64,000 bases of DNA from positions 1 to 64,000 of the forward strand of contig JAFIGV010000015.1 of assembly GCA_017849575.1 (NCBI GenBank), in the 5' to 3' direction. The notes beneath the pieces were generated by a model. The model saw nothing but the letters and a program-made list of their open reading frames with translations, was not told the DNA's origin and searched no databases. This DNA is from Flavipsychrobacter sp. Its GTDB lineage: Bacteria; Bacteroidota; Bacteroidia; Chitinophagales; Chitinophagaceae. The translations under genes and the position numbers were made by a program. The first letter of the stretch is position 1; each line of letters begins with the position of its first letter. Positions 1 through 64,000 of the stretch are shown piece by piece.

Positions 1-1
1 C

Positions 2-139
2 ACAGCAGCCAATCTGATCACAGCAGCTACTTATGGTGGCAACCAAAACTTCACCGTAAAGTATAAGGCTACACCGGGCTTCGCTTACCCTGCAGGCGTA
101 TATGCAACCGATGTGGTGTACACTGCTACGCAGCAATAA
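2..139 (+). CDS. C-terminal fragment of a secreted protein (partial at window edge)
   Basis: An open frame runs in from the left edge and stops at TAA 137-139. The visible 45 residues are rich in Thr, Ala, Tyr and Val and read like the last beta-strands of an exported beta-rich domain, ending ATDVVYTATQQ. No catalytic motif is visible and the family cannot be named from this fragment. It is followed 26 nt later by a rho-independent terminator, which supports a real gene end. Confidence 0.55.
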   Translation, partial: TAANLITAATYGGNQNFTVKYKATPGFAYPAGVYATDVVYTATQQ

Positions 140-165
140 TCAGCTTCGATCTTCAAAACCTAAAT

Positions 166-190
166 AAGCCTCCGACCGGGGGCTTTTTTC
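166..190 (+). terminator. Rho-independent terminator
   Basis: Stem AAGCCTCC / GGGGGCTT (one T-G wobble) with loop GACC, followed by a T run. It lies directly after the truncated gene that ends at 139. Confidence 0.8.
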
Positions 191-277
191 GTTGTGGTCG
201 TTTTAGGGAATGCGCTGCAGGCCTCCTGACGAGGTAGATAAGACACTTGGTCCCGGGAACCGTCCGTTTTGCTGCGC

Positions 278-892
278 TCAGTAGGTATTTGTAGAATCAA
301 TAGGGTAGGTGGATAAAGAATCGGTAATTATTTCGGGGCGATTGCGAAACCGGGCTACAGCAAAGCATAAATCCGAGTTGGTTTTGCTCAAGCCAACTGA
401 GGCAGTTTTTTCGGCTACCTGCCAGGTGCTGATCCAATAGGTTTCTTCACTGCGCAGCGCCGACCAGGAGGGGAATCTGTTTTTTTGAGAAGCTTCACCA
501 TAGGTTTTTGAGACCACATTGCAGAGGGCTTCTATCTCCTTGCGAAGCAACGGATCGAATTTATTTGGGTCGGTATTCATCCCTTCGAGGCGGAGTTGAT
601 AAAGCCCTTCACTGTCGTCGAAGGCACCTTGAACAGCATAACGGTGATGGCCAATTTTATAGAAATAGTCTTTGTTACGGGTTTTGGCCTCATAGAATTC
701 ATTAGGTGTCATCCCAAACCGGAAATCTGCATAAGCCATGTTGCGCTGGAACAGTGCGACCGTATCTGCCCTCAGTTTTGGCGCTTCTGGCGTTGTTGTC
801 ACAACAGCCGGTTCTTCCTCCTGCAGTTCGCGAACCTGCTCCGTGCAGGACAAGGTAATCATTGCAAGCATCAGTGGGACAATGTTTCTCAT
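278..892 (-). CDS. Putative lipoprotein of unknown function
   Basis: The 204-residue product starts with a short hydrophobic signal (MRNIVPLMLAMITLSC) whose LSC lipobox predicts signal peptidase II cleavage before Cys16 and lipid anchoring. An acidic, Pro-rich linker (about residues 20-40) follows. The rest is a soluble domain with conserved-looking Trp, Tyr and Gly positions but no motif I recognise. It is transcribed away from the CDGSH gene, so it is probably a single-gene unit. The lipoprotein call is firm; the function is unknown. Confidence 0.7.
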   Translation of the reverse strand: MRNIVPLMLAMITLSCTEQVRELQEEEPAVVTTTPEAPKLRADTVALFQRNMAYADFRFGMTPNEFYEAKTRNKDYFYKIGHHRYAVQGAFDDSEGLYQLRLEGMNTDPNKFDPLLRKEIEALCNVVSKTYGEASQKNRFPSWSALRSEETYWISTWQVAEKTASVGLSKTNSDLCFAVARFRNRPEIITDSLSTYPIDSTNTY

Positions 893-1013
893 ATTGCTAA
901 ACTATACATGACCTTGCATAAACGCAAGCCCGGTACTAGCCTCAGGATGCACCATGCAACCCTATGTTGTGCAAAACAGTTTGCATGCCTTAGCTTTACT
1001 GCAAATACAAGGT

Positions 1014-1238
1014 ATGGCAGCAACCAAACTAACGATCAACAGCAACGGATCAGTAAAGATTGAGGGTGATTTTGAAATAGTTGATAAAGAAGGTCGTGTG
1101 TACGGACTAAACGGACGTGAGATTGTGTCTCTTTGTCGTTGTGGTCAATCAAGCAATAAGCCTTTTTGCGACGGCTCGCACAAAGGGCATTTTGAACATG
1201 AAGCAGTAGCGTTCGATCTTCCTCCAAAAAAAGTTTGA
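1014..1238 (+). CDS. CDGSH iron-sulfur domain protein
   Basis: A 74-residue protein with the motif CRCGQSSNKPFCDGSH, which matches the CDGSH (mitoNEET-type) pattern C-x-C-x2-S-x3-P-x-C-D-G-S-H. In this family three Cys and one His bind a labile [2Fe-2S] cluster. The domain fills most of the protein, as in small bacterial CDGSH proteins, and there is no signal peptide or membrane anchor, so it should be cytosolic. I chose ATG 1014 (MAATKLTINSN) over a codon 60 nt upstream because the upstream extension has no family similarity. The redox or cluster-transfer partner is unknown. Confidence 0.85.
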   Translation: MAATKLTINSNGSVKIEGDFEIVDKEGRVYGLNGREIVSLCRCGQSSNKPFCDGSHKGHFEHEAVAFDLPPKKV

Positions 1239-1302
1239 TGAGGGCAGCATGCATCGGGCTGGCACTTCCTACTTAGGAACTCTTTGTTATTTTTAGCCCT
1301 GC

Positions 1303-2694
1303 ATGCATCAACACGCTACATCGGCAAAGCCGAACAGACTCACCCTGTACATCGTCCTTGGCCTCGTGGCCGGCATCCTGCTGGGCTTCGTTCTCAATAA
1401 TTCTTATGTACAGGCGGAAAATTCGTCCATTGCTGTCGCGGAAGATAGCCTTCAGACGGTGAATCTGAGACTGGAGCAACTGAACGATTCCACAGTAGCT
1501 CAGTATCACGAGCTTATGGAGGCGAAAGCCAGGCTTGGCACCGTACGAGCCACAGCTATGGAAGCGCGCAGTTCCAAACTCGATCCGTTTTCGCTCATTG
1601 CCGATATTTTTCTGCGTCTTATAAAAATGATTGTTGCCCCACTGGTCTTTACCACATTGGTGGCTGGTGTTGCCAAGTTGGGCGATATCAAGGCTGTGGG
1701 CAGAATAGGTGGAAAAACACTGCTCTGGTTTTTTTCTGCGTCCCTGCTCAGCTTGCTGCTGGGTATGGCCCTGGTCAACTTTTTCCGTCCCGGTGTGGCG
1801 ATGCACTTGCCGGTACCCGAAGTGAACGAAACCGGAATCAGTCATGTGGCGCTTAGCTTGCGTGAGTTTCTCTATCATGTCTTCCCTTCTAGTGTCATCG
1901 AGTCTATGGCTAAGAATGAAATCCTGCAGATCGTGGTGTTTTCTCTCTTTTTTGGTGTGGCTACGGCCGCCATCGGCGAACCGGGTCATCTTGTCATCCG
2001 GGCGATGGATGCCCTGGCACACGTGATTCTTAAAGTAACCGGCTATGTAATGAAACTCGCGCCTCTGGCCGTTTTTGGCGCCATGACCGCCATTATTGCG
2101 CGGCAGGGACTGGGCATATTGAGAACTTATTCGGTCTTCATAGCAGAATTTTATTTTGGTCTGTTGCTCCTATGGGTGTTCCTGCTTTTGGCGGGCGCTG
2201 TGTTCATCAAAAAACGGATTTTTACCCTGGTAAAGAGAATAAAAGAACCCATTCTGCTGGCTTTCAGCACCAGCAGCAGTGAGGCTGCCTTCCCAAAAAC
2301 GATGATGGAACTTGAACGGTTCGGATGCCGGGATAAGATCGTCAGCTTTGTATTACCACTGGGCTATTCTTTTAACCTCGATGGTTCTATGATGTACATG
2401 ACCTTTGCCTCCTTGTTCATCGCGCAGTCCTATGGCATTCATCTGGACTATGGTACACAAATGAGCATGCTTTTGGTGCTTATGCTCACCAGCAAAGGTA
2501 TAGCGGGTGTACCTCGTGCTTCTCTTGTGGTCATAGCCGGTACGTTGGCCACCTTTCACATTCCCGAGGCCGGGCTGGCCTTGCTGCTGGGTATAGATCC
2601 GCTGCTCGACATGGGGCGAAGTGCGACGAATGTGGTCGGCAATAGCGTGGCTACCGTGGTGGTCAGTAAAATGGAAGGTGCGCTGGAGAACTAA
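1303..2694 (+). CDS. Dicarboxylate/amino acid:cation symporter (DAACS family)
   Basis: A 463-residue inner-membrane transporter of the GltP/DctA (SLC1-like) fold. Visible signatures are the serine-rich hairpin FSTSSSEAAFPKTM, the NLDGSMMYM segment of TM7, the GIAGVPRAS tip of the second hairpin, and DMGRSATNVVGN in TM8. The TM8 residue that is Asp in sodium-coupled archaeal GltPh is Asn here, as in proton-coupled DctA/GltP, so proton symport of a C4-dicarboxylate or acidic amino acid is inferred. The loop after TM1 (about residues 37-85) is unusually long and predicted coiled-coil. The gene stands alone between the CDGSH and DedA genes. Confidence 0.9.
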   Translation: MHQHATSAKPNRLTLYIVLGLVAGILLGFVLNNSYVQAENSSIAVAEDSLQTVNLRLEQLNDSTVAQYHELMEAKARLGTVRATAMEARSSKLDPFSLIADIFLRLIKMIVAPLVFTTLVAGVAKLGDIKAVGRIGGKTLLWFFSASLLSLLLGMALVNFFRPGVAMHLPVPEVNETGISHVALSLREFLYHVFPSSVIESMAKNEILQIVVFSLFFGVATAAIGEPGHLVIRAMDALAHVILKVTGYVMKLAPLAVFGAMTAIIARQGLGILRTYSVFIAEFYFGLLLLWVFLLLAGAVFIKKRIFTLVKRIKEPILLAFSTSSSEAAFPKTMMELERFGCRDKIVSFVLPLGYSFNLDGSMMYMTFASLFIAQSYGIHLDYGTQMSMLLVLMLTSKGIAGVPRASLVVIAGTLATFHIPEAGLALLLGIDPLLDMGRSATNVVGNSVATVVVSKMEGALEN

Positions 2695-2774
2695 GCGGCT
2701 GTGAGCGGGCTCATGATTGTAACAGATTTTTGTGACCCTTTTTTCCTATTTTCACCGCTCTTTTCCCGTTAATT

Positions 2775-3476
2775 ATGCACGAATTTCTGGAGCTTATCAA
2801 AGAACTAATGAACGCCGAGAAGCTGGCTTCGTTGGTGACGGAATACGGTGGACTCTACCTGGTTGCCCTGATCATTTTCGCTGAGACCGGCCTCTTTGTC
2901 GGCTTTTTCTTACCGGGCGATTCTCTCTTGTTTGTAACGGGTTTGATGATCGCAAATTCGCCCAGCCCGTTCAGCGGCGATGTGGCTAACCTCACTTACT
3001 GGATTTTGCTGATCACCATTGCCGGCGTTATCGGAAACATGGTGGGCTACTGGTTCGGACGCAAGACGGGTCCCATCTTGTTTGAGCGCAGAGACACGCT
3101 TCTGTTTAAGAAAAAGCATGTAATTCAGGCAAAGGAATTTTACGACAAAAAAGGAGGCAGCGCCATCATACTTGCCCGCTTTTTGCCCATCGTCCGCACT
3201 TTTGCACCCATCGTTGCGGGTGTGGTCACTATGGATCGTAAAAAATTCCTGTTGTTCAATATATTAGGCTGCATCGCCTGGGTGGCCAGCATGACACTTT
3301 CCGGTTATTTTCTTGGAGAAAATGAATGGGTGAAACACAATTTTGAGAAGATCGTTATCGGACTTATTGTGGTGACTACTTTTCCGGTATTGTTTAAAAT
3401 GTTCTTCGGCAAAAAGAAAGATCCGACGCTGGAAGTTGGTAAGGATATTCTGGAGGATACCTTTCACGAAAAATAG
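2775..3476 (+). CDS. DedA/VTT family membrane protein
   Basis: A 233-residue inner-membrane protein of the DedA family. Typical segments are the re-entrant motif ETGLFVGFFLPGDSLLF near the N-terminus, GYWFGRKTG in the middle, and the family hallmark ARFLPIVRTFAPIVAG. DedA proteins support membrane homeostasis, and some members are undecaprenyl-phosphate or phospholipid translocases; which lipid this one handles cannot be read from sequence. The C-terminus ends in a charged cytosolic tail. A strong hairpin terminator follows 51 nt after the stop. Confidence 0.88.
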   Translation: MHEFLELIKELMNAEKLASLVTEYGGLYLVALIIFAETGLFVGFFLPGDSLLFVTGLMIANSPSPFSGDVANLTYWILLITIAGVIGNMVGYWFGRKTGPILFERRDTLLFKKKHVIQAKEFYDKKGGSAIILARFLPIVRTFAPIVAGVVTMDRKKFLLFNILGCIAWVASMTLSGYFLGENEWVKHNFEKIVIGLIVVTTFPVLFKMFFGKKKDPTLEVGKDILEDTFHEK

Positions 3477-3527
3477 CGGGTTTACTCCCGTACATTCGAA
3501 ATTTTTCGCAGCTTTTTATATTATTAT

Positions 3528-3553
3528 GCGCCGTTTAATAGCGGCGCTTTTTT
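3528..3553 (+). terminator. Rho-independent terminator abutting the next start codon
   Basis: Stem GCGCCG / CGGCGC with an 8-nt loop and six T residues. The last T is immediately followed by ATG 3554 of the MFS gene, so there is no separate leader after the hairpin. It probably ends the DedA transcript, but the position also allows attenuation of the downstream gene. Confidence 0.75.
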
Positions 3554-4777
3554 ATGCAACAGCAAAAAGTAGTGTCCCTTCTCAGTATTCCCGTGCTAGT
3601 AGCTGCGCTTGGCTATTTTGTTGATATCTATGATCTGTTGCTGTTCAGCATCGTGCGCGTACAGAGTCTGCGCGATCTTGGGCTGTCGGACGAGATGATC
3701 AGAGACCAGGGCTTGCGGATCATCAACCACCAGATGCTGGGGCTGTTGATCGGTGGTGTGGTTTGGGGCATGATGGGCGATAAAAAGGGTCGGCTATCTG
3801 TGTTGTTTGGTTCTATTCTGCTGTATTCTATGGCCAATATTGCCAACGGCTTTGTGCAGGATGCCAATCAATATAGTATTGCCCGTTTCATTGCCGGCAT
3901 AGGGCTCGCCGGCGAACTCGGCGCGGGCATAACGCTGGTAAGCGAACTGATCCCTAAGGAAAGGAGGGGCGTGGCGACCTCGGTAGTAGCTGGTGTGGGC
4001 CTTACGGGTGCTATCCTGGCTTATTTTATTGCTCAGGCTTTCGATTGGCGGGTTTGTTATTTCATAGGCGGTGGTCTTGGCCTGGTGCTGCTCGTTTTGC
4101 GCATCAGTGTTTTTGAGTCCGGAATGTTTCAGGAGATGGAAAAGAAAGGCGTCAAGCGCGGAAATTTCCTGATGTTTTTCAACAACTGGCGGCGTTTCAG
4201 AACTTATATCCTTAGTATTCTTATTGGCCTTCCTACCTGGTATGCTATCGGCATTCTGGTCTCGTTTTCCAGAGAATTTGGCAAGGCTTTCGGTATCACT
4301 AGCGAAATAGATCCGGGCAAGGGGGTAATGGTGGCTTATGTGGCTATTGCCATCGGCGATGTGCTGGTGGGCTTGCTGAGCCAGGTGCTCAAGAGCCGTA
4401 AAAAGGCACTTTATATTTTTTATGGAATCACTGCTGTCGGCATTTTCACGTTCTTCAACCAACAGGGTGGAAGTTCCACGCAGATGTATGCCATCTGCGC
4501 CTTGCTCGGTTTCGGCACCGGCTTCTGGGCCATTTTCGTCACCATGGCTGCTGAACATTTCGGTACCAACCTTAGGGCCACCGCGGCCACCACGGTACCC
4601 AACATGGTGCGCGGATCGTTGCCTTTAATCACCATGCTCTTCCAATGGCTGCAAACAAAGCAGAGTTATGTCAGCGCTGCGGCAACCACAGGGGTCATCG
4701 TGATGGCGGTGACAGTCATTGCTGCGATCTTTACGGAAGAGACCTTTGGTAAAGACCTCAACTTCATAGAGGAATAG
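3554..4777 (+). CDS. MFS transporter (metabolite:H+ symporter type)
   Basis: A 407-residue major facilitator with about 12 hydrophobic segments. The motif between TM2 and TM3 reads GVVWGMMGDKKGRL, matching the MFS signature G-x3-D-(R/K)-x-G-R, and the segment around AGIGLAGELGAGITLVSE resembles TM4 of the sugar/organic-acid symporter branch. The N-terminus begins VAALGYFVDIYDLLLFSIVR, with an acidic pair in TM1. The substrate is unknown. The start codon abuts the T tract of a terminator hairpin, and the stop TAG is followed with no gap by the stop codon of the opposite-strand gene. Confidence 0.85.
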   Translation: MQQQKVVSLLSIPVLVAALGYFVDIYDLLLFSIVRVQSLRDLGLSDEMIRDQGLRIINHQMLGLLIGGVVWGMMGDKKGRLSVLFGSILLYSMANIANGFVQDANQYSIARFIAGIGLAGELGAGITLVSELIPKERRGVATSVVAGVGLTGAILAYFIAQAFDWRVCYFIGGGLGLVLLVLRISVFESGMFQEMEKKGVKRGNFLMFFNNWRRFRTYILSILIGLPTWYAIGILVSFSREFGKAFGITSEIDPGKGVMVAYVAIAIGDVLVGLLSQVLKSRKKALYIFYGITAVGIFTFFNQQGGSSTQMYAICALLGFGTGFWAIFVTMAAEHFGTNLRATAATTVPNMVRGSLPLITMLFQWLQTKQSYVSAAATTGVIVMAVTVIAAIFTEETFGKDLNFIEE

Positions 4778-5287
4778 TCAGGGCTTTCCTTCTGGCCTGA
4801 GCATCTTTACCAGAAACCAAACCACAGGAAGAATGATGAGTACCACCTCTGCTATCCACAAGCCTGCGCCAAATATTGGGGCACCGCCAAGACCCGCACG
4901 CACGGTCTCAAACAGCGTGATCAAAAAGATCATGCAGGTGGAAAGCCTGAGCCAGCGAAGCATACGTAAGGCTAATGTGTATTGGTAGCGGGCATTTTTT
5001 TCTGTGATCTTGACCGGGAAATTGAGGACATAGGGATATTTTCCGATGACGGACAGAATGACGAACACAAAGCTGCATAGAGCCGCCATAATAAAGATTA
5101 CAGATCGGTCGCCGTAGTTGTCTGGTTTGCCCAAAGTATCAAAATGAACAGGAATGGTGTGCGGAAGATAAAACCACGATCCAAGGGTTGCCACCCAAAG
5201 GGTGAGCAGAAAGATTTTCGAAACTGTGTCTAATTGCCGGTCGGCAAGTTCTGGTTCAATGTTTATTTTCGGTCTGCTCTCAAACAT
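4778..5287 (-). CDS. DUF1648-domain membrane protein
   Basis: The product carries four hydrophobic segments, and its first extracytoplasmic stretch reads LPHTIPVHFDTLGKPDNYG, which matches the DUF1648 signature (PVHFD-x2-G-x-PD). The family occurs in predicted membrane proteins and near immunity/SdpI-like proteins, but no reaction is established. I start it at ATG 5287 (MFESRPKIN); the upstream in-frame extension is Lys/Arg-rich and unlike the family. It converges on the MFS gene and the two stop codons touch. Confidence 0.75.
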   Translation of the reverse strand: MFESRPKINIEPELADRQLDTVSKIFLLTLWVATLGSWFYLPHTIPVHFDTLGKPDNYGDRSVIFIMAALCSFVFVILSVIGKYPYVLNFPVKITEKNARYQYTLALRMLRWLRLSTCMIFLITLFETVRAGLGGAPIFGAGLWIAEVVLIILPVVWFLVKMLRPEGKP

Positions 5288-5553
5288 CTTCTGTTTTTTG
5301 TTTTTAATTAGAAACCTTGCGTTTCGTTGAATTTTTTTTCGTTCCGGGCCTTTTTGCAATGATCTACAAATAAGGTCATGACCGCTGCTTGTTTCGCTGG
5401 CAAACTTATTGCATTGTGAAGAAACGCTCTAAGCGTTCTGGCGTGGATGAACAGCGACGTGAAGATGAAGACCTTGTTGGCAAATGACGAAGGAGTGTGC
5501 CGGAGGTAAATCGGGCGGAAGTCAATTTTTCAAATCAGCTTCGCCGAATTGTC

Positions 5554-5561
5554 TAAATTTG
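5554..5561 (+). promoter_or_regulatory. Candidate -7 promoter box of ffh
   Basis: TAAATTTG matches the Bacteroidota -7 consensus TAnnTTTG and ends 22 nt before the ffh start codon. A T-rich stretch lies about 22 nt further upstream, but no clean TTTG -33 box is visible. Confidence 0.5.
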
Positions 5562-5583
5562 CACTCCGTTTTAAGAAAGGAAT

Positions 5584-6936
5584 ATGTTTGATAACCTCAG
5601 TGAGCGGCTCGACTCCGCATTTAAGCAACTAAAGGGCGAGGGACGAATCTCCGAGATTAATGTTGCCACCACTATTAAGGAAATACGTCGGGCCCTGGTG
5701 GATGCCGATGTGAACTATAAGATTGCCAAGGAATTTACCGACAGGGTAAAGGATAAGGCCATGGGTGAAAAAGTGCTTACGTCAGTTTCTCCCGGTCAGT
5801 TGATGGTGAAGATTGTGAAGGATGAGCTGGCCATACTGATGGGCGGCACGGAGAAGGAGCTGGACCTGAGCGCGAAACCTTCTGTTATTCTTATCGCAGG
5901 TTTGCAGGGAAGTGGAAAGACTACTTTTTCCGGTAAGCTCGCTAATTTTCTGAAAAGTAAAAAAGGACTAAATCCCTTGCTGGTTGCCGGCGATATTTAT
6001 CGTCCTGCGGCGATCGATCAGCTCAAGGTGCTTGGAGAGCAGATCAAGGTGCCGGTCTATAGCGAGCCCGAAAACAAGAATGCGGTAGAAATAGCGGAAC
6101 ACGCCATAGCCCATGCCAAACAGCAGGGCAACAGGGTCATCATCATTGATACGGCAGGCCGCCTTGCCGTGGATGAAGCTATGATGACAGAGGTGGCCAA
6201 TATCAAATCGGCTGTCCACCCGCAGGAGATTCTGTTTGTTGTGGATTCCATGACCGGTCAGGATGCCGTTAATACCGCCAAAGCCTTCAACGAACGACTC
6301 AATTTTTCGGGCGTTGTATTGACCAAGCTCGATGGTGATACACGCGGCGGTGCGGCTCTTACAATTTCTTACACGGTAGAAAAGCCCATCAAGTTTGTGA
6401 GCATGGGTGAGAAGCTGGATACCCTGGACGTGTTCTATCCCGAGCGGATGGCGCAACGGATTCTTGGTATGGGCGATATCACAACCCTTGTAGAGCGGGC
6501 CCAGGCACAGTTTGATGAAGCGCAGGCTAAAAAGCTCGAAAAGAAAATTCGTCAGAACAAATTCGACTTCGAAGATTTTAAAGAACAATTGCAGCAGATC
6601 AAGAAAATGGGGAACCTTAAAGATCTTCTGGGTATGATACCCGGTATCGGCAAGGCCATTAAAGATATAGACATATCGGATGATGCTTTTAAGGGCATTG
6701 AAGCCATCATTAATTCAATGACGCCCTTTGAAAGAAAGAACCCCGACGTCATTGACGGAAGCCGCCGTAAGCGCATTGCAACCGGTAGTGGTAAAGACAT
6801 ATCGGAGGTAAATGCTTTTATGAAGCAATTTGAACAGATGCGCCAAATGATGGGGCAGATGGGAAAGATGAAAGGTATGATGCCGGGAATGGGTATGCCG
6901 GGTATGGGAGGCGGAATGCCTTTCGGTAAAAAATAG
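5584..6936 (+). CDS. ffh: Signal recognition particle protein Ffh (SRP54)
   Basis: A 450-residue GTPase that binds signal sequences on the ribosome and delivers them to FtsY at the membrane. It has the N-domain helical bundle (residues 1-90), the G domain with P-loop GLQGSGKTTFSGKL, DTAGRL (G3) and TKLDGDTRGG (G4 region), and a methionine-rich M domain. The M domain contains the RNA-binding segment SRRKRIATGSG and a C-terminus of repeated Met-Gly-Met. Length is normal. Its receptor FtsY is encoded in this window at 48.5-49.5 kb. No 4.5S RNA gene was seen nearby. Confidence 0.97.
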   Translation: MFDNLSERLDSAFKQLKGEGRISEINVATTIKEIRRALVDADVNYKIAKEFTDRVKDKAMGEKVLTSVSPGQLMVKIVKDELAILMGGTEKELDLSAKPSVILIAGLQGSGKTTFSGKLANFLKSKKGLNPLLVAGDIYRPAAIDQLKVLGEQIKVPVYSEPENKNAVEIAEHAIAHAKQQGNRVIIIDTAGRLAVDEAMMTEVANIKSAVHPQEILFVVDSMTGQDAVNTAKAFNERLNFSGVVLTKLDGDTRGGAALTISYTVEKPIKFVSMGEKLDTLDVFYPERMAQRILGMGDITTLVERAQAQFDEAQAKKLEKKIRQNKFDFEDFKEQLQQIKKMGNLKDLLGMIPGIGKAIKDIDISDDAFKGIEAIINSMTPFERKNPDVIDGSRRKRIATGSGKDISEVNAFMKQFEQMRQMMGQMGKMKGMMPGMGMPGMGGGMPFGKK

Positions 6937-6988
6937 CCGATGGCATTTCCAGTAATTTTTTAAACAAAAACATTTTTTGCAACGGCTT

Positions 6989-7018
6989 TTGTTGTTTAGT
7001 CAATACACATTATCTTCG
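6989..7018 (+). promoter_or_regulatory. Predicted promoter of rpsP
   Basis: A TTG (6989-6991, within TTTTG) is followed after 19 nt by TATCTTCG, one mismatch from TAnnTTTG. The start codon of rpsP lies 46 nt downstream. Confidence 0.5.
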
Positions 7019-7064
7019 CAGTCCTAAAAACTTTTTTGTTCAACAGAAATAATTTCTATTATTT

Positions 7065-7583
7065 ATGTCAGTTAAGATCCGCTTACAGCGCCATGGCTCT
7101 AAGAAGCGCCCTTTCTACTTTATCGTAGTTGCAAACAGCGCAGCACCGCGCGATGGTAAATTCATCGAAAAGCTTGGTACGTACAACCCACTTTCAGTGC
7201 CGGCTACCGTACGTCTGAACCGCGAGCGCAGCCTGCATTGGTTGCAAAAAGGCGCACAGCCCACTAACACTTGCCGCCGTATCCTTTCTTTCAAAGGGGT
7301 ATTGTACCTGAAACATCTGATGCGTGGCGTATCCCTTGGTCTGTTTGATGAGAAGACCGCATGGGAAAAATTTGAAAACTGGAATGGCGAGCACGAAGAA
7401 GTAGTAGCCCGCCGCCAGGAAGCCCACCGCAAACACAAGGCAGAGAAACGTGCTGCCGTGGTGAGTGAGTCGGTTCGTCGTGTAGAAGAAAAGAACGCTG
7501 CCCGTGCTGCAGAAGCCGCTACAGAAACTGTAGAGGAAGGCTCGGCAGGAGAAGAGGCTGCTGCACCTGCTGAAGGCGAATAA
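7065..7583 (+). CDS. rpsP: 30S ribosomal protein S16
   Basis: The N-terminal 80 residues are canonical S16 ([21 protein letters not shown], then [18 protein letters not shown]). The protein is 172 residues, about twice the length of E. coli S16. The extension is Lys/Arg-rich ([11 protein letters not shown]) and ends in an Ala/Glu-rich low-complexity tail. Long charged S16 tails are common in Bacteroidota, so I take this as lineage-typical rather than a fusion. The gene has its own promoter and terminator and is not in the rimM-trmD arrangement visible in many bacteria. Confidence 0.95.
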
Positions 7584-7601
7584 TTAAAAACAGCTTGATA
7601 G

Positions 7602-7635
7602 AAAAAAGCAACGTCGTGCAAGACGTTGCTTTTTT
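7602..7635. terminator. Bidirectional terminator between rpsP and the YciI gene
   Basis: A 14-bp perfect stem (AAAAAAGCAACGTC paired with GACGTTGCTTTTTT) with a 6-nt loop. The A/T tracts on both sides let it work for rpsP on the plus strand and for the convergent gene on the minus strand. Confidence 0.85.
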
Positions 7636-7699
7636 CATTTGGAAGCCCCGTGCCATAGTGAGTTCGTTTACGCATTCGTAAACCTGAGGCGAGTGGGTT

Positions 7700-8008
7700 T
7701 TAGTCCTGCTGCAAAAACTTTTCGAAGGCCGCACTATATTTTGTAGGGTAGAACTCGGTGAGCTCGTAGCTGGCAAGACCGTTGCTCCGGAAGGGATCGC
7801 CATCCAGAATTTTCTCCAGTTCCTCCCGGCTTTGCGCCCAGCTCAGGATCACGCCACCTTCCCTGGGTATCTGTCTGCCAGAGCAGATAAATCTTCCGGC
7901 GTTGTAATGTTCTTCAAGAAAGAGATTGTGTTCGGCAATCTTCGCCTCGATTTCTGTTATCGGGCGGATGTAGCGGAGGATCACCACGAAAAGTGTCTTG
8001 TTCATCAT
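7700..8008 (-). CDS. YciI-like (YCII) family protein
   Basis: A 102-residue ferredoxin-like-fold protein of the YCII family. Recognisable segments are the first strand MNKTLFVVILRYIRP, a central His (AEHNLFLEEHYNAGRFICSGRQ) and the Asp/Pro-containing DGDPFRSNGLASYELTEF. The conserved His-Asp pair is thought to act in catalysis, but the reaction of most members is unknown. ATG 8005 is an equally good start. It lies just downstream of the TonB receptor gene on the same strand (18-nt gap), so the two may share a transcript. Confidence 0.8.
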   Translation of the reverse strand: MMNKTLFVVILRYIRPITEIEAKIAEHNLFLEEHYNAGRFICSGRQIPREGGVILSWAQSREELEKILDGDPFRSNGLASYELTEFYPTKYSAAFEKFLQQD

Positions 8009-8026
8009 GTTTAGGTTTTAAAAAAT

Positions 8027-10387
8027 TTAGAAAGTATAACGGAGCATGGGCACCGGGAAGAATCCCTGCTGATAATTGTTGACGATTCTGTTGGTACGCT
8101 GGTCATAGGTCTGACTGAAGATGTTTTTGTGATTGCTTACGTTTTGCAGGTCAATGGCAAATTCAAGCGTGCTCTTTTTATATTCCTTACGGTAGGCCAG
8201 TTTTACATCTACCCTAAAATAGTCGGGTTGTTTTTCTGAATAAGCCAGGGCGTCAAGATATTCGGCTTCTCCACTCAGGCGTGAGGCGTTCAGATCAATG
8301 GGGGTAAGATACCGGCCTCCTATGAGCGAGCCTTTGATATTGAGTGCCAGCACAGTGCCTTTCTTTCCGATGGTGAATTCTTTGCCTCCAAGAACATTGA
8401 GTACATATCCTGTATTAAAAGCCGTATTGCGTTCGATGTCGTCACTGCCTTTATACTTTGAGTCGAAGAGGGAGCCGGTTACAAGAAAGTAATAACCGCG
8501 GGTAAGAAAATGCTCGACGGTAAGCTCAACCCCATAATTACGCCCCGTACCGCTATTGGTCAGAGAGTCCACATTCGATGGCGCAAAGCTGGCGCCAACA
8601 TTGAGCGCAGAAAAGGAGCTCGGACGTTTTTCCACAGGCACGCCATTCAGATATTGATAGTAGCCTTCAGCTTTCACCCGCATATTACTGTTGATGTTCC
8701 AGTCGTAGCTCAGCACTACGTGGTGGCTTTGGGTGAAGCCAAGGTCTTTATTGGTATAGGCCACGCCACCCGATACCGGAGTCTGAACAAAATAAGTGTA
8801 GATGCTTTGTTGCTGATGATTGAGACCGTACCCTGCACTAATGGAATGATGAGCATTGATGGCATAACTCAGACTGACGCGCGGCTCAAGTGCGGCGCTG
8901 TTATTTTCATCGAGATAGAGCGCGTGCAGACCGGCTACAGCAGCAAGGCTGTTATTGAAACGGTGGCGCCACTGTACATAGCCCTGGGCCAGGCCAATGC
9001 TTCCCTGCTGGTCTATATATACGCGTTCTGTACCATCATTGTAATAGCGCTGATTGTTGAGGTTGAAGCTGGTGCGGTCGTAGATGAGGCCTGCCTGCAT
9101 ATTATTCTTTGCATTCCATTTGTGATAGAGAGTAAGTACGGCAGAAGCTTTGCCTGTCTTAAACCGGGCATCTACCTGACGGGTCGTTGCCGCATCCGAT
9201 TCTGCAATGGAATCCTGTGCAAACTGTTCGAAAGTGGTGCTGTAACCGAGGGTGAGTTTGGCAGAGGTGCGGGCAGAAAACTGATAATCGTAGCTCGCAC
9301 CGGTAATGGTGCTTGAGTATTTGGTGAGTAGATTTTTAAAAGGGTCGCCACCATAGAGATCGGGTTTTGTTGTATCTACGTCTTCGCCCAGAAAGTCAGC
9401 ACTGCTGTTTCCGGCAATTCCGAAAAATGTGATCTTACTTTTGGTACTCAGTTTCGAACTCAGTTTGTAGTTCACATCCTGATATACAGGCACCGCATTT
9501 CCGGTTCCGAAGTTGATGCCCAGAGCTTTGAACACGCCAAGTGTGGAATAGCGATAGTTGATCAGGTAGGAAGTCTTTTTTTGTTTGCCTATCGGGCCTT
9601 CTGCTCCCGCTTCAAACCCGTTAAATCCTACCTGCCCCATAAACTCGGGTTTGTCTTTATTACCTTCCCGGATGCGAATGTCAAAAACGCCGGCCAATGC
9701 ATTGCCATACTGAGCGGGATAAGCGCTGGTCAGAAAATCGGATTTATCGATATCATTATTGTTCAGCATGCTTACCGGGCCACCCGTGCTGTTCAGCGCG
9801 CCGAAGTGGTTAGGATTGGGAACATTCAATCCCTCTACCTGCCAAAGCATGCCGGTGGGAGCGTTTCCGCGCACTACGATGTCATTTCGCGAGTCATTGC
9901 CCGACACCACGCCGGCAAAGTTTGCGGCCATTCTCGAAGGGTCGCCTAAAGCACCGGCATAGCGCTTGGTTTCGTCAATATTAAAGGAGCGTCCGCTCAC
10001 CTGCACCATGTCATTCACGGTTCGGGTCTTGTCGGCAGATTTCTTGTACACCACTTTAACCTCGTCAAGTGTGCGAAGCGATTCCCGCATACTGATGTTG
10101 AGGTCCACTTCCTTGCCCGCTGTCACCACAATATCGGCCACCATACGGTCTTCATATCCGAGATAAGAAAAGCGAAAAGACTGGCGGCCTAACGGTACAT
10201 TGGGCAGCCTGAAAACGCCCGCTTCATCCGTTACAGCGCCGATATTGGGGTCCGAGACCAGCACCACGGTAACGCCGGTGAGCGGCGCCCGGGATGCATC
10301 GTCATAAACAGTACCCTTTACGGTTTGCACCTGTGCCTGTGCGACAAATCCGGTGAGTAACATTAAGAGGGAAAATAAATTTCTCAT
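8027..10387 (-). CDS. TonB-dependent outer-membrane receptor with carboxypeptidase-regulatory-like domain
   Basis: The 786-residue product starts with a signal peptide (MRNLFSLLMLLTGFVAQAQ). Residues 20-105 form a CarboxypepD_reg-like beta-sandwich (VKGTVYDDASRAPLTGVTV), then comes a plug domain with the NGNAPTGMLWQVEGLNVPNP-type segment. The rest is a beta-barrel ending in a C-terminal Phe (MLRYTF), as in outer-membrane barrels. No SusD partner is adjacent, so a siderophore, metal or cofactor is as likely as a glycan. I use ATG 10387; the frame is open to a TTG 24 nt upstream, but the signal peptide begins at 10387. Two FNR-type boxes lie upstream. Confidence 0.92.
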   Translation of the reverse strand: MRNLFSLLMLLTGFVAQAQVQTVKGTVYDDASRAPLTGVTVVLVSDPNIGAVTDEAGVFRLPNVPLGRQSFRFSYLGYEDRMVADIVVTAGKEVDLNISMRESLRTLDEVKVVYKKSADKTRTVNDMVQVSGRSFNIDETKRYAGALGDPSRMAANFAGVVSGNDSRNDIVVRGNAPTGMLWQVEGLNVPNPNHFGALNSTGGPVSMLNNNDIDKSDFLTSAYPAQYGNALAGVFDIRIREGNKDKPEFMGQVGFNGFEAGAEGPIGKQKKTSYLINYRYSTLGVFKALGINFGTGNAVPVYQDVNYKLSSKLSTKSKITFFGIAGNSSADFLGEDVDTTKPDLYGGDPFKNLLTKYSSTITGASYDYQFSARTSAKLTLGYSTTFEQFAQDSIAESDAATTRQVDARFKTGKASAVLTLYHKWNAKNNMQAGLIYDRTSFNLNNQRYYNDGTERVYIDQQGSIGLAQGYVQWRHRFNNSLAAVAGLHALYLDENNSAALEPRVSLSYAINAHHSISAGYGLNHQQQSIYTYFVQTPVSGGVAYTNKDLGFTQSHHVVLSYDWNINSNMRVKAEGYYQYLNGVPVEKRPSSFSALNVGASFAPSNVDSLTNSGTGRNYGVELTVEHFLTRGYYFLVTGSLFDSKYKGSDDIERNTAFNTGYVLNVLGGKEFTIGKKGTVLALNIKGSLIGGRYLTPIDLNASRLSGEAEYLDALAYSEKQPDYFRVDVKLAYRKEYKKSTLEFAIDLQNVSNHKNIFSQTYDQRTNRIVNNYQQGFFPVPMLRYTF

Positions 10388-10437
10388 GCTTTTTGAATTT
10401 TGCAGGGGCAAAGCTCTATTGCAAAACGCATGTGCCC

Positions 10438-10490
10438 ATTGACCTGAATCAATAAGCTTTTATGTTCTGATTTTATTGATCTGGATCAAT
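10438..10490. promoter_or_regulatory. Two FNR/Crp-type palindromes
   Basis: ATTGACCTGAATCAAT (10438-10453) and ATTGATCTGGATCAAT (10475-10490) fit the FNR box TTGAT-N4-ATCAA; the second is a perfect inverted repeat and the first differs at one half-site base. Centres are 37 bp apart. They lie between the receptor start (10387) and the Crp/Fnr gene, whose stop codon (10486-10488) is inside the second box. The nearer box is centred about 58 nt upstream of the receptor ATG. Confidence 0.7.
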
Positions 10491-11094
10491 GAGCAGAGCC
10501 ACTGGCTTTCTTGCTCAGCCGTGCACGGATGCGGCTCAAAGCCTCGGGAGTGACACCAAGATAGGAAGCGATCATGTATTGTGGTACCCGCTGAAAAAGT
10601 CCGGGTCGCTGCTCCAATAGCTTTTGGTAGCGTTGCTCAGGACTATCCAGCAAAAAAGCATTGTTGCGTGCAGACAACATCGTGTATAATCCTTCGGCAA
10701 TATACCGTCCCAGACGATCGGCTGCTTCTACGGTATCGTACAGCAACTGCACGCCTTCATAATTGATGTCTGCCACTTCTGTAGCTTCAATAGCCTCGAT
10801 GTACATGGGAGAAGGCTTCCGCGTAAGAAAGCTCTCATAGTCGGAAAAGTAGGGCTGCTCTTCATCAAAAAAGCCAGCAACAAGCTCCTTGCCATCTAAA
10901 AGGTGATAAAAGCGAACCAGTCCGGAATTGATGAAAGAAACCGTATCGCAGATCTGTCCCGGCCGCAGAATCAGGTCTCCTTTTTTATAAGTTCTGATGC
11001 TGATCTTCTGCTCGTAAAACCACCATTGCTCTTCGGTGATGGAGGGCAATAACGCAAAGTAATACGCTTTGATTTTAGCCAGCTGGTCTGCCAT
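10486..11094 (-). CDS. Crp/Fnr-family transcriptional regulator
   Basis: A 202-residue regulator with an N-terminal cyclic-nucleotide-binding-like beta-barrel (residues about 20-115, KGDLILRPGQ and GELVAGFF-like strands), a long dimer helix (about 125-150) and a C-terminal winged helix (about 165-195). The recognition helix TPEALSRIR has Glu184, Ser187 and Arg188 in the E-x2-S-R spacing that E. coli FNR uses to read TTGAT. There is only one cysteine (Cys49), so it cannot hold an FNR-type [4Fe-4S] cluster; the ligand or signal is unknown. The adjacent FNR-type boxes suggest it controls the neighbouring TonB receptor gene. Confidence 0.9.
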   Translation of the reverse strand: MADQLAKIKAYYFALLPSITEEQWWFYEQKISIRTYKKGDLILRPGQICDTVSFINSGLVRFYHLLDGKELVAGFFDEEQPYFSDYESFLTRKPSPMYIEAIEATEVADINYEGVQLLYDTVEAADRLGRYIAEGLYTMLSARNNAFLLDSPEQRYQKLLEQRPGLFQRVPQYMIASYLGVTPEALSRIRARLSKKASGSAH

Positions 11095-11098
11095 TCTT

Positions 11099-11131
11099 CA
11101 AAAATAGTACATCCGGCCCATGTGACGCAAA
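11099..11131 (-). promoter_or_regulatory. Predicted promoter of the Crp/Fnr gene
   Basis: On the minus strand TTTG (11131-11128) is followed after 21 nt by TATTTTTG (11106-11099), a good Bacteroidota -33/-7 pair. The -7 box ends only 4 nt before the ATG, so the transcript would have almost no leader. Confidence 0.6.
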
Positions 11132-11183
11132 TGCCGGGCTTAGGCCTTGATCGACAATGTATTTGTCGGAACGACAGCCCGGG

Positions 11184-12092
11184 CTACGGAGCGTGGGCAG
11201 AGCTTTTGGAGGAAACATGCAAATCCATTTCACTCAGTTTTTCTCCTCCCTTAATGCCGAAATCGAGTGTGCGTATCGGGAAGGGTATCGTAATGCCCTG
11301 AGCATCGTAAGCGCTCTTGATGCAGATTATTGCCTCACTGCGCGCCCGTAAAAAGGCGGGCTGATCGGACGAATCGATCCAGATACGTACTTCAAAGTTG
11401 ATGGAGCTGTCGCCAAAACTGCTAAAGAAAAGTGTTACTTCATCGTCTGTCCGGCCACTGATATTGTTCACGGCTTCGAGGGTTATCGATTTTACTTTTT
11501 CGAGATCGTCGCCGTAGGATATGCCTACTTCCAGATCCATGCGTCGTTTGCCCAGCAGTGAAAAGTTGGCAATAGGGTTTTGCAAAATATCCTTATTGGG
11601 AATGATCACCATTTGTCCCTGAAAGGTCTTCAGTACGGTATCGCGCAGATTGATTTCTTCTACACTGCCCATATGGTCCTTGGTGGAAATGATATCGCCA
11701 ATACGCACAGGCCTTCGGAGGAGAATAAAAATTCCCGACATGAAATTGGCGGCAATGTCCTGAAACGCGAAAGCCAGCGCAATGCCTACGATACCCGCTC
11801 CGGCAAGGAGCGAAGTCACCGCATCGTCGAGCTGCAGAATGCGCAAAGCAATGAAGATCGTGACGCCCAGAACAAACAGATGTACAAACGATGAGAACAA
11901 CCGGTTGAGCGTGTGATGCTTCACCGATCGAAGAAGATAGCGCCTCGCCGTGTTTTTCAGCATGCGCGCCAGAAAAAATCCGAGCACGAGTACAAGGCAG
12001 GCCAGTGCCAGGTTGGGAAGCATACGTATCACTTCCCTTAGCCAATCTTCTACTTTGCCGGATACGAGCGCCCAGGCTTTTTGAACGTCCAT
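11184..12092 (-). CDS. Small-conductance mechanosensitive channel (MscS family)
   Basis: A 302-residue inner-membrane channel that opens under membrane tension to release solutes in osmotic downshock. Three N-terminal hydrophobic segments are visible. The pore helix reads GIALAFAFQDIAANFMSGIFILL, the Ala/Gly-packed TM3 of MscS, followed by RRPVRIGD and the beta domain (VIIPNKDILQNPIANFS). The C-terminal alpha/beta cage ends near FPIRTLDF. Length matches E. coli MscS (286 residues). No operon partner is apparent. Confidence 0.94.
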   Translation of the reverse strand: MDVQKAWALVSGKVEDWLREVIRMLPNLALACLVLVLGFFLARMLKNTARRYLLRSVKHHTLNRLFSSFVHLFVLGVTIFIALRILQLDDAVTSLLAGAGIVGIALAFAFQDIAANFMSGIFILLRRPVRIGDIISTKDHMGSVEEINLRDTVLKTFQGQMVIIPNKDILQNPIANFSLLGKRRMDLEVGISYGDDLEKVKSITLEAVNNISGRTDDEVTLFFSSFGDSSINFEVRIWIDSSDQPAFLRARSEAIICIKSAYDAQGITIPFPIRTLDFGIKGGEKLSEMDLHVSSKSSAHAP

Positions 12093-12317
12093 GATAGCTC
12101 TGAGACAAAATAAATATGCCAGGGTCTGCTGGTCGTTTCTCTCAATGCACAGGTGCTTTTGCAGCGCTATTGCTCTTTGACGGATGGTGTGCGTGCCATT
12201 CTTTTACCTTTCTAAAGGCCTCAGGAGCCGTGTTCGCTCCATCTTGCTCCGTTTTTTTTTACCACTTTTCAAACAGCATGGATATTATCGGGAAATCAGA
12301 ATTTCGTTTCGGAAGGG

Positions 12318-12325
12318 TACCTTTG
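12318..12325 (+). promoter_or_regulatory. Candidate -7 box just before the 12330 gene
   Basis: TACCTTTG matches TAnnTTTG and ends 4 nt before ATG 12330. No clear TTG lies at the usual distance upstream. Confidence 0.4.
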
Positions 12326-12329
12326 CAAC

Positions 12330-12845
12330 ATGTATTCGAAAGAGGTAAGCACCTTGCTGCCGGCAGACTTTGCCGATGAATCACGGGTTTGGATTTTTCA
12401 GTCGGGCAGGGCATTTGTAGCAAAGGAACAACGAGAGATTGACGAACAACTTCATCAGTTTTATTCCCAGTGGCAGGCTCATGGAGCGCCGGTAAAAGGT
12501 TGGGCAAAGCTGCTTTTTCAGCAGTTCATTATTGTGATGGCCGATGAGACCGGAACCCACGTGAGCGGATGCAGTACCGACGGGATGATGCGCCTCATCA
12601 AAAGTCTCGAAAGACAATACGAGGTTAATTTTTTTGACCGGATGATGTTGACTTTTTTGGTGGAAGGAAAAGCGCAGATGCTCCCTTTTGCTCAGGTGCA
12701 ATACGCTTTAGACAAAGGATATATCAACCCCGATACCCCTGTGTTTAACAACATTGCAACGACCAAAAAAGCCCTGGAACAAAACTGGCTGGTCCCCCTG
12801 AGGGAAAGCTGGCTGGCAGACAAAGTCAGTATCCATCAAGCATAA
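12330..12845 (+). CDS. Conserved Bacteroidota protein of unknown function (often labelled ABC transporter ATPase)
   Basis: A 171-residue soluble protein. I recognise it as a family found widely in Bacteroidota with the shared pattern ESRVWIFQS near the N-terminus, HG and FIIVMA in the middle, SGCSTDGMMRLIKSLE, and a C-terminal NNIATTKKALEQNWLVPLRESW. Databases often call it an ABC transporter ATPase, but there is no Walker A, signature or Walker B motif, so that name is not supported. The conserved Cys in GCSTD is a possible functional residue. It lies 9 nt upstream of the kdsC-like gene and is probably cotranscribed with kdsC-kdsB. Confidence 0.75.
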   Translation: MYSKEVSTLLPADFADESRVWIFQSGRAFVAKEQREIDEQLHQFYSQWQAHGAPVKGWAKLLFQQFIIVMADETGTHVSGCSTDGMMRLIKSLERQYEVNFFDRMMLTFLVEGKAQMLPFAQVQYALDKGYINPDTPVFNNIATTKKALEQNWLVPLRESWLADKVSIHQA

Positions 12846-12854
12846 AAAAAGGGT

Positions 12855-13565
12855 ATGAGCGACAGACTGGTTTATATAGCCGAACAGTTTAAGGGGCATT
12901 TTATCACTGCGCCGGCAGAGATGGCCCGCAAGCTGAAAGACATCAAAGCTTATGTGTTTGACTGGGATGGCGTTTTCAATAGCGGATTGAAAGACGCCGG
13001 TGGCAGTAGCCCGTTTAGCGAAGTGGACTCGATGGGCACCAATTTGCTGCGCTTTCACCATTCTTTAGTTCACCATGAACTTCCTTCCGTGGCCATTATC
13101 TCCGGTGAAAACAATCAGGCTGCAAGATATTTGGCTCAACGTGAGGCATTTCATGCCGTGTACTCCGGTATGAAGTTTAAGAATGAAGCGCTGCTGCATT
13201 TTTGTAAAGAACAAAATCTGAAACCTCACCAGATCGCCTTCTTTTTTGATGATGTACTTGATCTTTCGGTTGCACAACAAGTCGGCGTACGCATCATGGT
13301 AAGCCGTGCTGCCAATCCTTTGTTGCTGGACTTTGCCGTTGCAGGCAATATGGCCGATTATCTTACCGGCTGTGAAGGGGGCAGGGGAGCGGTGCGGGAA
13401 AGCGTGGAGCTACTGATGGGATTGAGTGGTGATTACCATGAGACCGTTACCCATCGAATGAATTTCACAGAAACCTATCAGAGCTATCTTGCGAAGCGAA
13501 ACGCTGTGGCCTCCAACTTTTTCATTAGCGAAAACAGCGTCATTACACAACAGTCACATTCATGA
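12855..13565 (+). CDS. KdsC-like HAD phosphatase (probable KDO-8-phosphate phosphatase)
   Basis: A 236-residue haloacid dehalogenase-fold protein. Motif I is VFDWDGVFNSG, giving nucleophile Asp36 and Asp38; motif II is IISGENNQAARYLA; the later Asp pair is FFFDDVLDL. The order resembles KdsC, which removes phosphate from KDO-8-phosphate. It is about 50 residues longer than typical KdsC and lacks the usual DGY/GxG loop, so the assignment leans on context: its stop codon overlaps the start of kdsB by 4 nt, the next enzyme of the pathway. A different sugar-acid phosphatase remains possible. Confidence 0.7.
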   Translation: MSDRLVYIAEQFKGHFITAPAEMARKLKDIKAYVFDWDGVFNSGLKDAGGSSPFSEVDSMGTNLLRFHHSLVHHELPSVAIISGENNQAARYLAQREAFHAVYSGMKFKNEALLHFCKEQNLKPHQIAFFFDDVLDLSVAQQVGVRIMVSRAANPLLLDFAVAGNMADYLTGCEGGRGAVRESVELLMGLSGDYHETVTHRMNFTETYQSYLAKRNAVASNFFISENSVITQQSHS

Positions 13566-14302
13566 TCTTAGGAATTATACCGGCCCGGTTTGCCTCTACC
13601 CGTTTCCCCGGCAAGCCGCTTGCAGACATCAGAGGGAAATCAATGGTGCAAAGAGTGTATGAACAATCCATAAAGAGCCGTTCGCTCAGTGAGGTTGTCG
13701 TAGCCACGGATGATGAACGGATCTATGAGCATGTACTCGCTTTTGGTGGCAGGGCGGTGATGACTGATACGGACCATCCGAGCGGCACAGACCGTTGTCG
13801 TGAGGCCATGGAACGAACAGAAGGCGACTGGCGGTATGTGATCAATATACAGGGCGATGAACCTTTTATTTCGCCCGGTCAAATCGATAGTTTGGCCGCC
13901 GTTTTAGAGGATGGTACTGCAGAGCTGGCAACGTTGATCATTCCTGTAAATGATCATGATGTACTCTTTGACATGGGCGAGGTGAAGGTGGTCCTCAATA
14001 CCGAGTCTGAAGCCTTATACTTCAGCCGGATGGTCATTCCCTACATTAAGGGCGTCGATCAAAAAGAATGGCATCTGCATCATCACTATTTCAGGCATGT
14101 CGGCATGTATGCCTATCGTGCGGATGTACTCAGAAAGATCACGAACCTGCCGGTTTCTTCTCTTGAAAAAGCAGAGTCGCTGGAGCAACTGCGCTGGCTG
14201 GAGCATGGACTCAAGATAAAGTGCGCTGTGACCGACGTGGACAGTCATTGTATTGATACCCCCGAGGATATTGAAAAGGTCTTGAGAATGATGGCATTGT
14301 AG
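13562..14302 (+). CDS. kdsB: 3-deoxy-manno-octulosonate cytidylyltransferase (CMP-KDO synthetase)
   Basis: A 246-residue nucleotidyltransferase that activates KDO with CTP for lipid A core assembly. The N-terminal signature IIPARFASTRFPGKPLADI is diagnostic, as are VVVATDDERI, HPSGTDRC, and NIQGDEPFI. The substrate-binding stretch HVGMYAYR and the end SHCIDTPEDIEKV are also typical. Length equals E. coli KdsB. ATG 13562 overlaps the stop of the preceding phosphatase gene (ATGA), which suggests translational coupling. Confidence 0.97.
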   Translation: MILGIIPARFASTRFPGKPLADIRGKSMVQRVYEQSIKSRSLSEVVVATDDERIYEHVLAFGGRAVMTDTDHPSGTDRCREAMERTEGDWRYVINIQGDEPFISPGQIDSLAAVLEDGTAELATLIIPVNDHDVLFDMGEVKVVLNTESEALYFSRMVIPYIKGVDQKEWHLHHHYFRHVGMYAYRADVLRKITNLPVSSLEKAESLEQLRWLEHGLKIKCAVTDVDSHCIDTPEDIEKVLRMMAL

Positions 14303-14404
14303 CCCGGGACCAACCGATGTTGAAAAAACGCCTGCGCCTTTTGTGGCATAATTAGCGAAATAGTCTAATTTACCCGCTTCTAACTGCACTGTGAAAACCA
14401 GATA

Positions 14405-16027
14405 ATGGAGCAGGTTATCAACTTTTTCAAAAAGCTTTTCGATCCTACCGGCTTCCCGCCGAGGTGGCACTGTGGCACAGGCTGGGACGATTTTACGGGG
14501 TGGCTGTATATTTTGAGCGACTTCTCCATCTGGGCCGCTTATTTTGCCATTCCGCTCATTATTATCCGGTATATCACCCGTCGGCACGATGCGCGTTTTA
14601 CCAGGATTTATTTTCTTTTCGCAAGCTTTATTCTGGCCTGCGGCACCACCCATCTTGTTGATGTTATCATCTTCTGGCACCCTGTTTACCGGTTTTCGGC
14701 TTTGGTGCGTTTTGTGACCGGCATAGTGAGCTGGCTTACCGTCATCGTATTGGTAAAGCTGCTCCCCACGGCTTTCAGCCTCAAAAGTGCACAAGAACTT
14801 GAATCGGAGGTAGAACAACGTAAGCGGGCCGAAGAACGCCTGCGGCTGCAGAACGAAATGCTGAATGAGGCTCAGGAAATTGCCCGTATGGGCTACTGGC
14901 AGTGGGATGTACTCCATGACCGTATTACCTGGTCTGACAATTTGTATCGGATGTACGGCCTTCGCCCGGGTATGGACATCAATTACGAGGTATATCTCAA
15001 CATAGTACATCCGGAAGATCGGGAATTTGTATTGGGAAATATACAGTCGGCCCTGGATAAGGGCGTGTTCGAAGAATTTTATCATCGCATTTTGTTGCCC
15101 GACGGACAGGTGCGCAATATTCACAGTAAAGGCACGCTCCTCAGGAATGAACAAGGGGAAGTGGTGAAAATGATAGGGACTGCACAAGACGTGACGGAAC
15201 AAAAGCTTGTGGAACAGGAACTGCTGTCGAAAACTCAGGACCTTGAGGCGACCAATGTGGAACTTCAGAAGTTTGCATCGGTAGTGTCGCACGACCTGAG
15301 GGAACCGCTGCGCAAGATCATCACCTTTGCCTCCATGTTGGATAAAGAGATTGAAGACCCGGAAAGCAAAGCACGGCTGTACTCCGGTAAAATTTCGGGC
15401 TCGGCAGTACGCATGCAGCAGCTCATTGAGGATATTCTCAACTTCTCTTACCTCAATGCGCAGGATGTTCAGTTTTCCCGGGTGGACATCAATGCAGTGA
15501 TCGATCAGGTGTTGTCGGATATGGAAGTGCAGATATCCGATAGCGCAGCTAAGATTGAAGTTGGCAGAATACCGGCAATAGAAGGCAACGCAAGTCAGAT
15601 CGGACAGCTCTTTCAAAATCTTCTGAGCAATGCCATTAAGTTTCATCAGCCCGATGTACCACCGCAGGTTTCTGTGTTTTCAGAAATGTTGACCGGAAAC
15701 CAACTCTCAGGTGATTTACTCAAATCCGCTCCTTTCAGTGTGTTGAGTAATCCTAAGTTCTGGGAGCACGAACGTTTTGTGAAGATCTATGTTCAGGACC
15801 ACGGCATCGGTTTCGACCCGGCGTATGTTGACCGGATCTTCAATATTTTTCAGCGCCTGCACACACGTTCCGAATACGAGGGAACAGGTATTGGACTGGC
15901 GATCTGTAAAAAGATAATAGATATACACCACGGCAGCATCACGGCGTCGTCAGTTGTGGGATCCGGTGCCACTTTTGTGATTATCCTTCCCGTGTCTCAG
16001 CGCAACTTTCGTGGCAGCAACCCATAA
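14405..16027 (+). CDS. Hybrid-less sensor histidine kinase with an ethylene-receptor-like membrane domain and a PAS domain
   Basis: A 540-residue kinase. Residues 33-125 hold three membrane helices whose sequence follows the plant ETR1 ethylene-binding domain: LSDFSIWAAYFAIPL aligns with ISDFFIAIAYFSIPL, and ACGTTHLVDVIIF with LCGATHLINLWTF. Asp39, Tyr46, Ile49, Pro50, Cys79 and His83 correspond to ETR1 Asp25, Tyr32, Ile35, Pro36, Cys65 and His69; Cys65 and His69 bind the Cu(I) cofactor. A coiled coil (about 128-155), a PAS domain (about 155-270), HisKA with His296 in SHDLREPL, and an HATPase domain (DHGIGFDPAY, GTGIGLAICKK) follow. No receiver domain or response-regulator gene is adjacent, so the partner is unknown. 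Copper and ethylene binding are inferred. Confidence 0.88.
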   Translation: MEQVINFFKKLFDPTGFPPRWHCGTGWDDFTGWLYILSDFSIWAAYFAIPLIIIRYITRRHDARFTRIYFLFASFILACGTTHLVDVIIFWHPVYRFSALVRFVTGIVSWLTVIVLVKLLPTAFSLKSAQELESEVEQRKRAEERLRLQNEMLNEAQEIARMGYWQWDVLHDRITWSDNLYRMYGLRPGMDINYEVYLNIVHPEDREFVLGNIQSALDKGVFEEFYHRILLPDGQVRNIHSKGTLLRNEQGEVVKMIGTAQDVTEQKLVEQELLSKTQDLEATNVELQKFASVVSHDLREPLRKIITFASMLDKEIEDPESKARLYSGKISGSAVRMQQLIEDILNFSYLNAQDVQFSRVDINAVIDQVLSDMEVQISDSAAKIEVGRIPAIEGNASQIGQLFQNLLSNAIKFHQPDVPPQVSVFSEMLTGNQLSGDLLKSAPFSVLSNPKFWEHERFVKIYVQDHGIGFDPAYVDRIFNIFQRLHTRSEYEGTGIGLAICKKIIDIHHGSITASSVVGSGATFVIILPVSQRNFRGSNP

Positions 16028-16030
16028 GCA

Positions 16031-17077
16031 TCAGGGCAGCAGGTCGTAGCCGATGTGACGGTAGGTTGTAGATTCAAAATCCGTTGATTGGAAGTTTACC
16101 GCCTCACCGTGCAGTATTTTCTGGTAGTATTGACGGGCCGGTCCGGGTATGTCCTTCCGGTCGTGCAGGTTTAGAAAATTGCTATGCCCTTCACCGGCTA
16201 TTTTATTAAAGTTGACATAAGATGCCGCCGAACATAAAGGCCGGCGCACCTGCTTGCCAAGTTGGTAGCGTTTCGTCATCAGGTAAGCTCCGCCAAGTGT
16301 GAAATCGCCGGGATTGTAGTTGATAAAAATCCTTCGGCTAAAAAGGACTTTATTGAGCAGGCTTGCATGTCGTCGCTGCGGGATGCAGGCCGCATTCAGA
16401 ATCAGGTTGTCGGCCCACACCTGGTCATTATATCGGTTGATGTTTCGGGTTTTGATTATCTGTTGCAACACGATATTTCCCATGCTATGAAAAAATAAAG
16501 AAAGATGGCCGGTACCAAGGGCTCCCTTCACTTTCAATTGTTCTATCGTATCAAGCACCGGCAGAAAATCTTTGTACGCGATGGTTGCGTTTTTTCGGGC
16601 GAAGAAGTAGTTGCCCAGTCGTTTTTTATGCGCGGTAATGCTTGGGTAGTCCATCAGAATGATGTTGACACCATATTGCGCAGCCATGTTCATACCCCTG
16701 TCCACATCTGAAGTAAAAAATTTTCCCATTCCTTCGGTGTAGATCACCCAGTCCCGATCGGGTTGGGGCATCAGACCAACGGCTTGCTGCAGGCTTGCTA
16801 CGGGCAGTACCTTCCACATTCCCCCGGCGGAGAAAACAAAGAAGTAGCGAATTTGGCTGCCATCGCGCTCTTCCGGAAGGTAGCGTAGTTCATTTTTGTG
16901 CAGAGCCCTGTTGGTGGCAACGATCAGGACCGTGTCTTCGGCGCTCACAACCGGGACAACGGCAGGCGGACAAAGCTGCAATCGTTGCCAGAAGGCTTCG
17001 CTGTTGAAGTAACTGAATTGAGCATTGGAGGACATTGCCGCCAGAAAACAAAGCATGATGATAAGAAAGCGCCGCAT
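16031..17077 (-). CDS. Secreted alpha/beta-hydrolase-like protein
   Basis: The 348-residue product has a signal peptide (MRRFLIIMLCFLAAMSSNAQ) and therefore probably acts in the periplasm or outside. The central region resembles the alpha/beta hydrolases of the DUF900 type: a strand VNIILMDYPS, then LSLFFHSMGN with a nucleophile serine in a FHSMGN elbow (the first Gly of the usual G-x-S-x-G is replaced). A late GEGHSNF may supply the catalytic His. The substrate is unknown. It converges on the histidine kinase gene with a 3-nt gap between stop codons. Confidence 0.65.
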   Translation of the reverse strand: MRRFLIIMLCFLAAMSSNAQFSYFNSEAFWQRLQLCPPAVVPVVSAEDTVLIVATNRALHKNELRYLPEERDGSQIRYFFVFSAGGMWKVLPVASLQQAVGLMPQPDRDWVIYTEGMGKFFTSDVDRGMNMAAQYGVNIILMDYPSITAHKKRLGNYFFARKNATIAYKDFLPVLDTIEQLKVKGALGTGHLSLFFHSMGNIVLQQIIKTRNINRYNDQVWADNLILNAACIPQRRHASLLNKVLFSRRIFINYNPGDFTLGGAYLMTKRYQLGKQVRRPLCSAASYVNFNKIAGEGHSNFLNLHDRKDIPGPARQYYQKILHGEAVNFQSTDFESTTYRHIGYDLLP

Positions 17078-17200
17078 GACCAGTTTTGCCTTAAAGTAGA
17101 TAATCGGTTTTCGAAAATAACGCGCAAATCACCCTTTTGGTTGTATGAAATAACAGAATGTTCGTTTTAAGTTTGTTGCCGTTATCAATTTTAAGTGCTG

Positions 17201-19384
17201 ATGTCTTCTAAAAAAACATGCCTGCTGCTGACGGGTGGACTTGTGCTTTCTGTGTTTTCTTTTGCGCAAAACAAGCAGTTTACCATCGCAGAGGCCACAA
17301 ATGGATTGTCCACCACACTTGCGGTGAAATCTGTTCGCCAGCCATCATGGCAACCCGGTTCTCACAGTTTTTATCAGGTGGTGAAAGAGGGCAGGGACGA
17401 ATACCTTGTCCGTACGGTTTTCCCTTCAGGGACATCTGATACGATTGAGACCTTGCCTCACCTCAACACTTCTTTATATGGCAAAGACAGTCTGAAGGGT
17501 TTGCCGCTGTTCAACTGGATCGACCACGACTATGCTTATTTTAACAACGGTAATACCATCGCTCGCGGAACGCTTACCGGAAATCAGTTTCGTTGGAACA
17601 CCTGGGTGAAACTACCAGCCGGAGCCGCGAACGTGACGGTAGATAAAAGCATGCAGGTGGCCTACACCCTTGAAAACAATCTCTGGCTTGCAGCAAGCGA
17701 TGGCACACTGCGGGCGGTCACAAATGATGCTGATTCCAACATTATTAATGGCCAGGCGGTACACCGTAATGAGTTTGGTATTGAGAAAGGGATATTCTTT
17801 TCGCCCAAAGGTCATTTTCTGGCTTACTACCATATGGACCAGACTATGGTGAATGACTATCCCGTAGTTGACTGGTCGGTTACGCCCGCGTCAGTGCGTA
17901 TGGTTAAATATCCAATGGCTGGTGGCACTTCACACGAAGTGACCTTGCGCGTTTTTGATCCTGCTAAAAACAAGACAGTAGAATTGCAGACCGGCGAACC
18001 CCGCGATCATTACCTTACAGCAGTAACCTGGAGCCCTGATGAACGGTACCTCTTTATTGCTGTGCTTAACCGCGATCAGAACCACGCCTGGCTCAATCAA
18101 TATGACGTAACAACCGGTAAGAAAATCAGAACACTTTTTGAAGAATCTTCAGCCACCTATGTAGAACCTCAGCATCCTCTTGAGTTTCTGCCGGGTAGTA
18201 ATGAACGGTTTATCTGGTGGAGCAATAAGGACGGTTTTCAGCACCTTTATTTGTATAATACCAGGGGTACGGAACTGAGACAACTTACCAAAGGTCATTT
18301 TGATGTGAACGAAATAACAGGGTTTGACGAAAAAGGCCGGAAGCTGATTGTTACTGCAGCAAAGGAGAGTCCGTTGGAAAAGCACAGTTATACGGTGGAT
18401 TGGGACAATGGAAATATGCAGTGCATTGACGACGAGCCGGGTGTTCATACAGTATTGCCCAGCGATGATGGCCAGTTTCTCTATGACAGTTATACCGCCG
18501 CCGGAGTGCCGAGGGTGGCCGTTGTACGCGCGGAATCGGGTAAGGTGTTGAAAACCTTGCTCAAGGCTCCGGACCCGCTTGCCGGTTATCAGCGCCCGGA
18601 AATCAGGAACATAACCCTCAAAGCAGATGATGGAACCCCGCTTTATGCCAAGATGATTTTGCCCACCCCGTTCGATCCTAACCGTACCTATCCCGTTATC
18701 GTCTATCTCTACAACGGGCCGCATGTACAGCTTGTGCGCAACAGCTTTCCCGAGAGTGGCAATCTCTGGTACGAGTTTATGGCGCAGCGCGGATACATCG
18801 TATTTACCATGGATGGACGCGGCAGCGCCAACCGGGGACGTAAATTTGAACAGGCTACTTTTCGCAAATTGGGAACGGTAGAAATGAATGACCAGTTGAA
18901 AGGTGTGGCCTACCTGCGTTCGTTGCCCTATGTGGATAAAAACAGGCTCGGTGTTCATGGTTGGAGCTTTGGAGGATTTATGACCACATCACTGATGCTC
19001 AGGCATCCGGGCGTCTTTAAGGTAGCAGTTGCCGGAGGCCCAGTAATGGATTGGAGTATGTATGAAGTAATGTACACCGAGCGCTATATGGATACTCCTG
19101 AGCAAAATCCGGAAGGCTACAAAACCTCAGCGCTTTTTGATAAAGTAAAGAACCTGAAAGGCAAGCTGCTGCTTATACATGGCACCGACGATGCGACGGT
19201 GGTCTGGCAGCATTCTATTAAATTTTTAAAGAAAGCGGTGGATGAGAATGTACAGGTGGATTACTTTGTGTATCCCGGTTACGAGCACAATGTACGCGGC
19301 AAAGACCGGGTGCATCTGATGCAAAAAATTACCGATTATTTCGATGATTATCTTAACCCAGGCGCGCAGGCGTTGAGAAAATAG
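17201..19384 (+). CDS. S9B dipeptidyl peptidase IV-type serine peptidase
   Basis: A 727-residue exported peptidase (signal peptide to about Gln23 in FSFAQ). Residues 40-490 form the beta-propeller of the DPP IV N-terminal domain, including the HRNEFGIEKGIFFSPKG segment. The C-terminal hydrolase domain has Ser589 in HGWSFGG, Asp664 in HGTDDATV and His696 in YEHNVRG as the catalytic triad. The family cuts X-Pro or X-Ala dipeptides from peptide N-termini; the Glu motif of true DPP IV is not obvious to me, so exact specificity is open. I use ATG 17201; a GTG lies 6 nt upstream. Confidence 0.9.
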   Translation: MSSKKTCLLLTGGLVLSVFSFAQNKQFTIAEATNGLSTTLAVKSVRQPSWQPGSHSFYQVVKEGRDEYLVRTVFPSGTSDTIETLPHLNTSLYGKDSLKGLPLFNWIDHDYAYFNNGNTIARGTLTGNQFRWNTWVKLPAGAANVTVDKSMQVAYTLENNLWLAASDGTLRAVTNDADSNIINGQAVHRNEFGIEKGIFFSPKGHFLAYYHMDQTMVNDYPVVDWSVTPASVRMVKYPMAGGTSHEVTLRVFDPAKNKTVELQTGEPRDHYLTAVTWSPDERYLFIAVLNRDQNHAWLNQYDVTTGKKIRTLFEESSATYVEPQHPLEFLPGSNERFIWWSNKDGFQHLYLYNTRGTELRQLTKGHFDVNEITGFDEKGRKLIVTAAKESPLEKHSYTVDWDNGNMQCIDDEPGVHTVLPSDDGQFLYDSYTAAGVPRVAVVRAESGKVLKTLLKAPDPLAGYQRPEIRNITLKADDGTPLYAKMILPTPFDPNRTYPVIVYLYNGPHVQLVRNSFPESGNLWYEFMAQRGYIVFTMDGRGSANRGRKFEQATFRKLGTVEMNDQLKGVAYLRSLPYVDKNRLGVHGWSFGGFMTTSLMLRHPGVFKVAVAGGPVMDWSMYEVMYTERYMDTPEQNPEGYKTSALFDKVKNLKGKLLLIHGTDDATVVWQHSIKFLKKAVDENVQVDYFVYPGYEHNVRGKDRVHLMQKITDYFDDYLNPGAQALRK

Positions 19385-19407
19385 TCGTCCACCAACAAGT
19401 TTTTAGA

Positions 19408-19446
19408 AGAGAGTTGCCTCAACCGCGACTCTCTATTTTTTTTTTA
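19408..19446 (+). terminator. Terminator after the S9 peptidase gene
   Basis: Stem AGAGAGT / ACTCTCT with a 13-nt loop, followed by a run of T residues. Confidence 0.7.
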
Positions 19447-19479
19447 CAAAAAAGAAAGCCACCTCTCTCGAAGTGGCTT
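19447..19479 (-). terminator. Terminator after rplY
   Basis: On the minus strand AAGCCAC pairs with GTGGCTT around a 10-nt loop and is followed by TCTTTTTT. It lies 20 nt beyond the rplY stop codon. Confidence 0.75.
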
Positions 19480-19499
19480 GTGAAAAAAATGAGTGAAGA

Positions 19500-20084
19500 T
19501 TATTTCTTGCCTTTTGCAGCTTCTTCGTTTTCTGCCTGACGCAGCGCACGTGTAGTGACTACAGAGGCAATGGGAATACGAGGAGAGTTCATGATTTCCA
19601 TGTTTTCTGCCTTCACGTCCTCCACACGAATGTTTTCACCGATTTGCAGATTGTCGATGCTCACCTCAATAGCTTCCTGAAGATGCCTGGGGTAAGTACG
19701 CACTTTTAGCGTCTTCAGCTTCGGTACAAAACGTCCACCTGCCTTCACGCCTTCCGATGTGCCGGTAAATTTCAGCGGAAGATCAGCGATTACCTTGCGA
19801 TCGTCGGTGAGCTCCAAAAGATCTACGTGGTTGAGTTCATCGGTTACCACATCAAACTGCAGGTCTTTCAAAATGCATTTGTGTGTTTTGCCATTCACAG
19901 TCACTTCAGCAAGCTGGAACTCCGGCGTGTACACCAGAGGACGGAAGTCCATTTGCGGGGCTGAGAAATGAACATTTTCCGTACCGTAGATTACTCCGGG
20001 TACATTTCCTTCAGAGCGAAGCTGGCGCGTAGCTTTTTTGCCAAGTTCGGTTCTGTGTGTTCCTTCAATTTTTACGCTTTTCAT
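19500..20084 (-). CDS. rplY: 50S ribosomal protein L25 (CTC type)
   Basis: A 194-residue L25 of the general-stress CTC form: an N-terminal 5S-rRNA-binding domain (RTELGKKATRQLRSEGNVPGV, then QFDVVTDELNHVDLLEL) plus a C-terminal beta domain (GVKAGGRFVPKLKTLKVR). It ends in a short Lys/Ala tail. It lies downstream of prs on the same strand with a 157-nt gap; prs-rplY is a frequent order in bacteria. Confidence 0.95.
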   Translation of the reverse strand: MKSVKIEGTHRTELGKKATRQLRSEGNVPGVIYGTENVHFSAPQMDFRPLVYTPEFQLAEVTVNGKTHKCILKDLQFDVVTDELNHVDLLELTDDRKVIADLPLKFTGTSEGVKAGGRFVPKLKTLKVRTYPRHLQEAIEVSIDNLQIGENIRVEDVKAENMEIMNSPRIPIASVVTTRALRQAENEEAAKGKK

Positions 20085-20241
20085 TTTTTTGTTTTTTCTC
20101 GTTTTCAGCGCCGGTCGTAATATCCGTCGAACGTCCGTGTCGTTGAAAACATTTTTTACAAAGGTTGCCCGCTGAGGGGGACGGATTTTGTTGTATAAAC
20201 AGTCGTATAAATTTCAAATAGCTTTTGTCTTGCAGCTACAG

Positions 20242-21186
20242 TTACTTCCTTCTGTTGTGAAGAAATAAAGAGCTGATAGACTTATTTTCAAAAGTATTGC
20301 GAATAGCCACGGCAAAAAGTTCCGCAGTAGGCAACACCTTTATTTTAGGACTTTTTTGCTTTAGCGGAATGGTATCACACACCACCAATTCTTCGAGCAG
20401 CGAGTTTTCAATATTCTCATAGGCTTTTCCGCTCAGTACCGGATGGGTACAAAATGCACGAACGGATAAAGCGCCCTTGTCTTTAAGTACCTGTGCCGCC
20501 TTGCTCAAAGTGCCTGCTGTATCGCAGATATCGTCAATAAGAACTACATTTTTCCCCTTCACCTCACCAATCACAGTCATTTCAGCTACCTCATTTGCCC
20601 GTTTGCGTTGTTTGTCGCAAATCACCATATCGAGCTCAAAATACTTAGCCACTTCGCGTACTCTGTTCGTACTTCCTACGTCGGGGGACGCAAAGATAAC
20701 GTTTTCGAGTTTCAACTGGTCTATATATGGAATAAAAATAGCAAGGCTCTCCAGGTGATCGAGCGGTATATCGAAAAACCCCTGAATTTGCGGTGCGTGG
20801 AGATCCATGGTGATGACGCGATCGGCACCTGCCGTAGTCAGCAGATTGGCTACCAGCTTAGACGCTATGGATACCCGTGGTTTGTCCTTTCTGTCTTGCC
20901 GGGCAAAACCGAAATACGGAATAACAGCGGTGATGTATCCTGCCGACGCACGCCGGGCTGCGTCTATCATCATCAGCAACTCCATCAGATTGTCTGCCGG
21001 AGCGAAGGTGGATTGAACAAGAAAAACATAATCGCCTCGAATGCTTTCCTGAAAAACGGGCTGAAACTCGCCATCGCTAAACTTTGGGATGTCAAGCTTT
21101 CCTAAGTTTTTACCAAACGATTTGGCAATTTTCTCTGCGAGGTATTGCGAGTTAGTACCCGAAAAGATTTTTACAGATGGCTGCAT
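20242..21186 (-). CDS. prs: Ribose-phosphate pyrophosphokinase
   Basis: A 314-residue cytosolic enzyme that makes PRPP from ribose-5-phosphate and ATP, feeding purine, pyrimidine, histidine and NAD synthesis. The signatures DGEFQPVFQESIRG near the N-terminus, the MDLHAPQIQGFFDIPLDHL stretch and the PRPP loop VVLIDDICDTAGTLSKAA are all present. I choose ATG 21186 (MQPSVKIFSG) because a strong promoter ends 24 nt upstream; the longer frame would start at TTG before the promoter. Confidence 0.96.
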   Translation of the reverse strand: MQPSVKIFSGTNSQYLAEKIAKSFGKNLGKLDIPKFSDGEFQPVFQESIRGDYVFLVQSTFAPADNLMELLMMIDAARRASAGYITAVIPYFGFARQDRKDKPRVSIASKLVANLLTTAGADRVITMDLHAPQIQGFFDIPLDHLESLAIFIPYIDQLKLENVIFASPDVGSTNRVREVAKYFELDMVICDKQRKRANEVAEMTVIGEVKGKNVVLIDDICDTAGTLSKAAQVLKDKGALSVRAFCTHPVLSGKAYENIENSLLEELVVCDTIPLKQKSPKIKVLPTAELFAVAIRNTFENKSISSLFLHNRRK

Positions 21187-21209
21187 GAAAATTGGTTGGA
21201 AATGGACTG

Positions 21210-21239
21210 CAAAGTTATTCAAACCAAGCTGTTAGCAAA
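21210..21239 (-). promoter_or_regulatory. Promoter of prs
   Basis: On the minus strand TTTG (21239-21236) is followed after 18 nt by TAACTTTG (21217-21210), an exact TAnnTTTG match. The prs start codon is 24 nt downstream. Confidence 0.7.
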
Positions 21240-21448
21240 ACCAAAATATCAACCGCTGTATTTTCAGTTTTTTTTCGGTAATCCGGAAAACGAAAGGAAG
21301 GGGAAAATTCTATCTGCCGTTATTCGTGGACGGTAGATTATATAACAAAATTTTTATCGAAATTAATCGGCAATGCGGATAATTTCCGCCATCTTTGCGC
21401 CGGATATTTTCCAGTAAATAATTCATTTCCAGTTACATAAAAAAGTCA

Positions 21449-22570
21449 ATGGCAATTACAGCAGCAAAACCGTTGGTAAAGTTTGCACCCAAAGGCGTAG
21501 ATAGTTTTTACGATACCGTAAAAGCAAGGGTGGACCGCTATTTCGCCGACAAGAAAATCGCCCGGAGTGCCAACAATTCCATGCGCGTTAAGGCAGTCGT
21601 GATGTTCGCTATCTATTTTGTTCCATACATAGCGATTGTCAGCAGTTTGGCATCGGCATCTATCTGGCTTTATTATGCGTGTTGGGTCCTGATGGGATTG
21701 GGCATTGTAGGCATTGGCACATCGGTGATGCACGATTCCAACCACGGGTCTTACTCGAATAATAAACTGGTGAACGATTTGTTTGGTGGTGTATTGAATA
21801 TTCTCGGTGGCTATTCGCGCAACTGGAGAATTCAGCACAACATTCTCCACCATACTTACACTAATCTCGACGGGCTCGATGAAGACATTGAAGCAGGTGG
21901 TTTACTTCGCATGACACCCAATGCGCCCTATAAAAAGTTTCATAAGTACCAGCATTTGTACGCCTGGTTTCTTTACATGATCATGAACCTTTTTTGGGTG
22001 ACGGTTAAAGATTTTCGTCAGATACTGCGCTATGATAAGAACGGGCTTTTGAAAAAAGAAAAAGTTACAAAGTCGCAGGCTATTCTGGAGCTCAGCCTTT
22101 ACAAAGTCATTTATGTTGCCTATGTTATTGTGTTGCCACTGATATTTTCAGGGGTTGCCTGGTATCATGTAGTTTTCGGATTTATAGCCATGCAAATGAT
22201 GGCGGGACTTGGGCTGGCATGTATCTTTCAGCCTGCGCATGTGATGGAGACGTCCACCTTTCCGGTGCCTGGTGCTGATAGAAAAGTGGAAGATAGCTGG
22301 GCGATACATCAGTTGCTGAACACCACCAATTTTTCACCAGATAGTAAGATTACAGCCTGGTTTATTGGCGGGCTCAACTATCAGATCGAACATCATTTGT
22401 TCCCGCAGGTTTGCCATATTCATTATTCAAGAATAGCGCCTATTGTGGAGAAGACTGCAAAGGAATATGGTTTGCCGTATAACGTACAAAAGACGTTTGC
22501 ACAAGCCATTTGGGAGCATGGAAAAATGCTCAGAGCCTTAGGAAGAGGCAATTCAGTTTCACTTCAATAA
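21449..22570 (+). CDS. Acyl-lipid / linoleoyl-CoA-type fatty acid desaturase
   Basis: A 373-residue integral-membrane di-iron desaturase. The three histidine boxes are HDSNHGSY, HNILHHTYTN and QIEHHLFPQVCH. The Q-x2-HH third box is the mark of front-end (delta-5/delta-6-like) desaturases, but the N-terminal cytochrome b5 domain of eukaryotic members is absent, as usual for bacteria. Hydrophobic pairs flank the boxes. It should introduce a double bond into membrane acyl chains; regioselectivity cannot be read from sequence. A 5-nt gap separates it from the thioredoxin-like gene. Confidence 0.9.
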   Translation: MAITAAKPLVKFAPKGVDSFYDTVKARVDRYFADKKIARSANNSMRVKAVVMFAIYFVPYIAIVSSLASASIWLYYACWVLMGLGIVGIGTSVMHDSNHGSYSNNKLVNDLFGGVLNILGGYSRNWRIQHNILHHTYTNLDGLDEDIEAGGLLRMTPNAPYKKFHKYQHLYAWFLYMIMNLFWVTVKDFRQILRYDKNGLLKKEKVTKSQAILELSLYKVIYVAYVIVLPLIFSGVAWYHVVFGFIAMQMMAGLGLACIFQPAHVMETSTFPVPGADRKVEDSWAIHQLLNTTNFSPDSKITAWFIGGLNYQIEHHLFPQVCHIHYSRIAPIVEKTAKEYGLPYNVQKTFAQAIWEHGKMLRALGRGNSVSLQ

Positions 22571-22575
22571 GGTAT

Positions 22576-23067
22576 ATGTTCAGGTTGCTCCTCACCGGTT
22601 TAATTTGTACGCTTACGTTTCAGCCGCTTAGGGCTCAGACGTCCGTTAGCACGTTGATTTACCACCCTGAAGCAGATGCACGCCAGCAGATACAAAATGC
22701 GGTGGCGAAAGCCAAAGCAGAACATAAGCATGTATTACTGCAAATCGGCGGTAACTGGTGTGGCTGGTGTCGCCGGTTTTATGAACTTTCCATCAGCAAC
22801 GATACTATCCTCAATCTACTACGAAAGGACTATGTAGTAGCGCATATCAATTATAGTCCGGAGAACAAAAATCTCAAAGTGCTTGCAGACCTTGGAAATC
22901 CGCAACGTTTTGGCTTTCCGGTGTTTGTCATTCTCGATACCAACGGCAATAGACTGCACACACAGAATACAGAATATCTTGAAAGCGGTAAAGGGTACAG
23001 TGTAGAAAAAGTCGCCGGATTTTTGAGGCAATGGTCGCAGGAGGCGCTCAAACCCAGGGAGGAATAA
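22576..23067 (+). CDS. Secreted thioredoxin-like protein (Thioredoxin_7 type)
   Basis: A 163-residue exported protein with signal peptide MFRLLLTGLICTLTFQPLRAQ and a thioredoxin fold whose active site is NWCGWCRRF (C-x-x-C with Gly-Trp). The cis-Pro loop is FGFPVFVILD. The Thioredoxin_7 family contains periplasmic disulfide reductases and DsbD-like partners. ATG 22576 is chosen because it begins the signal peptide; the frame is open further up inside the desaturase gene. It follows the desaturase by 5 nt, so the two are likely cotranscribed. Confidence 0.85.
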   Translation: MFRLLLTGLICTLTFQPLRAQTSVSTLIYHPEADARQQIQNAVAKAKAEHKHVLLQIGGNWCGWCRRFYELSISNDTILNLLRKDYVVAHINYSPENKNLKVLADLGNPQRFGFPVFVILDTNGNRLHTQNTEYLESGKGYSVEKVAGFLRQWSQEALKPREE

Positions 23068-23077
23068 CCGTTCGGTC

Positions 23078-23746
23078 ATGAAACACACCGCCAGAATTGT
23101 TACGATCGTCTTTGCTGCCTTGCTTATCTGGGTGTCTGGGAATGCACAACAAACGTATGCGGGTGTGCGGGAGGGTGTTGGTTTCTGGCTTACAAAAAAC
23201 GGAAGAGGGAAGGGTTCTCTGCAATATGCGCCCGGCAATCATTTTACCTGGAATAAAGAGTTCTTCATTCGCAGGCATGCTTCAGGCAACTGGGCATACG
23301 AATTTGATCTTGTACATTACCAGCATCGTTATAAAAAAGTAGATCGGGGAGACAGCATCGGCACCTATGACAACTGGCAATCCAATTTTCTTGAATTGAA
23401 CTTTGTGTTGCAGTATGATGTAACCTATCCGCTTGCGGCCTTTATGTTTCCGGTGCTTTCGAAGATGAAAAGCTATATCGGCTTTTCCGCCGCACCCCGC
23501 GTTGGTTTCCACAAGGTAGAGCCCGTTGAGGCCGGAATGCCCCAGGGTTGGGTTCGGTCGAACAGTCTGGATTTTTTCATTGGCATGCACTACACCCATT
23601 TTGTTCCGATTACCGATCGGCTTGTGTTGTCTTCCTGCCTTAGCTTTCGCATGAAGCCCTTCGACCGGATGGGCCGCGCGGATGGCGACTTTTATGAACC
23701 GAACCGGCAAATTTCTTTGAGCAGTGGGGTGTGCTACCGGTTATAG
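23078..23746 (+). CDS. Predicted outer-membrane beta-barrel protein, unknown function
   Basis: A 222-residue exported protein (signal peptide to about GNAQ, residue 24). The mature part alternates hydrophobic and polar residues in aromatic-rich strands (LELNFVLQYDVTY, RLVLSSCLSFRMKPF) and ends in Leu after YR, as outer-membrane barrels of Bacteroidota often do. I do not recognise a named family. It lies 10 nt after the thioredoxin-like gene and probably shares its transcript. Confidence 0.6.
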   Translation: MKHTARIVTIVFAALLIWVSGNAQQTYAGVREGVGFWLTKNGRGKGSLQYAPGNHFTWNKEFFIRRHASGNWAYEFDLVHYQHRYKKVDRGDSIGTYDNWQSNFLELNFVLQYDVTYPLAAFMFPVLSKMKSYIGFSAAPRVGFHKVEPVEAGMPQGWVRSNSLDFFIGMHYTHFVPITDRLVLSSCLSFRMKPFDRMGRADGDFYEPNRQISLSSGVCYRL

Positions 23747-23910
23747 CCTGCTTTGGCAGCGGCGTAAGGTCTTTTTTTCCCATCTCCTCTTTCTCCGGAT
23801 CTCGTCGTCGCTCTTGTTTCGAAAAAAAAATCCAGATAGCACTAACGATTAATACATGGCGTACGTCTTTTTCTACCAGATCATTTCCTTTACCAACCAA
23901 ATTTTCTGCT

Positions 23911-26900
23911 ATGAAAAAGTTGTACTTATCACTATGCCTCCTGCTCTTTACAGGGCTGATACAGGCGCAAACGGTTAGTTTTTCGCTTGCTCAGGCGCCT
24001 TGCAATAATGATGGTATCGTCAATGTAACATTCGCCGGTCTCACGACACCGATAAATGTCTCTTATTACTTCGCGAATGCTCCTTCCATCAATCATACCT
24101 TAGCTGGTACTACCGATGTGATCAGCAACTATTCAGGCGAAGACATGTATGTTATTGCCGTCGGCGCCAACAATGTCACTGCGTATAACAACTTCTCTGC
24201 ACCGCCTTTTATCATATCAGTTACTACGTCGCCCGCGGCCTGTCCTGCACCCGGCCTGGCGGCGGCTGCCGTGGTAGGAGGAGCTGCGCCCTACACCTAT
24301 CAGTGGGTGGATATGAACCAAAACACAGTTGGGAACGCGAGCACTGCAAGCTTACCAACTGGTGCCTATAAACTGTATGTTACCGACGCAAATGGTTGTT
24401 CTTTTTACAAGGATTCCGTGTATGTGGGTAATTCAACGCAGTTTTACGTAACGCTCAACACGACACCGGCAAGTTGTACAAACGGTACGGCCTCTGTTAC
24501 TGCAGTAAATCTGACGAGTCCGCCCTATACCTACCTCTGGTCGAACGGAGCTACCACTTCGTCGGTAAACAATCTTGTAAGAGGTAACTATTCTGTGGCC
24601 GTGACGGATGCAAATGGCTGCACTGCCAACGGTTATGTTTACGTAGCACAGAATCCTAACATTTCGGTGAATGTTACTCCCACGCCAGCCAATTGTACAC
24701 AGTCCAACGGGGCTGTCATCGCCTTTGGATCGGGAGGTACGCCGCCCTATAGCTATCTCTGGAACAACAATGTGAATGCACAGTCGCAAAGCGGCTTATC
24801 CGCCGGATTCTATACCGTTGACGTGACTGATGCCAACGGCTGTACAGGAACCGGATACGGCAATGTAAGTAGCACCTCACCGATCGTAGTTACACAGTCT
24901 GCCACGCCAAGCTCCTGCACCAGCCCCACAGGGTCGGCTACATTGTCTGTTTCGGGCGGTACGGCACCTTATACGATCAACTGGTTGACAAGTCCGGCAC
25001 AAACAGGCGCCACTGCCTCCAACCTTGCATCGGGGAATTATTCCTTTCACGTGGTCGATGCAAATGGTTGTGTCTCTAACGGATCGGTTCATGTGCCTCC
25101 TGTAAATGTAATCTCTGCGAACCTGGGCGCCGTGCCCCCAACATGTACTGCAGCCAACGGTTCACTTACTGTAAATGCGTCGGGCGGAGCTACCCCTTAC
25201 AGCTATCTCTGGAACAACAACGCCACCACGGCCACAGCTTCAGGCCTTGCCGCGGGCTACTACTCTGTGGTGATTACTGACGCTGCCGGATGTTCCATCA
25301 CCAAGGGCCAGCATCTGCAATCTACTACGCCGATAACGCTTGGGTTCAATACAACACCAGCTTCCTGTATCTATACCGCCGACGGCTCCACAACCGTGGT
25401 TCCTGTGGGTGGTACTTCACCCTACACGTACTCATGGAGCAATGCCGCGAACACAGCGCAGATCAGCGGCGTTGCAACCGGAAACTATTGGGTGACCGTG
25501 AATGACGCGAATGGATGTACCAAGTCGGGTATGGTCAATATCCCATACAACACGGCAGGAAATGCTTGCTTTTGTACCATCACAGGAACGGTCTATTATG
25601 ATGCGAACGGAAACTGCACTAAAGATCCGGGCGAAGCAGGTATTCCCAACATCATGATCCACTGCAGCAATTTCGGCTATACATACACCAATGCCAATGG
25701 CGTGTATTCTTTTAAAGTGCCCAGCGGCAACTACACGATCAGTGAGCAGGTGCTGGCATTCTATCCGCTTTCGTCGTGCCAGTCCAATGGCATTGTGCAA
25801 AATGTAACGGCTTCGTCCGGCTGCACCCAAACGGTGAATTTCGCCAACTCCATGAACCCGATTCATGACCTTCATGTAAGCACCTGGGACGTTAACTTTC
25901 CTATCCCTGGATTCAACTACAGTCGCATCAATATTATCAGTAACGACGGCACTGTGGCCGAAGCCGGAATAGTAGGGGGTATGCAACCCGACAACCAGCT
26001 TACGGCTCCCACGTTCAATCCTTCCTCAGTATATACAGGTAGTGCCGGTCATTATTCCATCAATACGGGAGCGCTTAGCCTCGCCGCTGGTGGTGCTACG
26101 GCCGTTTATACAAACTATTCTGTGCCCGCCAACATGCCGCTTAATACCAGCCTCGTGTTTAAGGACACCGTAGCCCACATCTCGCCTGTTTCTAACTGGC
26201 TCAACGACTATTCTCCCTGGAATAATGTCCGTATGGCCAACGCCACCACCGTGGGTTCTTACGATCCTAACTTCAAAGACGTGTCACCGCGGGGTATAGG
26301 CGCCAACGGAACGATCTACGCTAAAGATTCGGTATTGGAGTACATGGTGCACTTCCAAAACCTCGGAACCTATTATGCGCAAAAGGTGGTGGTGATAGAC
26401 ACGCTCGATGCAGATCTGAACTGGAGCACGCTGCGCCCGGTTTATCAATCGCATGCCTGTCAGGTTTCTATGGATGAAAACGGAGTAGTAAAATTCACGT
26501 TCAACAATATACATCTGCCGGCAAAGATGCAGAATGAGGCCGGCAGCAACGGTATGCTTACTTATACCATCCATCGCAAGTCGAACACGCCGCTGGGAAC
26601 ACAATTTACTAACCGTGCTTCCATCTATTTCGACTACAATGAGCCGGTGATGACTAATACTACAATCAACACGCTCGGTGTACCCGTGAATGTTACGGAC
26701 CCCGGTGGTTTTGAAGACGGAAACTTTACGCTTTATCCAAATCCGGCCTCGGGAATGTGCTACGCCCAGATCAATGCAGTAAAAGCCTCGGAGGCTACGC
26801 TGAATATTGCTGATGTGAGCGGTAAGGTAATTGCAAAGCAACAGGTAAGTCTTGGCATCGGTGTTCAACGTGTAGCGGTCAACGTAGAAAAGCTTTCTCC

Positions 26901-26970
26901 GGGGCTCTACTTTGTAAGCCTCCATCAGGCTGGTCGCGTTCACACCGAAAAGCTCGTCATTCTCAAATAA
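23911..26970 (+). CDS. SprB-repeat surface protein with T9SS sorting tail
   Basis: A 1019-residue secreted protein. After a signal peptide (to IQAQ, residue 20) and a first beta domain (to about 103) come six SprB-type repeats of about 66 residues (about 104-548), each with a Cys, PYxYxWxN and VTDANGC. A Cna/SdrD-like B domain follows (about 552-640, GTVYYDANGNCTKDPGEAGI), then a conserved-repeat domain typical of Bacteroidota (about 783-935, FKDVSPRGIG to YFDYNEPVMTNT). The C-terminal type A T9SS sorting domain (about 940-1019) begins FTLYPNPASG. It is probably a cell-surface adhesin or gliding-related protein. The nearly identical repeats make copy-number change likely. Confidence 0.9.
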   Translation: MKKLYLSLCLLLFTGLIQAQTVSFSLAQAPCNNDGIVNVTFAGLTTPINVSYYFANAPSINHTLAGTTDVISNYSGEDMYVIAVGANNVTAYNNFSAPPFIISVTTSPAACPAPGLAAAAVVGGAAPYTYQWVDMNQNTVGNASTASLPTGAYKLYVTDANGCSFYKDSVYVGNSTQFYVTLNTTPASCTNGTASVTAVNLTSPPYTYLWSNGATTSSVNNLVRGNYSVAVTDANGCTANGYVYVAQNPNISVNVTPTPANCTQSNGAVIAFGSGGTPPYSYLWNNNVNAQSQSGLSAGFYTVDVTDANGCTGTGYGNVSSTSPIVVTQSATPSSCTSPTGSATLSVSGGTAPYTINWLTSPAQTGATASNLASGNYSFHVVDANGCVSNGSVHVPPVNVISANLGAVPPTCTAANGSLTVNASGGATPYSYLWNNNATTATASGLAAGYYSVVITDAAGCSITKGQHLQSTTPITLGFNTTPASCIYTADGSTTVVPVGGTSPYTYSWSNAANTAQISGVATGNYWVTVNDANGCTKSGMVNIPYNTAGNACFCTITGTVYYDANGNCTKDPGEAGIPNIMIHCSNFGYTYTNANGVYSFKVPSGNYTISEQVLAFYPLSSCQSNGIVQNVTASSGCTQTVNFANSMNPIHDLHVSTWDVNFPIPGFNYSRINIISNDGTVAEAGIVGGMQPDNQLTAPTFNPSSVYTGSAGHYSINTGALSLAAGGATAVYTNYSVPANMPLNTSLVFKDTVAHISPVSNWLNDYSPWNNVRMANATTVGSYDPNFKDVSPRGIGANGTIYAKDSVLEYMVHFQNLGTYYAQKVVVIDTLDADLNWSTLRPVYQSHACQVSMDENGVVKFTFNNIHLPAKMQNEAGSNGMLTYTIHRKSNTPLGTQFTNRASIYFDYNEPVMTNTTINTLGVPVNVTDPGGFEDGNFTLYPNPASGMCYAQINAVKASEATLNIADVSGKVIAKQQVSLGIGVQRVAVNVEKLSPGLYFVSLHQAGRVHTEKLVILK

Positions 26971-26998
26971 CTATTCTAAACTATCACTACGGAATAGC

Positions 26999-27034
26999 GC
27001 CGTCCCGCTTGCATTTGCGGGGCGGCTTTTTTTA
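26999..27034 (+). terminator. Terminator after the SprB-repeat gene
   Basis: A 10-bp stem GCCGTCCCGC / GCGGGGCGGC (one wobble) followed by seven T residues, 28 nt after the stop codon. Confidence 0.85.
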
Positions 27035-27096
27035 TGCTTGCCGGGTGGGTATGTCGCAGGTGTGTTTCGCGACGTTCAAACCTCGCAGGCTGTTAT

Positions 27097-27104
27097 TACA
27101 TTTG
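27097..27104 (+). promoter_or_regulatory. -7 box of purK
   Basis: TACATTTG fits TAnnTTTG and ends 17 nt before ATG 27122. It supports that start over upstream codons in the same frame, which would lie before the promoter. Confidence 0.5.
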
Positions 27105-27121
27105 CACCACATTTCGAATTC

Positions 27122-28237
27122 ATGATACAAACACGTTTGGGCATATTGGGGGGAGGGCAGCTTGGTGCTATGCTGATTCAATCCGGTATCGGTATGGGAA
27201 TTTCCATCTCGGTGCTTGAGGCAGACGCCCATGCACCCTGTGCACTTTATGCAACAAGCTTTGTGCACGGCGACCCCATGCGGTATGAAGATGTGATAGC
27301 CTTTGGACAGGATGTGGACGTAATAACGATCGAAAAAGAAGCGGTAAACGTAGCGGCGCTGAAAGCTTTGCGCGATCAGGGTAAGAAAGTCTTTCCCTCG
27401 CCGGAGATCATTGGTATGGTGCAGGACAAATACCTGCAAAAAACCTTTTTACAGCAGAACGGAGTCCCTGTAGTGCCGGGTGTGCTAATCGCTGAAAAGT
27501 CAGAGCTGGCTGCTGCAGTACAGTCGCTTCCCGCATGCCTTAAGTTGTGCAGAGATGGCTATGATGGCAGAGGAGTGATGATGATCAGAAATCAGGACGA
27601 CATCCGTGATGCTTTCGACGCACCTTCGGTTTTGGAGGAATTTGTGTCGATCAGCGAAGAGATTTCGGTAATCGTAGCCAGGAGCGAACAAGGTGAGGTT
27701 CGTTTTTATGATGCCGTCAGCATGGTGTTTGATAAGGAAAAGCACATCCTCGACTACCAGCTTTGTCCTGCCCGCATCAGTGAGCAAGTTTCCCGCAAGG
27801 CCAGCGACCTCGCTATAGCCGTAGCAGAAGCCCTGGATCTTGTAGGGATTGTAGCAGTAGAGATGTTCGTGACAGAGCAAGGCGAAGTAATTGTTAATGA
27901 GCTGGCTCCACGGCCGCATAATAGTGGTCATCATAGCATAGAAGCCTGCATTACGTCTCAATATGAGCAATTGCTACGCGCTGTGTTGGGCTTACCTCTT
28001 GGCGACACGGACACACAGGCGGCCTCGGTAATGGTGAACATCATTGGTAAAGCAGATATAGGCAGCAACCTCAGTCAGTCGGTCAGGTCGTTATATTCGT
28101 TGAAGGATGTACACGTGCATTGGTATGGAAAGAAAGAACGTGCGGGTCGGAAGCTGGGGCATGTAACGATAAAGAATGCGGATATAACACTGGCCTTGAA
28201 CACTGCCGCTTCCGTAAGAAAAACTTTAAACGATTGA
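27122..28237 (+). CDS. purK: N5-carboxyaminoimidazole ribonucleotide synthase
   Basis: A 371-residue ATP-grasp enzyme that carboxylates AIR with bicarbonate and ATP in purine synthesis. It begins with a Rossmann-like glycine loop ([12 protein letters not shown]), contains the PurK segment [12 protein letters not shown] in the ATP-grasp domain, and ends its active region with [18 protein letters not shown]. Length is normal. One nucleotide separates its stop codon from the start of purE, its pathway partner. Confidence 0.95.
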
Positions 28238-28238
28238 T

Positions 28239-28733
28239 ATGAGTAAGACAGCAACCGTAGGGATCATTATGGGTAGCAGTTCTGACGCAGAGGTAATGCG
28301 CCCTGCTCAAAAACTGCTGGAAGAATTCGGAGTGCCTTCTGCATTCGATGTGGTCTCTGCACACCGTAGTCCGCAACTGATGTATGACTATGCACTTACT
28401 GCCAGGGATCGCGGCCTGAAAGTGATCATAGCAGGGGCAGGGGGCGCTGCGCACCTTCCTGGTATGGTTGCCTCCCTGACTACATTGCCTGTGATTGGTG
28501 TACCTGTCCGATCTTCGAACTCCATTGATGGGTGGGATTCGCTGCTGTCTATAGTGCAAATGCCCAATGGCGTGCCGGTGGCCACGGTGGCAATCAATGC
28601 TGCATATAACGCCGGTCTGCTGGCGGTGCAGATATTGGCAACGACCGATGAGCGACTTGCGGGTCTGCTCGCTGAGTTTAAGCAGCGCAATCTCGAAAAG
28701 GTGGAAGAAATGCAGCGATCTCTTCAGCAGTGA
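28239..28733 (+). CDS. purE: N5-CAIR mutase
   Basis: A 164-residue class I PurE that converts N5-CAIR, the PurK product, into CAIR. The signatures [36 protein letters not shown] and TLPVIGVPV are complete, including the active-site His in AHRSP. It forms an operon with purK (1-nt gap). Confidence 0.96.
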
Positions 28734-28750
28734 TTACGACGGTATTCAGC

Positions 28751-28758
28751 TAACTTTG
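28751..28758 (+). promoter_or_regulatory. -7 box of the OsmC-like gene
   Basis: TAACTTTG matches TAnnTTTG 32 nt upstream of ATG 28791. It lies just after purE, so the OsmC gene probably has its own transcript. Confidence 0.45.
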
Positions 28759-28790
28759 AAAGAACTGTATTAACCAAAACAATAAAAATT

Positions 28791-29201
28791 ATGAAACGCA
28801 ATGCAACTGCAGTATGGAAGGGTTCTGGTAAGGAAGGAAACGGAACCATGAAGACCCAGAGTGGAATCTTAGATACTACTCAGTACTCTTACAAAACACG
28901 ATTTGAAGACGGAACAGGCACCAACCCCGAGGAGCTTATGGCGGCTGCTCATGCGGGCTGCTTTTCTATGAAGCTCTCCTTTGTATTGGGCGCTGCAGGC
29001 TTTACGGCCGATGAGATCAACACGGACTGTTACATCACACTCGAGAACGGTGTTATTTCGAAAAGCGAATTAGTTGTACGGGCAAAGGTGCCGGGTATCG
29101 ATGCGGAAAAATTTCAGGAATGTGCTCAGGAGGCCAAGGCAAATTGTCCGGTGTCGAAAGCCTATAATCTTGAGATTTCACTGGATGCAAGTCTGGTGTA
29201 G
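28791..29201 (+). CDS. OsmC-family peroxidase
   Basis: A 136-residue OsmC/Ohr-fold protein of the OsmC subgroup, which reduces organic and fatty-acid hydroperoxides with a Cys pair. The peroxidatic Cys is in AAAHAGCFSM and the second in NCPVSKA, with the Arg-Glu pair that activates the Cys in TRFEDGTGTNPEELM. It acts in the cytosol. A terminator follows 22 nt after the stop. Confidence 0.9.
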   Translation: MKRNATAVWKGSGKEGNGTMKTQSGILDTTQYSYKTRFEDGTGTNPEELMAAAHAGCFSMKLSFVLGAAGFTADEINTDCYITLENGVISKSELVVRAKVPGIDAEKFQECAQEAKANCPVSKAYNLEISLDASLV

Positions 29202-29222
29202 AGCACGGTTAGAGGATTATTC

Positions 29223-29246
29223 AGGGTGGTTTTCCACCCTTTTTTT
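29223..29246 (+). terminator. Terminator after the OsmC-like gene
   Basis: AGGGTGG / CCACCCT stem with a TTTT loop and a run of seven T residues. Confidence 0.85.
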
Positions 29247-29420
29247 ATGCCCGAAAACATGATCCTTATCATTGATCGGTCAATGGCGTATTGATCTTAC
29301 GCAAAATAAAATTTGTAGCCTGCTTGCTTCTCAGATTGTTATTCGGCACAAAGATTTTCCCTCTGAAACTATTGTTGGGCCCATGATTCTGGCTATTGTT
29401 TATTTCAATTTGCCATCTGA

Positions 29421-29464
29421 TTTTTGATGTATGAAACGAGCATAAATTTGAAGCTTTACTCGTT
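29421..29464 (+). promoter_or_regulatory. Candidate promoter flanked by an 8-bp inverted repeat
   Basis: The 305-nt gap 29247-29551 holds no gene I can support. It contains TTTG (29421-29424), 16 nt, then TAAATTTG (29441-29448). A perfect inverted repeat GAAACGAG (29431-29438) / CTCGTTTC (29457-29464) brackets the -7 box, so a repressor site is possible. The next gene starts at 29552. Confidence 0.45.
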
Positions 29465-29551
29465 TCGGCCGGATCACCATCACTCTGACAAACTACTATT
29501 CACATAAATCGATCTTAAACATTGAAACGGGGGTACAAGGCTTTTGCGAGC

Positions 29552-30172
29552 ATGAATATTGCTATTGTCGGCAATGAGAAAATTACATCGGTCTGGGCGC
29601 AATCACTTGCGTTGGCGGGCCATCAGGTTTTTATTGGCATAAAAGAAGACGAGCAGATTACGCTCAGCTTCTTTGCTGATGAATTCGAGAATATTATGGT
29701 CACCACGATAGCCGATGCAGCCGAAGCAGCCGATGTAATCATTCTGGCCACTGCGCCGCAGGATGTACGTGAGGCATCTTACCTGCTCGACGATGTACGG
29801 AGCAAAGTGATTATCGACAACTCTTACTTAAGTTATCGCTTCAGTGATGTTTATCTGAATACGATCAATGCGGTAAAGGCCATCACGGGGTCGCCCTATG
29901 TTGTGAAATGCTTTCAGGGGCTGGGTTTCGAACCTATTCCACGCGGGAAGAACGCTGACGACCATACGGTATTTGTAGCCGGTGATAGCAGTAAGGCTAA
30001 GGCAATGGCGCGGTTTATAGCCAGAGATCTGGGCTTTGATGGATTTCTCGATTTCGGGGGTAGCGATTCTTCTGCGCTCCTGGACGAAATGGCGATCTGT
30101 TATCATCAGCTTAAGTCAGCAAAGCCACCGAAAGTGGATGAACCCCTGGTATGGGTGGGACGACGAGCCTGA
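29552..30172 (+). CDS. F420H2:NADP-oxidoreductase-like dinucleotide-binding protein
   Basis: A 206-residue Rossmann-fold protein resembling the NpdG/F420-dependent NADP reductase family in layout: N-terminal strand MNIAIVG, DVIILATAPQDV (strand 4), KVIIDNSYLSY and a C-terminal helix region. The glycine-rich loop is degenerate: GNEKIT stands where G-x-G-x2-G is expected. NADP binding is therefore uncertain. ATG 29552 is used; an upstream TTG in frame adds ten residues without similarity. It converges on the LutA-like gene with an 8-nt gap. Confidence 0.6.
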   Translation: MNIAIVGNEKITSVWAQSLALAGHQVFIGIKEDEQITLSFFADEFENIMVTTIADAAEAADVIILATAPQDVREASYLLDDVRSKVIIDNSYLSYRFSDVYLNTINAVKAITGSPYVVKCFQGLGFEPIPRGKNADDHTVFVAGDSSKAKAMARFIARDLGFDGFLDFGGSDSSALLDEMAICYHQLKSAKPPKVDEPLVWVGRRA

Positions 30173-30180
30173 TCATCGTA

Positions 30181-30900
30181 TTACCAGCCGCTGGCCAGCA
30201 CATCGGCAATATGCATCGTAGTGATCGGGTAGTTCATCTCGCGTATATATCCCTGCAGGTGCATCATACAGCTTACATCCGTAGAGATCATGTACTGAGC
30301 GCCGGTCTCCAGGGCACTCATCACTTTGGTTTGTGCCATACCGATGGATATGGGCTCATATTTTACGGCGAAGGTGCCACCAAACCCACAGCAGGTTTCG
30401 GCTTCCTTCATTTCCACCAGCTCCAGGCCTTTTACCTTGCTGAGCAGTTTGCGGGGGCCCGATTTTATACCGCATTCTCTTAGAGCGCCGCAGGCATCGT
30501 GATAGGTGGCTTTACCGCTGAGCGAGGCACCTATGTCTTCCACCTTGAGAACATCCGTCAGAAATTCGGTGAATTCATACATGCGCCGGCGCACGTTGTT
30601 GCTCCTGTTGTGGTCGGCGCTGTTGTCAAACATTTTTTCGTAGTAATTGCGAACATATCCCGTACAGGAGCCACTTGGGGCTACAATAAATCCATCGCCT
30701 TCAAAGTCTTTGAGAAATTTTTCGGCAACGCTTTTCGCTTCTTCCCAGTACCCCGCATTGAATCCCGGCTGTCCGCAGCAGGTTTGCTTCGCATTGTAGC
30801 TCACCGTACAACCCTGTTTTTCGAGCACCTTTACCATGTTCATTCCGGTTTCCGGATAGAGCTGATCTACAAAGCAGGGGATAAAAAGCTGTACGTGCAT
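30181..30900 (-). CDS. LutA/YkgE-like Fe-S oxidoreductase subunit (two CCG domains)
   Basis: A 239-residue cytosolic protein with two cysteine-rich CCG modules: TCCGQPGFNAG near residue 41 and TCCGFGGTF near residue 170, each preceded by a lone Cys (PCFVDQLYP and YHDACGALRE). This is the architecture of LutA in L-lactate oxidation and of related heterodisulfide-reductase-like subunits. The usual partners LutB and LutC are not next to it, so the lactate role is only a possibility. It is followed on the same strand, upstream, by ribH. Confidence 0.82.
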   Translation of the reverse strand: MHVQLFIPCFVDQLYPETGMNMVKVLEKQGCTVSYNAKQTCCGQPGFNAGYWEEAKSVAEKFLKDFEGDGFIVAPSGSCTGYVRNYYEKMFDNSADHNRSNNVRRRMYEFTEFLTDVLKVEDIGASLSGKATYHDACGALRECGIKSGPRKLLSKVKGLELVEMKEAETCCGFGGTFAVKYEPISIGMAQTKVMSALETGAQYMISTDVSCMMHLQGYIREMNYPITTMHIADVLASGW

Positions 30901-30947
30901 GTGTAATTAGATGTTGAAGTTGCGGATGAACTGCGGCAAAGGTAAGC

Positions 30948-31457
30948 TCATGATTTTCTTGTACGGCAAAAATGAATCATTTTCAAGGCGGTCAGTGCTG
31001 CTTCTTCACCCTTATGACCGTGAGGCCCACCGAGGCGTTCCCAGGCCTGGGTTTCGGTATCGAGTGTCAGCACACCAAAGACGACCGGGATGGGAAGGGT
31101 AAGGTTGAGTGAGGTAAGGCCGTCGGTTACTGCTTTACAAACGTAGTCGAAATGTGGTGTTCCGCCTCTGATCACTGCGCCAAAGGCTATGATGGCCTCC
31201 GGCTGTTTTTCGGGCGGCAGGCTCAGACAGGAAGAGTAGAGGTGCCGGCATCCGAAAGGCAGCTCGAAGCTGCCGGGCACTGCAACCACATCCGTACAGA
31301 CCGCAGAAAATTTATCCAGTATCTTCCGGCAGCCCTTTATTTGTTCTGTGACTATGGCATCATTCCATTCGGTGTGTACCACGGCTACTCTGGCCTCGCC
31401 AAGTTGCTGCAGGTGGCTGGTCTCGGAGAGAGCATTACTGTTGTGCGCATTTGCCAT
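30948..31457 (-). CDS. ribH: 6,7-dimethyl-8-ribityllumazine synthase
   Basis: A 169-residue riboflavin-pathway enzyme that condenses the 4-carbon phosphate with the ribityl-aminouracil. Signatures: HTEWNDAIV, VPGSFELPF, AFGAVIRGGTPHFDYV with the catalytic His, and PVVFGVLTLDT. Length is normal. No FMN riboswitch-like structure was seen upstream. It lies downstream of the TPR gene across a terminator. Confidence 0.96.
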   Translation of the reverse strand: MANAHNSNALSETSHLQQLGEARVAVVHTEWNDAIVTEQIKGCRKILDKFSAVCTDVVAVPGSFELPFGCRHLYSSCLSLPPEKQPEAIIAFGAVIRGGTPHFDYVCKAVTDGLTSLNLTLPIPVVFGVLTLDTETQAWERLGGPHGHKGEEAALTALKMIHFCRTRKS

Positions 31458-31499
31458 CCGGCAAAAATAGAAAGCCAGATGGATACTGGCATATTAACC

Positions 31500-31531
31500 A
31501 AAGAAAAAAGGCAAAAAGCTGTTGCCTTTTG
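31500..31531 (-). terminator. Terminator after the TPR gene
   Basis: On the minus strand AAAAGGCAA pairs with TTGCCTTTT around a 7-nt loop and runs into further T residues. Confidence 0.7.
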
Positions 31532-31562
31532 CCTTTCCGAAGGTATCGTTTCTGCAGATTAC

Positions 31563-32261
31563 TTAATCTATAGTACCCAGACGAGCCAGGTTTTTTTCCA
31601 CGTCCCGCGCCTGCATGCTTTGCGGATATTCGTCGCGTATGCGTTTATAATTTTCTTTGGCCTTGTCGCTCTGGTTGTTCATTTCGTAGGCTAGTGCTGC
31701 GCGATAGAGGTAGAGCGGTGTCAGCAACATGTTGTTTTTATCACTTGCCGCCTTGTTGTAATGGTCGATGCCTTCTTTCACGTTTTTGTTTTCCATGTAG
31801 GCGTCTCCGAGCAGGCCGTTTGCTACATACTGGAGCTTTGTGCCGTGTGCGTCAAAATCCTTAAGATATTTAATCGCATTTTTTGCATCATGCATCTGCA
31901 GGTAGCAGGCGCCGGCATAATAGTTGGCCAGATTTCCTGCCTTGGTTCCATCATATTTCTTTACGATTTTCAAAAAACCCAGGTGCTGGCCATCGCCGTT
32001 CAGCGCACGGTTAACGGAGTCCTGAGCAAAGTAAACCTGCGCATAGGCAATCGCATTTGCCGCCTTGGTTTCTTTAGGCTCTTTGATCAGCTTCTGATAG
32101 CCAAAATATCCGGCAATAAGCAGTACAACAACGGTTATAGCGGTGTTTACATTTTTCTTATTCTGCTCGTACCTGGTTTGCAGATTCTCCAGCGGATTGC
32201 TTTCTTTTTCAACAACGGTATATGTTTCGGAGCCCGGCTTGTTTCTTACGGTATTTGCCAT
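31563..32261 (-). CDS. Membrane-anchored tetratricopeptide-repeat protein
   Basis: A 232-residue protein with a charged cytosolic N-terminus, one membrane helix (NTAITVVVLLIAGYFGYQ, about residues 39-56) and a periplasmic TPR region. TPR-like helices are visible at NLANYYAGACYLQMHDAKNAI, ANGLLGDAYMENKN and ALAYEMNNQSDKAKENYKRI. The layout matches YfgM-like proteins, which act as envelope chaperone partners; the function here is inferred from layout only. It lies between pdhA and ribH, an order I have seen in other Bacteroidota. Confidence 0.8.
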   Translation of the reverse strand: MANTVRNKPGSETYTVVEKESNPLENLQTRYEQNKKNVNTAITVVVLLIAGYFGYQKLIKEPKETKAANAIAYAQVYFAQDSVNRALNGDGQHLGFLKIVKKYDGTKAGNLANYYAGACYLQMHDAKNAIKYLKDFDAHGTKLQYVANGLLGDAYMENKNVKEGIDHYNKAASDKNNMLLTPLYLYRAALAYEMNNQSDKAKENYKRIRDEYPQSMQARDVEKNLARLGTID

Positions 32262-32333
32262 GTTATGTTTGAAATTCGAAAAAAATTAAAAGGTAAAAAT
32301 ATGTGCGATTTTATTTTTCTACGGTGGTAGGAC

Positions 32334-33326
32334 TTAGTCAACAATATAAGGATAATCGTCTTCTACATAAATGTCCTTATATACTTCAGCATCGTCAGGG
32401 AAAGGACTTTCTTCCGCAAAACGAACAGACTCTTCCACCTCGATCCGTACTTTTTCGTTGATGGCTTCTATCTGTGCTTCTGTTGCCCACTTGTTATCCA
32501 TTATTTTCTTCAGCACCTGGTTGATCGGGTCTTTCTCTTTGTATTCTTCCAGCTCTTCTTTGGTGCGGTATTTTGCGGGGTCGCTCATGGAGTGTCCGCG
32601 ATAGCGGTAGGTCTTAATTTCAAGAAATGTCGGTCCGCCTTTTTCTCTTGCGCGGCGCACGGCACGTTCTATGGCTTTGTGAACTTCCTCGCAGTTCATG
32701 CCGTCCACACCGTCTGCAGGCATATCGTAGGCATATGCCAAACGGTAAATATCCAGCACTTTAGAGGTGCGGGCTACGGAGGTGCCCATTGCATAATGGT
32801 TGTTTTCGCAAATGAAAACTACAGGCAGGTTCCAAAGCATGGCCATATTGAACGCCTCGTGCAGCAAGCCCTGCCGGGCTGCTCCGTCTCCGAACATACA
32901 GATGGTAGCCCGGTCGTTGTTGAAATACTGATCTGCGAAGGCAATGCCCGCTCCCAAACCAATCTGCCCGCCCACAATTCCGTGTCCTCCGAAAAAGCGC
33001 TTCTCTTTGGAGAAAAAGTGCATGGAGCCACCCTTTCCCTTAGTACATCCGGTAGCTTTACCGTAAAGCTCTGCCATACACTCATTGGCAGAAATGCCTT
33101 TGGCTATTGCCAATCCGTGGTCGCGGTAGGCGGTAATTACATTATCATCATCACGTATAGCCGTCATCATTCCGGCGGCTACTGCTTCCTGACCTATGTA
33201 TAGATGACAAAATCCCCGGATTTTTTGCATACCGTACAACTGTCCCGCCTTTTCTTCAAAGCGGCGGAGCAGCAGCATGATCTCGTACCAATATAAATAG
33301 GTTTCCTTCCCGAATGGAGTCTGCAC
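32334..33326 (-). CDS. pdhA: Pyruvate dehydrogenase E1 component, alpha subunit
   Basis: A 330-residue thiamine-diphosphate enzyme subunit that decarboxylates pyruvate in the PDH complex. The ThDP motif runs from GDGAARQG to CENN (GDG-x~25-NN). The phosphorylation-loop region RYRGHSMSDPAKYRT is intact. The only start that keeps the conserved N-terminal YLYWYEIMLLLRRFEEKAGQ is GTG 33326; the first ATG lies inside that stretch. The beta subunit is not in the window, so the E1 genes are split, as in many Bacteroidota. Confidence 0.95.
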   Translation of the reverse strand: MQTPFGKETYLYWYEIMLLLRRFEEKAGQLYGMQKIRGFCHLYIGQEAVAAGMMTAIRDDDNVITAYRDHGLAIAKGISANECMAELYGKATGCTKGKGGSMHFFSKEKRFFGGHGIVGGQIGLGAGIAFADQYFNNDRATICMFGDGAARQGLLHEAFNMAMLWNLPVVFICENNHYAMGTSVARTSKVLDIYRLAYAYDMPADGVDGMNCEEVHKAIERAVRRAREKGGPTFLEIKTYRYRGHSMSDPAKYRTKEELEEYKEKDPINQVLKKIMDNKWATEAQIEAINEKVRIEVEESVRFAEESPFPDDAEVYKDIYVEDDYPYIVD

Positions 33327-33334
33327 TGTTTTTC

Positions 33335-33342
33335 TAAATTTG
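33335..33342 (+). promoter_or_regulatory. -7 box of recF
   Basis: TAAATTTG matches TAnnTTTG and ends 22 nt before TTG 33365. It lies in the 38-bp divergent gap between pdhA and recF. Confidence 0.5.
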
Positions 33343-33364
33343 TGCGAAAATATAAAAACTTTCG

Positions 33365-34471
33365 TTGGTTACGGCGCGCTTGGCAACTCTAAGAAAAATA
33401 AGACTTACACAGTACAGAAATTATCCTTCGGCTGCATTTACATTCAGCGCACCCATAGTCTGTATCACCGGCTCAAACGGAAGTGGAAAGACCAATCTTC
33501 TGGATGCCATTTATTATCTGTGCTACACCAAAAGTTATTTTACGGCAACCCAGCAAAACAGCGCCCAGCAAGGGTTTGATGGTTTTAGGATTGAAGGTGT
33601 TTTTGAGCATGCTACGGATGGATTTGAGGAAATAGTGTGTAAATGGAAAGCCGGAAAAAAGGAAGTTTTTCATGATGATGTTCCCTACGAAAAGGTAACC
33701 GACCATATCGGTCGCTATGCCGCCGTGATGATTGCGCCTGATGATCTGGAAATTGTGAACGGCGGAAGCGACGTAAGGCGTAAATGGATGGATGGAATTC
33801 TTTGCCAGACAGACAAAACTTATTTTGATCATCTTTTGCAGTATCAACGGGTTTTAATTCAGAGAAATGCATGGCTCAAAATGTATGGTCTCAATCCGCC
33901 TTCAGCCACTGCAGAGCTGGAATATTATAATGCTCAGTTGGCTTTTTTAGGAAAGTACCTGCACGATGGGCGAGATCGGTTCGTTCGGGAGTTCCTGCCC
34001 TTGCTGGAAGAATTTTACCGAAAATTATCCTCCGGAATGGAGTGTATTTCCCTGCATTATCAGTCTGACCAATACGCGCAGCCACTGCTGCAGGCGCTGG
34101 AGGCCAGTATGCACAATGACTGCCGCCTGCAACGCACAACCAGGGGCTCGCACAAAGACGATCTTACATTTGTCTTCGACGGCAAAGATTTAAAGACGTT
34201 CGGCTCCCAGGGACAAAAGAAAACCTATCTGTTCGCTTTGAAACTTGCGCAGCACGCCTTTCTGACCAATCAATTGCATTTTTCGCCAATCCTTCTGCTG
34301 GACGATATTTTCGAAAAACTGGATCAGCAAAGAATGGAGGCGCTGCTCAGGATTCTGGAGGGTGGAGCTTTTGAACAGGTGTTTCTGACCGACACCCATG
34401 CAAATCGTGTATCTGCGGCATTTGGACAGACAGATAAATTACAATTTGTGGAGCCGGGACAAAATCTATAG
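33365..34471 (+). CDS. recF: DNA replication/repair protein RecF
   Basis: A 368-residue SMC-like ATPase that loads RecA at gaps. Walker A is GSNGSGKTNLLDAIYY, the ABC signature region is GSQGQKKTYLFALKLAQ, and Walker B is LLLDDIFEKLD, followed by the D-loop. A stop codon in frame at 33353 and the absence of an upstream ATG force a start at TTG 33365, which lies just after a -7 box. Unlike the classic dnaA-dnaN-recF order, it stands between pdhA and a toxin-antitoxin pair. Confidence 0.95.
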   Translation: MVTARLATLRKIRLTQYRNYPSAAFTFSAPIVCITGSNGSGKTNLLDAIYYLCYTKSYFTATQQNSAQQGFDGFRIEGVFEHATDGFEEIVCKWKAGKKEVFHDDVPYEKVTDHIGRYAAVMIAPDDLEIVNGGSDVRRKWMDGILCQTDKTYFDHLLQYQRVLIQRNAWLKMYGLNPPSATAELEYYNAQLAFLGKYLHDGRDRFVREFLPLLEEFYRKLSSGMECISLHYQSDQYAQPLLQALEASMHNDCRLQRTTRGSHKDDLTFVFDGKDLKTFGSQGQKKTYLFALKLAQHAFLTNQLHFSPILLLDDIFEKLDQQRMEALLRILEGGAFEQVFLTDTHANRVSAAFGQTDKLQFVEPGQNL

Positions 34472-34511
34472 TACGTAATAAAATTGTATCTTTGACGTGT
34501 AAAACAGTTTT

Positions 34512-34769
34512 ATGGACGCAAAGCTCACATTAAGTCTTGACGCCAAAGTAATTGAAAGTGCAAAGATATTTGCCGAAGAGCAAGGTATCAGTCTTAGTCG
34601 CCTGATAGAAGTAATGCTGCGCAAAGCCATCAATACACAAAGCCGGAATATCGAAGATCTTCCGATTTCTGAGTGGGTAATGCAGGTAGCAGAAGGCGAA
34701 GTTGAGTACAAAACCCGCAAGAGATCCCGCAAGGAAATAAAAGACGAATATTTTAGTTCCAAAAAATGA
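34512..34769 (+). CDS. Ribbon-helix-helix antitoxin (DUF6364 type)
   Basis: An 85-residue protein starting with the short strand MDAKLTLSLDAKVIESAKIF and two helices ending AINTQ, the RHH fold used by many antitoxins for DNA binding and autorepression. The C-terminal half is charged (RKRSRKEIKDEYFSSKK) and would bind the toxin. Its stop overlaps the start of the PIN gene by 4 nt, the usual sign of a type II module. Confidence 0.8.
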   Translation: MDAKLTLSLDAKVIESAKIFAEEQGISLSRLIEVMLRKAINTQSRNIEDLPISEWVMQVAEGEVEYKTRKRSRKEIKDEYFSSKK

Positions 34770-35215
34770 AGGTATTTCTGGACGCTAATATTTTAGTGTC
34801 AGTACTCAATAAAGAGTACCCAGTCTTTACTTCGGCGGCGAAAGTGATGAGCCTTCAGAACGACGTTTTCCAATTGTTCACTTCACCGGTGTGTCTTGCT
34901 ATTGCTTTTTATTTCGCTGAAAAAAAGCATGGGACGCAGTTGGCGAAGAAAAAGATTTCACTTCTCCTACAACATATTGATGTGGCAGGCTGCAGTAAGA
35001 AAGAATCAATTGCGGCAGCTACCGACCCACGGGTTCTTGACTTTGAGGATGGACTTGAATACTATGCCGCAAAAAATGCAGGATGTTCCGTATTGATAAC
35101 GGAGGATACCGATGGTTTTTATTTTGCTGATATACCGGTTTGCACGGCAGAAGATTTTTTGAAAAATTTTGTGATAGCCAGGCCAAAGTCAGGCAACACA
35201 AAACTGAGCAACTGA
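34766..35215 (+). CDS. PIN-domain toxin (VapC-like ribonuclease)
   Basis: A 149-residue PIN-fold protein. The acidic metal site is visible as Asp6 in KVFLDANILVS, a Glu/Asp group in DFEDGLEYYAA, and Asp residues in LITEDTDGFYFADIP. Such toxins cut RNA when freed from the antitoxin. It is translationally coupled to the upstream RHH gene. The pair sits between recF and the Fe-S operon. Confidence 0.82.
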   Translation: MKVFLDANILVSVLNKEYPVFTSAAKVMSLQNDVFQLFTSPVCLAIAFYFAEKKHGTQLAKKKISLLLQHIDVAGCSKKESIAAATDPRVLDFEDGLEYYAAKNAGCSVLITEDTDGFYFADIPVCTAEDFLKNFVIARPKSGNTKLSN

Positions 35216-35239
35216 CGCTGCCGCTGACCTCTGGCCGTG

Positions 35240-36022
35240 TTAATCCGCCAGTGAGGCTGCCACCATTTCGGCAATATCCATCACTTTCACGTCGTCTTCT
35301 TTCTCTTTGTTCTTTACACCATCCATAAGCATGGTGGTACAAAACGGACAATTGGCGGCTATAATGTTGGCGCCGGTATGAAGTGCTTCTTCCGCACGTT
35401 CGAAGTTGATACGCGTAGTTCCAGGTTCTTCCTCTTTAAACATTTGTGCACCGCCCGCTCCGCAGCAAAGCCCGTTGGTGCGGCATCGTTTCATTTCTAC
35501 CAGTTCTACATCCAGCGCCTGTAGTACTTCTCTCGGCGCTTCATAAATATTGTTGCCCCTACCAAGGTAGCAGCTATCATGATAGGTGATCTTTTTTCCT
35601 TTGAAGCTACCACCGTCTTTCAGGCGCACTCTGCCCTCATTAATGAGCTGTTGCAAAAATGTAGTGTGATGGATTACGTCGTATTGGCCACCGAGGTTGG
35701 GGTATTCATTCTTCAGGACATTGAAACAATGCGGGCAGGCAGTAACAATTTTTTTTACCCCATAGCCATTCAGGGTCTGTATGTTGTTGTAGGCCATCAT
35801 CTGAAAAAGGAACTCATTTCCTGAGCGACGAGCCGGATCGCCGGTACACATTTCCTCCTTGCCGAGTATGGCAAATTTTACAGCTACTTTGTCGAGTATC
35901 TGAGCAAAAGCTTTTGTGATGCGTTGAGCCCTTTGGTCGAAGCTACCGGCGCAGCCAACCCAAAACAACACTTCGGGGTTCTCGCCATTGGCAGCATATT
36001 CCGCCATTGTTTTTATCTGCAT
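35240..36022 (-). CDS. Heterodisulfide-reductase-like (Fe-S)-binding protein (CCG domains)
   Basis: A 260-residue protein with two cysteine-rich CCG-type modules: WVGCAGSFDQRAQR and ACPHCFNVLKNEYP in the first, DSCYLGRGNN and GLCCGAGGAQMFKEE then NCPFCTTML in the second. It is homologous to the HdrB/GlpC-type electron-transfer subunit. I choose ATG 36022; the open frame continues upstream over the end of the preceding gene without family similarity. It follows the membrane Fe-S gene by 25 nt, so the two form an operon and probably one complex. Confidence 0.85.
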   Translation of the reverse strand: MQIKTMAEYAANGENPEVLFWVGCAGSFDQRAQRITKAFAQILDKVAVKFAILGKEEMCTGDPARRSGNEFLFQMMAYNNIQTLNGYGVKKIVTACPHCFNVLKNEYPNLGGQYDVIHHTTFLQQLINEGRVRLKDGGSFKGKKITYHDSCYLGRGNNIYEAPREVLQALDVELVEMKRCRTNGLCCGAGGAQMFKEEEPGTTRINFERAEEALHTGANIIAANCPFCTTMLMDGVKNKEKEDDVKVMDIAEMVAASLAD

Positions 36023-36047
36023 AAAATCTTTTGTTGCTGTTTGAAGT

Positions 36048-37367
36048 TTAAGATTGCGCGGTAAGCTCTTCCGCCCATTTGTCGCGATCGTCCGGACTAA
36101 ATTTCCAGGGCGCCATATTGTTTTCAATGTTTCCGCTCATCATATTCCACTCCTGCGGTGCATTACTTTCTTCCATGATCAGATAGCGGCGCAACTGGTT
36201 GATGATGGACAGCGGTTCAATACCTACGGGACAGGCTTCGACACATGCCTGACAAGTGGTGCAAGCGCGCAGCTCTTCTACCGAAATATAATCGTGTACC
36301 AAAGTTTTGCCATCCTCCACAAACGACTTGTTCGCATTGATGTTTCTTCCTACTTCTTCCAGTCTGTCGCGCGTGTCCATCATGATTTTGCGCGGAGATA
36401 GTTTTTTGCCGGTAATGTTTGCCGGACACGACGCCGTACACCGTCCGCACTCGGTACAGGAATAGGCGTCGAGCAGATTTTTCCAGGAAAGATCCATTAC
36501 ATCCTTTGCTCCAAAGCGTTGATGTGCAGGCTGTTCGCCGGTGGCAGCAGGAGCAAGTTCTGGATGCATCATATACAGCACTTCGTTTTGGATTTCCTTC
36601 ATGTTAGCCATCTCGCCCTGCGGACGAAGACGTAAATAATACGCGTTGGGAAATGCCAGTATGATATGGAAGTGTTTGGAGTAAGGCAGATAGTTGAGAA
36701 ATGCCAAAATGCCGAGAATATGTCCCCACCAGCACACCCGCTGCACGATCAGCAATGTTTTTATGGATACTCCGCTGAAGAGCGGCGTGAGCAGACCACT
36801 GATCAGAAAGCCGTTGCCGGTACCTTCCTGCACCCGGATGGCTCCTTCAGCGCTGTTCATGATCAGCAACATGGTCATCAGTACGATTTCGATGTAAAGG
36901 ATCATGTTGGCGTCGCGCTTCGGAAAACCATCCAGTTCTGGCATGGCGAGCCGACGTACTTTCATCACATTTCTGCGAACCAAAAAACTGATAACCGCCA
37001 CAAGAGTAAGTACTGCCAGTATTTCGAAAAAGCCTATGACAACATTGTAAAAGCCGCCAAGTGTGCTTTGAAATACGCGTTCGGTACCGAATACGCCGTC
37101 TATCAATATCTCGAGCACTTCGATGTTGATGAGCAAAAAGCCCGCATACACAAAGAAGTGCAGGATGGCAGGGATGGGACGTTTAAACATCTTTTTTTGT
37201 CCCAGCGCCAGCAACAACACATTGCGCCAGCGCTGTGCGGGATTATCGTTCAGGTCTTCGTCTCGTCCCAATTTTATATTCCTGCGGATCTCGCCTGTTT
37301 TTCTTGCAAAGAGGTAAATGGCGATACCGAGGCAAATGATAAAAATGATCTGCTGAATCAAATGCAT
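36048..37367 (-). CDS. Membrane-bound 4Fe-4S ferredoxin-type electron-transfer protein (HdrE/NarI-like plus HdrC-like)
   Basis: A 439-residue protein. The N-terminal 250 residues contain about six membrane helices (first MHLIQQIIFIICLGIAIYLF), like a NarI/HdrE cytochrome-b-type anchor. The C-terminal part has two [4Fe-4S] motifs, CTECGRCTASCPAN and CTTCQACVEACPVGI. With the CCG protein downstream it would move electrons between a soluble donor and the quinone pool; the donor is unknown (an ETF or acyl-CoA dehydrogenase is a guess from similar loci). Menaquinone is the likely acceptor given mqnE in this window. Confidence 0.85.
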   Translation of the reverse strand: MHLIQQIIFIICLGIAIYLFARKTGEIRRNIKLGRDEDLNDNPAQRWRNVLLLALGQKKMFKRPIPAILHFFVYAGFLLINIEVLEILIDGVFGTERVFQSTLGGFYNVVIGFFEILAVLTLVAVISFLVRRNVMKVRRLAMPELDGFPKRDANMILYIEIVLMTMLLIMNSAEGAIRVQEGTGNGFLISGLLTPLFSGVSIKTLLIVQRVCWWGHILGILAFLNYLPYSKHFHIILAFPNAYYLRLRPQGEMANMKEIQNEVLYMMHPELAPAATGEQPAHQRFGAKDVMDLSWKNLLDAYSCTECGRCTASCPANITGKKLSPRKIMMDTRDRLEEVGRNINANKSFVEDGKTLVHDYISVEELRACTTCQACVEACPVGIEPLSIINQLRRYLIMEESNAPQEWNMMSGNIENNMAPWKFSPDDRDKWAEELTAQS

Positions 37368-37485
37368 GAAACGCTTGGTTTGAAGCCCGAAAGTAGTCTG
37401 TTTTGCAGTAAAAACATAGTTTAACGTAAGCAGATGCACCCGTTTACAATAAATTGTTTAGGTTTGAAAAAAGCCTGTTTGCAGC

Positions 37486-38388
37486 ATGATGAGAAGCATT
37501 TTTTTAGTCTCTGTACTCTCTTGTTTGTGCTTGTTTGCCGGGCGGGCTGTGGCGCAGCAGCCATCGTCTGAAGGAATAAGCCAATTGCAGAAGATGGAAG
37601 ACTCGCTGATGGTAGTGGCCGATTCCATGTACACGGCCTACCTGCCCGATGAGCGTCCGGTATATTGCGAGAAATTTGTAAAGCAACTTGTACGAGCATT
37701 GAAGACCGACGGGTCGTATGGATACGATTTTCCAAAACTTCAGAAGAAGATCAACATTATTGCTCCAAATGATAATGCATTCCGCATCTTCAACTGGCTC
37801 GTTATCGGTGCGGATAATCATGTGCGTTATTATGGCGCCATTCAAATGCCGGAAGAGCATCTGAAGCTCTACCCGCTCATTGACCATTCGGAAGAGATTG
37901 CCGGGTTGGCCGACAGTGTACTCACAAACACAAACTGGTATGGAGCACTTTATTACCGGATTATTTCGTCTGAATATCAGGGCAAAAGGATATACAATCT
38001 TTTCGGACTCAATGCCAGCAGTCTGATCAGCAATAAAAAGGTCATTGATCCCCTGCAGTTTACTGATGAGGGTGCGGTGTTCGGCGCTCCGATATTCAAT
38101 ATAGCATCCGGTGGCTCCAACAGAAAGATTAATCGCTTTGTGCTTGAGTATAAAAAGGAAGTGCAGGCCTCGCTTAACTGGGACGATAATCTGAAGATGA
38201 TCTACTTCGACCGGCTGATTTCTCAGGTGAACGACCCCAACAGAAAATATACTTATGTGCCAAGCGGGCAATACGATGGACTAAGATGGGAGTCGGACCA
38301 GTGGAATTATATCACGGACCTTATTCCAGTACAGAATTTTAAAGATGGTGAAGCTCCTTCGCCCAAGCCCTTGAAACCGGCAGAATAA
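37486..38388 (+). CDS. Secreted protein of unknown function
   Basis: A 300-residue exported protein (signal peptide MMRSIFLVSVLSCLCLFAGRAVAQQ). The body has no motif I can name; it is rich in Tyr, Asn and Asp and has a middle segment IFNWLVIGADNHVRYYGAIQM and a C-terminal Pro/Lys tail. ATG 37489 is an alternative start. It is divergent from the Fe-S operon, with a TAGGTTTG -7-like box at 37459-37466. Confidence 0.7.
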   Translation: MMRSIFLVSVLSCLCLFAGRAVAQQPSSEGISQLQKMEDSLMVVADSMYTAYLPDERPVYCEKFVKQLVRALKTDGSYGYDFPKLQKKINIIAPNDNAFRIFNWLVIGADNHVRYYGAIQMPEEHLKLYPLIDHSEEIAGLADSVLTNTNWYGALYYRIISSEYQGKRIYNLFGLNASSLISNKKVIDPLQFTDEGAVFGAPIFNIASGGSNRKINRFVLEYKKEVQASLNWDDNLKMIYFDRLISQVNDPNRKYTYVPSGQYDGLRWESDQWNYITDLIPVQNFKDGEAPSPKPLKPAE

Positions 38389-38421
38389 TTGACGGGGTTC
38401 TGTAAATATTATTTAGATTTG
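38389..38421 (+). promoter_or_regulatory. Candidate promoter of tRNA-Arg
   Basis: TTG (38389-38391) and TAGATTTG (38414-38421) spaced by 22 nt, ending 24 nt before the tRNA. Confidence 0.5.
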
Positions 38422-38445
38422 CACCCGCTTTTCGAAAGGCAAAAA

Positions 38446-38519
38446 GGTCCTGTAGCTCATCTGGATAGAGCGACAGCCTTCTAAGCTGTAGGTACCTGGT
38501 TCGAGCCCAGGCAGGATCA
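38446..38519 (+). tRNA. tRNA-Arg (anticodon TCT)
   Basis: A 74-nt cloverleaf. Acceptor GGTCCTG pairs with CAGGATC (one G-T), D arm GCTC/GAGC, anticodon stem ACAGC/GCTGT around loop CTTCTAA (anticodon TCT, reads AGA), T arm CCTGG-TTCGAGC-CCAGG, discriminator A. The CCA end is not encoded. Confidence 0.95.
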
Positions 38520-38649
38520 CTGAAAATGAAAGCCGCTGATATTCAGTGGCTTTTGTTTTTTTTAATGCTCTCGCTTTTACAATCAACTTATTTCCAATTC
38601 CAAACTGGTTCGAATACCATCATGTCAACCGCTGCGGCAATCGAACCAA

Positions 38650-39006
38650 TTAAATGAAGTCTTGCCACTGGTTGTCTTTCATTATTTGGAAGATGTTACC
38701 AGTAGACTTTTGTTTTGGTATTATCCGACTTTCATTCTTAGTGACATCATCAATAAATTCAAAAATGGCACCTCTCATTTCACCTTCCAAATTTTCCTTT
38801 TTGTCTCCATAGTGGTCGTACCAAATAGTAGCAACAACGTTGCCATCCTTACTGTAAATATTTACAAACCATTCAAACACATCGTATTGCACCGTGATCT
38901 CAACCTTCAGCCCGTTTTGCAGCGTGATATTTGCGACCTGACAAGTTTCTCGTTCAATTAAATCACTTGAAATCTCCACACCAATTAATGCTTCTAAGTT
39001 CACCAT
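38650..39006 (-). CDS. Small orphan protein of unknown function
   Basis: A 118-residue acidic soluble protein without signal peptide. It contains alternating strands (LKVEITVQYDVFEWFVNIYS) and a Gly-poor C-terminal half. The base composition is richer in A/T than the flanking genes. I do not recognise the family; the size and orphan status next to a tRNA resemble small accessory or immunity-type genes, but nothing specific supports that. Confidence 0.5.
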   Translation of the reverse strand: MVNLEALIGVEISSDLIERETCQVANITLQNGLKVEITVQYDVFEWFVNIYSKDGNVVATIWYDHYGDKKENLEGEMRGAIFEFIDDVTKNESRIIPKQKSTGNIFQIMKDNQWQDFI

Positions 39007-39216
39007 CTTGCGACATCAGATTATTCTCTTAAGTATAAACAAATTATCATTTTTGGCAAAGTCCTTCTCCCGGGCACAATTCCAACCGTAAAATAAGAAG
39101 GCACTTTCTACAATATTCAACACTCAAAAGAGTTAATAGACCATTCTGAATATTGAATTTTTTATTTGCCTGTTGGTCGCTGTTCCCTATATTTATTCAA
39201 CCTTAATAAGAAAACT

Positions 39217-41325
39217 ATGGTACAGAAACTCTTCAGCCGATCATTACCCATATTGTTTGCCTTTCTATTCTTTATTTCCCGACTAAGTTTTGCACAATCA
39301 CCTTCCTTTAAGTGGGCGGGTAGAATAGGAGGCGTGAACAGCACCATTCCTGCCGACATAGCCACTGATCTTTCTGGCAATGTAATAACGGTTGGATATC
39401 TGGGCTTGCCGGCTATTTCAGATTTCGACCCCGGACCCGGTACTTACTTCATCCCTGCCCCCGGCTCGCAAAATCTGTACATTTCTAAACTCGATGCAGC
39501 CGGTGCATTTGTATGGGCGAAGGCCATTGGCGGACAGGGGATAAACGAGATTGCAGGCGTTGCTACAGATAGTGCCGGTAATATCTACATAGCTGGCGGT
39601 TTTTCAAATTCTGCCGATTTTGATCCGGGTGTGGGTACCATGAGTATGAATTCCAATGGAGGAAGCACCGATATATTTGTGGCAAAACTTGATAGCAATG
39701 CCAACTTGTTATGGGTAAAAGCTATTGGTGGAACTGGAACAGATCAGGCTAAGGCGTTGACTGTAGATGCCTTAGGCAACGTCTATGTAACCGGTAATTT
39801 TACGGGCAGCGTTGACTTCGATCCTGGTCTTGCAACCTATTCTTTATTTGGCTACAATTCTGACGCGTTTGTCTTGAAACTTAGTACGGGCGGTGCATTT
39901 GTTTGGGCTAAAAATTTCGGGGGAAATTTATACGATGATGCCAGCGATATTGCTGTGGATGCTTCTTCCAATACGTTTGTTACCGGACGCTTTAGCGGTT
40001 TTGGCGTCTTTGGAAATTATACGATGGCGGCAATGGGAACAAGGGATGTTTTTGTCTCAAAGCTCGACAATGCAGGCAATGTGCTATGGGCAAAGCAAAT
40101 AGGGGGTAATCTGGACAGTCCGCTTGTTTATTCCCTGGCACTTGACAAGGCTAACAATGTATTCATTGCCGGTAAGTATTTCAATAAAGTGGATCTTGAC
40201 CCGAATTCGGGTACTTCTTTCATCAATGCAATAAACTATACCTGTGGAAATTATTTTGTTACAAAACTTGCATCCGGCGGCGGCTATGTATGGGGAACGT
40301 CGTATGTATTGCCTCCCGTTACTTGTGAGTCCAATATGGATATTGCCACAGATACCAATGGTAACCTATATACAACGGGAATTTTTACGAACGGAGATTT
40401 CGATCCCGGTCCGGCAACTCTTAACATTCTTTCGAAGGGACTTCCCCTCGGAATTTACGATTATGATATTTTCATTACCCGGTTGAACGCAAATGGTAGC
40501 CTTGGATGGGTAAGAACGCTCGGCTCGATGCAGCGCGGTGATCAGGGACTAGCGATTGCAGTTGACCTTTCTGGCAATGTGTACACCACCGGAACATTCG
40601 CCGATACCGTAGATATGGATCCTGGTTCGAACAACTTCTTCCTTTATGCTCCGGATAGCAACGCGGGCAATCCGGACATTGCCGCATATGTGCACAAGAT
40701 GGGCCAGTGTACGCCTACGAGTTCTGTGCTGACACAAACTGCGTGCAATAACTTCACGTTTAATGGAACTACGTACACCCACAGCGGAACTTATACGGTA
40801 CTACTTTCATCGGTGGATAATTGCGACAGTACCGTTACATTAAATCTTACCATTAATCCGGATACCACCATTACCTGGACTTTTACAACCCTAAAATCGA
40901 ACGAAACAGGATGTACTTATCAATGGCTTGACTGCGCTAACGGAATGAGCGCCATACCGGGTGCTACAAACGCTCTTTACCACCCTGGTGTAAATGGAAG
41001 TTTTGCTGTAGCGCTCAATAAAAATGGTTGCGTGGACACGTCCCGTTGCTTCTATGTATATGCAACAGATGTTAATTCCGTCCAACAAAACCCGGTGTTG
41101 AAATATTATCCCAATCCCGTAGAAGACCATGTGGTAATAGCTTTCGATCAGACTTATCATGAAATACGAACAGAGCTATTCAATGTTTCAGGTCAACTGA
41201 TTCAGAAAAAAGTATTCAACGATAGTAAGACCATCACCAGTTACTTCGACATACCTCCGGGTATTTATCTTATGGCCATTCAGCTTGATGATTCCGAAAA
41301 GAAATGGATAAAATTGGTGAAGTAA
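39217..41325 (+). CDS. Secreted SBBP-type beta-propeller repeat protein with T9SS sorting tail
   Basis: A 702-residue exported protein (signal peptide to about LSFAQ, residue 27). Residues about 30-500 carry repeated blades with the pattern DxxGNVYxTGxFxGxxDFDPG and VWAKxxGG, as in SBBP beta-propeller proteins. A Cys-rich stretch about 515-620 follows (ACNNFTFNGTTY, then GCTYQWLDC). The C-terminus is a type A T9SS sorting domain starting YYPNPVEDHV. Surface exposure or release is predicted; the ligand is unknown. ATG 39217 is chosen for the signal peptide. Confidence 0.85.
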   Translation: MVQKLFSRSLPILFAFLFFISRLSFAQSPSFKWAGRIGGVNSTIPADIATDLSGNVITVGYLGLPAISDFDPGPGTYFIPAPGSQNLYISKLDAAGAFVWAKAIGGQGINEIAGVATDSAGNIYIAGGFSNSADFDPGVGTMSMNSNGGSTDIFVAKLDSNANLLWVKAIGGTGTDQAKALTVDALGNVYVTGNFTGSVDFDPGLATYSLFGYNSDAFVLKLSTGGAFVWAKNFGGNLYDDASDIAVDASSNTFVTGRFSGFGVFGNYTMAAMGTRDVFVSKLDNAGNVLWAKQIGGNLDSPLVYSLALDKANNVFIAGKYFNKVDLDPNSGTSFINAINYTCGNYFVTKLASGGGYVWGTSYVLPPVTCESNMDIATDTNGNLYTTGIFTNGDFDPGPATLNILSKGLPLGIYDYDIFITRLNANGSLGWVRTLGSMQRGDQGLAIAVDLSGNVYTTGTFADTVDMDPGSNNFFLYAPDSNAGNPDIAAYVHKMGQCTPTSSVLTQTACNNFTFNGTTYTHSGTYTVLLSSVDNCDSTVTLNLTINPDTTITWTFTTLKSNETGCTYQWLDCANGMSAIPGATNALYHPGVNGSFAVALNKNGCVDTSRCFYVYATDVNSVQQNPVLKYYPNPVEDHVVIAFDQTYHEIRTELFNVSGQLIQKKVFNDSKTITSYFDIPPGIYLMAIQLDDSEKKWIKLVK

Positions 41326-41450
41326 CAGCTTCCTTAGGTACACTAACATGCGTGCGACCTTCTTGTTTTGACCTATATCGGGAGCTTAGCATTCGTCGGG
41401 GCAAATTTTTCTGAATCAATCTTTTTGTCCTTGAGAACGTAGGACCATGA

Positions 41451-41474
41451 AAGCCACTTCCGGGTGGCTTTTTG
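41451..41474 (+). terminator. Terminator after the SBBP-repeat gene
   Basis: AAGCCAC / GTGGCTT stem with a 6-nt loop followed by TTTT. It lies 125 nt beyond the stop codon. Confidence 0.65.
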
Positions 41475-41487
41475 CAGTTGTAAGAAT

Positions 41488-41910
41488 TTAGTGGGCAATC
41501 TTTATTGCTATCAGTTGCCCGATGTCTCCCAATAATTGTTCGTCCCGAACGTCTATCCGGATGCCTCTGCCTTCGGCGTATTTCGGCGCAGTGCTTAGTT
41601 CTGCTTTGATCTGCTGCGACACTGTACTATTCAATATTTCCTGAAAGGCTTTTTCGCCAAAGACCAACGCCACTTTGAAATAGCCCCGCCGGGGAAGGAG
41701 GTAAATGAGCGCGCGCTTTTTGTCTTTGATCTGATAACTCCAGCCGAACTTTTTACCCGAAAAGTTCCAGGTGCCTTTGCCCTCAGGATATTTTTCCATC
41801 ACAAGCTCTTCTACCTTCTTCCAATAAATGAAACCCGAACCCAAACCTTGCTGTAGCAATGCATCGGAAGGTTGTATCTCTTTGTCGGTAAAAATGCTCA
41901 TATCACTCAT
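41488..41910 (-). CDS. DUF3788 family protein
   Basis: A 140-residue soluble protein. The family pattern WKKVEELVMEKYPEGKGTWNFSGKKFGWSYQIKDKKRALIYLLP-like segment is recognisable (Trp, Tyr and Lys-Lys positions), as is YAEGRGIRIDVR near the end. The family has no assigned reaction. ATG 41901, three codons in, is an alternative start. Confidence 0.75.
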   Translation of the reverse strand: MSDMSIFTDKEIQPSDALLQQGLGSGFIYWKKVEELVMEKYPEGKGTWNFSGKKFGWSYQIKDKKRALIYLLPRRGYFKVALVFGEKAFQEILNSTVSQQIKAELSTAPKYAEGRGIRIDVRDEQLLGDIGQLIAIKIAH

Positions 41911-41957
41911 GAACTTTTGTACTTTATCTGGTAAAAGTAGATGATGCAGCAGGAAGA

Positions 41958-42704
41958 CTATAGCTCGTTTGTCTTTTTGCTATGGATCCGTAGTCTTCTT
42001 CGGGCTAACAGCAGGCTTAGTTTCGTGCTGTCATACAAAAGTCCGGCAATCAGCAGTAGTCCGGCCACAACAAGCGTGTGAAGCCGCCATTGCTGGTAAA
42101 GAATTCCTGCCGCGATGCCGCCCAAAAGGAAGAAGATGATAATAGTGAAACGCAATCGGATCGAAGAAAGCAACTTTTCCTTTTGATGGCTGCGAACATA
42201 GAAGAACAACTGCGAAAGCTCAATGCCGAGGTCGGTAAACAGACCGGTGAGGTGCGTGGTTCTTACCGTGGCTTTGGAAATAGAGGTAACCAGAGCATTC
42301 TGAAGTCCCATAGCGAACAGCAAGCTGAAAGCAACAAAATCAGGATGACGAACCACAAAGGAAAAAAATAGACTTCCGACGGTGGTGAGAATGATCGCTT
42401 CGATAATGACAGGAAAGATGTAAATGAATCGCTCGCCTTTTCTTACCGTGATTTCGATGAGGAGACCTGACACAAAAGAACCCAAAAAGAACGACAGAAT
42501 GTAAAAGCTATAGACCATAGCCGTGCGGAAATGCAACTTAAAGACCTCTTCCGCAAAAAAGGCAAAGTGCCCGGTAACATTGGTGGTGAGCTTCTGAATG
42601 GCGAGGAAGCCGGCAATATTCACCATGCCTGCAACGAAGGAAAGTAGTGATGCAATTTTAAGGTTGTGGCTTAGTGTACGTGATTTTCCCCGATGCCTGA
42701 ACAA
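41958..42704 (-). CDS. DUF1275 (YoaK) family membrane protein
   Basis: A 248-residue inner-membrane protein with about six helices. The family signature FVAGMVNIAGFL followed by TTNVTGHFAFFAEE is clear, and the second repeat-like segment reads GLQNALVTSISKATVRTTHLTG. Its transport substrate is unknown. No ATG precedes the signature; the only plausible start is TTG 42704, placed 20 nt after a good -7 box. The C-terminus is Arg/Lys-rich. Confidence 0.85.
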   Translation of the reverse strand: MFRHRGKSRTLSHNLKIASLLSFVAGMVNIAGFLAIQKLTTNVTGHFAFFAEEVFKLHFRTAMVYSFYILSFFLGSFVSGLLIEITVRKGERFIYIFPVIIEAIILTTVGSLFFSFVVRHPDFVAFSLLFAMGLQNALVTSISKATVRTTHLTGLFTDLGIELSQLFFYVRSHQKEKLLSSIRLRFTIIIFFLLGGIAAGILYQQWRLHTLVVAGLLLIAGLLYDSTKLSLLLARRRLRIHSKKTNEL

Positions 42705-42723
42705 AACAAGAATGTATAAGTCG

Positions 42724-42731
42724 CAAAGTTA
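42724..42731 (-). promoter_or_regulatory. -7 box of the DUF1275 gene
   Basis: On the minus strand TAACTTTG, an exact TAnnTTTG match, 19 nt before TTG 42704. It supports the non-ATG start. Confidence 0.5.
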
Positions 42732-42863
42732 CTGATAGAAGGCAATTGATAGCCGGCAAGGGTGTGGCTTATGCCTGTAGTCGATTGTGGGGGCAATAAA
42801 AACTGGCTGATCTCGTGCCGGAACGATCTTATTACCTGAACTGCGACCCATAAGTTTAAGAAA

Positions 42864-43907
42864 ATGACGGATGCGAACAAACCCGGGGAAAATGACTTTA
42901 CCAGAAAAATGTGGAAGGTGCTGGGCGGCGCAAGTCTGCTGGTAGTGCTGCTATTGTTGTTGGCCAAGGTCTTCAATGTGCTGCTGCTGGTGCTTGCTGG
43001 AAGCCTTGTGGCGGTATATTTCCACGGACTGAGTGGTTTAATTCGGCGCAAGACAAAATGGAACAGCACATTGTGTTTGCTGCTGTCCACCCTTGGGAGT
43101 TTTTTATTGCTGGGTTTACTGTTTTGGCTCATCGGCGCCCAGGTGCAGCAGCAGGTCAGCGACCTGAAGGAGATGCTTCCCAAAACTGTCGATCATGCCA
43201 AGCATTATTTGCAACAAAGTAGTGTGGGGAAAAAGGTATTGCATCAGATGCAGGGAGGCGATTCTTCAGACAAAATGGGTGGATTTATACGGACTTTTTT
43301 TCAATCCACTTTTGGCGTGCTGGGGGATGTGTACATTGTGTTTTTTCTCGGCGTCTTTTTCACGGCTTCTCCCGGACTCTATAGAAAGGGTTTGGTCTCG
43401 CTGGTGCCAGCGGAGGGTAGAAAGCGTGCGGCAGGCCTGACAAATATGCTGGGCGATCATCTCAAGAAATGGCTGAAGGGAAAATTGTTTTCCATGTTTG
43501 TAGTGGCAGTGCTTACCGCAGTTGGGCTGCTGATACTCGGCTTGCCGGCCTGGCTGGCGCTCGGGCTGTTGGCAGGGCTGCTCAGCTTCGTGCCTAATTT
43601 TGGGCCGGTAATGTCGGTTATTCCTGCTGTGCTGTTGGGCTTTATGGATGGTCCGGTCACGGCGGGTTTGGTGATAGGGCTATACGCATTGGTACAGGCT
43701 TTGGAAAGTAATTTCATTACGCCTTTTGTGCAGAAAAAGCTTGTAAACACGCCGCCTGCGCTCATCCTTATTTCCCAGTTGGTTATGGGGACACTCACGG
43801 GTTTGTGGGGTGTACTTCTTGCTACGCCACTTTTGGTCATTGTGATGCTGCTGGTGCAACAACTGTACGTCAACCGTCAGGACTGTAAGGAGCAGGCCAC
43901 GGCTTAG
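42864..43907 (+). CDS. AI-2E (PerM/YdiK-type) family transporter
   Basis: A 347-residue inner-membrane protein with about eight helices and a long soluble loop (about residues 95-145). Typical PerM segments are the N-terminal LLVLAGSLVAVYFHGLSG, LGLPAWLALGLLAGLLSFVPNFGP and the C-terminal ESNFITPFVQKKLVNTPPAL. Members export AI-2-like signals or act as ion antiporters, so the substrate here is open. Length is normal. Confidence 0.9.
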   Translation: MTDANKPGENDFTRKMWKVLGGASLLVVLLLLLAKVFNVLLLVLAGSLVAVYFHGLSGLIRRKTKWNSTLCLLLSTLGSFLLLGLLFWLIGAQVQQQVSDLKEMLPKTVDHAKHYLQQSSVGKKVLHQMQGGDSSDKMGGFIRTFFQSTFGVLGDVYIVFFLGVFFTASPGLYRKGLVSLVPAEGRKRAAGLTNMLGDHLKKWLKGKLFSMFVVAVLTAVGLLILGLPAWLALGLLAGLLSFVPNFGPVMSVIPAVLLGFMDGPVTAGLVIGLYALVQALESNFITPFVQKKLVNTPPALILISQLVMGTLTGLWGVLLATPLLVIVMLLVQQLYVNRQDCKEQATA

Positions 43908-43926
43908 CTCTTCTGTTGGTACAAAG

Positions 43927-43959
43927 CAAAAAAGACTCCGGCTTTCATTTGCCGGAGTC
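43927..43959 (-). terminator. Terminator of the SPFH operon
   Basis: A 9-bp perfect stem GACTCCGGC / GCCGGAGTC with an 8-nt loop; on the minus strand it is followed by TTTTTT. It lies just after the small RHH gene. Confidence 0.85.
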
Positions 43960-43966
43960 CTGCGGA

Positions 43967-44149
43967 TCAGTTTTTTTCTTCTTTTTTGGCAGGGGTTTCT
44001 TTTTTCTTTCTGCCGCTCTCTTTCAGTGCCACGTCCACAATCCATTCGATCTGCCCGTTTACGCTGCGAAATTCATCTGCAGCCCAGCGCTCCAGTAGCT
44101 TGAACGTTTCTTCGTCCATTCTCAATACAAAACTTTTCTTCGCCGCCAA
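43967..44149 (-). CDS. Small Arc-type ribbon-helix-helix protein
   Basis: A 60-residue protein: the strand KSFVLRMDEETFKLLERWAADEFRS and helix NGQIEWIVDVALKESG match Arc-like RHH proteins, followed by a Lys/Glu tail. The best start is TTG 44149 (giving MAAKKSFVLR, the usual family N-terminus); it lies 14 nt after the SPFH stop codon, so the two genes are cotranscribed. Arc-type proteins bind DNA as dimers, and a palindromic repeat lies on the promoter of this same operon. Confidence 0.8.
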   Translation of the reverse strand: MAAKKSFVLRMDEETFKLLERWAADEFRSVNGQIEWIVDVALKESGRKKKETPAKKEEKN

Positions 44150-44163
44150 ATCTTTCGTTTTTG

Positions 44164-45027
44164 TTATTGATACAATGTTCCGGTGTTCAGTATGGGCTGT
44201 GCTCCGCGCTCGCCGCAAAGCACTACCATCAGGTTGCTTACCATCGCGGCTTTACGTTCTTCATCGAGCTCCACTATTTCTTTCTTGCTCAGTTGTTCCA
44301 GTGCCATTTCCACCATACCCACAGCGCCTTCCACTATTTTGAAACGGGCGGCTACAATAGCAGTGGCTTGTTGGCGCTGCAACATGGCTCCCGCTATCTC
44401 CTGCGCATAGGCAAGGTGACTGATGCGCGCCTCAAGCACCGCAATACCTGCGGTAGAAAGACGTTCGTTAAGTTCCTGTTCCAATAGTTCGTTCACCCGC
44501 TGACCGCCATCGCGCAGGGTGATGGTTGCCGTTTCGTCCTCAATATTGTCGTAGGCAAAGCTGGTGGCCAGATTGCGCACGGCTGCCTCGCTTTGCGTAC
44601 GGACATATGCGAGATAGTCCACCACCTCGTAGGCAGCTTTATAAGTATCACGAAGCTGCCATACAATCACAGCGCCGATTTCGATGGGATTTCCCATTTT
44701 GTCGTTTACTTTCAGCGTAGGTGTTGCGAGGTTTTGTGCGCGAAGGCTAAGCTTTTGCGAAGCATAGAAAGGATTGACAAAGAACAGTCCGTTTGCCTTT
44801 ACACTGCCAACATATTTTCCGAAAAGGTTGAGCACCCGCGAGTGATTCGGCTGAATGATCATCAGCCCTTTCCAGATAAAGAAAGTGACAAAGAGCGCGG
44901 GAATGCTGAACCAAAGTACTTCAGGCGTCGCCTCCACTTGTGTAAAACTGAAGATGCTCCCTAACAATAAAAGCAGTGAAATAACCAGTGCTAAATACCC
45001 ATTCATGGGTTGTTTAATTTTTTCCAT
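44164..45027 (-). CDS. SPFH/band 7 (stomatin-like) membrane protein
   Basis: A 287-residue protein with two N-terminal hydrophobic segments (about residues 10-30 and 38-55), then the SPFH domain ([21 protein letters not shown] to [13 protein letters not shown]) and a coiled-coil region ([33 protein letters not shown], reading around residues 175-225). SPFH proteins assemble membrane microdomains or cage-like rings and often control proteases. Its partner is a tiny RHH protein rather than the NfeD-type protease usually found with such genes. Confidence 0.88.
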
Positions 45028-45043
45028 GTTGCGTTTGATTTGA

Positions 45044-45091
45044 TGATATCAATTTGATATCAAAAATACATCAGTACTCACATTTCTCCAA
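45044..45091 (-). promoter_or_regulatory. SPFH operon promoter with a paired palindrome
   Basis: On the minus strand TTG (45091-45089), 20 nt, then TATTTTTG (45068-45061) form a strong promoter. TGATATCA at 45055-45062 and 45044-45051, each self-palindromic and separated by ATT, touch the -7 box and cover the expected start of transcription, an ideal repressor position. Confidence 0.65.
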
Positions 45092-45110
45092 AAAATTCGA
45101 ATATCGCGTA

Positions 45111-45575
45111 ATGGTTGTCAGTGCAGGGTTGCTCCTTTACCGCGTTGCGGACGGAAATTGCAAGGTGTTACTGGTACATCCGGGTGGGCCTTTTTTTCGA
45201 CATAAGGATAACGGGGCATGGTCGCTGCCCAAAGGGCTGGTAGAAGATGGTGAAGATATTTTTACGGCTGCAAAACGCGAGTGTGAAGAAGAGTTGGGCA
45301 TTGCGCTGCCGCCAGGTCTGCAATATGTTGATTTGGGTAGTGTGCGTCAGAAATCCGGAAAGCGTGTGCATGCATGGGCGGCAGAACGTGCACCCGATAT
45401 CTCGCAGATCAGAAGCAATACCTTTCGCATGGAATATCCTCCGCGTTCGGGAAAATGGATTGACTTTCCGGAGATTGATCGGGCGGAGTGGTATGCCATA
45501 CCCGTTGCCCGCGAAAAGATTCTTACGGCACAGTTGCCCTTTCTCGACCGGCTGGAAGAAATCCTAAAACTATAA
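45111..45575 (+). CDS. NUDIX hydrolase
   Basis: A 154-residue hydrolase. The NUDIX box G-x5-E-x7-R-E-x2-E-E-x-G is complete at residues 42-63 (Gly42, Glu48, Arg56, Glu57, Glu60, Glu61). The N-terminus SAGLLLYRV and the WSLPKG segment resemble the diadenosine-polyphosphate/NTP-cleaving branch. ATG 45111 is chosen; the open frame continues upstream over the SPFH operator without similarity. It is divergent from the SPFH operon. Confidence 0.9.
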   Translation: MVVSAGLLLYRVADGNCKVLLVHPGGPFFRHKDNGAWSLPKGLVEDGEDIFTAAKRECEEELGIALPPGLQYVDLGSVRQKSGKRVHAWAAERAPDISQIRSNTFRMEYPPRSGKWIDFPEIDRAEWYAIPVAREKILTAQLPFLDRLEEILKL

Positions 45576-45605
45576 ACATCGCTTTTACCCTTAGTTCCTT
45601 TCCCT

Positions 45606-45613
45606 TACTTTTG
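45606..45613 (+). promoter_or_regulatory. -7 box of carA
   Basis: TACTTTTG fits TAnnTTTG and ends 15 nt before ATG 45629. This placement supports that start codon. Confidence 0.5.
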
Positions 45614-45628
45614 CACAATTTTGTTTTT

Positions 45629-46744
45629 ATGCCTGCATCACAATATCAACACGCTCCTGCCTGGCTTCTGCTCGAAGACGGAACTCTTTTTAAAGGAAAA
45701 TCTTTTGGCGCAAAGGGAACCAGCGGCGGCGAAATCTGTTTCAACACAGGAATGACCGGCTATCAGGAAGTATTTACCGATCCCTCTTACTTCGGGCAGG
45801 TGCTGATCATGAACAACGCCTACATTGGCAATTATGGTGTGAAGAAGGACGATGTAGAGTCGGAGACCGTTAAGATAAAGGCGTTGGTATGTAAGAATAT
45901 TGCACATCGGTACAGCCGGATGACGGCAGATGAAAGCCTCGAAGAATATCTGGTTCAAAACAATATTGTCGCCATTTACGATGTAGATACCCGCGCACTG
46001 GTACAGCATATTCGCAGTAAGGGCGCAATGAACGGCATTGTGACGACAGAGTTGATGGACGAATCGGCGCTGGCGGCAGAACTGGGAAAGGTGCCAGATA
46101 TGAAAGGGCTGGATCTGTCTTCGGAGGTATCTACGAAGGAGGCATACACGGTGGGTAAAGAAACTGCAAAATACCGTATTGCTGTGCTCGATTTTGGCGT
46201 AAAGCAAAGCATGCTGCGTTTCCTTTCGGGCAAAGACGCATATCTCAAAGTCTTTCCTGCCCGTACAGATTTTAAAACAATTATGGAGTTTCAGCCGCAT
46301 GGAGTCTTTGTTTCCAACGGTCCCGGCGATCCGGCTTCTATGGATTATGCTGTAGGCACTATTAAAAATGTGCTGCAGGAAGAAAAGCCTTTGTTTGGCA
46401 TTTGTCTCGGTCATCAGTTACTGGCAAGAGCCAACGATCTTCCTACCTTCAAAATGCACCACGGACATCGTGGGCTCAACCATCCGGTAAAAAATCTTCT
46501 TACGGGAAAATCTGAGATCACCACACAAAACCACGGCTTTGGTGTAGATGTAAAAGCTGCGCATGAATCGAATAATATTGAAGTGACACACGTGAACCTC
46601 AACGATGGTTCGATAGAAGGGATAAGGGTGAAAAACAAACCCGCATTTTCTGTTCAGTACCACCCAGAAAGCACGCCCGGTCCGCACGATTCGCGCTACC
46701 TTTTCGACGACTTTATAGAAATGATTGAAGCAAACCTGAAATAG
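45629..46744 (+). CDS. carA: Carbamoyl-phosphate synthase small (glutaminase) subunit
   Basis: A 371-residue subunit that releases ammonia from glutamine for carbamoyl phosphate. The N-terminal CPSase-sm domain reads LLEDGTLFKGKSFGAKG and FNTGMTGYQEVFTDPSY; the C-terminal class I amidotransferase has the nucleophile in FGICLGHQLLA and His/Glu in QYHPEST. The large subunit carB is not in the window. ATG 45629 fits the promoter and family N-terminus. Confidence 0.96.
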   Translation: MPASQYQHAPAWLLLEDGTLFKGKSFGAKGTSGGEICFNTGMTGYQEVFTDPSYFGQVLIMNNAYIGNYGVKKDDVESETVKIKALVCKNIAHRYSRMTADESLEEYLVQNNIVAIYDVDTRALVQHIRSKGAMNGIVTTELMDESALAAELGKVPDMKGLDLSSEVSTKEAYTVGKETAKYRIAVLDFGVKQSMLRFLSGKDAYLKVFPARTDFKTIMEFQPHGVFVSNGPGDPASMDYAVGTIKNVLQEEKPLFGICLGHQLLARANDLPTFKMHHGHRGLNHPVKNLLTGKSEITTQNHGFGVDVKAAHESNNIEVTHVNLNDGSIEGIRVKNKPAFSVQYHPESTPGPHDSRYLFDDFIEMIEANLK

Positions 46745-46784
46745 TTTCCACTTTCAAAATAACTTGCGGTCTTCAATATCCAAC

Positions 46785-47732
46785 ATGGAAAAAATACTCA
46801 TTATAGGTGCCTGCGGTCAGATTGGTGTAGAGCTTACGCTTGCCTTGCGCAAACTTTATGGTGCAAGTCAGGTGCTTGCCTCCGACATTCGCGACGAGCA
46901 TCCTTTGCTGAGCGGAACGGGACCTTATGTAGTACTTAATGCTATGGATGCGCCTGCCATTCATGCGCTGGTGAAAAAGGAGAAGATCACCCAAATTTAT
47001 TTGCTCGCTGCTTTGCTTTCTGCCACCGGCGAGAAAGACCCCAAGCGCGCCTGGGATATCAATATGCAAAGCCTGCTACAGGTGCTGGATATTGGGGTGC
47101 AGGAGAAACTAACAAAGATCTACTGGCCGAGTTCAATAGCTGTATTCGGACATACAACGCCCAAGCAAAACACGCCGCAGGAAACGATTGTAGAGCCTAA
47201 AACCGTGTATGGCATCAGCAAATATGCCGGAGAGCTTTGGTGCCAGTACTACCATCAGCGCTGGGGACTCGATGTGCGCAGCCTCCGTTACCCCGGCTTG
47301 ATTAGTTGGAAGTCGGAGCCGGGCGGCGGCACTACGGACTACGCTGTAGAAATCTATCACGAGGCGCTAAAGCATGGCAGCTATACCAGCTTTCTCGACA
47401 AAGGCACTTACCTGCCCATGATGTATATGGACGATGCTATCCGCGGCACCATAGAGCTCATGGAAGCACCGGTGGAGCAGATCAAAACGCGCATGTCTTA
47501 CAACATCAGCGCCATGAGCTTTGCGCCGGAAGAAATTGCTGCTGCAATACAAAAGCATATCCCGGGCTTCGAAATCAGCTACGCGCCCGACTTCCGTCAA
47601 CAAATAGCAAATGGATGGCCGCAAAGTATTGATGACCACGCTGCACGACAGGACTGGGGTTGGAAGCATGAATTTGATCTGCAGAAAATGACCAGCGATA
47701 TGCTGTTTCACCTCAAAAAGCAAAAGGCATAA
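46785..47732 (+). CDS. NAD-dependent L-threonine 3-dehydrogenase (SDR type)
   Basis: A 315-residue extended SDR enzyme. It starts with a Rossmann loop (ILIIGACGQIGVELTLAL), has the YGISKYAGE active-site Tyr-x3-Lys, and the substrate region WPSSIAVFGHTTPK and YPGLISWKSEPGGGTTDYAVE that characterises the epimerase-like threonine dehydrogenases known from Flavobacterium and Cytophaga. It oxidises L-threonine to 2-amino-3-ketobutyrate. ATG 46785 is used instead of a codon 21 nt upstream. Confidence 0.88.
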   Translation: MEKILIIGACGQIGVELTLALRKLYGASQVLASDIRDEHPLLSGTGPYVVLNAMDAPAIHALVKKEKITQIYLLAALLSATGEKDPKRAWDINMQSLLQVLDIGVQEKLTKIYWPSSIAVFGHTTPKQNTPQETIVEPKTVYGISKYAGELWCQYYHQRWGLDVRSLRYPGLISWKSEPGGGTTDYAVEIYHEALKHGSYTSFLDKGTYLPMMYMDDAIRGTIELMEAPVEQIKTRMSYNISAMSFAPEEIAAAIQKHIPGFEISYAPDFRQQIANGWPQSIDDHAARQDWGWKHEFDLQKMTSDMLFHLKKQKA

Positions 47733-47796
47733 GTCAATTTCCTAAAATCTTTATTTCCACAAATACTCATCTCCAAAAGCTGAGTACTTTTATTTA

Positions 47797-48498
47797 ATGG
47801 CAAAGCAGAAACTGGTGGTGCTGACCGGTGCAGGCATCAGCGCCGAAAGTGGTATTAAGACCTTTAGGGATAGTGACGGACTTTGGGAAAATCATCGGGT
47901 AGAAGATGTAGCCACACCACGTGCCTGGCGGCGCGATCCCGAGCTGGTACTTGAATTTTATAACATGCGCAGGAAGAATGTGCGCGATGCAAAGCCCAAC
48001 AAAGCGCATCTTGCCCTGGCAGAACTGGAAAGTCATTTCGATGTTTCCATCATCACCCAGAATATTGATGATCTGCACGAACGTGCCGGCTCTACAAAGG
48101 TGATGCATCTGCACGGTGAAATTTTTAAGATGCGCAGCGAAAAAAACGAGCAGCTTATTTATCCTATTGATGGAGATATTCGCCTGGGTGACAAAGCCGA
48201 GGATGGGGCACAACTGCGACCGCATATTGTATGGTTTGAAGAAGCTGTACCCATGATCGAACATGCCATTCCCATTATGCAATCGGCAGATGTTTTTTTG
48301 CTTGTCGGGTCTTCATTAGTGGTGTATCCCGCTGCCGGTTTGATGGATTATTTGAAGCCGGAAGTGCCGAAGTACGTGGTGGATAAAGTAATACCACCTG
48401 TAAATTATTATAGCAACATAATACCGATTGAAAAGCCCGCCACCGAAGGGATGGAAGTCTTTGTTCAGCTACTAAGTTCGGCAGGTAGGATGCCTTAA
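47797..48498 (+). CDS. Sirtuin NAD-dependent deacylase (class III, no zinc cysteines)
   Basis: A 233-residue SIR2 protein with GAGISAESGI (residues 11-20), TQNIDDLHERAG and catalytic His106 in HLHGE. Tyr55 and Arg58 (FYNMRR) match the Y-x-x-R pair by which SIRT5 and E. coli CobB bind succinyl- or malonyl-lysine, so desuccinylation is likely. The four Cys of the usual zinc site are missing: the stretch after HLHGE has no Cys. NAD motif GSSLVVYPAAG is present. It lies between the threonine dehydrogenase and ftsY, convergent with the latter. Confidence 0.88.
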   Translation: MAKQKLVVLTGAGISAESGIKTFRDSDGLWENHRVEDVATPRAWRRDPELVLEFYNMRRKNVRDAKPNKAHLALAELESHFDVSIITQNIDDLHERAGSTKVMHLHGEIFKMRSEKNEQLIYPIDGDIRLGDKAEDGAQLRPHIVWFEEAVPMIEHAIPIMQSADVFLLVGSSLVVYPAAGLMDYLKPEVPKYVVDKVIPPVNYYSNIIPIEKPATEGMEVFVQLLSSAGRMP

Positions 48499-48507
48499 GT
48501 TGTGGGG

Positions 48508-49491
48508 CTAATCTTTTCTTTCGAGGCTAAACAAACTATCCACAAACTCTGCCTTATTGAAGATCTGCAGGTCTTCCATTTTTTCTCCCACGCCAATGTA
48601 CTTCACCGGTATTTTGAACTGATTGGCAATGGCGAGTACCACACCGCCTTTTGCTGTGCCATCGAGCTTGGTGATGGCGATGGCGCTTACTTCTGTGGCT
48701 GCAGTAAAATGTTTGGCTTGCTCCAGTGCATTCTGCCCCGTACTGCCATCCAGCACCAGTAGCACTTCATGAGGGGCATCGGGCATTTTTTTAGAGATCA
48801 CCCGGCGAATTTTTCCAAGCTCATCCATCAGGTAAGCTTTGTTATGCAACCTTCCAGCCGTGTCTATAATGATCACATCTACATCTCTTGCCATTCCACT
48901 CGCCACGGTATCAAATGCCACCGAACTGGGATCGCTGCCCATTTCTTTTTTCACGATCGGCACACCTACGCGATCGCTCCAGATCGTAAGCTGATCTACG
49001 GCTGCAGCGCGAAAGGTATCTCCGGCACCCAGTAGTACCGACTTTCCGTTTTTCTTAAAGTTGTGCGCCAGCTTTCCAATAGTTGTTGTCTTGCCTACGC
49101 CATTTACCCCTACTACCAAAATCACGTAGGGCTTTTTACCTGCGGGAACACCAAAGGTTTCGAACTCGGAAGAGGATGCATCCGTGAGCATACCCATAAT
49201 TTCTTCCTGCAGGATGGAATTGAGCTGCGAAGTGCCCACATATTTATCGCGTTTTACGCGCTGTTCTATTCGCTCAATAATGGCTACCGTTGTGTCAATG
49301 CCCACGTCTGCACTCACCAGCGCATTCTCCAGTTCGTCGAGCACTTCTTCATCTACCGTATCTTTTCCGGCTATCGCCTTGGTGATCTTCGAAAAAAAGC
49401 TATCCTTGGTCTTTTGCAATCCCTGGTCGAGTGCTTCTTTTAGTTCCTGCTGTTCCTTATTGCGTTTGAAGAGTTTGTCGAAAAGCCCCAT
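48508..49491 (-). CDS. ftsY: Signal recognition particle receptor FtsY
   Basis: A 327-residue GTPase that receives SRP-bound ribosomes at the membrane. It has a short charged A region with MGLFDKLFKRNKEQQ, the N domain (to about residue 110), and the G domain with GVNGVGKTTTIGKLA, DTAGRL and TKLDGTAKGG. The very short A domain is normal for Bacteroidota. Ffh is encoded at 5.6-6.9 kb. Its upstream region carries two different tandem repeat blocks. Confidence 0.96.
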   Translation of the reverse strand: MGLFDKLFKRNKEQQELKEALDQGLQKTKDSFFSKITKAIAGKDTVDEEVLDELENALVSADVGIDTTVAIIERIEQRVKRDKYVGTSQLNSILQEEIMGMLTDASSSEFETFGVPAGKKPYVILVVGVNGVGKTTTIGKLAHNFKKNGKSVLLGAGDTFRAAAVDQLTIWSDRVGVPIVKKEMGSDPSSVAFDTVASGMARDVDVIIIDTAGRLHNKAYLMDELGKIRRVISKKMPDAPHEVLLVLDGSTGQNALEQAKHFTAATEVSAIAITKLDGTAKGGVVLAIANQFKIPVKYIGVGEKMEDLQIFNKAEFVDSLFSLERKD

Positions 49492-49560
49492 AAGTAGTAA
49501 GTATCAAGTAGTAAGTATCAGTAGTAAGTATCAAGTAGCAAGTATCAAGTAGTAAGTAAT
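49492..49560. repeat. Short tandem repeats of a 14-nt unit upstream of ftsY
   Basis: About five units built on AAGTATCAAGTAGT, one a nucleotide shorter and one with a T-to-C change. The block touches the ftsY start codon (49491) and would lie in its leader or promoter. Confidence 0.85.
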
Positions 49561-49699
49561 GAGTGCCTGATATTTTGAAACCTACCGCTTTCATTGAAGC
49601 TGCAAAATTAAGCGGGATGCGTTAGAAAACCGCTAATTCGTTTTTTCAGGGCTTCGTCTGTGCGGGCTGTAAACAGCTCTTGCAAAAAGGCTGCTCTGC

Positions 49700-49875
49700 A
49701 TTTTGGGAAAGCATGCTCAAGTTTTTGGAAAAACATGCTCATGGTTTTGGGAAAACATGCTCAAGAATTTTGAAAAACATGCTCAAGAATTTTGAAAAAC
49801 ATGCTCAGGTTTTTGGGAAAAGGTGCTTAGCTTTTCGGGAAAAGGTGCTCAAGTTTTCTGGAAAGAGTGCTCAGC
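49700..49875. repeat. Eight tandem copies of a 22-bp unit
   Basis: Units begin at 49700 and follow at exact 22-bp steps to 49875. Each holds a T run, a short G run, an A run and a core like ACATGCTCAAG; the last three copies have GGTGCT or AGTGCT instead. 22 is not a multiple of three, so this is not a coding repeat. It lies in the 452-nt gap between ftsY and the TfoX gene, which contains no gene I can support. Confidence 0.9.
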
Positions 49876-49943
49876 TTTTTTTTCGAGCTTCTTAAAGCTT
49901 CTTGCCATCAAAGCCGCCGCATTTTACCGAAAATGCAGGTTTT

Positions 49944-50267
49944 TTATTTTCTCTTTTTAGTTTTTGGTTCCGGCAGTTCAGCTACGGTAATGCGTACCAG
50001 TTTACAAAGCCAGTTACCATCTTCAAGCTGATCTTCGATGAGCATTATGGGTTTGGCGCCGGGGTAGGGAGCCGCTTCTGCTACATTGCCTGCAAAGTTT
50101 TTTCCGGAAGTGGTGTTTTTAATAAACAATCTGTCGTCGCAAACGAGTCCGAACATTTTACCACCCGAATACAAGCCATATTCACCAAACATCTTTTTGA
50201 CGGTTACATCGCCCACACCTGCCAGCTGCCCGGTAATGAAATCAACAAATTGTGCTGAAGAAGCCAT
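49944..50267 (-). CDS. TfoX N-terminal-domain protein
   Basis: A 107-residue soluble protein matching the N-terminal domain of TfoX/Sxy: VKKMFGEYGLYSGGKMFGLVCDDRLFIK is the family core (long run summarised by residues about 24-50). The C-terminal TfoX domain is absent. A role in competence is not implied, since stand-alone domains are common. ATG 50267 (MASSAQFVDF) is used because the frame upstream overlaps the frameshifted Pmp3-like gene. Confidence 0.85.
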   Translation of the reverse strand: MASSAQFVDFITGQLAGVGDVTVKKMFGEYGLYSGGKMFGLVCDDRLFIKNTTSGKNFAGNVAEAAPYPGAKPIMLIEDQLEDGNWLCKLVRITVAELPEPKTKKRK

Positions 50268-50296
50268 GCTTGCTTGTATTGAAAATGTAGGAAAAA

Positions 50297-50487
50297 CTAA
50301 CGCATCGCCCGGATGATCTTTCGTGTGCGACGATCGGCACGGGCATTTTGCAGGGAGATGACCGCCCATACTGCTGCGGGAATCCAACCCAAAACGGTGA
50401 TCTGCGGACAAGACAAAGCAGTCCGCTCAATAATTTGCCGCGCAATAAAAAAGAAAGCCAGGGAAGTAAAATAGCGATGAGTGTCAT
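50297..50487 (-). pseudogene. Frameshifted YqaE/Pmp3-like small membrane protein
   Basis: From ATG 50487 the frame reads MTLIAILLPWLSFLLRGKLL, then loses similarity after about residue 27. In another frame the sequence continues QITVLGWIPAAVWAVISLQ and NARADRRTRKIIRAMR to TAG 50297-50299. Joined, the two parts give a 63-residue Pmp3-like protein. One nucleotide is missing near 50405-50410. It may be a true pseudogene or a sequencing error. Confidence 0.75.
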
Positions 50488-50508
50488 GCCGCCGGTTGAG
50501 GTTCGAAT

Positions 50509-50862
50509 TTACAGATTATTGGATTTGGTGGCATCGGAATCACTCAATATTTCATCTATGCTGTAAAAAATCGGTAAGCCCTTTGACTTGATAAAATCAT
50601 GTTCTCTCATAGCGCCCGGACTTTCGCTGAGCAGCAGCAATCCCTCACAACACTGCATTACCGTCATTGAAATATCCATGATGGCTTTATGAGTTTCGCT
50701 TAGCCCTGCACGCGTTACCACAGGTAAAGCAGCATTCACACCCACTATGGGAATATGCCCTTTTTGAAGCAGCAGCGCGGCGGCGGCATTCAGCTTTGCA
50801 AGGTTGGCGTTTCTTTCTTCAACTGTCGGGGCAGAATATTTGCCTGCAATGGCAATGATCAT
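50509..50862 (-). CDS. DUF4406-like (nucleoside deoxyribosyltransferase-fold) protein
   Basis: A 117-residue soluble protein starting MIIAIAGKYSAPTVEERNAN, a strand and loop as in nucleoside 2-deoxyribosyltransferase-fold proteins. SESPGAMREHDFIKSKGLPIFYS near the end matches the S-x-G-x2-E-x4-A motif of the fold. The reaction and substrate are unknown. ATG 50862 is chosen for the family start. Confidence 0.7.
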   Translation of the reverse strand: MIIAIAGKYSAPTVEERNANLAKLNAAAALLLQKGHIPIVGVNAALPVVTRAGLSETHKAIMDISMTVMQCCEGLLLLSESPGAMREHDFIKSKGLPIFYSIDEILSDSDATKSNNL

Positions 50863-50928
50863 AGACAAAATGATTTTGCAAAATTGTTTGAAGTTTTTTA
50901 GTTGGTGAATCACTCACCGATAACACTA

Positions 50929-50992
50929 TTTGAAATATACGTCAAAGGTCCAAAAAATTTCATCGGTACACTTGCCGATGCCTTCGGCAAGT
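50929..50992. other. Left border element: repeat shared with 52286-52330 plus a hairpin
   Basis: TGAAATATAC then CAAA, TCCAAAA and TTT recur in the same order and spacing at 52297-52329, in the same orientation. A 9-bp stem ACTTGCCGA (50970-50978) / TCGGCAAGT (50984-50992) follows. The two copies bracket the 1.3-kb segment with the orphan, GNAT and methyltransferase remnant. Confidence 0.5.
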
Positions 50993-51043
50993 ATTTCGAG
51001 ACTAACCACCAGAAACTGTATGGGCAGAGGAAATAAGAAATGC

Positions 51044-51619
51044 TTATCGCAGAGTGAAATTCGACATTTTAATTAATTGCTCAACAGAAGCGCTCCAACC
51101 GGCGACAGGCGTTGTTGCATATTTGTTCCTTTCCAAATCTCCGAACGTATGACTTATTCCGTCGTGAACGACCAGAAAATCTTTGAATCGTGGAATTTGT
51201 GCTTTTTCAATTTCAGATCTGGCAAAAGCGATATAACGTTCTGCCTTGTTTTTTTGCAATCTTCTTGTGGAGAGCTTCCATTGGTATTTTTTCGATTCAG
51301 CATTCACAATTTCCAGTTGTCCCACACGAACGAAATACACTGAATCTTTTTCGTAAAGGAAGATGCATTTATTCTTCCTGATAATAAAAGAAGAAGATTT
51401 ATAGGAAATCAAGCCGATCACTCCCGCTACAGTACAAGGACAGGATTTATAATTTTCAGGATTGAATTTTATTGAATCCGGAAACATTGCATACCGGTCA
51501 ATTAAAGTATCAGCAACTATTTCAAAGTTTGCTGAATCAACCGGAACCAGATTAAGGCTTTGTCCTTTACAAAGGAATGTATTCGCTATTAGAAAGGTAA
51601 TCGCTACAAACTCTTTCAT
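51044..51619 (-). CDS. Secreted protein of unknown function
   Basis: A 191-residue exported protein (signal peptide MKEFVAITFLIANTFLCKGQ). The mature part contains one CPC motif (YKSCPCTVAG) that could bind metal or form a disulfide, and repeated short beta strands. I recognise no family. The base composition is more A/T-rich than the housekeeping genes. It begins only 18 nt after the GNAT stop codon. Confidence 0.6.
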   Translation of the reverse strand: MKEFVAITFLIANTFLCKGQSLNLVPVDSANFEIVADTLIDRYAMFPDSIKFNPENYKSCPCTVAGVIGLISYKSSSFIIRKNKCIFLYEKDSVYFVRVGQLEIVNAESKKYQWKLSTRRLQKNKAERYIAFARSEIEKAQIPRFKDFLVVHDGISHTFGDLERNKYATTPVAGWSASVEQLIKMSNFTLR

Positions 51620-51632
51620 ATTCAATAATCTT

Positions 51633-51647
51633 CTGGTCTAAGCGTCC
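51633..51647. repeat. 15-bp exact direct repeat, copy 1
   Basis: CTGGTCTAAGCGTCC; an identical copy lies at 52137-52151, so the GNAT gene sits between them. The stop codon of GNAT (51638-51640) is inside this copy. Confidence 0.9.
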
Positions 51648-52096
51648 GGCTTGCCCGTCAGCCTTTTATGGGTCCAAAGCCATGCGTCGCCGATTTCTTC
51701 GTCTTGCACTATTTCGGAAAATACAAAGTTGTTGTTCTCTAAAATTTTTGTTGAGGCGTTATGGTTGGGTGCAGTCTTCGCTGTTATTGTCAATCCCGGA
51801 TCTGTCTGATAAGCAAGGTCAACAAGTTCTTTGCAGGCAAAGGATGCAAGGCCTTGGCCTTCGAAATTTTTAAATGTCCAATAAGCAATTTCAACTTTTC
51901 CATTTTTGGGCTGCCCTACGAAACCGCAAGAGCTAACGATTTGGTCTTGGCTTATTACAAAGTAGCCCACCCAGGGAAAAATGAAACCGATTTTAGGATA
52001 AAATTCGTCATACATACTAAGCAACTGCTGGCAGTCTGCAGAAGCATACTGTTCATTTGTTTTGTCCTCTTGTTGAGTTATTGCCCTTAATTTCAT
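51638..52096 (-). CDS. GNAT-family N-acetyltransferase
   Basis: A 152-residue acetyltransferase. The acetyl-CoA loop FEGQGLASFACKELV fits Q/R-x2-G-x-A, and strand 4 reads GKVEIAYWTF; NHNASTKILENNNF is the late motif of many RimJ/RimL-like members. The substrate is unknown. It lies exactly between two 15-bp direct repeats, a cassette-like arrangement. Confidence 0.85.
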   Translation of the reverse strand: MKLRAITQQEDKTNEQYASADCQQLLSMYDEFYPKIGFIFPWVGYFVISQDQIVSSCGFVGQPKNGKVEIAYWTFKNFEGQGLASFACKELVDLAYQTDPGLTITAKTAPNHNASTKILENNNFVFSEIVQDEEIGDAWLWTHKRLTGKPDA

Positions 52097-52133
52097 TTTG
52101 AATGCCAGTTATCTGTTGCCATGGCGAATTGCT

Positions 52134-52321
52134 CTACTGGTCTAAGCGTCCCGGATTGAAGCGCATAGCCCGACCCTGCTCGTGTATCGGCTCGGGCAAA
52201 TGTAAAAGCAGGAGAACTCTATATAAATTATCTCGTTTCATTCTGTTTGCGACACTTAAAGTCGTTCCTGAACCCATAAATAGGTCAAGCACGCTAACTG
52301 AAATATACACCAAATCTCCAA
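52134..52321 (-). pseudogene. C-terminal remnant of a DNA (N4/N6) methyltransferase
   Basis: Read on the minus strand, SVLDLFMGSGTTLSVANRMK covers the SAM-binding motif I (D-x-F-x-G-S-G-T-T) of N4-cytosine/N6-adenine methylases. Similarity then shifts frame (IYIEFSCF continues it), and no catalytic or upstream domain remains. It ends at the second copy of the 15-bp repeat. The 300-nt gap 52097-52396 contains nothing else but a terminator. Confidence 0.65.
52137..52151. repeat. 15-bp exact direct repeat, copy 2
   Basis: CTGGTCTAAGCGTCC, identical to 51633-51647. In one frame the methyltransferase remnant ends here with Asp-Ala-stop, the same codons that end the GNAT gene in copy 1. Confidence 0.9.
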
Positions 52322-52345
52322 AAGTTTAATCCGCCATTCACCCCA

Positions 52346-52373
52346 CAAAAAATCCCGCCTGTTCAGCGGGATC
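52346..52373 (-). terminator. Terminator of the SDR gene
   Basis: ATCCCGC / GCGGGAT stem with a short loop; the minus strand continues TTTTTTG. It lies 24 nt beyond the stop codon at 52397. Confidence 0.75.
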
Positions 52374-52396
52374 AGTTTTTTTATCGTAATGTGGTT

Positions 52397-53557
52397 CTAC
52401 GGATCAATTGCTCCTTCCAGCACATCAATTTTTTCTACAAAATTCATAGAGTTGTTGATGTACACATCTGCGGGCTCTGAGTTGGCAATGCCTACATCTT
52501 CCAGCAGCCGGGTATTGTCGAATACATGCCCGAGTTCCATAAAATCGAGGTAGGGGTCAAGACCGGTAAAGAGCAGCCGGAGCTTGCTTTTATCCTGAAA
52601 AGTGTCGTGCCAGTAGTCGAGGTATTTGCGGTAAGTATAGAGCTCGCTTTCGGGTGCCAGACGGTTGCGGGTCCAGTGTTTTACCTGATTGAGCATGGCT
52701 TTGCTGATGAAATTGAAGGGCGGCATTTCATCGAAATAGGATTCCAGTGTTTTGGAAAGTTTTAGTGCTGTTGTTGATCCTGCTTCGCCCGCAGAAATAT
52801 GATAGACGTTGTGTTTGCGCTCGGCAAAAAGCAGCGCCACTATGGCTTCTGCGGCATAGTTTACGGGTATGATGTCGAGCTGTGCGTGTTCGTTTACCGG
52901 TATCAGGCGCAGGTGATTGATGGTAGCCATAGCCCAAAGGATTACCGGGCTGCGCGGCATTACCGGACGGCTGTCGCCCATGATGATAGACGGGCGCGCC
53001 ACCAATACCTGATCGGGTCGCAGATGTTGCCGTAGCAAAATTTCGCCCTGCATTTTAGTATAAGTGTACTTTACCAGATGGGTGGCATCGAGGTTGGGCG
53101 ATTCGTCTTCGTGCACCACACGGTCCTTTACATCCTTGCCGCAGATGGTTGCCGTGCCGATGTACAAAAAGGTATTGAGCTTGGGCAGTTCTTTTGCCCA
53201 AAGCAATATTTTGGTCAATCCGCCTATGTTGGCTCGCTCTACAAGGTCGTCGTTAAAGCGGGAAAAAGAAGTGTTGGCAGCAGAGTGGATAATGACATCC
53301 ACTGTTTTTAATTCCTCAACAGACTTCAGTGCATCGGTCAGTCCGTCGTCAAACAAATTACCTAAAACCGGAACGATCTGATTTTCGTCGAAAGTATCAT
53401 CGTGTAGTTCGAAAACATTTTGCAGACGGGCAAGAGCCTCTTCTTTTGTCTTCGAGCGCAACAGGCAAAAGATTTTGCCCACTTCTTTTCGTTTTGAAAG
53501 GGTAACGAGAAGTTCTCCGCCCACAAGACCCGTCGCGCCTGTTAAAAAAATATTCAT
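52397..53557 (-). CDS. NAD(P)-dependent reductase of the thioester-reductase/fatty-acyl-CoA reductase type (SDR)
   Basis: A 386-residue extended SDR. The N-terminal loop is FLTGATGLVGGEL, followed by VIIHSAANTSF and the active site KYTYTKMQGE (Tyr-x3-Lys). The long C-terminal part resembles the NAD_binding_4 (male-sterility) domain of fatty-acyl-CoA and carboxylic acid reductases, but there is no adenylation domain. The substrate is unknown. The gene is a single transcription unit with its own terminator. Confidence 0.85.
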   Translation of the reverse strand: MNIFLTGATGLVGGELLVTLSKRKEVGKIFCLLRSKTKEEALARLQNVFELHDDTFDENQIVPVLGNLFDDGLTDALKSVEELKTVDVIIHSAANTSFSRFNDDLVERANIGGLTKILLWAKELPKLNTFLYIGTATICGKDVKDRVVHEDESPNLDATHLVKYTYTKMQGEILLRQHLRPDQVLVARPSIIMGDSRPVMPRSPVILWAMATINHLRLIPVNEHAQLDIIPVNYAAEAIVALLFAERKHNVYHISAGEAGSTTALKLSKTLESYFDEMPPFNFISKAMLNQVKHWTRNRLAPESELYTYRKYLDYWHDTFQDKSKLRLLFTGLDPYLDFMELGHVFDNTRLLEDVGIANSEPADVYINNSMNFVEKIDVLEGAIDP

Positions 53558-53692
53558 ACCGAATTCGAAAATAATTTACACTTACACTATTCCGATTAGA
53601 AATAATCCTTGAGTGTTTGAGAAGCGCGAAGATACTGCATTAAATGGAGTTTTTAACCTGCCGTTTATTTCTGTTACTCAGGTGCATAAGGG

Positions 53693-53724
53693 CAAAAAAA
53701 CTAAAGCCGGAGCGAGTCCGGCTT
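53693..53724 (-). terminator. Terminator of icd
   Basis: AAGCCGGA / TCCGGCTT stem with a 5-nt loop. On the minus strand it is followed by TAGTTTTTTT, 32 nt after the icd stop. Confidence 0.85.
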
Positions 53725-53755
53725 CATGAATTTGATATTTTAGATCAGCAGTGGA

Positions 53756-54994
53756 TTATGCCACTTGTACGCTGCGTTTTGCCTTAAGGTTGGCATCGAG
53801 CGCATCCAAAAATTCCTCGGTGTAGAGATAGTGCTCACCATGCTTCACCTTGTTGCCATGCACCGAAATGGCGAGGTCTTTTGTCATCTTGCCGCTCTCT
53901 ACGGTTTCGATACATACCTGCTCCAGTGCATTGCAGAAGTCTATCAGTTCCTGATTGCCATCGAGTTTGCCACGGAAGGCAAGACCGCGTGTCCAGGCAA
54001 AAATGGAAGCAATAGGATTGGTAGAAGTAGGATTGCCTTTCTGATGTTCGCGGTAGTGACGGGTCACGGTTCCATGTGCGGCTTCAGCTTCCATTGTTTT
54101 TCCGTCGGGTGTCACCAGCACAGAGGTCATCAATCCCAGCGAACCGAAGCCCTGCGCCACGGTGTCGCTTTGCACATCGCCATCGTAGTTTTTACAAGCC
54201 CATACAAAGTTGCCGTTCCACTTCAGCGCGCTCGCCACCATATCGTCAATCAAGCGATGCTCGTAGGTAAGCCCGGCAGCATCCATCTTGCTCTTAAACT
54301 CATTCTGATAAGTCTCTTCAAAAATGTCTTTGAAACGACCATCATACTTTTTGAGGATGGTATTTTTTGTTGAAAGGTACAGCGGCCATCCTTTTTGCAA
54401 AGCCATATTGAAGCAGGCGCGGGCAAATCCTCTGATGGATTCGTCAGTATTGTACATAGCCATTGCTACGCCATCGCCTTTGAAGTTATAAACTTCGTGC
54501 TCGATGGTTTCACCGTTTTCACCTTCAAACTTTATGGTCAGTTTACCTTTCCCTTTTACTACAAAATCCGTAGCGCGATACTGATCGCCAAAGGCATGAC
54601 GCCCTACAATGATTGGCGCATCCCAGTTGGTAACCAACCTTGGCACATTGTTGATCACGATCGGCTCACGGAACACGGTGCCATCAAGGATATTGCGGAT
54701 AGTACCATTCGGGCTCTTCCACATTTGCTTCAGCTTAAACTCTTCCACACGTGCCTCGTCGGGAGTGATGGTGGCGCATTTAATGCCCACTCCAATTTCT
54801 TTTATAGCATTGGCGGCATCTATAGTTACCTGATCATTGGTGGCATCGCGGTGTTCCAGTCCCAGGTCGTAGTATTTTATATCAACATCTACATAGGGTA
54901 GAATGAGTTTGTCTTTGATGAATTTCCAGATAATTCGGGTCATCTCATCGCCGTCGAGTTCTACAACGGGGTTTTGAACTTTGATTTTGGACAT
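53756..54994 (-). CDS. icd: Isocitrate dehydrogenase, NADP-dependent (eukaryote-like subfamily)
   Basis: A 412-residue homodimeric-type enzyme of the TCA cycle that forms 2-oxoglutarate and NADPH. The N-terminus [16 protein letters not shown], the active-site loop [33 protein letters not shown] and [15 protein letters not shown] are all typical of the eukaryote-like subfamily II rather than E. coli Icd. Length fits. It has its own terminator and lies divergent from a secreted-protein gene. Confidence 0.96.
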
Positions 54995-55202
54995 AAAAAG
55001 ATTTTAGCGTCGTTTGATATCGTCCGGCTTTGCCGGCTGGCAAATTTATAAAAATATCGAAGGCGTCAATTTTTCTTTGAGTAATAGTTTTCGATCTGCA
55101 CTACCGCTGTCAGGGTATGCACCGGTTAGAAAAATACCGGAAGAAGGGTATATACAAAGCCCTGTGCCGCGAATATTTTTACATCATAAAAACAGATTAG
55201 TT

Positions 55203-55877
55203 ATGAAACAATTTGCGTCCCTCTTAGCGGCAGCGCTGCTATTGTGCGGTTCCTACGCACAAGCCCAAAAAATAAAATGGGAAACCGGCGAAGGTCTTGC
55301 TTTTCTTAAAGACCAGAAAGTGATCAATATAAGTTATGACTACTCGAGTGTAACGGTAAAAGGTCAGAATCAGGATGAATACGTGCAACAACAGCAGGAC
55401 GAGTTGAATAAGGACGAGGCAGGCAAAGGGGATGAATTCAGAAATGAGTGGACAGCGGCCCGCGAAAAGAAATACCAACCCCATTTTGAAAAAGAATTTA
55501 ATAAGGTATTGAAAGGCAAGTCGGACAGCGTAATTGTGAAAGAAGGAAACGATGCACCGTACACAATAATCATTGCTGCCAACGATATGGACCTCGGCAA
55601 AGGCAAAATGCTGATCAAGAAACCGGCTTTGGTAAACTTTACGATCACGATCGTCGCTACCAACGATCCGTCTAAGGTATTGGCGAAGGGAACGCTTCAG
55701 AAAGTAGAAGGTGAGGTGAATGCCCCCAAAGGAAGCGGCTGGATTCCCGGTGGTGCAGGCACAGTGATGGCAACGACTGCCACCGTGCAAAACAGGCAAT
55801 ATTCCAATCGCATAGCTGAAGCCTACGAAAAAGCGGGCGGCATACTGGCAAAGTATATTAAGAAAGAGGTGTTGTAA
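55203..55877 (+). CDS. Secreted protein of unknown function
   Basis: A 224-residue exported protein (signal peptide MKQFASLLAAALLLCGSYAQAQ). The middle is Lys/Glu-rich and helical (QQQQDELNKDEAGKGDEFRN region, residues about 59-80); the C-terminal half holds strands NFTITIVATNDPSKVLAKGTL and a Gly-rich turn (GSGWIPGGAGTV). A similar layout occurs in Bacteroidota lipocalin-like or DUF4410-type proteins, but I cannot assign it. ATG 55203 is chosen for the signal peptide. Confidence 0.65.
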   Translation: MKQFASLLAAALLLCGSYAQAQKIKWETGEGLAFLKDQKVINISYDYSSVTVKGQNQDEYVQQQQDELNKDEAGKGDEFRNEWTAAREKKYQPHFEKEFNKVLKGKSDSVIVKEGNDAPYTIIIAANDMDLGKGKMLIKKPALVNFTITIVATNDPSKVLAKGTLQKVEGEVNAPKGSGWIPGGAGTVMATTATVQNRQYSNRIAEAYEKAGGILAKYIKKEVL

Positions 55878-55896
55878 TCAAAAGTTTTTTTGAGTA

Positions 55897-55938
55897 AAAG
55901 CGTTGCTTTCAGATGGGTGAGAGCAACGCTTTTTTTTG
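55897..55938 (+). terminator. Terminator after the 55203 gene
   Basis: AGCGTTGCT / AGCAACGCT 9-bp stem, with flanking A and T runs, followed by T8. It lies 20 nt after the stop codon. Confidence 0.85.
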
Positions 55939-56023
55939 GGGCAACTGTTTTATCCGGCCCGTGATAAGGAATGAACTTTTTAAGCCGGGCTGGGTTTCCC
56001 TACACCTAACTCGTGATTCCTTT

Positions 56024-56031
56024 TATTTTTG
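56024..56031 (+). promoter_or_regulatory. -7 box of the topoisomerase gene
   Basis: TATTTTTG fits TAnnTTTG and ends 8 nt before ATG 56040. It argues for that start rather than a codon 27 nt upstream. Confidence 0.5.
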
Positions 56032-56039
56032 CATCGCCT

Positions 56040-58556
56040 ATGGAAGAACAGACGGGACAACACGAAGCATCCTCGGTGCATATCAATGACATGTACAAAA
56101 GCTGGTTTCTCGACTATGCCAGCTACGTAATATTGGAGCGCGCGGTGCCTGCAATAGAAGATGGACTAAAACCGGTACAGCGCCGCATTCTGCATGCCAT
56201 GAAGGAAATGGATGACGGCCGGTTTAATAAGGTGGCCAACATCATCGGGCAAACCATGCAGTACCATCCGCATGGTGATGCCTCTATCAGTGATGCCATC
56301 GTTAACATCGGTCAGCGCGACCTGATGATAGAAACGCAGGGCAACTGGGGTGATGTGCGCACGGGTGATCCTGCAGCGGCGGCAAGGTATATCGAAGCCC
56401 GTCTTTCAAAGTTTGCTCTCGAGGTGGCATTCAATGCCAAGACTACAAATTGGCAATTAAGTTATGACGGAAGAAAAAATGAACCGGTCACGTTGCCGTT
56501 GAAATTTCCGTTGTTATTGGCGCAGGGTGCGGAAGGAATTGCTGTTGGGCTTTCCACAAAAATTTTACCCCACAACTTTTGCGAAATTCTTGAGGCTGCC
56601 ATCAAACATCTCAAAGGCCGAAAATTTGAGTTGTTCCCTGACTTTGGTACCGGCGGTATGATAGACGTAAGCAATTACAACGATGGCGCACGCGGCGGCA
56701 AAGTAAGGGTGCGCGCCCGCATCGAGGAGGTGGACAAAAAATCGGTTGCTATTCGCGATGTCCCTTACGGCATCACTACTTCGCAATTGGTTGATAGTAT
56801 TCTGAAGGCCAACGACAACGGAAAGATCAAAATAAAAAGCGTAGTTGATAACACGGCAAAAGATGTGGAGTTGCTGGTTACCCTGGCCCCCGGCGTCACG
56901 ACCGATCAAACCATCGATGCGCTCTATGCCTTTACCGATTGCGAAATATCCATTTCTCCCAATGCTTGCGTCATCATCGACGACAAGCCTCATTTCATCG
57001 CAGCTTCCGACCTGTTGCGTTATTCTGTAGCGCATACCAAGGCTTTGCTGCTTAAAGAGCTGGAGATCAGACTGGGTGAGCTTGAAGACGATTGGCATTA
57101 TTCCTCGCTCGAAAAAATCTTTATTGAAAAAAGAATCTACCGCGATATAGAAGAAGAAACCACCTGGGAAGGTGTGCTGGAAGCCATAGACAAAGGTTTG
57201 AAACCTTATATCAAAAACCTTCGCCGTTCGGTGACCAGAGATGATATTGCCCGCCTGACGGAGATACGCATCAAACGCATATCGAAGTACGACAGCTTTA
57301 AGGCAGATGAACATATCAAAGGTGTGGAAGCCGATATCGCCGAGGTGAAATCCAATATCGAGCACCTGAACGATTTTGCCATCCGCTACTATGAAGGTTT
57401 ATTGAAGAAGTATGGCAAAGGCAGAGAACGCAAAACGGAGATACGTCCTTTCGAGACGATACAGGTGGCAACGGTGGCAATTGCCAATACAAAGTTGTAT
57501 GTCAACTATAAGGAAGGTTTTATCGGTACTTCGCTCAAAAAAGATGAGTTTGCCTTCGACTGTTCCGACCTCGACAATATCATTGTATTTCGCAAAGACG
57601 GAAAGATGATGGTGACCAGAGTTGCCGAGAAGACCTTTGTGGGTAAGGATATCATCTACATCGCTGTGTTTCAGAAGAATGATGAGCGGATGACCTACAA
57701 CATGATCTATGTGGACGGAAAAACAGCCGTCTCTTATGGGAAGCGCTTTAACGTTACCGGCATCACCCGCGATAAAGAGTACGATCTCACCAAGGGTAAC
57801 CCCAATAGCAAGGTGCACTATTTTACTGCTAATGCCAATGGCGAGGCAGAAGTGATTACCATTACACTCCACCCGGGCAGCAAGGCGCGCAACAAAGTCT
57901 TCGACTATTATTTTGAAGAGCTCGATATTAAAGGACGCGGTTCTCAGGGCAATCAGGTCACAAAGTATCCGATCAAGAGCATCAGGTTCAAAGAAAAGGG
58001 GAAGTCCACCTTATCTGCACAAAAAATCTGGTTTGACGAAACGATCGGACGATTGAACAAAGATGGCAGTGGAAGGTTGCTGGGACGTTTTGAAGAAGAT
58101 ACCCGTATCATAGCATTTTATAAAGATGGCAGTTATGAGCTCACAGATTTTGAACTGAGCAACCGATATGATACAGATCAGTTGAAACGAATAGAAAAAT
58201 TCAGCCCCGAAAAAGTAGTGACCGCTGTGTATTTCGATGCCAGATCGGGCAACTTCAACGCCAAGAGATTTAAGGTGGATGCGCAGTCGTTGAAAACCCG
58301 GTATCATTTTATTAAAGAAGGTGAAGGAAACTACCTGGAACTGGTGACCACCGTGCCCGAACCTGTAGTGAAACTGGTGTCCGGAAAGAAGAAGTCAGAA
58401 CTTACGGAAGAGGAGATAGCCCTCCATGAGAGAATAGACATAACTGGCTGGAAAACAGTAGGAACCAAGATAGCGGGGACCGATATGAAAGAACTGGCGT
58501 TAATCGGAGAAGGAGGCGAAGATTCGGGCGAATCGGAGGCTCCTACACTTTTCTGA
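56040..58556 (+). CDS. Type IIA topoisomerase subunit A (topoisomerase IV ParC-like)
   Basis: An 838-residue subunit. The breakage-reunion domain (residues about 20-470) begins SYVILERAVPAIEDGLKPVQRR, with the catalytic Tyr117 in AAARYIEARLSKF. The C-terminal beta-pinwheel (about 490-800) contains repeated GKD, GRGSQGNQV segments but no clear GyrA box (QRRGGKG), so topoisomerase IV is more likely than gyrase; the name rests on that absence and on typical Bacteroidota length. The partner subunit is not in the window. An acidic tail follows. Confidence 0.9.
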   Translation: MEEQTGQHEASSVHINDMYKSWFLDYASYVILERAVPAIEDGLKPVQRRILHAMKEMDDGRFNKVANIIGQTMQYHPHGDASISDAIVNIGQRDLMIETQGNWGDVRTGDPAAAARYIEARLSKFALEVAFNAKTTNWQLSYDGRKNEPVTLPLKFPLLLAQGAEGIAVGLSTKILPHNFCEILEAAIKHLKGRKFELFPDFGTGGMIDVSNYNDGARGGKVRVRARIEEVDKKSVAIRDVPYGITTSQLVDSILKANDNGKIKIKSVVDNTAKDVELLVTLAPGVTTDQTIDALYAFTDCEISISPNACVIIDDKPHFIAASDLLRYSVAHTKALLLKELEIRLGELEDDWHYSSLEKIFIEKRIYRDIEEETTWEGVLEAIDKGLKPYIKNLRRSVTRDDIARLTEIRIKRISKYDSFKADEHIKGVEADIAEVKSNIEHLNDFAIRYYEGLLKKYGKGRERKTEIRPFETIQVATVAIANTKLYVNYKEGFIGTSLKKDEFAFDCSDLDNIIVFRKDGKMMVTRVAEKTFVGKDIIYIAVFQKNDERMTYNMIYVDGKTAVSYGKRFNVTGITRDKEYDLTKGNPNSKVHYFTANANGEAEVITITLHPGSKARNKVFDYYFEELDIKGRGSQGNQVTKYPIKSIRFKEKGKSTLSAQKIWFDETIGRLNKDGSGRLLGRFEEDTRIIAFYKDGSYELTDFELSNRYDTDQLKRIEKFSPEKVVTAVYFDARSGNFNAKRFKVDAQSLKTRYHFIKEGEGNYLELVTTVPEPVVKLVSGKKKSELTEEEIALHERIDITGWKTVGTKIAGTDMKELALIGEGGEDSGESEAPTLF

Positions 58557-58626
58557 TGCACAAAAGACTATTGGAAAAATCAGTACCTTGCGAGACTTAG
58601 TTTGTTGAAAGGCGACATATACCATA

Positions 58627-59235
58627 ATGAAAAAGATTGAACTGGAAATTGTAGCGTTATCTCACAGCATTACACAAACACATTCATACGCAGTTGTATT
58701 GGGAGAAGTGAACGGACTGAGGCGCCTGCCCATCGTAATTGGTGGCTTTGAAGCTCAGGCAATTGCGGTCGCCCTCGAGCGGATGCAACCCAGCCGTCCC
58801 CTTACCCACGATCTTTTCGCCAATTTTATGTCCACCTTCAGTATAGACCTTTCTGAAGTGGTAATCTACAAACTGGAAGAGGGTATATTTTTTGCAAAAC
58901 TGATTTGTCAGGGAATAGACGGCGAAACTGTGGAAATTGATTCGCGCACTTCTGATGCCCTGGCCCTGGCCGTGAGGGCCAGTTGCAGAATATACACTTA
59001 CGAAAACATTCTCGAAGCTGCCGGATTGTATCTTGACCAGCCCGAAAGCGGCACGGCCGCCGCCGAGCCCGTAGAACCCGGCACCACCGCCAGTACACGG
59101 AAAGTAACCAGCGACAAAGATCTGAAAAGTCTTTCGCTGGATGAACTGAATGCACTATTGCAGCAGGTGCTCGAGCAGGAAGACTATGTTCGCGCCATCA
59201 CCATCCGAGACGAGATCAACGCCAGAAAAAAATAG
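58627..59235 (+). CDS. Bifunctional nuclease (BFN) domain protein with UvrB/C-like tail
   Basis: A 202-residue protein. Residues 1-135 form the DUF151/BFN domain (LEIVALSHSITQTHSYAVVLGE; RRLPIVIGGFEAQAIA), which has nuclease activity in some plant and bacterial members. A low-complexity Ala/Glu/Pro linker follows, then a UVR-like helix pair (LSLDELNALLQQVLEQEDYVRAITIRDEI region) like the UvrB-UvrC contact. A DNA-repair role is inferred, not shown. Confidence 0.85.
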   Translation: MKKIELEIVALSHSITQTHSYAVVLGEVNGLRRLPIVIGGFEAQAIAVALERMQPSRPLTHDLFANFMSTFSIDLSEVVIYKLEEGIFFAKLICQGIDGETVEIDSRTSDALALAVRASCRIYTYENILEAAGLYLDQPESGTAAAEPVEPGTTASTRKVTSDKDLKSLSLDELNALLQQVLEQEDYVRAITIRDEINARKK

Positions 59236-59259
59236 TATCGGATTCAAAATGTTAAGTTC

Positions 59260-60600
59260 ATGAAGAAATGTTTGCTGATAGCTGCCGCGCTGTGGAGTTC
59301 GGTTTCGTGGGCGCAGCAGAAATGTGCTACGGACCTTATTTTACAGCAGAGACTTCTGGAGCATCCCGAATATGCACCCATTCGTGCGCTTTATCTGGAA
59401 CAAGCGGCCCAACAGGCTTCCCTTTTTTCACAGGGTGGTCCGCAGCAAAAAACTACAACGGTAAAAGTGCCGGTGGTTTTTCATGTCATTCTGAATAATC
59501 CTAAACAAATACAACTGGGTCAGGCTGCAGGCATTCTTCAACGGGCACAGGATCAGATCGATGTGCTTAATGAAGATTTCAACATGCTCAATGCAGATAT
59601 CGTTAAGGTTCCTGCACCGTTTGCCCCGGTAAAAGGCTCTTTGAACATCAGCTTCGGCCTTGCACACCGAAAGCCGGACGGTACCTCTACAAGCGGTGTA
59701 GAGATCAGATCTACAACACTGGGTAGCTTCAGTGCCCTTACCAACAGCGGAAGTGACCCCAAACAAGGAAGTGTAAATGGCCTCGATGCCTGGGATCCGA
59801 CTCGATATCTGAACGTATGGATCGTAGATATTCAGGAGGCCGGCATTCTGGGATTTACCATACCACCGAGTTTCCTGAGCTTTAACTACACTATGCAGGA
59901 TCTCGGCCTGGTGATTGATTATGGTGCCTTTGGCCGACAGAGCAGTTCCATCACCTTCTTTAACCCGGCTACCAATAATCTGGGCCGGACGATGACACAC
60001 GAAACAGGGCACTTTTTCGAGTTGATACACACCTTCGGGCTCGGGCCCGGCTGTCCGGGAAGTGGAGATATAGATGATAACATTGCAGACACTCCGCCCC
60101 AGGACAATTCAACTTTCAACTCAACCTACCCGGGCGGAAATATTCCTTTCCCGCTTACGGACGCCTGCTCTCCAAATGCGCCGGGTATTATGTGGATGAA
60201 CTTTATGGATTATCCCGACGACAGCTCCCTTGTTATGTTTACCGCCGGACAGTCGAACTATGTGCAGAGCAACATCACTACAGGCATTCTGAAGTCCATC
60301 ACCGAGCATCCAGAGCTTTGTGACTATCCTACCGGCATTGCGGCTTTGGGGCCGGAGCCCTTCTTTAATATATTCCCGAATCCTTCTTCCGGATGGGTTC
60401 ATTTTAGTTTCGCAGCCGGACAGGTTCCTACTTCCCTGCTCGTGCGCAACCTCTTAGGTCAGGTAGTTAGAGAAATTCCGGTATCCGATGTTCAGGGCTC
60501 AGTACTTGCCTGCGATCTTTCGGACTGCAGGCCCGGAGTTTATTTTGCGGAGTGTACCTTTGCCGACCAAACCGTTTTGAAGAAAATAATTATAGAATGA
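59260..60600 (+). CDS. M43 pappalysin-like secreted metalloprotease with T9SS sorting tail
   Basis: A 446-residue exported protease (signal peptide to about SWAQQ, residue 20). The zinc motif HETGHFFELIHTF is at about residues 246-258 (HExxHxxxLxH) and the Met-turn follows as MNFMDY, as in metzincins of the M43 family. The last 80 residues are a T9SS type A domain starting FNIFPNPSSG. It therefore leaves the cell or stays on its surface. Its stop codon overlaps the start of mqnE by 4 nt, an unusual partner. Confidence 0.9.
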   Translation: MKKCLLIAAALWSSVSWAQQKCATDLILQQRLLEHPEYAPIRALYLEQAAQQASLFSQGGPQQKTTTVKVPVVFHVILNNPKQIQLGQAAGILQRAQDQIDVLNEDFNMLNADIVKVPAPFAPVKGSLNISFGLAHRKPDGTSTSGVEIRSTTLGSFSALTNSGSDPKQGSVNGLDAWDPTRYLNVWIVDIQEAGILGFTIPPSFLSFNYTMQDLGLVIDYGAFGRQSSSITFFNPATNNLGRTMTHETGHFFELIHTFGLGPGCPGSGDIDDNIADTPPQDNSTFNSTYPGGNIPFPLTDACSPNAPGIMWMNFMDYPDDSSLVMFTAGQSNYVQSNITTGILKSITEHPELCDYPTGIAALGPEPFFNIFPNPSSGWVHFSFAAGQVPTSLLVRNLLGQVVREIPVSDVQGSVLACDLSDCRPGVYFAECTFADQTVLKKIIIE

Positions 60601-61751
60601 TGGGTAATCATGTTGATCTGACGACCGTTTTATTGCAAACTGATATAGACAAAGACCTGCGTATCATAGCAGAAAAGGTAAAGAATACAGAGCGCCTGAC
60701 CGAAGAGGAGGGCGTTTTGCTTTTTGAAAAAGGAGAGCTCGGTTTTGTAGGTGCTTTAGCCAACCATATTAGAAAAACGCTGCATGGCGATAAGGTTTAT
60801 TTCAATCGAAATTTTCATATCGAGCCCACAAACGTCTGCGTTTTTACCTGCAATTTCTGCTCGTACTCCCGCCAATATAAACATCGCGACGAAGGCTGGG
60901 AGCTTTCTATGCAGGAAATGCTCGACATAGTAAAGAAATATGATGGTGAGCCGGTGACTGAGGTGCATATTGTGGGCGGCGTACATCCTAAGATGAACCT
61001 GGAGTTCTTTTGTGAATTGATCAGTAAGATCAGGGCGCATCGTCCGGATCTGCACATCAAAGGTTTTACTGCCGTAGAGCTCGACTATATGTTCCGGAAG
61101 GCAAAGCTCAGCGTAGAGGAGGGGATGCAACGTATGAAAGATGCGGGTCTGCAATCGCTGCCTGGTGGTGGAGCGGAAATTTTTGATGCGGAAATCCGGG
61201 AGCAGATTTGCGCCGACAAGGTGGATGCAGCGGGTTGGCTACATATACACGAAACAGCCCACCGGTTGGGGATGCACAGCAATGCCACAATGCTGTACGG
61301 ACATATTGAGAACTATATTCACCGTATCGATCACATGAGCAGGCTTAGGGATCTGCAGGATAAAACCGGCGGTTTCAATTGTTTTATTCCACTCAAGTTT
61401 CGTAATGGCGACAACGATATGAGTAACGTGCCGGAGGTTTCCGTTGTCGAAGACATGCGTATGTATGCTATTTCGAGGATTTTTCTCGATAATATCCGCA
61501 ATCTGAAAGCCTATTGGCCCATGCTTGGCAGACAAAGTGCACAACTCACGCTTTCTTTTGGTGTTAACGATCTGGATGGCACTATAGATGATACTACCAA
61601 AATCTACTCCATGGCAGGAGCAGAAGAACAATCGCCGTCCCTGAGTACAAAAGAATTATGTGACCTCATCAGCGCCGTAGGAAAAACACCTGTGGAGCGC
61701 GATACCCTTTACCAGGAGCTTAAAGTTTTTAGCAAGGAATCGGTTTCATGA
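60597..61751 (+). CDS. mqnE: Aminofutalosine synthase (radical SAM)
   Basis: A 384-residue radical SAM enzyme of futalosine-dependent menaquinone synthesis, joining chorismate-derived enolpyruvyl benzoate to the adenosyl radical. The [4Fe-4S] motif is CVFTCNFCSYSR (C-x3-C-x2-C). Other MqnE marks are HIVGGVHPKMNLEFF, PGGGAEIFD and KVDAAGWLHIHETAHRLGMHSNATM (summarised). ATG 60597 overlaps the protease stop (ATGA); ATG 60600 is an equal alternative. Confidence 0.92.
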   Translation: MMGNHVDLTTVLLQTDIDKDLRIIAEKVKNTERLTEEEGVLLFEKGELGFVGALANHIRKTLHGDKVYFNRNFHIEPTNVCVFTCNFCSYSRQYKHRDEGWELSMQEMLDIVKKYDGEPVTEVHIVGGVHPKMNLEFFCELISKIRAHRPDLHIKGFTAVELDYMFRKAKLSVEEGMQRMKDAGLQSLPGGGAEIFDAEIREQICADKVDAAGWLHIHETAHRLGMHSNATMLYGHIENYIHRIDHMSRLRDLQDKTGGFNCFIPLKFRNGDNDMSNVPEVSVVEDMRMYAISRIFLDNIRNLKAYWPMLGRQSAQLTLSFGVNDLDGTIDDTTKIYSMAGAEEQSPSLSTKELCDLISAVGKTPVERDTLYQELKVFSKESVS

Positions 61752-61794
61752 TCATCAGCGACAGACGGTACAGAAATTCTCCCGGAAAAATTTG

Positions 61795-61824
61795 TTGTTA
61801 ATTCAGAAAGAAACAATACCTTTG
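61795..61824 (+). promoter_or_regulatory. Promoter of rpsL-rpsG
   Basis: TTG (61795-61797), 19 nt, then TACCTTTG (61817-61824): a near-perfect Bacteroidota promoter, with the rpsL ATG 33 nt downstream. Confidence 0.75.
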
Positions 61825-61857
61825 CAGTCCATTTTGAAATTTACATTAAAGTAAGCA

Positions 61858-62238
61858 ATGCCTACTATACAACAATTAGTTCGTAAAGGTCGTCAGCAAA
61901 TCCGCGCCAAGTCAAAGTCTCGTGCTTTGGATGCTTGTCCGCAGCGTCGTGGTGTATGTACGCGTGTATATACTACTACACCTAAGAAACCAAACTCCGC
62001 TCTTCGTAAGGTGGCCAAAGTTCGTCTTACCAACAAAGTGGAAGTGATCGCTTACATTCCGGGTGAAGGTCACAACCTTCAGGAGCACTCTATCGTGCTG
62101 ATTCGCGGCGGTCGTGTGAAAGATTTGCCGGGTGTGCGTTATCACATTGTTCGTGGAGCGCTGGATACTGCCGGGGTTAAAGACCGCAAGCAGAGTCGTT
62201 CTAAATACGGAACTAAGAAAGAAAAGGCCAAAAAATAA
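61858..62238 (+). CDS. rpsL: 30S ribosomal protein S12
   Basis: A 126-residue S12, canonical from [20 protein letters not shown] through [15 protein letters not shown] to the C-terminal KKEKAKK. The decoding-site loop [13 protein letters not shown] with the streptomycin-linked Lys is intact, and the later [12 protein letters not shown] is normal, so no classical resistance change is evident. It begins the rpsL-rpsG operon; the fusA/tuf genes normally downstream are not found here. Confidence 0.97.
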
Positions 62239-62272
62239 TTATTAATAAGCAATATAAAGCCAGTCATTAAAG

Positions 62273-62740
62273 ATGAGGAAGGCACAAGCTAAGAAATTAC
62301 CATTAGCACCAGATCCAAAATTCAACGATAAAATGGTTACCCGCTTTGTGAACTGCCTGATGTGGGGTGGTAACAAAAGTGTGGTTTTGACAGCGTTTTA
62401 CAACGCTATCGATAAAGTGTCTCAGATGAGCGGAGAAGACGGATATGAAGTTTGGAAGCGCGCTCTGACCAACGTCACTCCTGCCGTGGAAGTACGTAGC
62501 CGTCGTATCGGTGGTGCTACATTCCAGATTCCTACAGAGGTACGTCCGGATCGCAAAATCTCTCTGAGCATGAAATGGTTGATACGCTACAGCCGCGAAC
62601 GTAATGGTAAAACCATTGCCGACAAACTGGCCAACGAAATCGTTGCAGCAGCAAAAGGTGAAGGTGGAGCATTTAAGAAGAAAGAAGATACGCACCGTAT
62701 GGCTGAAGCCAACAAAGCGTTCTCACACTTCAAAGTATAG
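62273..62740 (+). CDS. rpsG: 30S ribosomal protein S7
   Basis: A 155-residue S7, canonical (DPKFNDKMVTRFVNCLMWGG; VEVRSRRIGGATFQIPTEVR). It follows rpsL by 34 nt and is ended by a terminator 25 nt after its stop, so fusA is not part of this operon. Confidence 0.97.
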   Translation: MRKAQAKKLPLAPDPKFNDKMVTRFVNCLMWGGNKSVVLTAFYNAIDKVSQMSGEDGYEVWKRALTNVTPAVEVRSRRIGGATFQIPTEVRPDRKISLSMKWLIRYSRERNGKTIADKLANEIVAAAKGEGGAFKKKEDTHRMAEANKAFSHFKV

Positions 62741-62764
62741 CACACTGCTTTAGTTTTTTAATAT

Positions 62765-62792
62765 AAACCGTTGCTTGTGCAGCGGTTTTTTT
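62765..62792 (+). terminator. Terminator after rpsG
   Basis: AAACCGTTGC / GCAGCGGTTT stem (one wobble) with a TTGT loop and a T run. Confidence 0.85.
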
Positions 62793-62894
62793 GTGCAGGT
62801 GCTCATGGAAAGGAGGGAGGCCAGACTTTTCCACCGACACACGCATTTTCTCAAAGCGAAGCTGTAGGAAACCAGGGGCCCTGACGAATTGTCG

Positions 62895-64000
62895 CTATTC
62901 TTTTTTCCCCTTTTCTTTTTGTTGTTGCTTTTTACGAACAACAATCCATTCTTCAATATTCACATTAAACGGCATTTGGCCGATCCGTACAATGGCTCTC
63001 CGGTCGCGCAACGATTCCAGTATGCCGATCTGATGGTTCGTTTGGTGCCTTACCAGGTCGCCCACAGTGGGTTTTCCACCCACTACTTCATAGTTCTTGT
63101 CTGCCTTGCGGGCCGCAGCCTGATTGCTTTCTATTTGCTTTTTTCGGAAGAGTACTTTTTCTGCAGCAGAGATGACCTCCTGTTTATTGTCGGCTTTTTT
63201 CCAGTCGTGAATGATCTGCTTAAATTTCCGTTCGGTATCCCGGAGATAGTCCAGTTCTTCTTTTTTTATCTTGTTCTGCAGCTTAAGGGTATCGTGGTGT
63301 TGCTTCAGCCTTTCCTTGTCCGTAAGTTCCTCATACCGATGCTTCAGTTTTTCATTTTCAGCGATAAGTTGGTTTAGCTTTTTTTCTTTGTCCGCCAGCC
63401 GAACCGTTTGTTGTTCCGTTTGCAGCAGCATCTTGTCGAGCTTAAAATGGCCCCGATCGGTGATTTGTTGGGCTCTCTGTATGATTTTCAGGGGCAGGCC
63501 GATACGTTGTGCAATGGCGAAGGTATAAGAACTACCGGGCTTGCCCACATGGAGCTGATAGAGAGGCTCCAGATGTTCCTCATCAAAGCTCATGGCTCCG
63601 TTGAATATGCCCTGCACTTTGCCAGCCATAACTTTGAGGTTGAGATAGTGCGTGGTGATGATTCCCAATGCGTGTTTTCTCGCTAGTTCTTCCACAATGG
63701 CTTCTGCAAAGGCACCCCCCAGGTTAGGATCCGAGCCGCTTCCGAGTTCATCAATAAAAAACAGAGTTTTACCGTTAGCAAAATCCATAAAGTATTTCAT
63801 ATCGCTAAGGTGGGCGCTATAGGTACTAAGCTCGTGCTCTATACTCTGCGTATCGCCAATATGGATCATTACCTGCTTAAAGATGCCCATTTCAGTCCGG
63901 GCGTCCACAGGTATTAGCAAACCTGCCTGTACCATGAGCTGAAGCAAGCCCACGGTCTTCATCGTCACTGTCTTACCTCCCGCATTGGGACCGCTGATGA
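62895..64000 (-). CDS. MutS2-like ATPase, C-terminal part (partial at window edge)
   Basis: The frame runs out of the window at 64000. Visible are Walker A (GPNAGGKTVTMKT), the Walker B region FFIDELGSGSDPNLGGAF, ITTHYLNLKV, and PGSSYTFAIAQRIGLP, the ABC-ATPase core of MutS2. A long coiled coil (about 150 residues) and a KOW-like segment (GDLVRHQTNHQIGILESL) follow. The protein ends IEEWIVVRKKQQQKEKGKKE without the Smr nuclease domain that ends typical MutS2. Function is likely in recombination control or ribosome rescue; the N-terminal half is outside. Confidence 0.88.
   Translation of the reverse strand, partial: ISGPNAGGKTVTMKTVGLLQLMVQAGLLIPVDARTEMGIFKQVMIHIGDTQSIEHELSTYSAHLSDMKYFMDFANGKTLFFIDELGSGSDPNLGGAFAEAIVEELARKHALGIITTHYLNLKVMAGKVQGIFNGAMSFDEEHLEPLYQLHVGKPGSSYTFAIAQRIGLPLKIIQRAQQITDRGHFKLDKMLLQTEQQTVRLADKEKKLNQLIAENEKLKHRYEELTDKERLKQHHDTLKLQNKIKKEELDYLRDTERKFKQIIHDWKKADNKQEVISAAEKVLFRKKQIESNQAAARKADKNYEVVGGKPTVGDLVRHQTNHQIGILESLRDRRAIVRIGQMPFNVNIEEWIVVRKKQQQKEKGKKE

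Follow-up and report, generated by a model that had tools for sequence, protein, structure and literature searches.

Introduction

Ethylene receptors have been reported from plants, fungi, cyanobacteria and Azospirillum (available portions of PMC11819568, PMC10452086, PMC6586836, PMC13012798, PMC7700396, PMC6682694 and PMC5285503), and putative receptors are present in other bacterial phyla according to the available text of PMC11819568. In the same available text AzoEtr1 of Azospirillum brasilense Sp7 is a histidine kinase with an overlapping receiver gene whose first 130 residues show saturable ethylene binding, and ethylene receptors are linked with biofilm formation by Azospirillum and with changes at the cell surface of Synechocystis. 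In the Synechocystis receptor SynEtr1 the ethylene-binding domain is at the N-terminus of a histidine kinase, and ethylene alters surface properties and biofilm in that organism (PMC6682694 and PMC11819568, available sections). Ile62 of plant ETR1 is counted among the essential residues in the part of PMC6586836 at hand. In the available portions of the open-access literature that we searched, we found no report of an ethylene receptor from Bacteroidota.

The window analysed here is a stretch of 64,000 nucleotides from Flavipsychrobacter sp., a member of the Chitinophagaceae (Bacteroidota). A first-pass annotation of this stretch had likened the membrane domain of one of its sensor kinases to the ethylene-binding domain of ETR1.

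Results

A sensor kinase with the ethylene-binding residues of ETR1

The kinase gene (14405..16027, on the + strand, as are all features of the gene given below) begins with ATG, has no internal stop and encodes an ethylene-receptor-like sensor histidine kinase of 540 residues. Pfam assigned residues 32-125 (14498..14779) to the ETR1_N ethylene-binding domain with 109.4 bits against a cut-off of 27 (E 1.1e-31), and the match covers positions 3-96 of the 97 positions of the profile that represents plant ETR1 (PF25487). The sensor domain is followed by PAS_3 (residues 174-260, 14924..15184), HisKA (residues 287-352, 15263..15460), with the phospho-acceptor His296 in the motif SHDLREP, and HATPase_c (residues 395-531, 15587..15997). 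All three matches lie above their Pfam cut-offs, which confirms the fusion to PAS-HisKA-HATPase noted by the first-pass annotation, and with both HisKA and HATPase_c present the kinase output is complete. An NCBIfam scan of the protein returned general kinase models only, all below their own cut-offs. Unlike plant ETR1 the window kinase has no GAF or receiver domain, and its ATP-binding kinase is of the phytochrome/HK853 type.

The first-pass annotation had named six residues as counterparts of ETR1 positions (Asp39, Tyr46, Ile49, Pro50, Cys79 and His83), and each was found where it had been placed. With Ile76 corresponding to ETR1 Ile62, the window kinase has the full set of seven ETR1 positions for ethylene binding, as judged by spacing and by alignment with locus L239 of A. 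brasilense; we take ETR1 Tyr32 to be one of the seven essential residues. By the sequence and the alignment, the predicted binding residues of helix 1 (Asp39, Tyr46, Ile49 and Pro50) fall at 14519..14554 and those of helix 2 (Ile76, Cys79 and His83) at 14630..14653, with Cys79 and His83 the predicted Cu(I) ligands. The intervals of 40 residues from Asp to Cys and of 4 from Cys to His are the same as in ETR1 (25/65/69) and AzoEtr1 (35/75/79), in the numbering given in the available text of PMC11819568. The residues are also kept in close homologues: both Cys79 and His83 have counterparts in 86 of 89 HATPase-bearing domains, and all seven positions are intact in 71 of the 89. The assignment to the ethylene-binding family likewise stands, given the Pfam score and 36% identity with the L239 domain.

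L239 is a plasmid locus of A. brasilense with a 525-residue open reading frame followed by an overlapping 135-residue receiver gene. As the size of the frame and the overlapping receiver gene fit the architecture described in the available part of PMC11819568, L239 is very probably AzoEtr1, the same gene in another strain. Taken as such, AzoEtr1 resembles the window kinase in its three-helix domain, PAS domain and histidine kinase (525 versus 540 residues), in the identity of all seven binding positions and in having a single N-terminal cysteine. It differs in that the sensor domains are only 36% identical over the aligned part and in that a receiver gene overlaps it downstream, whereas the window gene lacks one and sits behind kdsB. 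The N-terminal cysteine of the window protein, Cys23, lies in the motif PRWHCG (residues 19-24, 14459..14476) ahead of the first membrane helix and aligns with the lone N-terminal cysteine in L239 and in an Acaryochloris locus (L240). In cyanobacterial receptors this single cysteine may form a dimer disulfide, according to the available text of PMC6682694. SynEtr1, compared by its description in the available parts of PMC6682694 and PMC11819568, likewise joins an ethylene-binding domain at the N-terminus to a histidine kinase; it is bifunctional according to the latter, whereas the window protein has no recognised sensor besides PAS.

An AlphaFold2 model of the window kinase (mean pLDDT 82.7) has three membrane helices at residues 29-59, 66-91 and 95-125, and its pTM of 0.48 leaves the arrangement of the domains unsure. 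Cys79 and His83 are predicted to lie one turn apart (i, i+4) on the helix of residues 66-91; the site requires such closeness, but they are close by construction, as any residues so spaced on one helix would be. Foldseek likened the kinase part of the model to solved bacteriophytochrome and HK853 kinases, and among the 50 matches listed for each of this model and that of the short form described below only the PAS and kinase parts were matched. Among solved structures, a search by sequence gave no relative of the sensor domain, its one match being due to chance (E 0.29). From its sequence, then, the window gene is a probable bacterial ethylene receptor, a further member of an established kind.

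Glycan genes adjoin the kinase

The first-pass annotation had seen no response regulator nearby, and none of the 54 receiver-domain matches of the genome falls within the 64-kb window; two are on the same contig, at about 212 and 242 kb. The single-domain candidates of the genome that come closest to a receiver of the neighbour type, at 33-34% identity, are C32:25794-26162 and C24:7968-8321. Directly upstream of the kinase, across a gap of 102 bp, is kdsB, encoding CMP-KDO synthetase (13562..14302, + strand; NCBIfam TIGR00466, above cut-off). The start of kdsB is overlapped by a gene for a KdsC-like phosphatase (12855..13565, + strand), which matches NCBIfam KdsC models below their cut-offs. 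The kinase also lies behind kdsB in G001 (locus L098), the only other genome of the genus examined that has the kinase.

We surveyed the neighbourhoods of 54 loci, which gave 49 distinct loci after five duplicate records were merged. A receiver gene was called when it lay on the same strand within 800 bp downstream with E 1e-15. Such a gene is directly downstream in 26 of the 49 loci, as open frames of 136-216 residues in 25 and of 368 residues in one, and in none of these 26 does a kds or rml/UDP-sugar gene immediately precede the kinase. Twelve loci, the window's included, have no receiver downstream; in these, kdsB, kdsA or rmlD comes immediately before the kinase on its strand, at 1-141 bp from the open frame. 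The downstream DNA at L229 and L098/L148 is only 300-630 bp. NCBIfam matches above cut-off were obtained for kdsB of the window, kdsA of L154 and L098, and rmlC and rmlD of L122. The other 11 loci have neither neighbour by these limits. They include L124, for which there is no DNA downstream, and L141, which encodes a short form. At L155 the receiver match is weaker (E 1e-6), and at L231 a kdsA-kdsC-kdsB set lies about 1.5 kb upstream, separated by a single gene. Kinases of other Chitinophagaceae (Niastella, Pseudoflavitalea and Ferruginibacter) have the domain order of the window kinase and keep both the cysteine and the histidine; they differ from it in having a receiver-domain gene directly downstream.

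The glycan-linked kinases were not shown to be one clade, a matter that the tree has too few columns to settle, and the only supported grouping of the window kinase (96) is with L004. Surface glycans are supplied by genes for KDO, CMP-KDO and dTDP-rhamnose alike, and the KDO genes are housekeeping genes. Beside the kinase of G001 (L098:4653-7994) there is kdsA together with a fructose-6-phosphate-aldolase/CBS fusion; we presume that a further gene there is KdnB-like, which would suggest a modified KDO.

Spread of the domain

The Pfam model found ETR1_N at two places in the window's genome, the window kinase and one other gene, and in none of 14 control genomes. It was found in 70 of 394 genomes of the same family (23 of 101 genera), in 21 of 395 genomes sampled from the phylum and in 10 of 59 genomes of relatives. 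Within the genus the kinase is present in only two of the seven genomes examined, the window's (G000) and G001, and hence the response would seem dispensable. Four others (G002, G003, G004 and G006) have only a short form of the protein, and G005, which is 81% complete, has neither. A sample of 58 loci from named records came from a profile search of contigs with an alignment of short-form domains and is therefore skewed to short-form relatives; a contig search with the whole kinase as the query gave no matches.

Asparagine replaces aspartate at the ETR1 Asp25 position in five of the 92 domains that keep both copper ligands (L022, L028, L040, L044 and L046). The available text of PMC13012798 gives about 100-fold weaker ethylene binding for this substitution in a plant receptor and mentions natural aspartate variants.

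Loss of copper ligands in a second gene and its relatives

The second ETR1_N gene of the window's genome, L002, encodes 348 residues (domain at G000:C16:191991-192278; gene at L096:6905-7951). Pfam found ETR1_N with 86.3 bits (cut-off 27), PAS_3 below its cut-off and HisKA, and found no HATPase. By alignment, serine and tyrosine stand in helix 2 in place of the Cu(I) ligands Cys65 and His69. As L002 thus lacks two defining features of ethylene receptors that were tested, the Cu(I) ligands and the kinase catalytic domain, it should not be called an ethylene receptor.

Ligand loss was surveyed at 156 loci comprising 118 distinct domains, with HATPase scored by a purpose-built profile and 15 proteins checked with Pfam. 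Both ligands are present in 92 of the 118, and 86 of these 92 proteins have HATPase. Of the six that do not, five (L083, L003, L039, L035 and L124) are very short or reach the end of the stretch, and only some were checked. The sixth, L076 (G394), is a true short form of 353 residues that keeps both ligands and lies away from feoB, and is a possible intermediate. In the 26 domains with ligand loss the pair reads C/Y (12), C/F (5), S/Y (4), C/Q (2), T/F (1), G/Y (1) or N/H (1), and 23 of the 26 also lack HATPase. Put otherwise, ligands are lost in 23 of 24 clear short forms versus 3 of 89 HATPase-bearing proteins. Those three, L092 (C/Y), L094 (C/F) and L059 (N/H), in which Pfam found HATPase, argue against a strict rule and are possibly further independent cases of re-use.

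Two other features differ between the classes. The acid next to the phospho-histidine is the general base in HisKA kinases, and an acid follows the histidine in 70 of 86 intact kinases, versus lysine or arginine in 20 of 23 short ligand-lost proteins. The N-terminal cysteine is kept in 85 of 92 ligand-intact domains versus 3 of 26 ligand-lost domains.

Residues S288, H289, R292 and P294 (L002 numbering) are invariant in a 24-row alignment. Whole-gene dN/dS is 0.023-0.054 in the six of eight pairs that were unsaturated, and that of the membrane domain is at most 0.064 in six computable pairs. The invariant residues and low dN/dS argue that the short forms are working genes, and the whole-gene values, which indicate purifying selection, rule out a decaying pseudogene.

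In a tree of 116 rows, built with the two ligand columns left out, 21 of the 23 short proteins with ligand loss fall together on the same side of a branch whose SH-aLRT is 99. Among these 21, very long branches leave the positions of L095, L010 and L009 unsure. The C/Q pair (L025 and L141) and L076 fall elsewhere. The fewest changes on the tree are five for ligand loss and three for the short form, and an independent-pairs test gave at most three pairs. The association of ligand loss with HATPase loss is therefore one of few events, one of them large, and tests of correlated change are without power.

feoB adjoins the short form

FeoB signatures immediately precede the gene in 15 of 20 short-form loci, the exceptions being L007, L008, L010, L076 and L095. 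A set with wider flanks (L096, L099-L116 and L141), which has genomes in common with the first, gave feoB in 17 of 20, all but L100, L101 and L141, the last of which starts at a contig end. Pfam identified FeoB in L102 and FeoB_C adjoining the short-form gene in G000, G001 and G002; L002 of the window's genome sits directly behind feoB. Of the 14 loci in which the gap between the two genes was measured, 12 have 133-162 bp. A gene for a CHU_C-type secreted protein precedes feoB in 13 of 17 loci, and beyond, on the opposite strand, are genes for IscA-, IscU- and IscS-like iron-sulphur assembly proteins (Pfam) in up to 11 loci.

The adjacency is absent in G003 and G006, where feoB is about 20 kb off, and in G004, where it is on another contig. 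As a control we examined 30 of 48 feoB matches in relatives. A short form adjoins in only three, all of the window's genus, and at one more locus (L169) the match is weak (E 7e-4) and lies on the other strand. The adjacency is thus not general among these 30 loci. It occurs in three genera (codes g1, g72 and g116); as these are related, inheritance of the gene order, rather than function, may account for it. In the available portions of the open-access literature searched we found no description of a feoB-linked form or of natural loss of the copper ligands; the feoB-linked short form is apparently an undescribed variant.

Discussion

We propose that the window protein is a membrane-bound sensor histidine kinase in which Cys79 and His83 would hold a single Cu(I) for the binding of ethylene. 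The signal would pass from the three-helix domain through the PAS linker to the complete HisKA-HATPase kinase, which would act on a distant response regulator encoded elsewhere, the likeliest output being cell-surface make-up (KDO- or rhamnose-type glycans). Copper and ethylene binding seem likely from the conserved sites, and the explanation as a whole (ethylene-binding kinase, distant regulator and cell-surface output) we consider fairly probable. The first-pass annotation had left the cue and output as unknown; the neighbouring genes narrow the output to a suggestion of surface glycans. That is our best guess on the strength of the KDO and rhamnose neighbour genes and of the effects on biofilm and surface that have been published for ethylene receptors. 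As a deduction from gene position it is quite possible, if at somewhat less than even chances.

The cue may differ even if the mechanism holds in outline. The ETR1 fold and Cu(I) site could have been kept for sensing copper, redox state or another small alkene or gas, as the relatives from soil and water are not obviously plant-bound, the direct evidence for ethylene comes wholly from other proteins and the same family has re-used the ETR1_N domain without copper ligands. However, the ethylene positions that are not ligands (D, Y, I, P and I) are also kept, all seven being intact in 71 of the 89 HATPase-bearing domains, and we regard another cue as unlikely, if worth weighing. A much less likely scheme has the window kinase pairing with the copper-less, kinase-less L002 in mixed dimers or in competition. 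Both genes are present in G000 and G001, and both proteins retain the membrane domain, PAS and DHp helices; their H-boxes are unlike, however (SHDLREP in the kinase versus SHRMRSP in L002), and the four genus members that have only the short form mean that it cannot depend on the kinase, which rules it out as an obligatory partner. Chance or convergent likeness of low-complexity membrane helices has virtually no chance of being right, being already refuted by the Pfam profile result (109.4 bits against a cut-off of 27) and opposed by the absence of the domain from 14 control genomes and by an identity of 36% with the Azospirillum domain that extends to the ligands.

If the window protein does bind ethylene as we favour, functional ethylene reception would extend to the Bacteroidota, with the gene order offering a concrete output in LPS/KDO and rhamnose glycans. 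Interest beyond the window gene lies in the contrast of receiver-linked with glycan-linked kinases and in a relative, encoded in the same genome, that is linked to feoB and lacks both the copper ligands and the ATPase. For that relative we offer a tentative reading that we think may well be wrong. In one branch of the Chitinophagaceae (Taibaiella, Flavipsychrobacter and kin) the ETR1_N domain may have been freed from ethylene and re-used for iron uptake as a copper-free, kinase-dead membrane sensor or partner, which in the window's genome would exist alongside a true ethylene receptor. The histidine ligand, the N-terminal cysteine, the acid by the phospho-histidine and the whole ATPase domain would have been lost, and in the window's genus the cysteine ligand too. 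Loss of the Cys65 and His69 counterparts in a maintained paralogue raises the question, beyond plant genetics, of the role of a copper-less ethylene-receptor domain and of the reason for its proximity to feoB.

Two minor observations concern the setting of these genes. Downstream of the window kinase are a gene without a Pfam match (16031-17077, - strand) and one for a DPP4-like peptidase (17195-19384, + strand), and the two recur near related kinases (L098 and L227; L154, L117, L118, L228, L229, L230 and L234). ETR1_N also occurs on plasmids, with matches in 18 of 72,556 plasmid records, among them a Novosphingobium plasmid typed as conjugative (L241, NZ_CP028348.1) and the Acaryochloris plasmid that carries L240 (NZ_CP071718.1).
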